Both the position numbers and the translations under genes were made by a program. 31,890 bases of DNA from a virus, in the IMG/VR virus record IMGVR_UViG_3300042898_003879, positions 1 through 31,890 of that record, one strand, 5' to 3'. Positions 1 to 31,890 of the stretch are shown here, one piece after another. The stretch's first letter is position 1; every line of letters starts with the position of its first letter. The notes below the pieces were generated by a model. It was not told where the DNA came from, did no database searches, and saw only the letters and a list, made by a program, of their open reading frames with translations.

Positions 1-127
1 GGGAGTGGACGGCCGACCCGTAGAGCGAGTCGGGGTTGTCGGCCGAGCGGAAGCTCCAACGGCGGTTCCCCGGTCCGGTGATCGCCTTCTCGGCCTTCGC
101 CTGGGCGAACCCCGGTTGACCCCGCAG
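1..127. repeat. Terminal direct repeat, left copy (same as 31764-31890)
   Basis: The first 127 bases are identical to the last 127 bases of the window. Both copies lie inside the large terminase gene. Joining them gives a 31,763-bp circle in which that gene's frame is uninterrupted. A repeat of exactly 127 bases is what an assembler with a 127-base k-mer leaves at the ends of a circular contig, so it is probably an overlap of the assembly and not a physical terminal repeat of the virion DNA. It implies a circular or circularly permuted genome. Confidence 0.97.
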
Positions 128-358
128 TAGCGACCACGCGAGGCGGTAGGCCATCATCGACTGCTCGTAGACGGGCGCGACCCACCAATGCTCGGTCTCC
201 TCGCCGGAGGTCATCATCTGTCCGATCTGCCATACGATGCAACCGAGCGTCTTCCCGGCCTTGGTCGTCGACTCGATACAAACGATGCGCCGAGGGTCCG
301 TTATCGCGTCGTGTTGGCGGCCGTAGAGGGCGGGGAGGTCGAGGGATACCGACCGCAC
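1..358 (-). CDS. terL: Terminase large subunit, N-terminal (ATPase) part; continues at 31763
   Basis: This is the first 119 codons of the DNA-packaging motor ATPase; the rest of the gene is at the right end of the window. Across the circle junction the gene spans 1260 nt (419 aa). A Walker A-type loop, STTKAGKT, lies at about residues 30-37, and a Walker B strand, SLVLDE, at about 119-124, in the usual terminase order. The start is taken as GTG at 358-356, directly after the in-frame TAG of the small subunit gene. No ATG occurs before the Walker A motif, and a G-rich stretch lies just upstream of the GTG. The protein would dock on the portal, take DNA from the small subunit, pump it into the prohead and cut it with its C-terminal nuclease. 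Confidence 0.93.
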   Translation of the reverse strand, partial: MRSVSLDLPALYGRQHDAITDPRRIVCIESTTKAGKTLGCIVWQIGQMMTSGEETEHWWVAPVYEQSMMAYRLAWSLLRGQPGFAQAKAEKAITGPGNRRWSFRSADNPDSLYGSAVHS

Positions 359-826
359 CTAGCCCCCGTCGTCGTCGTCGGCCGCGTCTGCGATGCGTTC
401 AACGCGAGGGATGGAGACCACATACTTGATCGGTTCGCCGCCCGAGGTCACGTCCACCTTGGACTCCGGCCGCATCTTGTAGATCGACTCGAGCAACCAC
501 TGGGTAGCCTTCCACTCGCCGCGGGCTTGGACCTCCGCTCCGTTCTCCAGGCGTACCCCTCGGGCGTGTCCCTTCATCTGATCGAGGAGCTCCGCTTGTC
601 CTTTCGCGTGGGCCTCCTCGAGGCGGGCGACGAGCTGCCGATGTAGTGACCCCTCCGGCGACTCGGGGGCGGCGTTCTTCCAGTTGTAGAGGGTCGCCCT
701 AGAGATACCCCCGAGGAGACAGGCCCGCTCGTAGGGGAGGCCGAGAGCGACGCCCTCGCAGATCCGGTCGAGGACCTCGGGCGAGAGCTTCGACGGAGCG
801 GGTGGGGGGGTCGGTTTTTTGGCCAT
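359..826 (-). CDS. terS: Terminase small subunit-like DNA-binding protein
   Basis: This 155-aa protein has a Pro-rich N-terminus, then a helix-turn-helix-like segment at about residues 14-52 with the pattern GLPYERACLLGGISRATLYNW, split here as GLPYERACLL then GGISRATLYNW. That pattern is common in phage small terminases and related packaging recognition proteins. A helical oligomerisation-type middle (about 58-90) and an acidic Asp-rich tail follow. It is the first gene of the late operon and lies immediately before terL, in the same frame, with only a TAG between them. It should recognise viral DNA and load the large subunit. ATG at 826 has GAGG upstream. The family call rests on gene order and the HTH, not on strong identity. 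Confidence 0.75.
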   Translation of the reverse strand: MAKKPTPPPAPSKLSPEVLDRICEGVALGLPYERACLLGGISRATLYNWKNAAPESPEGSLHRQLVARLEEAHAKGQAELLDQMKGHARGVRLENGAEVQARGEWKATQWLLESIYKMRPESKVDVTSGGEPIKYVVSIPRVERIADAADDDDGG

Positions 827-870
827 GGGGACCTCGCGCAGGCGCGACTGTCTAGGTGGGGTTGGCCCGA

Positions 871-899
871 AACTAACCCCACGAGAGGGGGGAGGTCAA
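871..899 (-). promoter_or_regulatory. Candidate promoter of the late (structural) operon
   Basis: On the minus strand TTGACC (899-894) is followed after 17 nt by TTAGTT (876-871), a good spacing for a sigma70-type promoter with a weak -10. A transcript would start near 864 and reach the small terminase ATG at 826. A perfect inverted repeat, TCGCGC-AG-GCGCGA (834-847), lies in the leader just before the ribosome-binding site. It could form a hairpin or act as an operator. Late genes are often activated by phage factors, so this may not be the only signal. Confidence 0.45.
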
Positions 900-908
900 G
901 GGGTCGAC

Positions 909-1338
909 CGTTCCCACCTGTTCCCACCTCTCCCAGTGGGCGAGAGGGAGGTCGGCCGGAGTCGGGGTCAAAAGGGGTTCGGGGCGTGATCGTCTCAAAG
1001 GGGTGGGAACAGTGGGAACAGTGGGAGACTACTGTACGGGCGTTGCGTAGTCTCCCACCTGTCTCCCACCCCCATGGGAACAAAAACCGCCTTCCAAGTC
1101 GTTGATCTAGTTATGTTCCACAAGTTCCCACTGTTCCCATCTCTCCCTAATGTGCGCGCGACCCCCCTAGGCCGTAGTCGGTTGATCGGCCTCGGCCTCG
1201 GAGGGGGTTCGTCACTGCTAGGGGGTGTCCTAGGGTGGGAACAGTGGGAACACCCCCCAAAAAGGTGCGCGGAGCCGCTTAGATCCTAGCGCCGGTGCGT
1301 TCCCGCGGGGTGGGAACACTGCGGGAACACCGGGAACA
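909..1338. repeat. Iteron array: probable replication origin / control region
   Basis: The 695-bp gap 827-1521 has no convincing gene but carries many copies of a 9-mer. GTGGGAACA is exact at 1003, 1012, 1235, 1244 and 1310. Near copies lie at 1021 (GTGGGAGAC), 1074 (ATGGGAACA), 1321 (GCGGGAACA) and 1330 (CCGGGAACA). The inverse, TGTTCCCAC, is exact at 919 and near-exact at 909, 1123 and 1132. Several are head to tail at exactly 9 bp. Such iterons usually bind a replication initiator or a repressor. The array sits between divergent early and late blocks and directly upstream of the primase-helicase gene. Relatively A/T-richer stretches occur around 1080-1120. The origin role is inferred from structure and position. 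Confidence 0.65.
1021..1058. repeat. 12-bp perfect inverted repeat within the iteron region
   Basis: GTGGGAGACTAC (1021-1032) is repeated in inverse as GTAGTCTCCCAC (1047-1058) around a 14-base centre. The left arm is in exact 9-bp register with the two iterons before it, and a further GTCTCCCAC follows at 1061-1069. The structure could be an extruded hairpin at the origin or a binding site for a dimeric protein that reads the iteron on both strands. Confidence 0.7.
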
Positions 1339-1408
1339 GGTCGCAGGTCCCCTCTCCCGACCCGAGCCGCGCAACGGAGAGGTCGAGAGAGGGAGGATCG
1401 CCGGAAGG

Positions 1409-1438
1409 TTGACAAGCACCCTTCGGATCGGCGATTGT
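1409..1438 (+). promoter_or_regulatory. Candidate early promoter P1 upstream of the primase gene
   Basis: TTGACA (1409-1414), the consensus -35, is followed after 18 bp by GATTGT (1433-1438), a partial -10. A start near 1445 would place the hairpin at 1445-1463 at the very 5' end of the transcript. A second promoter with the same arrangement precedes 4421; the distance from TTGAC to the shared CGGTGAGTGAGACCG block is 38 bp here and 37 bp there. Confidence 0.5.
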
Positions 1439-1444
1439 AGGTAA

Positions 1445-1463
1445 CGCGGTGAGTGAGACCGCG
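1445..1463 (+). promoter_or_regulatory. 5'-leader hairpin with GAGTGAG loop (copy 1)
   Basis: CGCGGT (1445-1450) and ACCGCG (1458-1463) form a perfect 6-bp stem around the loop GAGTGAG. The second copy (4377-4395) has the same loop but a stem of GTCGGT/ACCGAC, with paired substitutions that keep the pairing. That pattern points to an RNA structure. It lies at the predicted 5' end of the primase mRNA and could protect the message or bind a regulator. Confidence 0.55.
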
Positions 1464-1521
1464 ACAACCAGGTGATCGGATGCTACCACAGTCCGATCTC
1501 CGAAGGCAAACGGAGAGAACA

Positions 1522-4296
1522 ATGAGTCGCGCAGACGTGGAGTCGCGGTTTCGCAGGGATGCGGAGTCGCTTGGATTGACATTCCCTCGAGGAGTCGAGG
1601 ACGACGACAAGTGGCACACAGTCCCGCTCGAGGGCGGGGGGAAGGGTTGCTACCGCTACACGTCGAACGGGAAACCTCGGGGCCTGTTCCGCCGATGGTC
1701 GGGAGACCCGGTCGCTTGGGTCTGCCCCGACGAGGACTGGGCGGCGATCAAGTTCGAGGAGCGGACCAACCGTCACGAGTACGTCGACAAGCTCGACCGA
1801 GCTCGCCGAGAGAAGGAGGGCGCGGACGCCGCGAAGGAGACAGCCCGCGAGGAGGCGGCGAAGGCCGCTCGGGCGGTCTGGGCGGAGGCGGTCGAGGCCG
1901 ACCCGCAGCACCCCTACCTTGTCCGAAAAAAGGTCAAGGCGTGGGGGTTGAAGATGAACTCGGACGGCGACCTCCTAGTTCCGCTGTCGCGAGGGACAGG
2001 CAACCTCCGAGGGTACCAGAGGATCCAAGCCCGCGAGGGAGCGGCCAAACTCTACGCAAAGGGGATGGACCGCTCGGGTACCTACCACCGGATCCCCGGT
2101 TCGCGAGACATCATCGCAGTCGTCGAGGGGTACGCGACAGGCGCGACGGTCGCCCAGGCGACAGGGTGGACGGTCCTCTGCGCGATGGACACGTCGCAGC
2201 TCGCGACGGTTGCGATCATGGTCCGTTACGCCCTCCCCGAGGCGCGACTGGTGATCGCAGCGGACGACGACTGGAAGAAGGCCGACAACGCGGGCCTACG
2301 AGCTGCGCGGAAGGCCGCGAGCGAGGTGGGCGGAGTGGTAGTGTCGCCGGAGTTCGGCCCCGACCGAGGCGAGAAGGAGACCGACTGGAACGACCTCCAC
2401 GTCCGAGCGGGTCTGGGCGAGGTTCGGCGTCAACTCCTCGGGGCCTTGGAGGCGGGGGAGCCCGACTTGGGGGAGACAGATAGCCCTCCCGAGGATACCC
2501 CCGTCGAAACGGCCCCTCCTAGAGGCCTCTCGACGCGCCTCTCCGACGGAACCATGGTCCAACTCCCGAGTGGGTACGTCCTCGACGACGGGAGCGGGGT
2601 CGCCCGCGAGGCCTTCGACCGCAACGGAGCTCCGATCAAGGTTCGGGTCTGTTTCCCGCCGGTGTTCCTCGTCGGCCGTTCGCTCGACATCGCGACCCAG
2701 TCCCACTTCGTCACCCTTGCGACGGGTTGGCCCGCCTTGGGGTCTCGGATGCTCCACGTCCCGCTCGAGGCGGTAGCGTCGACCCGGTCGATCGTTGCCC
2801 TTGCGTCTCGGGGCCTCCCAGTGACCTCCAACACGGCGAAGGGAATGGTCGACTACCTCGACGCAGCTCGTCAACTCTCCGAGGTCACCTTGACGAGCCT
2901 CTCCCGCCTGTCGCCGACGACGGGTTGGGTCGAGGGTTCGTTCGTCCGAGGGTACGATGAAGTCCACCGGCCTACGGGGTCCGCCGCCGATCTTCACATG
3001 GCCCCGCTCGAGGGAGAGATGCGGTCGAAGGTCGAGGCGGTCCGAGCTCGCGGCGACCTCTCGACGTGGATCGAGACGACGGAGCGGGTCTTCGAGCTCC
3101 ATCCTCGAGTCGCCCTTGCCTACGCGGCCGCGGCCGTCGCTCCGTTGATCGAGGTCATCGGTTGCGAACAGTTCGTCCTGGACGTTTGGGGGGAGTCGTC
3201 GGGAGGAAAGTCAACCTCCCTCAAGTGGGCGGCCTCCATCTTCGGAACTGCGGGGTTGGTCGGCCAATGGAACGACACAGGGACCGCGGTCGAGAGGGTC
3301 GCGGGATCGATGCGGGGCCTCCCAGTCTTCCGCGACGAGACGCAGCACATGATCGACAACTTCTCGGTCGTCTCCGCCTTCGTCTACGCGATGACACAGG
3401 GCCGAGGGAAGGCGAGGGGAACGGTTACGGGGACCCAGACTACGGTCGAGTTCCAGAACATCGCCCTCTCGACCGGTGAGTCGTCGATCTCGACCATGGG
3501 AAAGCAAGCGGGGACGGTCGCCCGACTGGTCTCCGTCAAGGCGCCCATCTTCGGGGACAACTCCTCGGCGACGGCGGACTTGATCCACGAGGTCACCGGG
3601 ATCTACTCGAGGCACCATGGCACCGCAGGCCAACGGTTGATCGCGTTCCTCGTTGCACTGGGAGACGCCGACAAGGCCCGCCTCGCGTCCGAGTACCGCG
3701 AGCTCGCCGTGAAGGTCTACGACTACGCGAAGAAGTCACACCCCGCCCGAGACACGACGCGGAGAGTGTCGAACCACGTCGCCGCGATGGAGCTCGCCCA
3801 CGGTTTGTTCTGCGCGGCCGTGGGGGTGAAGTGGAAGACCCGAGGCCCGTTCGGGTTGTTCTCGGCCGAGGACCTCTACAGCACCTTCGATCAAGCGAAG
3901 GACGCGGACAAGCCCTCCCTTGCGATGGACGCCCTCCTCGCGTGGTTCGCTTCCAACACGAAGCGAGTTCAATACCACTCGACGGCCCCCGACTCGAACC
4001 TCTCGACGATCGGGAAGGTTTGGAAGACCCAGGACGGCACCTTGCGAGCTGCGATGCTCCCCCACGAGGTCGAGAAGTTCCTCGGCGAGCGAGGGTACGC
4101 GGTCGACTCTGTCATCGCAGCGATCGTCGAGAAGGGTTGGATCGAGAAGTCGACCGACCACCGGCGAACGTGGAAGGTGCGCCTCGGCGGCGGCGACGTT
4201 CGGGCCTACGTCCTCTCCGCCGAGCTGTCGAAACAGGTAGGCGAGTTCGAGAAGGGGCCTCCGGTCATCGACTCTCGATCGGAGCCTTGGGACTAG
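1522..4296 (+). CDS. Primase-helicase: TOPRIM plus DUF927 (AAA+) protein
   Basis: This 924-aa replication protein has three parts. The N-terminal part has the WHTVPLEGGGKG...GKPRGLFRRW pattern of plasmid and phage DUF927 primases. A TOPRIM domain at about residues 195-300 shows VVEGYATGATV (Glu near 201), an Asp cluster in LVIAADDDW, and DWNDLH. A DUF927 helicase-type ATPase follows, with Walker A GESSGGKST near 557-565 and an acidic VFRDE motif near 600. The last ~100 residues may be a winged helix. It should prime and unwind DNA at the adjacent iteron region; no separate helicase, primase or DNA polymerase is recognised in the genome, so host polymerase is probably recruited. Start ATG 1522 is preferred over an in-frame ATG at 1453 because GGAGAG lies just upstream and 1453 overlaps the predicted promoter leader. 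Confidence 0.9.
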   Translation: MSRADVESRFRRDAESLGLTFPRGVEDDDKWHTVPLEGGGKGCYRYTSNGKPRGLFRRWSGDPVAWVCPDEDWAAIKFEERTNRHEYVDKLDRARREKEGADAAKETAREEAAKAARAVWAEAVEADPQHPYLVRKKVKAWGLKMNSDGDLLVPLSRGTGNLRGYQRIQAREGAAKLYAKGMDRSGTYHRIPGSRDIIAVVEGYATGATVAQATGWTVLCAMDTSQLATVAIMVRYALPEARLVIAADDDWKKADNAGLRAARKAASEVGGVVVSPEFGPDRGEKETDWNDLHVRAGLGEVRRQLLGALEAGEPDLGETDSPPEDTPVETAPPRGLSTRLSDGTMVQLPSGYVLDDGSGVAREAFDRNGAPIKVRVCFPPVFLVGRSLDIATQSHFVTLATGWPALGSRMLHVPLEAVASTRSIVALASRGLPVTSNTAKGMVDYLDAARQLSEVTLTSLSRLSPTTGWVEGSFVRGYDEVHRPTGSAADLHMAPLEGEMRSKVEAVRARGDLSTWIETTERVFELHPRVALAYAAAAVAPLIEVIGCEQFVLDVWGESSGGKSTSLKWAASIFGTAGLVGQWNDTGTAVERVAGSMRGLPVFRDETQHMIDNFSVVSAFVYAMTQGRGKARGTVTGTQTTVEFQNIALSTGESSISTMGKQAGTVARLVSVKAPIFGDNSSATADLIHEVTGIYSRHHGTAGQRLIAFLVALGDADKARLASEYRELAVKVYDYAKKSHPARDTTRRVSNHVAAMELAHGLFCAAVGVKWKTRGPFGLFSAEDLYSTFDQAKDADKPSLAMDALLAWFASNTKRVQYHSTAPDSNLSTIGKVWKTQDGTLRAAMLPHEVEKFLGERGYAVDSVIAAIVEKGWIEKSTDHRRTWKVRLGGGDVRAYVLSAELSKQVGEFEKGPPVIDSRSEPWD

Positions 4297-4338
4297 GATC
4301 GAAGAAAACGACACAGGGGGCGAAAAGTGGTGTCAATA

Positions 4339-4370
4339 ACCTTGACGCTCCGTCAAGGTGCGGTTACCTA
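4339..4370 (+). promoter_or_regulatory. Candidate early promoter P2 with operator-like palindrome
   Basis: TTGACG (4342-4347) is followed after 17 bp by TACCTA (4365-4370). The -35 lies inside a perfect inverted repeat: ACCTTGACG (4339-4347), centre CTC, then CGTCAAGGT (4351-4359). A protein bound there would cover the promoter, so it looks like an operator; as a terminator it lacks a T run. The predicted start near 4377 coincides with the leader hairpin. It would drive the recombination genes separately from the primase. Confidence 0.5.
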
Positions 4371-4376
4371 GTCGGG

Positions 4377-4395
4377 GTCGGTGAGTGAGACCGAC
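4377..4395 (+). promoter_or_regulatory. 5'-leader hairpin with GAGTGAG loop (copy 2)
   Basis: GTCGGT (4377-4382) pairs with ACCGAC (4390-4395) around the loop GAGTGAG. It is the partner of the hairpin at 1445-1463. The 15-bp core CGGTGAGTGAGACCG is identical, while the outer stem pairs differ in a compensated way. It sits at the predicted 5' end of the P2 transcript, 26 bases before the first start codon. Confidence 0.55.
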
Positions 4396-4420
4396 GCCAA
4401 CCCCAACCGAGAGCCGCGCC

Positions 4421-4615
4421 ATGATGACCCCCGCCGAGATTGCCGCCTTCGCCGCGACCTGCACCGTCAACCAGATGTCCGAGAAGTTCCTCGCCCTCGA
4501 GGCCGCGAACGACCAGGCGACGATCGACGCCTTGATGAAGCTCCTTCGCCCCCGCTTCGCCCGCTACAACCCCGGGTTCATCGGCAAGCCCGAGCGTCGC
4601 CGCGCCGCCTACTAG
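4421..4615 (+). CDS. Small hypothetical protein (64 aa)
   Basis: This small protein follows promoter P2 and opens the second early operon. It starts MMTPAEIAAF, is mainly helical and amphipathic in its first 45 residues, and ends in a basic Arg-rich tail (KPERRRAAY). No catalytic motif is visible and no family is recognised. Start choice is between ATG 4421 and the next codon, ATG 4424; the upstream GAGAG is a weak ribosome-binding site. A basic tail on a small helical protein fits a nucleic-acid or inhibitor role, but that is only a guess. The gene is kept because codon choice matches its neighbours and it fills the space between promoter and next leader. Confidence 0.6.
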   Translation: MMTPAEIAAFAATCTVNQMSEKFLALEAANDQATIDALMKLLRPRFARYNPGFIGKPERRRAAY

Positions 4616-4633
4616 TCGCAGGGCTAGGCCCTC

Positions 4634-4652
4634 GCGGGGTTCGCCGCCCCGC
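4634..4652 (+). terminator. GC-rich hairpin after the 64-aa gene
   Basis: GCGGGG (4634-4639) and CCCCGC (4647-4652) form a 6-bp GC stem with a 7-base loop, shortly after the TAG at 4613-4615. No T run follows, so it may be a weak or Rho-type terminator, an mRNA 3'-end stabiliser, or a processing site. A similar hairpin follows the exonuclease gene. Confidence 0.35.
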
Positions 4653-4679
4653 TCCGACTCTCCCTCGGCCACTCGGCCA

Positions 4680-4699
4680 CCACCCCCCAAGGAAACCCG
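4680..4699 (+). repeat. CCCCCCAA leader repeat, copy 1
   Basis: A 20-bp element reading CCACCCCCCAAGG-A-AACCCG precedes the 4702 gene and recurs with one change (A to T) at 10036-10055. The AAGGAAA part serves as ribosome-binding site. The C6-AA core also occurs upstream of the 6150 and 6720 genes, so each larger gap in the early operon has it. Confidence 0.6.
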
Positions 4700-4701
4700 T
4701 C

Positions 4702-5046
4702 ATGACCTACGCCCACGACCCCTCGACCCCCGCCTACTACGCCGAGCTCCTCGCCCGCGCCTTGATGTCCGGTAACTGGGAGCCTTCGCCCACTGTCATC
4801 GGAGACGTTGCGATGTCCGAGCGACGCACCATCGGCGACACCATCGCGACCCAGACGGTCACCCTCTACCCCGCCGAGCTCGTCAACGGCCTCGCGAAGG
4901 GTTCGGTCTCCTCGACGATCACCTACGTCTGCGCGGAGTCGAAGGTGCATACCGACACGCGGACCGCGTGGTTCAACTTCGCCCTCGACTCGGACGTCGT
5001 CGCGCTCCGCCTCGTCATCGCCGACTCTTTCCAGACCCTCAACTAG
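4702..5046 (+). CDS. Hypothetical protein (114 aa)
   Basis: Start ATG 4702 follows AAGGAAA at good distance. The first ~35 residues (AYYAELLARALMSGNW) look helical and amphipathic; the rest is rich in beta-forming and hydroxyl residues (TIATQTVTLYPAELV, SSTITYV). No domain or catalytic motif is recognised, and there is no signal peptide or membrane segment. It lies between the P2-proximal small gene and the exonuclease, ten bases before the latter, and is probably co-expressed with the recombination proteins. A role as partner or inhibitor of a host nuclease (as lambda Gam) would fit the position but nothing in the sequence shows it. Confidence 0.65.
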   Translation: MTYAHDPSTPAYYAELLARALMSGNWEPSPTVIGDVAMSERRTIGDTIATQTVTLYPAELVNGLAKGSVSSTITYVCAESKVHTDTRTAWFNFALDSDVVALRLVIADSFQTLN

Positions 5047-5056
5047 GACCCCGACC

Positions 5057-6073
5057 ATGACTCCCCGCTACTTGACCAACTGCGTTCCCGTCGCCGCCTA
5101 CCCAAAGGAGTCCCCGGAGTGGCACGCTACCCGCGCCGAGACCATCGGGGCCTCCGAAGTCGGCGTTGTCCTCGGCGCCTCTCCCTACGGCGGTCTCCTC
5201 GGCCTCGTCCTGGACAAGCGAGACGCCCTCTCCGGCAACCCCCGCGTCTGGGACTCCGAGGCTATGTCGCTCGGCCGTCTCGCGGAGGACTTCGTTCTCG
5301 CCCAGGCGTCCGCGCAGCTCGAGGCCTACATCGTCTCCCCGGTCGCTCCGGTACGCGATCTCGCCCACCCTGTCTCCGCGACTCCCGACGGGGTCATCCT
5401 CGACGAGGCGGGGGTCTGCGTCGCAGTGATCGAGGCGAAACTCGACCGAGCTCGTCTCGACTGGGAGGACGTCGCCGCGAACGGGTTCGCCCACCTCGAA
5501 GGGAAGGATGCTCGCGTGGCCTACTACTGGCAAGTCCAGACCCAGTTGTTCGTCACCGGCGCCGAGAAGGGGTACCTCGCCGTTTGGACGGTCTACAACT
5601 TCTATCTGATCCCGATCCTCCCCGACGTGGACGCCTTCTCTGTCATCGTAGAGGCCGCGACAACGGCGATCGGTTGGGTCAACCACCCCGACCTACTGCT
5701 CCCCGCTGCGACCGACGCGGACGCCCTCTCTACGCTCGCTCGGACGATCAACCCCGCGACCGAGGGTCCGCTCGAGGTAGACGGCGAGGTCGCCGAGGCG
5801 ATCGAGACCTACGCTCGGATCAACGCCGAGATCAAGTCGCTCGAGGAACTCCAGGACAACGCGAAGCGGGTCATCCTCGAGGCGCACAAGTCGGCCGCGA
5901 AACTGGCGACTGCGGGCGGGTTCAAGTCATCGTTCTCGGACGCCTCGGAGCGGGCCTCGTTCGACTCCAAGGCGTTCGGCGAGGCTCACCCCGAGCTCCT
6001 CGCGAAGTTCCAAAAGGTCACGAAGGTCTCGGCCTCGTGTCGGGTCACCGCGCCCAGGGCGAAGAAGGGTTAG
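5057..6073 (+). CDS. YqaJ-type viral recombinase exonuclease
   Basis: This 338-aa protein belongs to the YqaJ/lambda-exonuclease fold, which degrades one strand from double-strand ends to give 3' single strands for annealing. Visible motifs in order: WHATRAETIGASEVGVVLG (residues 22-40), LGRLAEDF with acidic Glu77, ATPDGVI with Asp111, VIEAKL with Glu126 and Lys128 (the D...ExK nuclease core), and YYWQVQTQLFVTG (157-169) with conserved Gln. Length and motif order are typical of phage YqaJ proteins. The C-terminal ~100 residues form a helical extension. Its partner RecT lies two genes downstream. Start ATG 5057 is ten bases after the preceding stop with AGGA upstream. Confidence in fold and role is high. 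Confidence 0.92.
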   Translation: MTPRYLTNCVPVAAYPKESPEWHATRAETIGASEVGVVLGASPYGGLLGLVLDKRDALSGNPRVWDSEAMSLGRLAEDFVLAQASAQLEAYIVSPVAPVRDLAHPVSATPDGVILDEAGVCVAVIEAKLDRARLDWEDVAANGFAHLEGKDARVAYYWQVQTQLFVTGAEKGYLAVWTVYNFYLIPILPDVDAFSVIVEAATTAIGWVNHPDLLLPAATDADALSTLARTINPATEGPLEVDGEVAEAIETYARINAEIKSLEELQDNAKRVILEAHKSAAKLATAGGFKSSFSDASERASFDSKAFGEAHPELLAKFQKVTKVSASCRVTAPRAKKG

Positions 6074-6081
6074 GCCCCCCT

Positions 6082-6100
6082 GCGCGGTTCGAGGCCGCGC
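6082..6100 (+). terminator. GC-rich hairpin after the exonuclease gene
   Basis: GCGCGG (6082-6087) and CCGCGC (6095-6100) form a 6-bp stem with loop TTCGAGG, nine bases after the TAG stop. No T run follows. Position and design match the hairpin at 4634-4652, and a CCCCCCAA leader follows both, so these may be paired 3'-end and 5'-leader elements within one operon. Confidence 0.35.
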
Positions 6101-6108
6101 CCCGCCCC

Positions 6109-6131
6109 TCCCCCCAACGGTCGAGAGACCA
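6109..6131 (+). repeat. CCCCCCAA leader repeat, copy 2, with GGTC-GAGA-GACC hairpin
   Basis: A 23-bp block starting TCCCCCCAACGG and ending GAGAGACCA is identical at 6109-6131 and 6682-6704. It contains GGTC-GAGA-GACC, a small stem with a GNRA-type GAGA loop. The element lies 18 bases before the 6150 start. Spacing to the start codon is similar in the two copies, which suggests a role in translation or message stability. Confidence 0.6.
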
Positions 6132-6149
6132 ACACTTGAAGGTGACAAG

Positions 6150-6671
6150 ATGAGTGAGACCTTGTTCGACTACCAGAACCGCCTCCGCGACGAGGAGGTC
6201 CTCTACCTTCTGCGACAGCTCGCGGACTACCAGGGGATCATCCCCTTCGCCGAGAGGGACCGCCGCCGTCACGTCGACCCCCACTGGGACGGTTGCGTCT
6301 CCGAGGACCCGCACGCCGCCGTCGAGCTCGTCGCGAACGACCCCGGCGAGAAGTTCGAGGAGACCATCGCCCGCGCCGAGGAGAAGACGCGCCGCCCCCG
6401 GTTCGACTGGATGGAGAACGACGCCTCGATCAAGCACGCCGAGGAGGCTCGGACGGGATGGAGTACCCGAGCGAAGGCTATGAAGGACCCCAAGGCGATC
6501 GCGAAGGCGATGGAGAAGTCGAACGAGTACCGCAAGTACGCGGGGCGCCGCCGCAAGAAGATCGAGACCGAGATCAAGAAGGGCCGCGCCGAGATCGTCG
6601 ACGGCGTCCTCTACGACCTCTCCCGCGGAGTCCGTCGCCCTTGGGACGCCTCCGAGTTCCCGACGAAGTAA
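6150..6671 (+). CDS. Hypothetical protein (173 aa) between exonuclease and RecT
   Basis: The protein starts MSETLFDYQNRLRDEEVLYLLRQL, is strongly charged and largely helical. A Lys/Arg-rich segment at about residues 110-145 (KAIAKAMEKS, YAGRRRKKIETEIKKG) suggests nucleic-acid contact. No cysteine cluster, Walker or nuclease motif is seen and no family is recognised. It is flanked by identical 23-bp leaders and sits inside the recombinase pair, so it is probably an accessory of recombination or end protection. ATG 6150 has AAGGTGA six bases upstream, one of the best ribosome-binding sites in the early block, so it may be abundant. Confidence 0.7.
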   Translation: MSETLFDYQNRLRDEEVLYLLRQLADYQGIIPFAERDRRRHVDPHWDGCVSEDPHAAVELVANDPGEKFEETIARAEEKTRRPRFDWMENDASIKHAEEARTGWSTRAKAMKDPKAIAKAMEKSNEYRKYAGRRRKKIETEIKKGRAEIVDGVLYDLSRGVRRPWDASEFPTK

Positions 6672-6681
6672 CCTACCCCAG

Positions 6682-6704
6682 TCCCCCCAACGGTCGAGAG
6701 ACCA
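6682..6704 (+). repeat. CCCCCCAA leader repeat, copy 3
   Basis: This block is identical over 23 bases to 6109-6131 and holds the same GGTC-GAGA-GACC small hairpin. It lies 15 bases before the recT start codon and fills most of the 48-bp gap between the 173-aa gene and recT. Confidence 0.6.
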
Positions 6705-6719
6705 CAAACGAGAGAAGTC

Positions 6720-7580
6720 ATGACCCAGATCGCCCGCAGAGATACCACCGTCGAGAACTGGTTGGCGTCGCCCGCCACCCTGTCGCAGCTCCGAGCCGCC
6801 CTCCCGTCCCACTTCGCCCCGGAGCGAATGGCCCGCCTTGCGTTGACCTCCCTTCGCACCGTCCGCGGCCTCGCCGAGTGCAACCCCGCCTCGATCATGG
6901 CCTGCGTCATGACCGCGTCGCAGCTCGGCCTCGAGCCGGGGGTCCTCGGTTCCTGCTACCTTATCCCCCGCAAGGGCGAGGCAACGTTCCTTATCGGATA
7001 CCAGGGCCTCCTCGACCTCATTCGCCGCTCCGGGAAGGTTACCTCCATCGCCTCGCGGGTCGTCTACGAGACCGACCGTTTCGAGATCGACTACGCCGCC
7101 TCGGTCCCGTTCACCCACAAACCCGACCTCCGGCGGAAGGACAACCGGATCCTCGGGTTCTACTGTCATGCGACGCTTGTGGGCGGGGAGCACCTGTTCG
7201 AGTGGATGCCCCTCCACGAAGTCAACGCGATCCGCGGTCGCTCCCAGTCGGGGAGCTCGGGGCCGTGGGCGACCGACTTCTCCGAGATGGGCAAGAAGAC
7301 GGTCCTCCGCCGCGCCGCGAAGTACCTCCCCCGCTCGATCGAGTTCTCGGACGCCCTCGCGGCCGACGACCACGTCGAGTTCGACGCAGCTCCTACCGCA
7401 ACCGTCGAGGTCTCCCACGTCGAGGTCCCTTCAACCCCGCCGCCGGCGCCCGCTTCGGTTGCTACCAGGGCGAAGCTCCCCGCGACCCCGCCGCCTCCGG
7501 CCCCCAAGGTCGAGGAGGTCGAGTTGTTCTCCGAGTCCCCCGAGGTCGTTCCCTTCGAGGACGACGGGTTCCCCCTCTAA
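6720..7580 (+). CDS. recT: RecT-family single-strand annealing protein with SSB-like tip
   Basis: RecT binds single-stranded DNA made by its exonuclease partner and anneals it to complementary strands. The 286-aa protein shows the RecT core: CNPASIMACVMTASQLGLEP (about 58-77), YLIPRKGEATFLIGYQGLLDLIRRSG (about 80-105, written here by its key parts YLIPRKGEA and IGYQGLLDL), and MGKKTVLRRAAKYLP (about 197-211). After about residue 222 comes a Pro/Ala-rich linker ending in PFEDDGFPL. That acidic, Phe-containing end resembles the C-terminal tip by which bacterial SSB recruits partner proteins. It shares an operon with the YqaJ exonuclease. Start ATG 6720 follows AGAGAAG. The core assignment is firm; the meaning of the tip is inference. 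Confidence 0.93.
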   Translation: MTQIARRDTTVENWLASPATLSQLRAALPSHFAPERMARLALTSLRTVRGLAECNPASIMACVMTASQLGLEPGVLGSCYLIPRKGEATFLIGYQGLLDLIRRSGKVTSIASRVVYETDRFEIDYAASVPFTHKPDLRRKDNRILGFYCHATLVGGEHLFEWMPLHEVNAIRGRSQSGSSGPWATDFSEMGKKTVLRRAAKYLPRSIEFSDALAADDHVEFDAAPTATVEVSHVEVPSTPPPAPASVATRAKLPATPPPPAPKVEEVELFSESPEVVPFEDDGFPL

Positions 7581-7587
7581 CGCCGAG

Positions 7588-7902
7588 ATGACCATGTTCC
7601 CGCACGCCCGCCGTGTTATCAAGGCCCGAGCCCGCCTACTCTACGGGTCTCTCTCCCACCTCGCCGCCCAGACGGGGGTCTCCCGTTCGGCCCTCAACTT
7701 CCGAATCGGCCTCGCCGAACAGTCGCCGCTGACCCACTACTGGTTCGAGTTCGTCCTCTGTCTCCCCGAGGGGTCTCTCTCCGAGGAGCTGACAGAGGAG
7801 ACGATCAACCGCCGCCCCTCCCCGGCCGACGCGGCCTACGCGATCGCAGCTTCGGACGCCGCTTGGAAGGCGCGGAAGTTGTCGAAGGGGGAGACCGAAT
7901 GA
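7588..7902 (+). CDS. Small helix-turn-helix protein (104 aa)
   Basis: Residues about 20-42 (GSLSHLAAQTGVSRSALNFRIG) fit a helix-turn-helix with the AAQTGVS turn typical of DNA-binding phage proteins; written in two parts it is GSLSHLAAQTG then VSRSALNFRIG. The C-terminal half is acidic then basic (ARKLSKGETE). It may be an early regulator acting on the palindromic operator or iterons, or a loading factor. It starts 8 bases after recT and its stop overlaps the next start (ATGA, 7899-7902). Start could be ATG 7588 or ATG 7594, neither with a strong ribosome-binding site. It lacks the size and layout of a CI/Cro repressor, so lysogenic control is not claimed. Confidence 0.65.
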   Translation: MTMFPHARRVIKARARLLYGSLSHLAAQTGVSRSALNFRIGLAEQSPLTHYWFEFVLCLPEGSLSEELTEETINRRPSPADAAYAIAASDAAWKARKLSKGETE

Positions 7903-8138
7903 AACAGGCCAACCTCCCCGAGGTGTTCCTCGTCGCCCAGTACGTCCTCGCCGCCTTCGACAAGGTCCCGACCTGGCACTGTCTCCCGACCATCGTTGTC
8001 GTCGTGTTCCTCTACCTCTACGAGGAGGGGAAGCGGGTCAAGGAGAGGTCGGCCGACGACGCCCGCGCCCTCGCCCGCAGATCACCCCCTCCCCCCTTCA
8101 TTCTCCACCCCCGCTCGAGGTCGAACGATGCCCACTAG
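7899..8138 (+). CDS. Small single-span membrane protein (79 aa)
   Basis: Residues about 28-45 (CLPTIVVVVFLYLYEEG) form one clear membrane span, preceded by a short amphipathic N-terminus and followed by a basic, then Pro-rich tail (RRSPPPPFILHPRSRS), which would be cytoplasmic by the positive-inside rule. No family is recognised. The start overlaps the preceding stop as ATGA, and its own end overlaps the next gene by 11 bases. It is one of three small membrane proteins in the early block (also 9017 and 9337). Such early phage membrane proteins often act on the host envelope or exclude other phages, but nothing here shows the function. Confidence 0.65.
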   Translation: MKQANLPEVFLVAQYVLAAFDKVPTWHCLPTIVVVVFLYLYEEGKRVKERSADDARALARRSPPPPFILHPRSRSNDAH

Positions 8139-8526
8139 CCACACCTTTGACTTGACCATGCTCGCCCGTCGCGCCCGCTACTTGAAACACTGGGTCTGGG
8201 TCGACGGGATGCACTGGTTCCTCCCCGACCCCCACGACTCGGCCGCTCCGTTCGTCACCGGGATCGTCGGGGCCTCCGCGCCACTCGCCGACGCCGTCCC
8301 CGACTTGACGAACGAGGAGACCATCGAGGCCGTCGCGAACCGCGTCCGCTACCTCTACGAGCTCCCCGAGCTCGAGTGTGTCTACGAGGACCACTCTCGA
8401 CTCTACAAAGTGTTCCTCCCGTCGGGGGTTGCGGTCGCCCGCTACTCCCCCGCCGGAGCGTGGGTCGGCCTCCTCGAGTTGTGGTCCTACCGCGCCGAGA
8501 TGAGACTGATCGGGAGGTCGTCGTGA
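8128..8526 (+). CDS. Hypothetical protein (132 aa)
   Basis: The protein starts MPTSHTFDLT and is rich in aromatic residues (HWVWVDGMHWFLPDPHD near residues 21-37). Its middle is acidic and helical (LTNEETIEAVANRVRYLYELPELE). No known domain, membrane span or metal site is recognised. ATG 8128 follows GAGGTC and overlaps the end of the preceding membrane protein gene; its stop overlaps the GTG of the resolvase gene as GTGA. The tight coupling on both sides suggests balanced synthesis with the resolvase. Confidence 0.65.
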   Translation: MPTSHTFDLTMLARRARYLKHWVWVDGMHWFLPDPHDSAAPFVTGIVGASAPLADAVPDLTNEETIEAVANRVRYLYELPELECVYEDHSRLYKVFLPSGVAVARYSPAGAWVGLLELWSYRAEMRLIGRSS

Positions 8527-9020
8527 TCTACACCGGAGTCGACCCCGGCAAACAAGGTGCGATCGCCTCGATCACCCGAGACGGCGAGGTCCTCGCGATC
8601 ACGAAGTTCTCCGACGCGGACACAGAGGGCCGAATCGCCCTCCTCGTCTGCGACCACTTCGCGGCCCTCCCCGAGGGCGTTCATTCCGCTGTCATCGAGA
8701 GGGTGGGCGCGATGCCCCGGCAGGGCCTTTCAAGTACCTTCACGTTCGGCCGCGTCTACGGCGAGGCGTGGGCGGGGTTGATCCTCTCCCTCGGCGGTTC
8801 GGTCCGCCTCCAAGCGGTGACCCCTTCCGCATGGCAACGCGACCTCGTCCTCCCGAAACGGTCCTTTACCGACAATCACAAGAGGACCCTCCGCGAGCTC
8901 GCCGAGAACCGGTTCGGTCGCAAGTTCACCCTCGCCCAGGCGGACGCGGTCTGGTTGGCCGAGTGGGCGCGGACGAAGGGGAACTGGGCGGTCGGCCTCT
9001 GCGCGGAAGTGCCGCGATGA
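8523..9020 (+). CDS. RuvC-like Holliday junction resolvase
   Basis: This 165-aa RNase H-fold nuclease would cut branched DNA made by recombination or replication before packaging. It shows the RuvC pattern: GVDPGKQGAIA with catalytic Asp7, VIERVGAMPRQG with Glu59, and LAQADAVWLAEWAR with Asp141. The length fits phage RuvC-type resolvases. The start is GTG 8523, overlapping the previous stop as GTGA, with GGGAGG at correct distance upstream. It belongs to the same recombination set as the exonuclease and RecT. Confidence 0.88.
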   Translation: MIYTGVDPGKQGAIASITRDGEVLAITKFSDADTEGRIALLVCDHFAALPEGVHSAVIERVGAMPRQGLSSTFTFGRVYGEAWAGLILSLGGSVRLQAVTPSAWQRDLVLPKRSFTDNHKRTLRELAENRFGRKFTLAQADAVWLAEWARTKGNWAVGLCAEVPR

Positions 9021-9340
9021 TCCGCCGCTACCAGGACGTCGCCCTGCGACTCGCAGCTCGTCTCGCAGGCAAGGAGCTCGACGACCTCGACCTCCGAGTC
9101 CTTCGGGACTACTTCACCCTCGCGGACGAAGACAGGGCGACGCCCCCCTCGGTCTCCCGTGACCAAACGCTCGACCGAGGGGAAGCGGAGACTCCCCCCA
9201 AGGGAGCGACCGCGGCCCTGTTACCGTGGGGGGTCCTCGTTTGCAAGGCGCAACCCAAGGTCGAGGCCGACCCCCTCCTTCTCGGCCTCATGATCGCCTT
9301 CTTCGCTTGGGTGATCTACCTCCTCGCGAGGCGGTCGTGA
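9017..9340 (+). CDS. Small C-tail-anchored membrane protein (107 aa)
   Basis: The first half is soluble and charged (RYQDVALRLAARLAGKELDDLDLRVLRDYF), followed by a polar linker rich in Thr/Pro/Ala. A membrane span lies near the C-terminus (LLLGLMIAFFAWVIYLLARRS, about 87-107), and the protein ends in RRS. This gives a tail-anchored arrangement with the soluble domain probably in the cytoplasm. No family is recognised. The ATG overlaps the resolvase stop as ATGA, and its own stop overlaps the following GTG. Its function may be linked to the adjacent 42-aa membrane protein. Confidence 0.65.
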   Translation: MIRRYQDVALRLAARLAGKELDDLDLRVLRDYFTLADEDRATPPSVSRDQTLDRGEAETPPKGATAALLPWGVLVCKAQPKVEADPLLLGLMIAFFAWVIYLLARRS

Positions 9341-9465
9341 GTTCCTACGCGATGGAGCTCGCGGGCTACCTCCGCCCCCAGACCACGAACGACCACTGGT
9401 TGTTCTGCTACGTCGCCCTCGTCCTTCTTGCGGCCATGTGGGCCTTGTTTCGGGGTAACCCATGA
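9337..9465 (+). CDS. Very small membrane protein (42 aa)
   Basis: A 42-residue peptide with one membrane span (WLFCYVALVLLAAMWALF, about 21-38) and a short basic end. The GTG at 9337 overlaps the preceding stop as GTGA and has GAGG upstream; an in-frame ATG at 9352 is the alternative start. Its stop overlaps the methyltransferase ATG as ATGA. The overlaps on both sides and the clean membrane span support a real gene despite the size. Function unknown. Confidence 0.55.
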   Translation: MSSYAMELAGYLRPQTTNDHWLFCYVALVLLAAMWALFRGNP

Positions 9466-10034
9466 CCTTTCACCTTCGCAATCCATCCTCCGTCACTGTC
9501 GCAACCTCCGACACCTGGGCGACCCCGCAGTGGGTCGTCGACTGGGCGGCGTGGGTCCTCCGGTGGGAGGCCTTCGACTTCGACCCCTGCTGCGTCCCCG
9601 CGACGGCGAAGGCCGCGGCCTTCATCTCCCCGGAGCTCGGCGACGGCCTCTGCGACCCTTGGAAGGGAACGAAGGTGTGGGTGAACCCTCCCTACTCCAA
9701 CCAAGGGGCGTGGTTGCGCCGGTGCGCCTCCGAGGCCCGCAACGGCCGCGAGGTCGTCGCGCTCGTCATGCCCTCCTTCGACGCCGGGTACTGGCGATCG
9801 GCCGTCTGGGAGCGAGCGAACGAGGTCTGGTTGGTCGAGGGTCGTATTGCCTTCGAGGTGGACGGAGAACCTCGCCCAGGCGGTAACGTCCGGTCCTGTT
9901 TCGTCGTCTACCGCTCCAAGGGCCGACCCCCGAAGAACGGCCCGAAGGTCCGCTACCTCAAACCTCGCCCCGTCAACTGGGACTCCGAGCGACCCGCCCC
10001 CGCCGTTTGCACAAAAGACCGTTCCCCCGTTTGA
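9462..10034 (+). CDS. dam: Phage-type DNA N6-adenine methyltransferase
   Basis: This 190-aa protein matches the phage Dam family (Pfam Dam / DNA N-6-adenine-methyltransferase). It has DTWATPQWVVD (17-27), FDFDPCC (38-44), FISPELGDGL (54-63) and the catalytic WVNPPYS with NPPY at 75-78, then VVALVMPSFDAGYW. It transfers a methyl group from S-adenosylmethionine to adenine, probably to protect phage DNA from host restriction or to mark it. Family members often methylate GATC, but the target cannot be read from the sequence. No partner restriction enzyme is seen, so it is an orphan enzyme. ATG 9462 overlaps the previous stop. The last 40 residues are basic and Pro-rich. Confidence 0.9.
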   Translation: MTFHLRNPSSVTVATSDTWATPQWVVDWAAWVLRWEAFDFDPCCVPATAKAAAFISPELGDGLCDPWKGTKVWVNPPYSNQGAWLRRCASEARNGREVVALVMPSFDAGYWRSAVWERANEVWLVEGRIAFEVDGEPRPGGNVRSCFVVYRSKGRPPKNGPKVRYLKPRPVNWDSERPAPAVCTKDRSPV

Positions 10035-10035
10035 T

Positions 10036-10055
10036 CCACCCCCCAAGGTAACCCG
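10036..10055 (+). repeat. CCCCCCAA leader repeat, copy 4
   Basis: CCACCCCCCAAGG-T-AACCCG ends directly at the ATG of the 154-aa gene. It is 19/20 identical to 4680-4699. It fills the whole 21-bp gap after the methyltransferase gene; AAGG is the ribosome-binding site. Confidence 0.6.
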
Positions 10056-10520
10056 ATGAAACCATCCTACCAAATGGCCCGAGGCCAGTTCGTCTCCGAG
10101 ATCATGGCCCGCACCCTCGCCCAGGCGTTCAAGTGTGACTGGTACCCCAACCTCGACCCCGCCTCCGAGGGTTGGGGGGAGTACTGTCTCGTCCGAGAGG
10201 GCGAGTTGAAGGCCTTCCTCCGCGTGTTCCCCTTCTCCGAGGAGGGCGAGTCGACCTCCGACCACTTCCTCGACTTGAAGGACGCCCACCGGTGCGCGAC
10301 CACCTTCCGTTCCCTTGGAATGAAGTTGATCGTCGCCCGCCGAGCTCCCAGTGCGATCCAGTTCGCGACCCTCGACGGGGCCTCGGTCACCTCGATCCAC
10401 CTCCACCCGACCGACCGCGCCCGCATGGGGTGGATTATCGACGCCGCCGACTTCCGCCGGTCGATCCCGCTCGAGGATGGAAAGGGATGGAGCGACTACC
10501 GCACCGCGGGGGAGTCATGA
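10056..10520 (+). CDS. Hypothetical protein (154 aa)
   Basis: A mixed alpha/beta soluble protein with aromatic-rich N-terminus (FKCDWYPNLDPASEGWGEY) and a segment DHFLDLKDAHRCATTFRSLGMKLIVARR in the middle, here cited by its parts DHFLDLKDAH and RSLGMKLIVARR. No known domain or catalytic set is recognised. The pattern of alternating short strands and one long helix, with conserved-looking Trp and His, could suit a small nuclease-fold or immunity-type protein, but this is not shown. It has its own leader repeat, and its stop overlaps the next ATG as ATGA, so it is coupled to the 400-aa gene. Confidence 0.65.
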   Translation: MKPSYQMARGQFVSEIMARTLAQAFKCDWYPNLDPASEGWGEYCLVREGELKAFLRVFPFSEEGESTSDHFLDLKDAHRCATTFRSLGMKLIVARRAPSAIQFATLDGASVTSIHLHPTDRARMGWIIDAADFRRSIPLEDGKGWSDYRTAGES

Positions 10521-11719
10521 CCTCGCCCTTCGACACGAGCGTCGCAGTCCCGCTCCGAGACGAGGCCCGAGTCATGCGGGCGATCGTCCGCGAGCGTGGG
10601 TACTGGTTGTCTCCGATGTTTCGGGACCTCCCTCTACCTCCCGACAAGTTGCCGAAGGAGGCCGCGCCGCCCGCAGCTCGTGAGTCCATCGCTCGAGGAT
10701 ACCGGATCCGGCCGCTCGAGGTCATCGAGGAGGCCCCCGAGGTCGTCGAGGTAGCCCTGCGGTCCGAGGAGCCCGCCCCTCGCCCTGCGATGCGGCCTGC
10801 GGTCCCTCGAGTGTCGAAGCTCGACCCCGACAAGAAGGCCGAGGCCCTCGCAAGGGTCACAGCTCGAGCCGCCGAGCTCGCCCGCCTGGAGGCCGAACGA
10901 GAGGAGGCCTTCCGAATCAAGGAGGCGAACAAGCCCGAGCGGCGGAAGGAGGTCACCCGCGCCGCGCAAGCCCGCTACAACGAGAAGGTCGCCGCAGACG
11001 CGAAGATCGCGAGGGCCGAGAAGGCCCGCCTTGCCGCCGAGAAGGCGTCGAAGTTCACCGGAAAGGCGATCCCTAACCCCCACCTAGCGGCCGAGCCTCC
11101 GGTCCCTGTTCCTACCCCCGCCGAGCTGCGCGACCGAGCGAAGACCGAGGCCGCGCTCGCTCGCTTCGAGGCGCGACAGGCTAAAAAAAAACGAAAGGAG
11201 AAGGTCGCCCAGGTGAAGCGGACCGCGAAGCGTAGGGAGCTCGCCGCGGCCGACCTGCAGGCAAAGATCGAGGTCGAGAGGTTGAAGATCGAGGCGATGA
11301 AGGCCGACCCAGTCCTCGGCCCCATCTTCGAGAGGTACATCGGGGTCAAAAGGGCCTGCGCGATCCGACACGACCGCCGCAAGGGGGAGACCTCGACCGA
11401 GGAGAGGTTGACGAAGGCCCGACAAGCGGCCGAGATCAAGTTGGTCGAGAGGATGGACGCGGACCCCACCTACCTCGTCACCTGGAACGAGACTCGGATT
11501 CAACACTCGAAGAACGGCGTACAGGCCTACTACCGCCGCGTCCGCTCGGACCCCAAGAAACTCGCCGAATACAACGAACGCCGCTCGGACTACTACTACC
11601 GAAAGACCGGCCGACCACTCGCCGAGGAGGTCACCGAAAGCAGGCTCGAGGCGCAGCTCCTACGGATCTACGAGAAGGCCCGCAGGGAGGCCGAGAAGAA
11701 GAACCGCGAGGGGTTGTAG
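10517..11719 (+). CDS. Highly charged coiled-coil protein of unknown function (400 aa)
   Basis: The last early gene encodes a very Lys/Arg/Glu/Ala-rich protein. After a ~60-residue N-terminal part and a Pro-rich linker (EEPAPRPAMRPAVPR) come long helices (about 115-185 and 215-300) with coiled-coil character. The C-terminal third holds two similar units, MDADPTYLVTWNETR and VRSDPKKLAEYNERR, each followed by a Tyr/Arg/Lys-rich run. DP-x-Y/L-x-NE-R repeats of this kind occur in phage DNA-associated proteins. It has no signal peptide or membrane span. It may bind and organise nucleic acid. It ends three bases from the convergent late block, with no room for a separate terminator. Confidence 0.7.
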   Translation: MTSPFDTSVAVPLRDEARVMRAIVRERGYWLSPMFRDLPLPPDKLPKEAAPPAARESIARGYRIRPLEVIEEAPEVVEVALRSEEPAPRPAMRPAVPRVSKLDPDKKAEALARVTARAAELARLEAEREEAFRIKEANKPERRKEVTRAAQARYNEKVAADAKIARAEKARLAAEKASKFTGKAIPNPHLAAEPPVPVPTPAELRDRAKTEAALARFEARQAKKKRKEKVAQVKRTAKRRELAAADLQAKIEVERLKIEAMKADPVLGPIFERYIGVKRACAIRHDRRKGETSTEERLTKARQAAEIKLVERMDADPTYLVTWNETRIQHSKNGVQAYYRRVRSDPKKLAEYNERRSDYYYRKTGRPLAEEVTESRLEAQLLRIYEKARREAEKKNREGL

Positions 11720-11722
11720 CCC

Positions 11723-12031
11723 CTACTCGTCCCACCGGTTGATCTGGGTCTCGATTCGGTCGACCCGCCGCCCGATGTCCTGGACGTCGTCGGCGAGTCG
11801 CCGGAGAGACGGTCCGTCGGGGAGGTCGTTGATTTGATGTCTCATCTCCTTGACCTCGGCGCGGAGCTCCTTCCACTCCTCTCGCACGAGGTTGAAGGCA
11901 AAGGTGACGACGACGAGCACGATCGTCGAGGCGACCGACCCGATCACCGTGACCACCCTCCACATGGTCGGGAGGCCGACCACAGCCTTCGCCGCGAGGG
12001 CCTCCACCGAACCCGTCGGGTTATTCGCCAC
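11723..12031 (-). CDS. Membrane coiled-coil protein, DUF2730/Mu gp25-like
   Basis: The 102-aa product has one membrane span (MWRVVTVIGSVASTIVLVVVTFAF, about 23-46; key part VASTIVLVVVTFAF) and a soluble coiled coil ending in LADDVQDIGRRVDRIETQINRW. This resembles the DUF2730 family of small phage proteins (Mu gp25) that sit beside lysis genes. An i-spanin role is possible but no o-spanin lipoprotein partner is seen. The start is taken as GTG 12031, which overlaps the holin end; a later in-frame ATG at residue 23 would begin inside the membrane span. It is the last gene of the late operon. Confidence 0.6.
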   Translation of the reverse strand: MANNPTGSVEALAAKAVVGLPTMWRVVTVIGSVASTIVLVVVTFAFNLVREEWKELRAEVKEMRHQINDLPDGPSLRRLADDVQDIGRRVDRIETQINRWDE

Positions 12032-12272
12032 GAGTATCGACCGAGGTCTTCGCCGCGTCGCGGTCGAGGGAACGGTCGACTGCTGTCTTCGGTTCGACGT
12101 TGCCGGCAAGGAGACCGGAGACGACGCCGCCCAGGGCGATCCACATCGCGATCGGGACGGCCGCAAGGCCCCCAGTCGCCGCGACTGCGACGATCGGGAT
12201 TGCAGCTCCGAGAACCGCGCCGAGGGCTAGGCCCCCGTTGATCTTGCCTTTCGAGTGGGTGAACTTGACCAT
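12021..12272 (-). CDS. Holin-like protein
   Basis: An 83-aa protein with a basic N-terminus (MVKFTHSKGK), a hydrophobic stretch at about 12-56 that can form two membrane spans (GLALGAVLGAAIPIVAVAAT and AVPIAMWIALGGVVSGLLAG) with a Gly/Pro turn, and a charged C-terminal tail. Size, topology and position directly after the endolysin fit a class II holin, which opens the inner membrane at the set time so the endolysin reaches the wall. Start ATG 12272 follows AGGGG; a longer in-frame extension starting inside the endolysin gene is less likely. The assignment rests on topology and neighbourhood. Confidence 0.7.
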   Translation of the reverse strand: MVKFTHSKGKINGGLALGAVLGAAIPIVAVAATGGLAAVPIAMWIALGGVVSGLLAGNVEPKTAVDRSLDRDAAKTSVDTRGE

Positions 12273-12280
12273 CGGATCCC

Positions 12281-12859
12281 CTAGACCTTGGGAGTGAGTC
12301 GGCCGACGTACTCGGGGTCGAACCATCCGACCGTCCGAACGATGTCCGTCGAGTAGGACCACTTGTGGAGTTTGGAGTAGACGCCGTCGCCCTCGCGAGA
12401 GCCCGCGCCGTTCGTGTTGCCCTCTACGGTGTGGAACCCGTCCTCGTCAACGGCGACCACGATCCCGGTGTGACCCTGTACCCACGTCCCCTTTCGGGCG
12501 GAGATCGCCCCCGCCCCATCCTTCGCCCGAACCCAGATCATCCCCGGCCGGACCTTGGACTGGAAGTCGACCTGCTCGGGGGTCGTGAACCCCTCGGGGC
12601 GCATCTTCCGCGTTCCCCGATGCCACTGGGTAATCGCCGACCCACTACACCACAGAGGCGCGACCACGAGACCCTTCGCCTCCTTGATGCAGTAGGCGAC
12701 GAACGCCGCGCACCATGGCGATCCCGGCGAGAGGTTGACCGTCTTTTGGTACTTCTCCACGTCGGGGCCTCGGTTCATTCCCCCAACCTCGCGGACGTGT
12801 TTCGCGTCCTCGGCCATGGCGACCTCGATCAACTTCTCGGCGGGGGTCTTCTCGGTCAT
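12281..12859 (-). CDS. CHAP-type endolysin (peptidoglycan amidase/peptidase)
   Basis: This 192-aa protein shows the CHAP/NlpC-P60-like cysteine peptidase pattern: SPWCAAFVAYC with nucleophile Cys50, QGHTGIVVAVDEDG with His130, then FHTVEGNTN with Glu146 and Asn148 as the third catalytic or supporting residues. There is no signal peptide, so it needs the neighbouring holin for export. No separate cell-wall binding domain is evident, the length being taken up by one catalytic domain. It would cut peptide bonds in peptidoglycan to free progeny. The stop lies 8 bases before the holin start. The catalytic fold is well supported; the exact bond cut is unknown. Confidence 0.88.
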   Translation of the reverse strand: MTEKTPAEKLIEVAMAEDAKHVREVGGMNRGPDVEKYQKTVNLSPGSPWCAAFVAYCIKEAKGLVVAPLWCSGSAITQWHRGTRKMRPEGFTTPEQVDFQSKVRPGMIWVRAKDGAGAISARKGTWVQGHTGIVVAVDEDGFHTVEGNTNGAGSREGDGVYSKLHKWSYSTDIVRTVGWFDPEYVGRLTPKV

Positions 12860-12860
12860 C

Positions 12861-13235
12861 CTAGCCTCGCTTGGAACGGCCCTTCGGGGCCTTGGTTGCG
12901 GTCGGTACGGTCACAGGTAGCGCGACCTCGGCCGCGGCCTTCTGCGGGGCCTTCTCGGCGGTCGCAGGCAAGGGGTCGACGCGGAGGCCCTCGGTCGGCC
13001 GGAACCGGTCCATCGAGATCGCCGCCTTCATCTTCGGGGTGACAGTCGCGCCGCGAGCTCGGAGAATACCGCAGATCGTCTCGAGGACGGCGAGGAGCTG
13101 CCCCTCGTCGCAGAACGCAGTCGCGACTCCGACGTGGTGGGAGTTGATGTCTCGGATAAGGAACCCGTCGCGGGTCGCCTCGATCTGGGAGTCAACGAGG
13201 GCGCGAAAGACGGAAGGGGCGGTGATAATCGACAC
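12861..13235 (-). CDS. Hypothetical late protein (124 aa) upstream of the endolysin
   Basis: The product starts VSIITAPSVFRALVDSQIEA and has an N-terminal mixed fold to about residue 75. A low-complexity Ala/Pro/Lys tail (EKAPQKAAAEVALPVTVPTA, then KAPKGRSKRG) follows and is probably unstructured and basic. No family is recognised. The reading frame is open up to a TTG at 13247, but GTG 13235 has GGAG six bases upstream and is preferred. Position between tail genes and lysin suggests a minor virion or lysis accessory protein. It ends one base before the endolysin start. Confidence 0.6.
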   Translation of the reverse strand: MSIITAPSVFRALVDSQIEATRDGFLIRDINSHHVGVATAFCDEGQLLAVLETICGILRARGATVTPKMKAAISMDRFRPTEGLRVDPLPATAEKAPQKAAAEVALPVTVPTATKAPKGRSKRG

Positions 13236-13263
13236 GGGGAGCTCCAAGCGGAGGGTGGAAGGA

Positions 13264-13731
13264 CTAGGGGAGGTCGGCGGAGGTTAGGTGTTCCTCGTAG
13301 ATCGAGAGACCGTAGAGGTTGACGTAGGGTTCGCCTCCGGTCTTCGTTACGCGGACGTAGAAGATTTTGGGGGTTCCCGGAGTGACCGCCGAGGGGACGT
13401 TCAACAGCCAGGCGTCCGCGGGGTTGCCAAACGTGTGGGTAACAACCGTTCCTCCAAACTGGACTCGGACCGTCCCCCGCTCGCCGAACGCAGCGATCCA
13501 GATACCCCCCGTCCCGATGGACATTGGGTAGACAAACGAAGCGTAGACGTCGACCGCACCCGCAGAGGTCGTCGAGTAGTTGGGGAACGAGATAAGGGTA
13601 CGCCTCGAGTAGGCGTAGGTGAACCGATCGCGCAGTAGGAACCCCGAGACCGTCGACCCTCGGATGACGTCTGGGTAGGTCTGTTGACGCGGGGAACCGG
13701 GATCAGAGGTGGGGATGATGAAGGATGACAC
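13264..13731 (-). CDS. Probable tail tip / receptor-binding accessory protein (155 aa)
   Basis: A beta-rich 155-aa protein (TYAYSRRTLISFPNY, GAVDVYASFVYPMSIG, FYVRVTKTGG) without cysteine or catalytic motifs, in keeping with a small beta-sandwich adhesin. It is the last structural gene before the lysis cassette, where phages usually encode fibre or receptor-binding parts. Its GTG start at 13731 overlaps the preceding stop as TAGTG, so translation is coupled to the 461-aa tail protein. No homologue is recognised; the role is inferred from position and composition. Confidence 0.6.
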   Translation of the reverse strand: MSSFIIPTSDPGSPRQQTYPDVIRGSTVSGFLLRDRFTYAYSRRTLISFPNYSTTSAGAVDVYASFVYPMSIGTGGIWIAAFGERGTVRVQFGGTVVTHTFGNPADAWLLNVPSAVTPGTPKIFYVRVTKTGGEPYVNLYGLSIYEEHLTSADLP

Positions 13732-15116
13732 TAGACCAACCTCGCGGAGAACCCGAAGACGTAGAGACCGCCTCCGGTGATTTTGAGTGTGTAGACTGCT
13801 CCGTCGTCAACCGACTCGAACTCGATCGGAGGGGTCGCAATCGAGAGGGTCGACCCTTTTGAGATGTCCGAGACGGGGACCGCGTCGCGGAAACCCCACT
13901 CGTTCGGCACCGCGAGGATCCCCATAAGGGCGCGAAACGAGTAGGTGTCGCCGTAGGCCCTCGGCGGACTGCTATAGCGTCGCATGGTGAAGTCCTGGGA
14001 GACCGGAGCGGCCAACACGGAGACCCCATCCTTGTCGAGGACGTCGAGGTAGAGGGTCACACTCGACGACCCTGTTCCCGTCCGCGCAACGTAGACGGCG
14101 GACATAACGAACTCCACCTGGGCGGTCATGCTCGCTTGGACGGCAAAGGTCGCGGTGATCGCGTCGGGGACCGTGTCGAGGAACCGGCCGAGATGGTACG
14201 GCTCGCACACCCCGCCCGAGATCTCGGGGTAGGTCTGTTCGATTGCGGTCGACTGCGCGGAGTTGACCCCAGTCAACGAGATCGCGTCGTAGTGGTTCAA
14301 CTGGGCGACGAGGCTCGTCGGCCGCGCCTCGGTCACCTCGTAGGAGATGTGTGCTATCGTCACCACTCCGAGCTCGTAAATGTTCCCGTTCATACTCTTG
14401 TCGGAGGGGTTGTTCGAGGCCATGTCCGGATAGACCACGTCCCCCGGCCAAACGACCGCGATCGCTCCCGCGTCGCCGTAGTAGGTCATCCATCCGATCT
14501 GCCATGCGGTCGAGTTGAAGCGAACATCCTGCAGGGCCGCGGAGGCCGGGTCGAGGATTAGGACCTCCCACTTCTCGCCCGTCGTGAGGACGTAGCCGCT
14601 TTCGCCGAAGGGTTGCAGGCCTACGTTGTTCGCGTTGACGTAGGTCACGTCCACTTGGCCGAGGTCGTCGAGGACTTGCGACTGGAACCCAACGAAGAAC
14701 GCCTGGTAGCCCGAGAGAGGGTTCGTGTTGACCGTCCAATCGACCGTGAGGTTGACGCCCGCAGTCCCCGCCGGAGCGTCGACCGTTAGGCCTTGGTTGC
14801 TCGCGATGTGGAAGACGTTCCAACGGCCCATCCGACCCTCGACCTCGTGCTCCGTCGCCGAGGCGTAGAGGATCTTGAACGAGACCGCCGTCGCGTTGAT
14901 CCCGCAGTTGACCCAGACGATCGTCCCCGAGGACTCGCCGTAGGCGGCGAACTTGGGAGCGGTAGCGCCTTGACGAAAGGGTCGACTCGAGCCGCGGAAC
15001 AGCTCCGTCGGGTAGGAGCTCGCGTTGGTCGTCAACCCCTGGGCGACGAAGGCCGAGTAGGGTTGGAGTTCGGTGTAGACCGATCCGCAGTAGTCGTCGA
15101 TCTTCTTCCACGCCAT
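13731..15116 (-). CDS. Probable tail tip / adhesion protein (461 aa)
   Basis: A 461-aa, mostly beta-stranded protein rich in Ser/Thr/Val/Tyr/Gly (VSFKILYASATEHEVEG, VDVTYVNANNV, LYLDVLDKDGVSVLAAPV). The C-terminal ~110 residues, with regularly spaced strands and ending in GLYVFGFSARLV, look like a separate beta-sandwich that might bind receptor. No enzyme motif is seen. It follows the hub gene by one base, which is where upper-fibre or receptor-binding proteins lie in siphoviruses. Function is inferred from order and composition. Confidence 0.6.
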   Translation of the reverse strand: MAWKKIDDYCGSVYTELQPYSAFVAQGLTTNASSYPTELFRGSSRPFRQGATAPKFAAYGESSGTIVWVNCGINATAVSFKILYASATEHEVEGRMGRWNVFHIASNQGLTVDAPAGTAGVNLTVDWTVNTNPLSGYQAFFVGFQSQVLDDLGQVDVTYVNANNVGLQPFGESGYVLTTGEKWEVLILDPASAALQDVRFNSTAWQIGWMTYYGDAGAIAVVWPGDVVYPDMASNNPSDKSMNGNIYELGVVTIAHISYEVTEARPTSLVAQLNHYDAISLTGVNSAQSTAIEQTYPEISGGVCEPYHLGRFLDTVPDAITATFAVQASMTAQVEFVMSAVYVARTGTGSSSVTLYLDVLDKDGVSVLAAPVSQDFTMRRYSSPPRAYGDTYSFRALMGILAVPNEWGFRDAVPVSDISKGSTLSIATPPIEFESVDDGAVYTLKITGGGLYVFGFSARLV

Positions 15117-15117
15117 G

Positions 15118-17622
15118 TTAGACCATCCAAGGGTTGGAGAGAGCCTCGTCGCCCACTACCTCGCCCGAGTTGTCCGCTTGGAAGGCGTCCCACATCGTAG
15201 CGAAGGTCGACGGTTCCACCGCCTCGACGTCGGGGGCCGGAGCGATGACGATCACGTCGCCGGGGACAGCTCCGGCGAACTGGACGTCGTCGAAGGTGAG
15301 GGTGTCGTCGTCGAGGTCAACCGAGACAAGTTGCGCGGTCACAAGGTAGGGGGTCCCATACTGGTCGAGGAGCTGTAACGGAAGTTTGGCGTCGAACCGA
15401 ACTCTTGTCTGCTCGAAGGCCTCGGCGTCGGTCGCCGGAGCTCGTTCGCGTGTCTCGGGGAGGGGGACCGTGTAAGCGTTCGCCTCGAGCTTGATCGTGT
15501 AGTCGTCGATCACCTCAAGAACGACCCCAGTCGCGGAGATCATCGAAAGACGGGTCACCGCGTTCAAGTAGTTGTAGAGGAACAGAGTGTAGATCGTCGT
15601 CGGGGTCTTCCACGACCTCGCGGCCTTCAACACGAACCCAGTCGCGCCCACGAGGCCCATCGTTCCCCCTGCGCTCGGGAGGTAGGCGGTCGAGAAGGTG
15701 ATGAACTCGCCCACGTCGAGGTCGTAGACGGAGTCCTGGTAGGTCACCTCGACGATCGCCGCCGCCTTGGAGAACCGGCCGACCATCGCGATCGCCGTCT
15801 CGAGCGCCTGGGAGTTCTCGAGTTGACCGTTCGCTCCGTTCGGGGCGTAGAAGTTGCCAAGGGTGACCGTCTTTCCCGACCCCGAGACAAGACGATCGAT
15901 GTTCGTGACTGGGACCTTCGATCGAGAGATGTCCTCGGTTTTGATCGCAGAGACGAAATCGACCTCGACCTGTTGAATCGCGTTCCCTCGGTCAAAGTTG
16001 AGAGTCACCCGAGGCTCGGCGAGGCCCGCGTCGTCGCAGACCGTAGGCCATACCCCCGACCCCGACCACTTGCCGAACTTGAGTTGGCCGCGGTCGTAGA
16101 CCATGAACATCCCCGACCGCTTCAACACCCAGTCGAGGACGTCGCCGACCGTCTTCGCCTGGGCGTGTTGGTAGGGGAACAGGATCCCCGGCTCCCCGTC
16201 GTCCGATCGCATACTAGGGAGCGAGTCTGCGATGTCCGGAGAGACGACCGAGTAGAGGGACCCGTAGTCGACGATTGCCTCGATCTCCGACCATCCGAAA
16301 GGCAACCATGCGGACATCCCCGCAGGGCGAACGCCGTCCGCTCCGCTGATGTCCGAGTTGAAGGTTCCGAAGATCAGATCGATGATCGCTACGACCGGGT
16401 TGTTCGCCCAGAACGCGATCTCGGAGACCCAGTCCTCGGAGACCCGTTGACCGCTTCCCACGAGACTCTCCGTTGTCCCTGCAGGTAGTAGCGGCGAGAC
16501 CCCGTAGTCGACCGTCAACGAGGGCCGAGCTCCGCCCGTGTAGACCCCTTCGGAGAAGTAGTAGGGAAACCCGGCCATGGTCACCCCTTCGACCGACCCC
16601 GTCGACCGCGATGTCGCGCCGATCAAGAAGTAGTCCGAGATAGGGTCCGTTATCGAGTCCAAGAAGAAGACGCCGCCCGACTTGTCCTTTCGGATCTGGA
16701 TTGCGGGTACTCGAGTCTCGTAGTCGCTTGGGTCGAATACGTTCCAAGGTCGACCGAGGAGGCGGGGGTCCCAGATCGACTGCATTTGTAGGTTCGACCC
16801 CTGCAGGGGGTTGAGGATGTCGATCGCCGTCTCGGAGGGGTTCTGTTGATCTTGCCAAAAGTAGAACTGCATGGGGACCGGCCGGAAGGGCGTATTCCGA
16901 ATCATCCCCATGATCGACTGACAGTCCACCTTGATCTTGTTCGACCCCCGCGCCGAGGTGTCCGTCGAGACCTTGGAGACCATCCCGCGGAAGATGACCT
17001 CCTCGTCGGCCGTCGAGGTCGCCGAGAGGGGAGCGGTCGAGATCACGACTGGGAGCTGCTCGATCCCTCCCGACTGGTAGACCGTCCCTCCCACCTTGAT
17101 CCCGTTGATGACAGCTCCGATCGGGTCCGCCGCGCCGTAGATCTGCATCGGAATCGGAACTGGGACCGATCCATAGATGTACTCGGCCACGAACGAGACC
17201 GCCGTGGGAACCGAGGTCACCCGGAAGGCCGAGCCGCCGATTCGGACGAAGTCGTTCGCGAATAGGTTGGTAGTGTCGTCGCAGTAGATCGTCGGGGTAG
17301 GCGACGGGGTGACATACCTCGAGGCGCGGACGGGGGCGTTGTTCGTCGAGTTCCGAAGGGGGTTCGTCCCTCTCGACAACATGACCGACAACGTCTCGGG
17401 CGTCGAGAGGACGGAGAAGGCCGTCGTCGGGTCCGACCCCATCGAACCGAAGACCGCGATCTCCGAGGAGAACTGCGACCCCAGATCGCAGACTACGCCC
17501 TGGAGTGTCTCGAAGGGTAGGTAGGGGAGGGTCCCCCGCGAGGTCATCGTCAACGGGTACGAGGGGCCGGTCGTGTACCCCACGCCCTTGATTCGGACGA
17601 TGATGACCCGATCGGAGGCCAC
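15118..17622 (-). CDS. Tail hub / tip protein (834 aa)
   Basis: This large, beta-rich protein probably forms the central tail hub that closes the tube and holds adhesins. A segment at about residues 495-540 (QAKTVGDVLDWVLKRSGMFM, then VYDRGQLKFGKW) fits the pattern in tail-hub proteins where a helix precedes a DGRL-type strand pair. N-terminal (about 1-200) and C-terminal (about 680-834) parts are beta-rich. Start GTG 17622 is chosen because it overlaps the previous stop as TAGTG and follows GGGGGA; an in-frame GTG at 17661 would add 13 residues and overlap the preceding gene by 40 bases. No peptidase motif is visible. Confidence 0.6.
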   Translation of the reverse strand: MASDRVIIVRIKGVGYTTGPSYPLTMTSRGTLPYLPFETLQGVVCDLGSQFSSEIAVFGSMGSDPTTAFSVLSTPETLSVMLSRGTNPLRNSTNNAPVRASRYVTPSPTPTIYCDDTTNLFANDFVRIGGSAFRVTSVPTAVSFVAEYIYGSVPVPIPMQIYGAADPIGAVINGIKVGGTVYQSGGIEQLPVVISTAPLSATSTADEEVIFRGMVSKVSTDTSARGSNKIKVDCQSIMGMIRNTPFRPVPMQFYFWQDQQNPSETAIDILNPLQGSNLQMQSIWDPRLLGRPWNVFDPSDYETRVPAIQIRKDKSGGVFFLDSITDPISDYFLIGATSRSTGSVEGVTMAGFPYYFSEGVYTGGARPSLTVDYGVSPLLPAGTTESLVGSGQRVSEDWVSEIAFWANNPVVAIIDLIFGTFNSDISGADGVRPAGMSAWLPFGWSEIEAIVDYGSLYSVVSPDIADSLPSMRSDDGEPGILFPYQHAQAKTVGDVLDWVLKRSGMFMVYDRGQLKFGKWSGSGVWPTVCDDAGLAEPRVTLNFDRGNAIQQVEVDFVSAIKTEDISRSKVPVTNIDRLVSGSGKTVTLGNFYAPNGANGQLENSQALETAIAMVGRFSKAAAIVEVTYQDSVYDLDVGEFITFSTAYLPSAGGTMGLVGATGFVLKAARSWKTPTTIYTLFLYNYLNAVTRLSMISATGVVLEVIDDYTIKLEANAYTVPLPETRERAPATDAEAFEQTRVRFDAKLPLQLLDQYGTPYLVTAQLVSVDLDDDTLTFDDVQFAGAVPGDVIVIAPAPDVEAVEPSTFATMWDAFQADNSGEVVGDEALSNPWMV

Positions 17623-18467
17623 TAGGTATTCCCCCGGAAGAACATCCCCGTCGTCGACCACAGCCTAGGCTCGTCGTCCGCCTGGGCGTAGTCCGCCGCC
17701 GAGGACTTCTCCGAGATCATCGGCATACGGGCCTCGTTGTAGGTCGTAGGGGTCGTTCCGCCGGTGTCCGCCGGTTCGCGGTAGAGGCGGAAGGTCACCC
17801 CAGTCGCCGCGGCCTCGAGGAGGCCTTCTAGGGTGTTGTTCGGGTCGAGGGCCAACCGACCCGCCGCCGTGTAGTAGGGGTCGATCGAGGCGTACCATCG
17901 CGTGAGGTTCGCCGCGGGGAAGATGGAGGAGAGAAACTCGAGGTTGGCGACTTGACCCCAGTTGACCACGTCGGTCGAGAGGCCCGACATTTCCGACGAG
18001 CTCGCCGCCGCCCGTTGCATGGTCGACCGCCGAACGTCTCCGGCGACGCCGCAGGGTACCCAGACGCCGGCGGGGTTGAAGGTTGTTTGCGTTGCCTGGA
18101 CTCCGTCGTCGATCGAGATGAGGGAGTTGTCGAACCCGTAGATCGCTGCGATCTCAAGTGTCCCGAAGTCGAGAACGAGGAGAGACCCGTAAGCCGTGTA
18201 GAGCGTCCACAATAGGGGCGAGGTCGCGGGGACGGTGTTCGCGGTGAACTGGTAGGTCGCAGACGGTGCAACCCCCCCTAGAGCCGCTTGGAGAGCAAGG
18301 CAGACGGCCCCCGCGATGGAGTCGCCCGAGGCGATGTCCGAAGGGACCGCCGCAAGGCCGAAACCGTACCCCGCGAGAGGCTCGACGTCGACCGCCGCAG
18401 CTCCGCCGAGAGAGGCGGTGAACGTTGGGAGGGTGACCTCCCAGGTGATCAGAGGAAAGTTCGCCAT
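17622..18467 (-). CDS. Distal tail-like protein (281 aa)
   Basis: It lies between tape measure and hub, the usual place of the distal tail protein that joins tube and tip. The N-terminal half is Ala/Gly/Val-rich beta structure (PLITWEVTLPTFTASLGG); the C-terminal half has more polar helical parts (WYASIDPYYTAAGRLALDPN). Length is usual for such proteins, but no family motif is firm. ATG 18467 is served by AGGAG that overlaps the tape measure stop. The end overlaps the hub start. Confidence 0.55.
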   Translation of the reverse strand: MANFPLITWEVTLPTFTASLGGAAAVDVEPLAGYGFGLAAVPSDIASGDSIAGAVCLALQAALGGVAPSATYQFTANTVPATSPLLWTLYTAYGSLLVLDFGTLEIAAIYGFDNSLISIDDGVQATQTTFNPAGVWVPCGVAGDVRRSTMQRAAASSSEMSGLSTDVVNWGQVANLEFLSSIFPAANLTRWYASIDPYYTAAGRLALDPNNTLEGLLEAAATGVTFRLYREPADTGGTTPTTYNEARMPMISEKSSAADYAQADDEPRLWSTTGMFFRGNT

Positions 18468-18476
18468 TCGAGACTC

Positions 18477-20318
18477 CTAGTACCTTTCGACTGCCTCGCG
18501 GAACATGTGTCGCGATTTTGCGATCGCTTGCGCCTTCGAGAAGGCTCGGCCGATAGACTCCTCGTCCGCGAACGCCGCGTCAACCTGCAGGTTGTACGAG
18601 GTGTTATTCGTCACCGGAGAGGGAGTCGCCGCCGTCGCCGGTGTCGAGGTCGTAGTCTTCTTCCCAGAGGCGCCTAGCGCGGTCGCAGTCGCGAACGCAG
18701 CGATAGCTCCGGCGGTGAGACCCGCCGACCCGGCGAAGTTGCCCGAGAAGAACGCGACCGAGGCCATGGACAGCATCTGTTCGCCGAGGGCCGAGATCAC
18801 CATACCGACCGACTTTTGACCGATCTCGGCCATGGTCTCGCCGTTGCCGATCGCCGCCCCGACCATCCTCGCTTGGCTTGCAATGTACTTGTCGTAGAAG
18901 GCCGAGTGTGCATCCTCGGTCTTCTTCGTCGCGTCCTCTACCGCACCCATACCGGTGACCGTGTCCTCGACGACCCCATTCCAGATCGCCTTGACCTCCT
19001 CTCCGAGGATCTGGAAACTGGTTTTGATGTCACCTTTGCCGAACAAGATCCGCGTGAGACCCATTCCGAAGGTCTCGTAGGATGCTTCGATCGTTTTGGC
19101 CAAGGCGTCGCTTTCCACCTTCGCCGCCGCCGCCGCAGCTTCCGCCCTTGCCTTGGCCGCAGCGACCGCCTCGCTGATGAGGTCCTTCGGAGGCTCCTTC
19201 GGAGGCTTAGTACCCCCGCCCGTCCCAGTCGTCGCGGGTTTCTCCGGGTTCCAGAGGCGGAAGTTCAACTCCTCGGCCTTTTGGACGAAGTTCTCTCGAC
19301 GGCGGAGAAGCTCGTTTTGAGTGTCGATCTCGTCCTTCGTCATCCCCGCGTTGTTTGCGAACGCCTGGGCGCGGGCGTCCGCCTGGGCGATGAACATTTG
19401 AGTCTTGAACTGGGAGTTCTCGAGGAGCATCTCTCGAGCTCGAGCGTCGACGTCCCTCTGCGACTGTCTCACGCCGTCATTGATGATCCGCAGCTCGCGA
19501 TCGGCCTTGTCTCGAGTACTCGCAATCGAGGAGGCGAATAGCAGTTCCGCCGCCTTCGCCGCCGCGAGCTCCGCCGCGGCGTTCGCCCGATAAGCGCGGT
19601 TCTCGTCGTTGACTGCGATCTGATGATCGATCGCGGCCAACGTGGCCTCGTACTCCATCCTCGCGGTCTCTTGTTTCGAGATGACAACATCGCCGAGAGT
19701 CTTCCCGAGTTCGTCGTAGGCGATCTTTTGATCCCGAATCGACTGCAGGGTTCCGTCCAAGGCCTCTCGATACCTCGTCTCGTTCTCCGCCGCCTTCGAC
19801 TCGGCGAGGGAGAGACCGTCGACCGATCCTGCGACCGCCCAGATCCCCTCGGACACGAGACGAAGGGGTAGCAGGACCGCCTGCATGGCAACCTTGACCC
19901 CATCGAAGATCGTCGAGAGCCGCTCGCCCATCTGCTCGACCGAACCGCCTCCCAGGACGGCCTCCGCGAAGGCTCCTTTGACCGCGAACAGACCTTTCTC
20001 GGTCTCGTCCCAGACCTTCATTCCCTCGTCGCCGAAGGACTTGAACAATGATTCGGCCGACCCGAGGAAGGCCTCGACGCCGACCTTCGCCGCGCCCAGT
20101 GCGATACCAACACCGCCGATCGCTGCGATCGCCTTGGGACCGCCGATCCTCTCGACGAGAGACCCGGCGGCGATGTCCGCCTTGTCGGCCACCTCCTTGA
20201 GTTGGTCCGAGAGCTTCTTCCCCGAGGTGACCATCTTCGCCATCCCGTCGCGCCCCTTGTCGAGGGCTCCGACGAGTCCACTAGAGTCGCCGTCGATCTC
20301 CGCTACGGTCTTCGCCAT
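18477..20318 (-). CDS. Tail tape measure protein (613 aa)
   Basis: The protein sets tail length and is threaded through the tube. It shows an N-terminal Ser/Asp/Gly start, a long helical, heptad-rich middle (about 150-420) with many Ala/Glu/Lys/Arg, a hydrophobic stretch at about 59-90 (AIAAIGGVGIALGAAKVGVE) and a second near 520-545 (GSAGLTAGAIAAFATATALG), separated by a Pro/Thr/Gly linker (TTGTGGGTKPPKEPPKD) near 370. At about 1.5 angstrom per helical residue it predicts a tail of roughly 90 nm, short for a siphovirus. It follows the gpG/gpGT frameshift pair by 3 bases. Confidence 0.88.
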   Translation of the reverse strand: MAKTVAEIDGDSSGLVGALDKGRDGMAKMVTSGKKLSDQLKEVADKADIAAGSLVERIGGPKAIAAIGGVGIALGAAKVGVEAFLGSAESLFKSFGDEGMKVWDETEKGLFAVKGAFAEAVLGGGSVEQMGERLSTIFDGVKVAMQAVLLPLRLVSEGIWAVAGSVDGLSLAESKAAENETRYREALDGTLQSIRDQKIAYDELGKTLGDVVISKQETARMEYEATLAAIDHQIAVNDENRAYRANAAAELAAAKAAELLFASSIASTRDKADRELRIINDGVRQSQRDVDARAREMLLENSQFKTQMFIAQADARAQAFANNAGMTKDEIDTQNELLRRRENFVQKAEELNFRLWNPEKPATTGTGGGTKPPKEPPKDLISEAVAAAKARAEAAAAAAKVESDALAKTIEASYETFGMGLTRILFGKGDIKTSFQILGEEVKAIWNGVVEDTVTGMGAVEDATKKTEDAHSAFYDKYIASQARMVGAAIGNGETMAEIGQKSVGMVISALGEQMLSMASVAFFSGNFAGSAGLTAGAIAAFATATALGASGKKTTTSTPATAATPSPVTNNTSYNLQVDAAFADEESIGRAFSKAQAIAKSRHMFREAVERY

Positions 20319-20321
20319 GGT

Positions 20322-21040
20322 CTAGCCCTTCATCTTGGAGGCGAGCTCGGCGAGGCGGGCGTTCGCCTTCTCGCGTCGATCGGTGTAGTTCTTCTCGCCC
20401 TCTTGCACCTCGTGTTGGACGAACTCGGCGAGCTCCAACTGGGAGTGGGTTACCTGGTCGAGACTGATCGTTGGACTACCCCGCTCGATCCACTTGTGCA
20501 ATCGCATCGCACTCCAGAACCCCGCAGGTTCGCCTAGGATGACAGGGCAAGAGACCGGCAGTGCATCCTTGCCTTCGTAGCCTAGACCCTGTCTGTAACC
20601 CATTGTGCAACCCCTACGGTAGCGGACCTCGTCGGGACACTCCCAACACCGCATCGAGTGAGATGTGATCAGCCGGGCGTAGTCGCGCCAGACGACCCGG
20701 CTCCAGTTTTTGGGTAGCCCACCGTCGCCACCTCGGACGCCACCGTCGAGACATCGTTCCAGGGGATGCGGTAGAGCCACGCCCGCCGCTCGGCCTCGGT
20801 ACCGTCCGAGGGGAACGCAGGCTCCACGCCCTCCGAGGCCTTGATGCACGCTACGAGCAAGTCGAGGTGGATCTGAATGATCGTCGCGAGACCGTCGACC
20901 TCGTCCTTCCGCTCGATTGAACGGGAGACCGCTTGGAAGTACCTCGCCCCCTCGAGGGCGTTAGGCTCCCGACACTGTAGGCGGACCTTCGTCCGGTAGA
21001 TCTCGACTTCGACCCAGTGACTCTCGACGAACTGCAACAT
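20322..21040 (-). CDS. Tail assembly chaperone gpGT, made by -1 frameshift (239 aa)
   Basis: The upstream frame (21040-20669) and the following -1 frame (to 20322) are joined by a slippery heptamer at 20714-20708. The fusion has 111 residues of the short chaperone, then 128 residues from the second frame starting NWSRVVWRDY and ending in KMKG. The added part has four cysteines (about residues 132, 135, 145 and 165) in C-x2-C-x9-C-x19-C spacing, possibly a metal site, and a charged helical end (EGEKNYTDRREKANARLAEL). As in lambda gpG-T, the long form should bind tube subunits and tape measure. It is absent from finished virions in known systems. ORF arrangement and slippery site are seen directly; production ratio is unknown. 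Confidence 0.85.
20669..21040 (-). CDS. Tail assembly chaperone gpG (123 aa, zero frame)
   Basis: The zero-frame product ends at TGA 20671-20669 in a low-complexity tail (TGAGSSGATTPG) after the slippery site. It is acidic and helical (EGARYFQAVSRSIERKDEV, LATIIQIHLDLLVACIKASEG), as usual for gpG-type chaperones, and lies between tail tube and tape measure genes. Start ATG 21040 has an excellent AGGAGG ribosome-binding site, which fits a protein needed in excess over the fusion form. It coats the tape measure protein while the tube assembles. Confidence 0.85.
   Translation of the reverse strand: MLQFVESHWVEVEIYRTKVRLQCREPNALEGARYFQAVSRSIERKDEVDGLATIIQIHLDLLVACIKASEGVEPAFPSDGTEAERRAWLYRIPWNDVSTVASEVATVGYPKTGAGSSGATTPG
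20708..20714 (-). other. -1 programmed ribosomal frameshift site CCCAAAA
   Basis: On the minus strand the zero-frame codons read TAC CCA AAA ACT. The last C of TAC, CCA and AAA form C-CCA-AAA, a canonical X-XXY-YYZ slippery heptamer. A -1 shift continues as AAC TGG AGC in a frame open for 128 codons. Position between tube and tape measure genes matches the shift in lambda G-T. A downstream stem cannot be called with certainty by eye. Confidence 0.88.
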
Positions 21041-21079
21041 GAGGCCCCTCCTTTTCGGTTCGGGGTAGTAGTGGGAAGA

Positions 21080-22225
21080 CTAGGCGGTAGTCTGTTGAAA
21101 GGCCCAAGTCATGACCGTGGCGGTCGAGTTGGGGATGCCTTGGAACTTGAGGGTGTTCGTCCGGTAGGAGTTCGTCTCCCCCGGAGTCGGGAACGCCGCG
21201 AGCTGCGGGTTAGCGAGAGTAAACCCGAGCGAGTACGACCCGACAGTCATTGTCAAAACGAGCTCGGTGAGGATCGTGTTCGCCTGGGCGTCCGTCCAAT
21301 CGGGCTGCGCGCCGGTGTTGGTAGTCACCGGCGGCGGTCCGGGGTCGGTCGTCGTCGAGGGGCCTTCGGGGAGGTCCGCCACGTCGAGCTCGATGGAGGG
21401 CGAGGCCGAGAGGGCGATGAAACCCAGACCGAACCCGTAGGTCTCGCGGAAGTCCGCCACGTCGTTGATCGCCCAACCGGTGTCGATCGTCACCTTGGAG
21501 ACCGCGTTGACGTTCTCGAAGAAGTTCGTGAGGGAGACCGAACAGTTCACCCCGATGATCGGGGCCTGCACGTCGGGGGCGACGTAGTCGGGGATAATGT
21601 AGGAGGTAGACAACGTCACCGGCCGCCACTTGCCCTTGATCGTCCACTCGATCATGACCTTCTGTCCGTACTCCCACGAGAGCTTCGGAACACAGACGCA
21701 GTCGTAGGCCTCGAACCGCTTGCCGCCTTCTTCTTGGTAGACGATCGAGAAGGGTTGGACCGCGAAGTTGGAGTTCGACCGATCGACGTCGGCCGTGAAC
21801 AGAGGTTGAACCTCGAGGCCGATGAAGTCGAGACCCAGATCCTTGATCGCCCAGGGCGAAGCGAGGAACAGGGGGGCGAGCTGCGTCAACGAGAGGAGCT
21901 CGAGGTCGAGTTCCTCGCCGAGCTCCCAGAACAACTCGGTCGAGAGGGTGATGTCCCACCCGAGGCCGCCGGTCTTCGAGGACTGGTTGCCGCCCCACGG
22001 GGTCATGACGTCCGCCCGTTGAATGATTCCCGCGCCGCGGACCGAGAACTTGGGGGTCCCGACCACGCGAACGGCGTGGGTACCATCGAAGACAGGCGGA
22101 TCCTCCGGCGGGACGGATTCGGGACAGGGGTCCTCGTAGACGCCGAGGGCCGTCTGGGTCTTGATGTAGACCGCGGAGAGGTTGGACGCGAGGAGGAACT
22201 GCGGGGTCGTAGTCACTGCGGGCAT
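21080..22225 (-). CDS. Major tail tube protein (381 aa)
   Basis: It lies just upstream of the frameshifted chaperones, the usual place of the tube subunit. The sequence is beta-rich with few cysteines (GGLGWDITLSTELFWELGEE, MIEWTIKGKWRPVTL) and a Thr/Pro/Gly/Asp linker at about 285-305 (LPEGPSTTTDPGPPPVTTN) that separates the tube domain from a C-terminal domain of about 75 residues. Such added domains often decorate the tube surface. Length is above the ~200-250 residues of simple tube proteins, in keeping with the extra domain. It starts 4 bases after the preceding stop. Confidence 0.7.
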   Translation of the reverse strand: MPAVTTTPQFLLASNLSAVYIKTQTALGVYEDPCPESVPPEDPPVFDGTHAVRVVGTPKFSVRGAGIIQRADVMTPWGGNQSSKTGGLGWDITLSTELFWELGEELDLELLSLTQLAPLFLASPWAIKDLGLDFIGLEVQPLFTADVDRSNSNFAVQPFSIVYQEEGGKRFEAYDCVCVPKLSWEYGQKVMIEWTIKGKWRPVTLSTSYIIPDYVAPDVQAPIIGVNCSVSLTNFFENVNAVSKVTIDTGWAINDVADFRETYGFGLGFIALSASPSIELDVADLPEGPSTTTDPGPPPVTTNTGAQPDWTDAQANTILTELVLTMTVGSYSLGFTLANPQLAAFPTPGETNSYRTNTLKFQGIPNSTATVMTWAFQQTTA

Positions 22226-22229
22226 GGGG

Positions 22230-22862
22230 TCACCTTGCGAGGGAGCGGCGTTGGAAGACTTGGATCGAGGCGCGGACCGTCTCTTGAATGATCGTTTGAC
22301 CCGTCTCGTCTTGACCGATGACGAAGTCCTGGGCGGTGATCCCCGAACTGGGGGCCGAGTTGTAGATACCTGTTCCCGGCCAACCGGCGGTAGACCTATT
22401 CCGAGCGTCGAGGTTAGGGAACCCCCAAACGGGAGAGGTGAGGATCATGACGATCCCCTCGACGTAGGCGCGGAGGGCCGTCTCGTAGGTCTCGGGCGTG
22501 AACGCGATCGGAGGGTCGCCGGGGTCGGCCTCGACGAGAGGATGGACACCCCCGCCGTCGTAATAACCCCAGTCCGAACAGACCGAGATCTCGAGCTCGT
22601 GAACTTGGTCCATCGCTCCGAGGGCGTCGGTCACGACCGCGTCGGTTCGGATGACCGAGAGGCCGATCTTCGGTTGCGACTCCGCGGTGAACAACGCCCG
22701 CCGAGAGGTGTACATGTTCGACGCGATCGGAGCGGGGAGGTTGGGAGCCCCCATCGCAGACAACCAGGCGGCGTCGCAGACGGTCGCCCAGTTCGTGGTC
22801 ACGAGGTCGATCGCCGTGTTGGCGACGATCTGCGGGCCATAACTTGTAGAGGGGTTGGGCAT
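22230..22862 (-). CDS. Probable tail terminator / tail completion protein (210 aa)
   Basis: A 210-aa protein between the gpG-like connector and the tail tube gene. In Mu-like and other head-tail modules this slot encodes the tail terminator (for instance Mu gp37/DUF1834 type). The sequence has an initial helix (TAIDLVTTNWATVCDAAWL), a central beta region (HELEISVCSDWGYYDGGG) and a hydrophobic helix (VEGIVMILTSPVWGFPN), then EETGQTIIQETVRASIQVFQ at the end, close to the alternating strand seen in terminators. No firm match. Its stop is two bases from the tail tube start region and its start overlaps the preceding gene's end region. Confidence 0.5.
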   Translation of the reverse strand: MPNPSTSYGPQIVANTAIDLVTTNWATVCDAAWLSAMGAPNLPAPIASNMYTSRRALFTAESQPKIGLSVIRTDAVVTDALGAMDQVHELEISVCSDWGYYDGGGVHPLVEADPGDPPIAFTPETYETALRAYVEGIVMILTSPVWGFPNLDARNRSTAGWPGTGIYNSAPSSGITAQDFVIGQDETGQTIIQETVRASIQVFQRRSLAR

Positions 22863-22863
22863 A

Positions 22864-23517
22864 CTACCGCAGTCCTATCTTGCCGCCGTTCAACTTGAAC
22901 CGACGGGCGAACTCGACGTCGGTGATTCCGACCTTGCCGCCCATGGCCGACGCCTGGACTCCGAGAGCATACCGCAGATCAGCAATGAAGGGAGCCCCGA
23001 AGTTGACGAGGGGACGCTTCGGGGTGGGGACGACGATCCGGCCCTTTTGGTTGCGACTGGTTCGCCGCTCGTAGGCCCCTATTCCGTTGTTGTGGTTCCT
23101 AGCGTAGGGGACGGCCGACCCCATGCGGACCGTGTTCCCCGAGACCTCCCAGACGTACTCGGCGTGGTTCGTGTACCCGAACGAGGGGTAGAGTCTCTCT
23201 CCCGAGCCCGCGGCCTCCGAGGGCGACCGACTCCATCGCAGTATGTGTCGAGGCTCGATTCGACCCGTATGCAACGCCCACCGCTTGATCGGGAGCCAGT
23301 ACTTCTTCTCGAGGTAGGTGTACGCCGGCCACTGCGACCCCGTAGACGCCCCCTGCGTCGCGAACATCTGTCGCCGCGACCGCGCCCAGAGCTGCGAAAG
23401 GGGCGAGTTCTCGTTACCCCAGAACGCCGACCAATCGCCCGCGTTGCGAATCGCGAGCTCGAGGGCCTCGACGCCGTCCGAGGAGTTGTCCGTCAACTTG
23501 AGGAAGACCGACCCCAT
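22864..23517 (-). CDS. Virion morphogenesis protein, Mu gpG / HK97 gp10-like
   Basis: This 217-aa protein shows features of the phage virion morphogenesis family (Mu gpG, Pfam phage_tail_S): WPAYTYLEKKY near 63-73, a TG-R motif (LHTGRIEPRHI), VPYARNHNNG near 143-152 and PKRPLVNFG near 171-179. It would link the filled head to the tail or complete the tail end. The basic content (many Arg and Lys) is typical. ATG 23517 lies 4 bases after the end of the connector gene. The assignment is by motif order and place. Confidence 0.65.
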   Translation of the reverse strand: MGSVFLKLTDNSSDGVEALELAIRNAGDWSAFWGNENSPLSQLWARSRRQMFATQGASTGSQWPAYTYLEKKYWLPIKRWALHTGRIEPRHILRWSRSPSEAAGSGERLYPSFGYTNHAEYVWEVSGNTVRMGSAVPYARNHNNGIGAYERRTSRNQKGRIVVPTPKRPLVNFGAPFIADLRYALGVQASAMGGKVGITDVEFARRFKLNGGKIGLR

Positions 23518-23521
23518 CGGA

Positions 23522-24004
23522 TCACATCCGATCGACGGCGGCGTTGATCGCCACCCTCGACCGAGAGTTGATCTGTCGAGTGTAGATCTGTTCGGGGTAG
23601 TTCGCGTTCGAGCGGAGGATGTTCGGCGAGTTCGGACCGTTCGGACGTTGCGCCCCCATGTCAGCGGGGCGGGTCCGAAGGGTCTCCTTCAACCCCTCGG
23701 CCTGTTCGTCCAAACGGTCGGCCATGGTCTGCGAGTTCTGGTTCCGCAGGCGGATCACCTGGGCGGCGAACCGGAGGAGGATGTAACGTTGGCACACCCT
23801 GTACATCGCATACTCGGGGTGATCGTTGATCGCTTGGATCCCGACCCCCATCCCAGTCAGAAACGCCGACAGCTCCGCCGCGTGGTCGAGGATGATGTCC
23901 TCGGCCTGCGTCTGCGTCGGACCGGAGAGGGCGTCGAAAGCGATACGAGGGAGAAGTCGCCCGATGTCGTCGGGGACTACGTCGAATGTGTAGATCTCGG
24001 CCAT
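23522..24004 (-). CDS. Head-tail connector, Mu gp36 / HK97 gp6-like (160 aa)
   Basis: A helical protein directly after the major capsid gene, the standard place for the ring that joins portal and tail. The segment ILDHAAELSAFLTGMGVGIQ (about 37-56) and the helix YRVCQRYILLRFAAQVIRLR (about 67-86) fit the DUF1320/gp6 pattern of helices surrounding the portal exit. The tail of the protein is polar (NGPNSPNILRSNANYPEQIY). No catalytic residues. Start ATG 24004 has GGGAGG upstream. Family assignment is by order and helix pattern. Confidence 0.55.
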   Translation of the reverse strand: MAEIYTFDVVPDDIGRLLPRIAFDALSGPTQTQAEDIILDHAAELSAFLTGMGVGIQAINDHPEYAMYRVCQRYILLRFAAQVIRLRNQNSQTMADRLDEQAEGLKETLRTRPADMGAQRPNGPNSPNILRSNANYPEQIYTRQINSRSRVAINAAVDRM

Positions 24005-24064
24005 AAGAACCTCCCTTGAAGGGGACTAGAGCGGAGGGGTGGGACCCTAGCCCCCGTCGAGGGA

Positions 24065-24084
24065 GGCCGCCCCGTAGAGCGGCC
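24065..24084 (-). terminator. GC-rich hairpin after the major capsid gene
   Basis: GGCCGC (24065-24070) and GCGGCC (24079-24084) form a 6-bp stem with an 8-base loop, 12 bases beyond the capsid gene stop in the 92-bp gap before the connector gene. No T run follows. It could attenuate transcription so that capsid mRNA exceeds downstream tail mRNA, or stabilise the capsid message. Confidence 0.35.
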
Positions 24085-24096
24085 CCTAGAGCGAGA

Positions 24097-25113
24097 CTAC
24101 GAGATACCCGTAGCGAGACGCGCCCACTTGTTCGACGTACCGCCGAGCACCTGGACGGCGTAGTCCGACTCGATGTACATCGCGATACCGCGGGGGTTCT
24201 GCGAGTCGTAGGAGATGACCTGTCCGAGAGCCGCGTTCGGGTCGGGCGTGAAGGTCTGAATGAAACCCGAGTCGCCGTTCGCCTCGGCCACCTTGTAGAG
24301 GGCGACGATACCGTCCGTCATGACCGGCGTTCCCGTCTGGGAGGCCGCCGAGGGGAGGAACTGCGGGAGGCAGACGAAGTCAACCGGGCAGATCAGCTTC
24401 GAGGCGAAGAAGGCTTTGAGCTGCGACCAATCGGCCGCGCCGGTGCGGGCCTGCGCGAGAGCGCCGCCGACCGTTGCCGCCGCGATGGAGTAGCCCATCT
24501 GCTGGACTTCGTTCTTCTGCAGGAGGGCGTTCGCCGTGTTGAGGTTACACACCGCAACCCAACGGCCCGAGAAGATGTCCGCGCCGTCCGCCGCCGAGGC
24601 GAGGAGGAGGGAGTTGAAGGTCGACTGGAGGGCCGCGGAGGCCGCGCCGCCGTTCGTCACCGCGAGGTTCGAGCCGTAGTTGCCCTGCGTCGAGAGGGCG
24701 CTACCGACGACCGCCGCGTGATGCTGTGCGCCCTGCGTCTGAAGCTTCATCGCGAAGACAGCCGTGATGTCCTCGGCGCGAGCCGCGAACTCTTGAATCT
24801 GCTTCAGCGTGAAGACCTGGTGACCCCAACGGTAGACCGAGGAGTTGTAGGAGCCGCTCGCGATGCGGAGACCACCGGGGACCGCGGGCGTATCGAGCTC
24901 GATCGGCTTGATGCCCTGGGCGCCGGTCGTCGGGAGGGCGTCATTCTCGGCGAAGTAGTGGTAGAAACCGGCGCGGGTCATGACCTTGACGATCGGCGAG
25001 AGCTCGAGCGAGACCGCCGAGTCCGAACCGCCGCGGTAGAGGGAGATCCGCTGCAGGATTCCAGGGCGCAACGCGCCGGAGTTGACGCCAGTTGAGGGGA
25101 AAGCGAAGGACAT
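24097..25113 (-). CDS. Major capsid protein (338 aa)
   Basis: The main shell protein, expected to have the HK97 fold. It lies after scaffold and decoration genes and before connectors. The sequence is Ala/Gly/Ser-rich with an N-terminal arm, a long spine-like helix around residues 100-150 (FTLKQIQEFAARAEDITAVF) and beta-rich P-domain-like parts; ALGQVISYDSQNPRGIAMYI near the end fits the last strands of capsid proteins. No cysteine-based crosslinks are apparent (few Cys). ATG 25113 has GGAG upstream. Proteolytic trimming by the nearby protease is possible but no site is assigned. Confidence 0.75.
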   Translation of the reverse strand: MSFAFPSTGVNSGALRPGILQRISLYRGGSDSAVSLELSPIVKVMTRAGFYHYFAENDALPTTGAQGIKPIELDTPAVPGGLRIASGSYNSSVYRWGHQVFTLKQIQEFAARAEDITAVFAMKLQTQGAQHHAAVVGSALSTQGNYGSNLAVTNGGAASAALQSTFNSLLLASAADGADIFSGRWVAVCNLNTANALLQKNEVQQMGYSIAAATVGGALAQARTGAADWSQLKAFFASKLICPVDFVCLPQFLPSAASQTGTPVMTDGIVALYKVAEANGDSGFIQTFTPDPNAALGQVISYDSQNPRGIAMYIESDYAVQVLGGTSNKWARLATGIS

Positions 25114-25156
25114 GACTTACTCCGATCGAAAGAGGGGGCGCGACTGCGCGGGTAGG

Positions 25157-25591
25157 TTAGGGAGCGACGTAGTAGACGAAAGACGGTTGGAACCGCATGA
25201 GGAACTGTTGACCGGCCGAGGCCGCAGTCAGCGCGTAACCCCAGATCCACTGATCTTGCGCGGGCGTCGAGGCGACGAAGTGACTCGCGGGGCCGACTTG
25301 GACGAAGTCGCCCGCGGCGACACCGCCAACACCGGCGACGACCTGGACGACCGCGCCGATGGAGTCGATAATCTCGAGCGAACCGCCGACCGGGGGCGAG
25401 GGGTACGTTCCCGGAGTCTCCGAGTCGCAACCGACGGCGATCACACCGTAGGGGACGTCGGTCTTCGCCGTTGCGAGCGAGATCGTCGCCTCCGCCGAGA
25501 GATAGACGGCGTGTCCATCGTAGTCCGACAGGTCCGAGCCGATCTTGTTGATCGGGTTCGGGGTCTTGTAGGGGAGGTTTCCGAAGGCCAT
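25157..25591 (-). CDS. Capsid decoration-like protein, copy 2 (144 aa)
   Basis: This 144-aa protein is clearly homologous to the gene before it (25623-26063): both start MAFG, share VAVG/IAVG-x-DS-x-TPGTYPS-x-PV-x-GSLE and VQV-(11-12 residues)-AAGD, and end with a W-(A/G)-(V/Y)-ALT...SAG(E/Q)QF(I/L)(L/M)RF block. By eye identity is about 45%. Such beta-rich, Gly/Ala proteins upstream of the capsid gene resemble capsid decoration or head-stabilising proteins. ATG 25591 follows GCTAGGAG. A hairpin (25605-25621) lies in its leader. Confidence 0.65.
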   Translation of the reverse strand: MAFGNLPYKTPNPINKIGSDLSDYDGHAVYLSAEATISLATAKTDVPYGVIAVGCDSETPGTYPSPPVGGSLEIIDSIGAVVQVVAGVGGVAAGDFVQVGPASHFVASTPAQDQWIWGYALTAASAGQQFLMRFQPSFVYYVAP

Positions 25592-25604
25592 AGTCGACTC
25601 CTAG

Positions 25605-25621
25605 CCCGCGAGGGCCGCGGG
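25605..25621 (-). other. Hairpin in the leader of decoration copy 2
   Basis: CCCGCG (25605-25610), 5-base loop and CGCGGG (25616-25621) form a perfect stem between the two paralogues. The right arm lies just before the stop of copy 1 and the GCTAGGAG ribosome-binding site follows. It may tune expression between the two copies. Confidence 0.4.
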
Positions 25622-25622
25622 A

Positions 25623-26063
25623 TTAGGCGGCGATGAAGGGCGCGAAGCGGAGGATGAACTGCTCGCCGGCCGAACAATCGGTGAGGGCGACACCCCACAC
25701 GAACTTCGTCGAGGCCGGAGTGTTGTCCGCGAGGAACGAACCGGGGACGGTCGCGGCCGGGTCGATCATGATGTAGTCGCCCGCGGCGATGGAGCCCGCG
25801 TTCGAGGCGCGGACCTGGACGGCGACGCCGAGCTGGTCGATCACCTCGAGGGAGCCCGCGACCGGAGCCGAGGGGTAGGTGCCAGGGGTGATCGAGTCGG
25901 TACCGACCGCGACGATCGCGTAGGGGAGCGAGCCAGTCGTAACCGCGAGGGAGACAGTTCCCTCCGCGTCCAACTTGAGGCCGCAACCTTCCGAGTTCGT
26001 GAGGTTGCTCGCGATCAGGTTGACGGGAGCGAAGTTCTTGTAGGTGACGTATCCGAAGGCCAT
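25623..26063 (-). CDS. Capsid decoration-like protein, copy 1 (146 aa)
   Basis: Paralogue of the following gene, in tandem and with the same CTAGGAG leader. The protein is beta-rich with few charged residues (VAVGTDSITPGTYPSAPVAG, then SLEVIDQLGVAVQVRASNAG). It carries two Cys absent at matching places in copy 2 (near residues 27 and 130), while copy 2 has one at its own VGCDS. It should lie on the outer capsid or serve as a head-stabilising protein made together with the shell. Tandem duplication followed by divergence is seen directly; the function is inferred from position between the scaffold gene and the major capsid gene. Confidence 0.65.
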   Translation of the reverse strand: MAFGYVTYKNFAPVNLIASNLTNSEGCGLKLDAEGTVSLAVTTGSLPYAIVAVGTDSITPGTYPSAPVAGSLEVIDQLGVAVQVRASNAGSIAAGDYIMIDPAATVPGSFLADNTPASTKFVWGVALTDCSAGEQFILRFAPFIAA

Positions 26064-26107
26064 GGGTTTCTCCTAGCCCCGCAGGGCGTGGGGGTTGGTT
26101 GGGTGAC

Positions 26108-26785
26108 TTAGAAAATGCCCTTGGTCGCCCGCTGCTCGACGACCGTGGACGGGGTCTCGCCGAACGTGATCCACGAGGCCGCGAAGGCCGGGTGACACTT
26201 CTCCTTCTCGGAGAGCTCGGTGATCAGCTTCCACTGTTGATCTTCGGAGAGCTCGGCGAACTTCTCGGGGCGACCCATGACCTCGGCGAGCGAGACCGAC
26301 GAGGCGTTGCGGCCCATGGGGGCGATGGTACGGGCCACCGGCGCGGAGGGGCGAGCGGGCGGGGTCGAGAGGTCCTTCAAGAGGGCCTCGAACTTGCCGC
26401 CGCCAACGATGAAGGCGTCCGCGAGCATGGTCTCCGTCTGCGGGGAAACCTTGCGGTTGCCGAGGGCGACCTTGACGTTCGCAAGGGCGACTGCGCGACG
26501 AGCGGCCGAGAGGTCGGCCTTCAGACGCTTGACCTCCGAGAGGGTAGCGTCCTCCTCGGTCTTCTTCTCCTCGATCTCCTGCGCGGCCTTCTGCAACTCC
26601 AAGGCGGCGCCCTCGAGGGCCTCGGGGTCGGCCTCGGGGGCCGTCTCCGCGAGCTCGGGGGTCGCGGCGTGGGCGGCGTTGTGGAGTTCGGGGAACAGCT
26701 TCGAGATCAGAGCGGCGATCGCCATCTCGTCCATGCCGTTCTCCTTGCAGTAGGAGGCGCATTCTTCCATCGTCATCTTGTACAT
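26108..26785 (-). CDS. Nested scaffold protein from an internal in-frame start (225 aa)
   Basis: Inside the protease gene, ATG 26785 (residue 188 of the long protein, MYKMTMEECASYC) is preceded by GAAGGTGG at a 5-base spacing, an unusually good ribosome-binding site for a coding region. It lies exactly at the border between the protease domain and the coiled coil. Mu gpI/Z and lambda C/Nu3 use the same design to make more scaffold than protease. The product would be a helical core protein on which the capsid assembles. Internal initiation is inferred from sequence. Confidence 0.65.
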   Translation of the reverse strand: MYKMTMEECASYCKENGMDEMAIAALISKLFPELHNAAHAATPELAETAPEADPEALEGAALELQKAAQEIEEKKTEEDATLSEVKRLKADLSAARRAVALANVKVALGNRKVSPQTETMLADAFIVGGGKFEALLKDLSTPPARPSAPVARTIAPMGRNASSVSLAEVMGRPEKFAELSEDQQWKLITELSEKEKCHPAFAASWITFGETPSTVVEQRATKGIF

Positions 26786-27346
26786 TGTACCACCTTCGGA
26801 GAGAGAGACCCCGCGCATCTCTGCGACCGGGACCTGTTGAGTTTTGATCTGGGGGATGGTCACGAACGAGACCTCGCCGATCGCGAACGGGTACTCGGGG
26901 ACCTCGTCGAGTTCCGTCCCCGCCCAGGCGCGAATGTTCGGCGAGACGTAGGGGATCTCGCCGTCGTCGAACGCCGCCGCCCACTTGGGGGACGTGAGGT
27001 CGAGACCGCCGTAGAGCATCTCCGAGGTTGGTTGGGCGATGCCATGGGCCGCGGCCTCCGACTGGGTCAAGGAGACCACCCGTCGAAGGTACCCCGCCGC
27101 CGTTCCATTCTTGTCGTGTTCGATCGCCACCGGAGGCGCGAACGAGAGGAGCCAACGTTGAACCGAGGCGACCGCGTCCTCCCAACGAAACCGCAGCTCG
27201 TCGGGGTTCGTCTCCTCGGCGTCGAAATCCCACTTCATTCCGTGGGCGTGGATCACACCTCGAGGAACGAGCGAGACCCACCGGAGGCCGGAGTCGTCGC
27301 CCAGGTCGATCGAGACAGTGCGGAGTTTGAGACGGGAGGAACGCAT
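26108..27346 (-). CDS. Prohead protease with C-terminal scaffold, Mu gpI-like (412 aa)
   Basis: The N-terminal ~180 residues match the Mu-like prohead protease (Mu gpI) pattern: VAIEHDKNGTAAGYLRRVVSL with catalytic His77, IPYVSPNIRAW with Ser135, and GEVSFVTIPQI, written here in parts VAIEHDKNGTAAGY and IPYVSPNIRAW. The C-terminal ~225 residues are a charged coiled coil (LQKAAQEIEEKKTEEDATL, then SEVKRLKADLSAARRAV), typical of a scaffold core. The protease removes scaffold from the prohead before packaging. An internal start (26785) probably yields free scaffold. ATG 27346 is the first gene after the hairpin gap. Confidence 0.8.
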   Translation of the reverse strand: MRSSRLKLRTVSIDLGDDSGLRWVSLVPRGVIHAHGMKWDFDAEETNPDELRFRWEDAVASVQRWLLSFAPPVAIEHDKNGTAAGYLRRVVSLTQSEAAAHGIAQPTSEMLYGGLDLTSPKWAAAFDDGEIPYVSPNIRAWAGTELDEVPEYPFAIGEVSFVTIPQIKTQQVPVAEMRGVSLSEGGTMYKMTMEECASYCKENGMDEMAIAALISKLFPELHNAAHAATPELAETAPEADPEALEGAALELQKAAQEIEEKKTEEDATLSEVKRLKADLSAARRAVALANVKVALGNRKVSPQTETMLADAFIVGGGKFEALLKDLSTPPARPSAPVARTIAPMGRNASSVSLAEVMGRPEKFAELSEDQQWKLITELSEKEKCHPAFAASWITFGETPSTVVEQRATKGIF

Positions 27347-27384
27347 GGGGCCTACGATGCACCGCCTACCGCAGTCCCGCTAGA

Positions 27385-27401
27385 CCTAGACCCCCTCTAG
27401 G
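27385..27401. other. Inverted repeat between protease gene and reversed small gene
   Basis: CCTAGA (27385-27390), C5 centre, TCTAGG (27396-27401); an overlapping pair AGACC/GGTCT (27382-27386 and 27403-27407) also exists. The repeat sits in the 112-bp gap between the start codons of divergent genes 27346 (minus) and 27459 (plus), where promoters or an operator would be expected. No clear -35/-10 pair is visible; no T run. Confidence 0.4.
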
Positions 27402-27458
27402 CGGTCTGGTAGCACGCCGAGCGACCAACTAGGCCCACCCCTATCGCGAGAGGGAACG

Positions 27459-27725
27459 ATGCTAACCCGAAGACAGCGGATCTTGCTCGATCTTTTGACC
27501 AAGTGTCACTCGGTCGAGTTCCACCCTAGCCCCGAACACCTATCGCGACTCCTCGCGAAGGCTACCCAGTGGCCCGCCGGCACCTCGCCGAAGGCCGTCC
27601 GCGCCGAGCTCGGGCGACTCTACGAGGAGGGCGTCCTCCCCCACCTCGAGCGGGGATCGGGGAGCTCGCCGACGAAGTACGCCGTCCCCGACTGCGACTG
27701 CGACTACTGCGGTCATCGCGTGTAG
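27459..27725 (+). CDS. Small winged-helix-like protein on opposite strand (88 aa)
   Basis: This gene runs against the late operon. The 88-aa product starts MLTRRQRILLDLLTK and has three helices followed by a strand pair (AVRAELGRLYEEGVLPHL, then SSPTKYAV), a layout close to a winged-helix DNA-binding fold. It ends in CDCDYCGHRV, a compact Cys/His cluster that could bind metal. ATG 27459 follows GAGAGGGA, a strong ribosome-binding site. It ends overlapping the portal-MuF end by 13 bases. A regulator or a 'moron'-type acquired gene fits place and fold; no homologue is recognised. Confidence 0.7.
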   Translation: MLTRRQRILLDLLTKCHSVEFHPSPEHLSRLLAKATQWPAGTSPKAVRAELGRLYEEGVLPHLERGSGSSPTKYAVPDCDCDYCGHRV

Positions 27726-30700
27726 ACTCCAATGTAACCGCAGCGGCAGTCCGAGCGGCCCTCGCAGTTCGGGTCGGGAAGCGGGGGTAGCTTCAACTCG
27801 TCGCCGACGACGAACGAGGCAACGTCGTAGGTGTCGCCGTCCGCCGCCGCGCAGACCTCGCACCGGTTCGAGTCGGGAATGCTCGACCGGATGACCTTGT
27901 TCGGGACTGGGAGGTCCATCGCAGGGGCCGCGGCGTAGGCGCCCATACGAGAGGCCGAGGCCACCATGTTTCGCGCCCCCGCGGCCTCCTTGACGAGGCC
28001 TGCGATCGTGATCCGAGTCACGAAGTTGTCGAGGTCGCCGCCCGCGAGGATCGCCGCCTCGACTTCACCCTGGACACGGTCCGCGATGACCTCTCCGGCC
28101 TTTTGCGTCGCCGCCGCCGCGGTCGCAAACTGGGCGTTCGCCGCCGTCGTCGCCGCCGCAGCTCGAGCTGCTACCTCGGGCGACTGGGTCGCCGCCGCCG
28201 CGGTCCCAGACCGAACCGACCGCTTGATCTCGTCGATCACCTCGGACTCCGTCGCAGACCGCAACGTCCCCGCCGCCGATGTCAGCGCCGCCTGGTACTC
28301 GGCGACGAAGGTCGCCCAGATCCGATCCCGCTCCCCCGCTTGCCAACCGTCCGCGAGACCCGAGATCACCGCTTGCCGATGACGACCGGAGATCTCGTCG
28401 ATTGCTACCGCGAGGCGGGCGTCGAGGTCGTTTCGTGTCTCCGCGAGGGTGACCCAACCGACCACCGTCTCCTCGAGGCGGAGTTCCCTGTAGGTCGTGA
28501 AGGGGAGGCCGTCGCCGCCGACTACTAGGACCCCTTCCCCTTCCCCGTCGCCGAGGTCACCGCCGAGCTCGCCCAACGTCGAGGCCGTCCGGTGGGCGCG
28601 GGTAGCGTACCCCACGAGGAGCGACCGAACCCACGACCGAGCCGCGTCCCCGCCCCGCAGGGCGTAGGCGTGGAAGGAGGGTCCGCCGTCCGCGAAGGAC
28701 TTCGAGGAGGAGTGGCGGGGGTAGACCTTGGAGAAGTAGTCCGCGAGGCCGAGGACACGCGACCACGCGAGCCGCTTGCCCGCCGCGAGGTCACGAGCGA
28801 GCATAAGGGCCTCGGAGTCGGTCGTCCGCGCCTTCCCTGCGACGCGGTGCGCGAGGATAGCTGCCGCCGCCGCGGCCATGACGTTGTCTGGGACGATGAC
28901 CTCGGGATGTTCGCCCAGTGTCGCCGCGAGGCTCGAGGCAGAGGCCCGCTCGAGCTCCGCTACCTTCCGCTCGGCCCACGCCGCGCCCGCGTCGCCGCCC
29001 CACAAGTCCCACGCGATGCGGCCCGCCGAGGGGAACCCGTCCTCGCCCTGGGAGTAGCCCTCCGCCTTCGAGTCCGAGGCGTGTCGCGTGAAGTAGGCCC
29101 GCATCCGACGGACCGTCTCCGGGGAAAGGTTCTTTCCATTCGAGATGTCACGAGCTCGGGCGACCCCTACCTCCGTTCCTCCGCGACCATGCTCCCGACG
29201 CCACTCGAGGGCGCGAGCTGCGACCTCGGCCATGGCCTTGGTCGGGGCGAGGTCAACGTCCGACTCCGCGAGCTCCGACTCCGAGAGGGATGGAGACACC
29301 GGCGCGAAGGCCGACGCCTCGCCGATCGCTGCGGGGACCTCGACGTTCCCCTCGAGGACGACCTGCGGGGTCGCGACTGCGGGGACGCCTTCCGCCTGGA
29401 CAACTGGGACGGCCGGAGCCGCGACCGCCGGAGGAGCTGCGACCATGGCCGCGAGCCGCGTCTGCGCGTCGACGAGTTGACGGGCGATCGGCTCCGCGAG
29501 GCCCGAGATCGTTAGAAGGATGACCGCCGCCTCGGGGGCGAGAGGCGTCGCCGAGTTCGGCGAGAGCATACCGAGGACCGTCGTCGCAGTCGTCGCCGTC
29601 GCAGCTCCAACCGGTTCGGGGAGGTCGGCCACTACCTCGACGGGGAGCTCGGGGGCGCCGATGACACGCCGCGCCCACTTCTCGTCGTCGGGGCCGCGAG
29701 TGAGGAGACCCGCTTGGATACCGTTGACGTAGGCCGCCCATCCGTCGAACCCGGTCGTGAGTTCGGCCGACTGGACTTGAAGCTTCGGGAGGCGACCGTC
29801 GTATCCGACTTGATTCGCGAGCCAACGGAACATCCCGCGAGACTGCCGATCGAAGATGGAGTTGATCCACGCCTTCGCCTTGCGACCTTGCGCCCCGTCC
29901 AATGTCTCGGCCATGGCCCGCGACCCGAACTGCGTTATCCCCGCGAGAGGGGCGTTCAACTTCTTCTCGATCTGTCGATCCCAGTACTCGAGCTGCGCGA
30001 CCACGTCGGGGGGTGACCCGCTCGGGTACTTCATCTCGACCGAGACCGCCTGCGGGCGGAGGATGTACTTTCGTTGCCCGTCCTGGAACTGTTGACCGAA
30101 CTCGTTGAACGCCGCCACGTCCGCCTCGCCGACCGAGGGCTCGTAGGCGATGTCGAGGAAACCCCACGCGAGTTGATTGTAGACGCCCGCGTTGATCGCG
30201 ATCTGTTTCCAGAGCTCGAAGGGTTGCACGCAGTCGCGGAGGATCGACCGGCCCTCGAACTCACCCGCGCCGGCGAACCCATGGACCGTGTGGACCAACT
30301 GATCGGCGTCGAGGTCATCGTAGCCGTTCGGGGTCGAGAACCGAGCTCCGCCGAACAGGTAGCCGTTCGGTTTCCAGAGCATGATCGCGTTGTGGGCGAC
30401 TGGGTACCACTCGACCGAACCGCCGGAGAGCATACGCGGGAACATGAGGCCGAACCCCATGAAGGCGTCGAGGAGAGGGTACGCCCAGAGGGCCGTCTCG
30501 CCCTCGACCATTCCGTCGTAGACGACCGCGTCGTCTATGCACGCCGTTTGACAGAGGTCCATGAAGGCCTTCTCCTCGACCCCCGGTTCGTGGCGGTGAG
30601 GCCAGACAATCTCTTTCGGGAGGGCGGCGCCTTCCGTGATCGCCCAGTACACCGCCGAGGCGATGCCAACGTGGGTCGTCATCATCTCTTGAAACTTGCC

Positions 30701-30868
30701 CTGCAGGCCCGCGATACCACGTCGCTCGGACGGGATAAACGAGAGGTTGGCGTCCGCGTCTGGGAGGCCTCCTCGGTAGTTTCGGGCGCCGATGAGGTTG
30801 GTCCTCTCGGTCACCTGGGCGGTCGGGATCTCGCGGCCTTGGGAGTCAAGGATCGGGCCTCTTACCAT
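27713..30868 (-). CDS. Portal-MuF fusion protein with two inserted repeat domains (1051 aa)
   Basis: The N-terminal ~430 residues are a portal of the DUF935/Mu gp29 kind (NAPLAGITQFGSRAMAETLD near 305-325), the dodecameric ring for DNA passage. A Pro/Ala-rich linker follows. Two related units then occur: about 563-640 (LSPETVRRMRAYFTRH and IAWDLWGGDAGAAWAER) and, diverged, about 680-753 (AWSRVLGLADYFSKV and ALRGGDAARSWVRS). The C-terminal ~250 residues are a Mu F/SPP1 gp7-like domain with an Ala-rich helix and the Cys pattern C1003-x2-C1006 and C1035, C1041, C1043 (RCEVCAAADGD, NCEGRSDCRCGYIG). Start ATG 30868 overlaps the terL end by 7 bases; an upstream extension of the frame through terL is rejected. 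Confidence 0.85.
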   Translation of the reverse strand: MVRGPILDSQGREIPTAQVTERTNLIGARNYRGGLPDADANLSFIPSERRGIAGLQGKFQEMMTTHVGIASAVYWAITEGAALPKEIVWPHRHEPGVEEKAFMDLCQTACIDDAVVYDGMVEGETALWAYPLLDAFMGFGLMFPRMLSGGSVEWYPVAHNAIMLWKPNGYLFGGARFSTPNGYDDLDADQLVHTVHGFAGAGEFEGRSILRDCVQPFELWKQIAINAGVYNQLAWGFLDIAYEPSVGEADVAAFNEFGQQFQDGQRKYILRPQAVSVEMKYPSGSPPDVVAQLEYWDRQIEKKLNAPLAGITQFGSRAMAETLDGAQGRKAKAWINSIFDRQSRGMFRWLANQVGYDGRLPKLQVQSAELTTGFDGWAAYVNGIQAGLLTRGPDDEKWARRVIGAPELPVEVVADLPEPVGAATATTATTVLGMLSPNSATPLAPEAAVILLTISGLAEPIARQLVDAQTRLAAMVAAPPAVAAPAVPVVQAEGVPAVATPQVVLEGNVEVPAAIGEASAFAPVSPSLSESELAESDVDLAPTKAMAEVAARALEWRREHGRGGTEVGVARARDISNGKNLSPETVRRMRAYFTRHASDSKAEGYSQGEDGFPSAGRIAWDLWGGDAGAAWAERKVAELERASASSLAATLGEHPEVIVPDNVMAAAAAAILAHRVAGKARTTDSEALMLARDLAAGKRLAWSRVLGLADYFSKVYPRHSSSKSFADGGPSFHAYALRGGDAARSWVRSLLVGYATRAHRTASTLGELGGDLGDGEGEGVLVVGGDGLPFTTYRELRLEETVVGWVTLAETRNDLDARLAVAIDEISGRHRQAVISGLADGWQAGERDRIWATFVAEYQAALTSAAGTLRSATESEVIDEIKRSVRSGTAAAATQSPEVAARAAAATTAANAQFATAAAATQKAGEVIADRVQGEVEAAILAGGDLDNFVTRITIAGLVKEAAGARNMVASASRMGAYAAAPAMDLPVPNKVIRSSIPDSNRCEVCAAADGDTYDVASFVVGDELKLPPLPDPNCEGRSDCRCGYIGVYTR

Positions 30869-31890
30869 GTCGTCGCACCCTTCGTCACCGTCGCAGTCCC
30901 GAGGGTAGCAACGCGGCCCGCAGGGCGGACCCCTAGTTTCTCTGCCCCATACCACGCGAGGGCGTGGGCGCAAACGGTATCGTCGTGAGACCCCGACGGA
31001 GCACCGTAGACGACCCGTCCCGCCTTGACGTCGTACTCGAACGCCTCGAGCTCCGACCGGTGGACGCCGTCGAGGACCGTGGTCCGCCCCTGTTGAAGGG
31101 CGAGGGCGAGGCCCTCCATTAGGCCCTGTTTCGAGGCCGAGGAGAAGATGAAGGGCTCCGCCCAGACCCGAGCCGCGGCGATCTGTTCGCCTACCGCGTC
31201 GCCCACTCCCGTCGCGTCGTAGAAGACGCACGCCTTCGACCCCTTGCCTACCAGGCGGACGACCTCCTCGACGAGGGCGCCATACGAGAGACCATGCCAC
31301 CGGTGGAAACGAGCGACCCGCCGGTGACCGTCGAGGCCGATGAGGACCGCCCAGTCCCGCTTGCGGGCGATGTCGAGACCCCAGACCCGGACCGAGTCGC
31401 CCGAGGGTTGGCCGTTGCACAGCTCCGCGCAGGCTCGCACCGCGTCGATCCCGAACGGGTTTTGGCCGTCGTCGGCGGGCTCGCAGTAGTAGAGCTCGCG
31501 GAAGACCGCCTCGGGGAGGGTCCGCCGCGCCATGGCAAGATCAGACCGCGAGAAGATACCCGCCGCGACCGCGTCGTCCGCCGTGATCCGATGGTACCCG
31601 AACCCGTCCTCCCCCGCCTCTCCCTTCCGCGAGAACTGGTAGTGACGGTTCGCCCGACCTCGGACGTTGCCGATACACCGGATCCGACCCCGCGTCCGAG
31701 TCGTCGTCGAGAAACAGGCGTCGACGGCGTCGTCCTTCATTCGAGAGCACTCGTCCAGGACGAGGGAGTGGACGGCCGACCCGTAGAGCGAGTCGGGGTT
31801 GTCGGCCGAGCGGAAGCTCCAACGGCGGTTCCCCGGTCCGGTGATCGCCTTCTCGGCCTTCGCCTGGGCGAACCCCGGTTGACCCCGCAG
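30862..31890 (-). CDS. terL: Terminase large subunit, main part (C-terminal nuclease)
   Basis: This holds residues from about 78 onward of the 419-aa protein when read with the left end; the last 127 bases are the same as 1-127. After the Walker B region comes the coupling segment GRIRCIGNVRG, then an RNase H-like nuclease with acidic residues in VWGLDIARKRDWAVL, ACVFYDATGVGDAVG and GSHDDTVCAHALAWYG, the order usual in terminase nucleases. It cuts concatemeric DNA at the end of packaging. The stop TAA (30864-30862) overlaps the portal ATG. With the frame closed across the circle, this confirms the genome length of 31,763 bp. Confidence 0.95.
   Translation of the reverse strand: MRGQPGFAQAKAEKAITGPGNRRWSFRSADNPDSLYGSAVHSLVLDECSRMKDDAVDACFSTTTRTRGRIRCIGNVRGRANRHYQFSRKGEAGEDGFGYHRITADDAVAAGIFSRSDLAMARRTLPEAVFRELYYCEPADDGQNPFGIDAVRACAELCNGQPSGDSVRVWGLDIARKRDWAVLIGLDGHRRVARFHRWHGLSYGALVEEVVRLVGKGSKACVFYDATGVGDAVGEQIAAARVWAEPFIFSSASKQGLMEGLALALQQGRTTVLDGVHRSELEAFEYDVKAGRVVYGAPSGSHDDTVCAHALAWYGAEKLGVRPAGRVATLGTATVTKGATTW
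31764..31890. repeat. Terminal direct repeat, right copy (same as 1-127)
   Basis: Exact copy of positions 1-127. See the left copy; the pair indicates a circular map with one copy to be counted. Confidence 0.97.

Follow-up and report, generated by a model that had tools for sequence, protein, structure and literature searches.

The window, by which we mean the whole stretch of DNA analysed (31,890 nucleotides), is a complete circular phage assembly of about 31.8 kb with a terminal repeat of 127 bp. The features that matter here lie around its primase-helicase gene and in the early operon that follows it. Clade names are used for the window with its near relatives (A and B) and for more distant relatives (C to H).

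1409..1414, + strand: TTGACA, the -35-like element of early promoter 1; it is conserved between clades A and B, and its geometry recurs in C, D and H
About 1432-1438, + strand: weak candidate -10 element CGATTGT of promoter 1
1445..1463, + strand: hairpin copy 1, CGCGGT-GAGTGAG-ACCGCG, at about +2 from the predicted start (folding, relatives, pair statistics)
1474..1498, + strand: second hairpin of leader 1, GATCGGA-TGCTACCACAG-TCCGATC, from folding
1480..1521, + strand: possible 14-codon upstream open reading frame MLPQSDLRRQTERT, with a ribosome-site-like AGGTG in front, read from the sequence only
1522..4296, + strand: primase-helicase, first gene of early transcript 1, with Toprim_3, DUF927 and HTH_56 (Pfam, PHROGs)
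4339..4359, + strand: perfect dyad ACCTTGACG-CTC-CGTCAAGGT, which spans the -35 of promoter 2 and contains TTGAC-N5-GTCAA
4342..4347, + strand: -35-like element TTGACG of early promoter 2, with a 17-nt spacer to TACCTA at 4365-4370
4377..4395, + strand: hairpin copy 2, GTCGGT-GAGTGAG-ACCGAC, at about +1 from the predicted start (folding, relatives, pair statistics)
4421..4615, + strand: first gene of early transcript 2, encoding a protein of 64 aa
7588..7902, + strand: fast-evolving 104-aa protein with a Cro/SinR-like helix-turn-helix (HTH) model

Copy 1 of the hairpin is found 5' of the primase-helicase gene, and copy 2 between this gene and the next early operon, where the genes 3' of the hairpin encode the 64-aa protein, a 114-aa protein, a RecE-like exonuclease and RecT. 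The non-coding gap between the terminase and primase genes (904-1343) is densely filled with iteron-like GTGGGAAC and GTTCCCAC repeats on both strands and is likely to be a replication origin adjoining the primase gene; at the matching place in clade E there are repeats of the GGTAACAGG type. In the phage collection searched, no isolate of this phage group with more than 60% terminase identity was found, and the major-capsid candidate at 24097-25113 had zero matches there.

The 15-mer CGGTGAGTGAGACCG occurs at exactly two sites in the window, 1447-1461 and 4379-4393, both on the + strand, and a search of the phage's own genome gave no third copy. The loop GAGTGAG occurs once more, at 12292, with a weak 4-bp stem. 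An earlier note on this DNA had described the twin 15-mers, and the exact-match search reproduces both copies and their distances of 38 bp after TTGACA (1409) and 37 bp after TTGACG (4342). It had also described the hairpins, and folding bears this out, in that the loop is identical in both copies and the two 6-bp stems differ yet pair fully. Rfam covariance models gave no match in the window at the gathering threshold and none in 1380-1530 at E up to 1, and literature searches returned no description of this hairpin element. The hairpin is a real RNA element and one that has apparently gone undescribed so far.

Transcript starts were predicted at 7 nt past the -10 element, with a 17-nt spacer assumed. 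With starts placed in this way, all hairpin copies have a common orientation and begin at about +1 to +9 of transcripts predicted from TTGAC-17-(-10)-like promoters. Clade A has weak -10 hexamers, those of C and D (CATAAG, CATATT, CATCAT, TAGTAA) being better, and the -35 of promoter 2 reads TTTACA in clade B. A generic sigma-70 scan of the window called no promoter at promoter 2; the promoter of copy 1 in clade D was called by the promoter scan. At copy 1 of G013 an upstream TTGACG was picked by the script, and the geometry of clade D is to be taken from G014 and G021. For the twin early promoters proposed for the window, it is recurrence in other clades that supports the geometry, the match in the window itself not being strong.

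Five contigs reached via the primase are near relatives. Three of the five carry the window loop GAGTGAG and belong to clade A, one of them being a short contig that contains just copy 1; the genomes with both copies and this loop are the window, G003 and G004. In clade B (G001 and G002; primase 81-82% identical) both hairpins are present with the loop GAGCAAG. When A and B are compared, each copy aligns to its own orthologue on either side. Because each copy keeps orthologous flanks, both loops are, as judged from these alignments, switched jointly from A to B (GUGA to GCAA), and whole leaders are not exchanged. The same copy-by-copy orthology excludes, for A versus B, a recent duplication of the whole leader as the source of loop matching. 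In copy 1 of clade B an inner T-A pair has become C-G, which is a compensated change, and the outermost C-G pair is lost. The gene at 4421..4615 does not set the loop: G002 has a 100% identical version, and G001, with a different gene in its place, has the same loop as G002. A kissing or antisense partner was also rejected, as the loop complement CTCACTC is missing from the early strand in five of five genomes checked, the counts in themselves being uninformative. Scanning viral contigs with the exact 15-mer gave, beyond the near relatives, matches in unrelated contexts, and a half-degenerate promoter-2 pattern gave known relatives and unrelated contexts only.

Another 24 contigs were reached through a terminase alignment, and their gene order is the same wherever the early region is present. 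Primase identity in these relatives is 23-41%, and genome searches by primase gave only distant primases, at about 30-40% identity. In clade C (six genomes: G006-G009, G011, G022) the hairpins occur at the same two places with the loop CGACAA and with other arms, which in G007 are GAGCCG/CGGCTC versus CGGCAG/CTGCCG. The genomes of clade D (G013, G014, G021) each have three promoters with hairpins and the loop ATTGCAC, from which one base is deleted in some of the copies in two genomes, giving TTGCAC or ATGCAC; the stem is GGGCG/CGCCC in G013 versus GGGCA/TGCCC in G014, and that of copy 1 is broken by two A-A mismatches. For clade H (L181, with about 57% primase identity) copy 1 is GCGGAT-GGACAAG-ATCCGC, and the contig stops before copy 2. 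Clades E, F and G, which belong to this phage group too, gave no matched loops. Within clades A-D every genome that is complete enough carries the hairpin at both places. Altogether, loops match within the genome in 14 of the 14 genomes of clades A-D that have at least two copies, apart from the single-base deletions in two genomes of clade D. When the conservation of loop and pairing was checked in the relatives, as the earlier note had suggested, pairing was kept, down to about 30% primase identity, and the loop was found to be common to the copies of one genome and to differ between clades.

Two further hairpins were seen in these relatives, and their coordinates refer to the orientation that puts the early genes on the + strand. 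In L158/G007, at 18581, GCTGC-CGACAA-GCAGC followed by ATTTTG precedes another early gene, without TTGAC in front. In clade E genome G010, at 27269, promoter 2 is followed by the hairpin GACGGG-AACCCCCTAG-CCCGTC and has in front of it GCTCTCACACC, whose sequence appears similar to the boxA of lambda.

The hairpins were misaligned by MAFFT, and pairs were therefore counted by script on arms registered by hand. Over 15 distinct copies, with copy 1 of clade D excluded for its mismatches, 73 of 75 pair cells of the inner stem are paired, and at each inner pair position between two and four standard pair types occur. When the 3' arms were dealt at random, 51% of cells were paired on average and the observed value was reached in 0 of 20,000 trials, which is not a strict probability, since the statistic ignores the kinship of the copies. 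Between the copies of one genome 2-3 of 6 arm positions differ in most cases (1 of 6 in G006 and G008), while the loop is identical. A strict scan was defined by TTGAC, 36-50 nt from there to the loop, at least 5 Watson-Crick pairs, and the same loop of 6-7 nt twice per genome. In the window it returns this single pair on the early strand and none on the other; across the genomes it returns the expected pairs only, with the opposite strand empty, and zero pairs are found in 200 block-shuffled genomes per genome. The filter overlooks some true pairs, for example those of B and D.

An operator for a dimer would keep its arms constant and allow change in the centre, and the hairpins show the opposite. 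Palindromic DNA operators, with a dimeric repressor bound to inverted repeats over both early start sites, would be a classical arrangement, in which the operators are phage-specific and sit at two early promoters, and the Cro/SinR-like HTH protein is detected in all clades that hold the region. The arms that a dimer would read, however, vary between the copies, the half-sites not being conserved even within one phage, whereas the non-palindromic centre is fixed, and the copies always have the same orientation. There is, moreover, a better candidate for an operator in the separate dyad TTGAC-N5-GTCAA, which genome-wide is confined to promoter 2 in A and B and to promoters 2 and/or 3 in D. One arm of this perfect dyad doubles as the -35 of promoter 2, and the G002 version is TTTAC-N5-GTAAA; the dyad is a probable DNA operator, distinct from the RNA hairpin. 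The 104-aa HTH protein has no Pfam or PHROGs match and its Foldseek matches are weak, all with E > 1. It is a candidate DNA-binding regulator, and such a protein would more likely read these dyads than the hairpin. We consider it improbable that the hairpins are themselves DNA operators. As crossover sites of a recombinase, with inverted arms and a spacer of 7 bp that must be identical for exchange, they would have both matched spacers and variable arms, if one argues from general knowledge of tyrosine recombinases. This explanation is scarcely credible: no integrase or recombinase is among the proteins searched, exchange would cut out the primase gene, and the fixed position of the site behind a promoter would be left unexplained.

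The earlier note had proposed that the element serves 5' protection or the binding of a regulator. GNRA-type loops are stable in general, and a hairpin at the predicted 5' end could shield a message from decay. Protection alone, however, requires neither identical loops within a genome nor their joint change from A to B, and as the whole explanation generic protective hairpins are highly improbable. The binding of a regulator is the part of the proposal that holds up, as the simplest reading of a conserved hairpin.

We therefore favour an RNA signal that is read in trans, because loops match within a phage and differ between phages. The hairpin copies would be at the extreme 5' end of both early transcripts, as their starts are predicted, and their loop would be recognised by a trans-acting factor, which the phage itself probably encodes. 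Both copies would then need a loop that fits the factor, and the sequence of the stem would be free as long as pairing holds. Binding of the factor to the nascent RNA would, as the most likely outcome, alter transcription of the early operons by antitermination or attenuation; as the main alternative outcome, the same binding would control translation or mRNA stability. That an RNA hairpin is read in trans we hold to be likely. For the reading as a whole, with hairpins at both early 5' ends, a loop read by a trans factor and early transcription altered, the chances appear slightly better than even, and for the specific statement that the effect is on elongation or termination of transcription they fall somewhat below even. 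Of those early proteins of the window that were compared across clades, none was confined to the clades that obey the loop rule.

An effect on transcription is suggested because terminator-like stems with TTTTT follow hairpin 1 in clades C and D, where they lie between the hairpin and the ATG of the primase. Downstream of the hairpins of clades A, B and H no T-run terminator was found. At the place that corresponds to 1474..1498, clades C and D have these terminator-like stems and clade H has a different stem without a T run. In G002 and G004 the upstream open reading frame in the same leader ends on a stop codon that shares ATGA with the primase start, and in the window one extra A joins it in frame to the primase. 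Extension of the primase N-terminus from an in-frame GTG of the loop was rejected, as one base disrupts the frame in near relatives.

The main competing explanation is that an RNA-binding protein of phage or host acts as a translational repressor, or determines how stable the early messages are, and leaves RNA polymerase unaltered. Translational operators of phages such as T4 are hairpins in the 5' region that are bound by a phage protein and overlap the ribosome site; the position of the present hairpin is, by contrast, fixed with respect to the promoter and not to the start codon. Such a protein would account for loop matching as well, copies 2 and 3 in clade D end only about 18 nt 5' of the ATG, and T4 provides precedents of phage proteins that bind their own messages (a review is PMC3014915). 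In leader 1, on the other hand, some 60 nt or more separate the hairpin from the start codon, which is too far for a direct block of the ribosome, and the terminator-like stems in the leaders of C and D point to transcription. On balance, control of translation or stability alone is unlikely, if far from negligible.

The signal proposed to be read in trans may be compared with the nut sites of lambdoid phages (lambda, P22, phi21). There too, a short hairpin lies near the early transcript starts (here predicted), at least two copies are present per phage, and the specificity of the loop differs between phages (PMC11480772, PMC12550061). The boxB of P22, GCGCUGACAAAGCGC, has a GNRA-like pentaloop, GACAA, to which the N peptide binds (PMC11480772, PMC12550061), and GACAA is found in the loops of clades C and H. 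By sequence alone, GUGA (A), GCAA (B) and GACAA (C, H) fit a GNRA-like loop and AUUGCAC (D) does not. The hairpins differ from nut sites in that they begin at predicted +1 to +9 with loops of 6-7 nt, and in that both copies share a strand, within early operons arranged in tandem. Near either hairpin of the window there is no boxA in the sense of YGCTCTTW with up to 1 mismatch; clades C-E have a CTC-ACACC-like sequence 5' of copy 2, and the predicted start falls inside it. Pattern search in clades A-D, which divergent N proteins would escape, gave no N-like arginine-rich protein, save an implausible reverse-frame open reading frame. The comparison suggests a variant, in its logic, of phage boxB-type signals, the mechanism being one that we infer. 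It is a tentative and rather doubtful proposition that this is a new antitermination-like system of uncultured phages, with a lone 5'-terminal hairpin, no boxA and a partner other than N, in which loop and partner have been re-matched repeatedly with the copies in step.

The put sites of HK022 lead to another possibility, a protein-free RNA element that acts directly on RNA polymerase. There too, a pair of RNA elements, putL and putR, follows two early promoters, and no phage protein is needed (PMC9378689). The put elements are, however, about 70 nt long with two stem-loops and share sequence, whereas leader 2 here folds into one short hairpin, only the loop is shared between the copies, and this loop varies by phage. 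Switches of the loop among related phages are more easily reconciled with a phage-specific partner than with a polymerase surface that is fixed, and an element of this kind is quite improbable here.

If the reading in trans is correct, phage-specific lock-and-key control of early operons by RNA would extend beyond the lambdoid phages, to a phage group without a close isolate in the collection searched. The loop switches between clades would form a natural series that comes with paired internal controls. They would also provide new orthogonal RNA-protein pairs, of which the protein partner would be findable via its co-variation with the loop.
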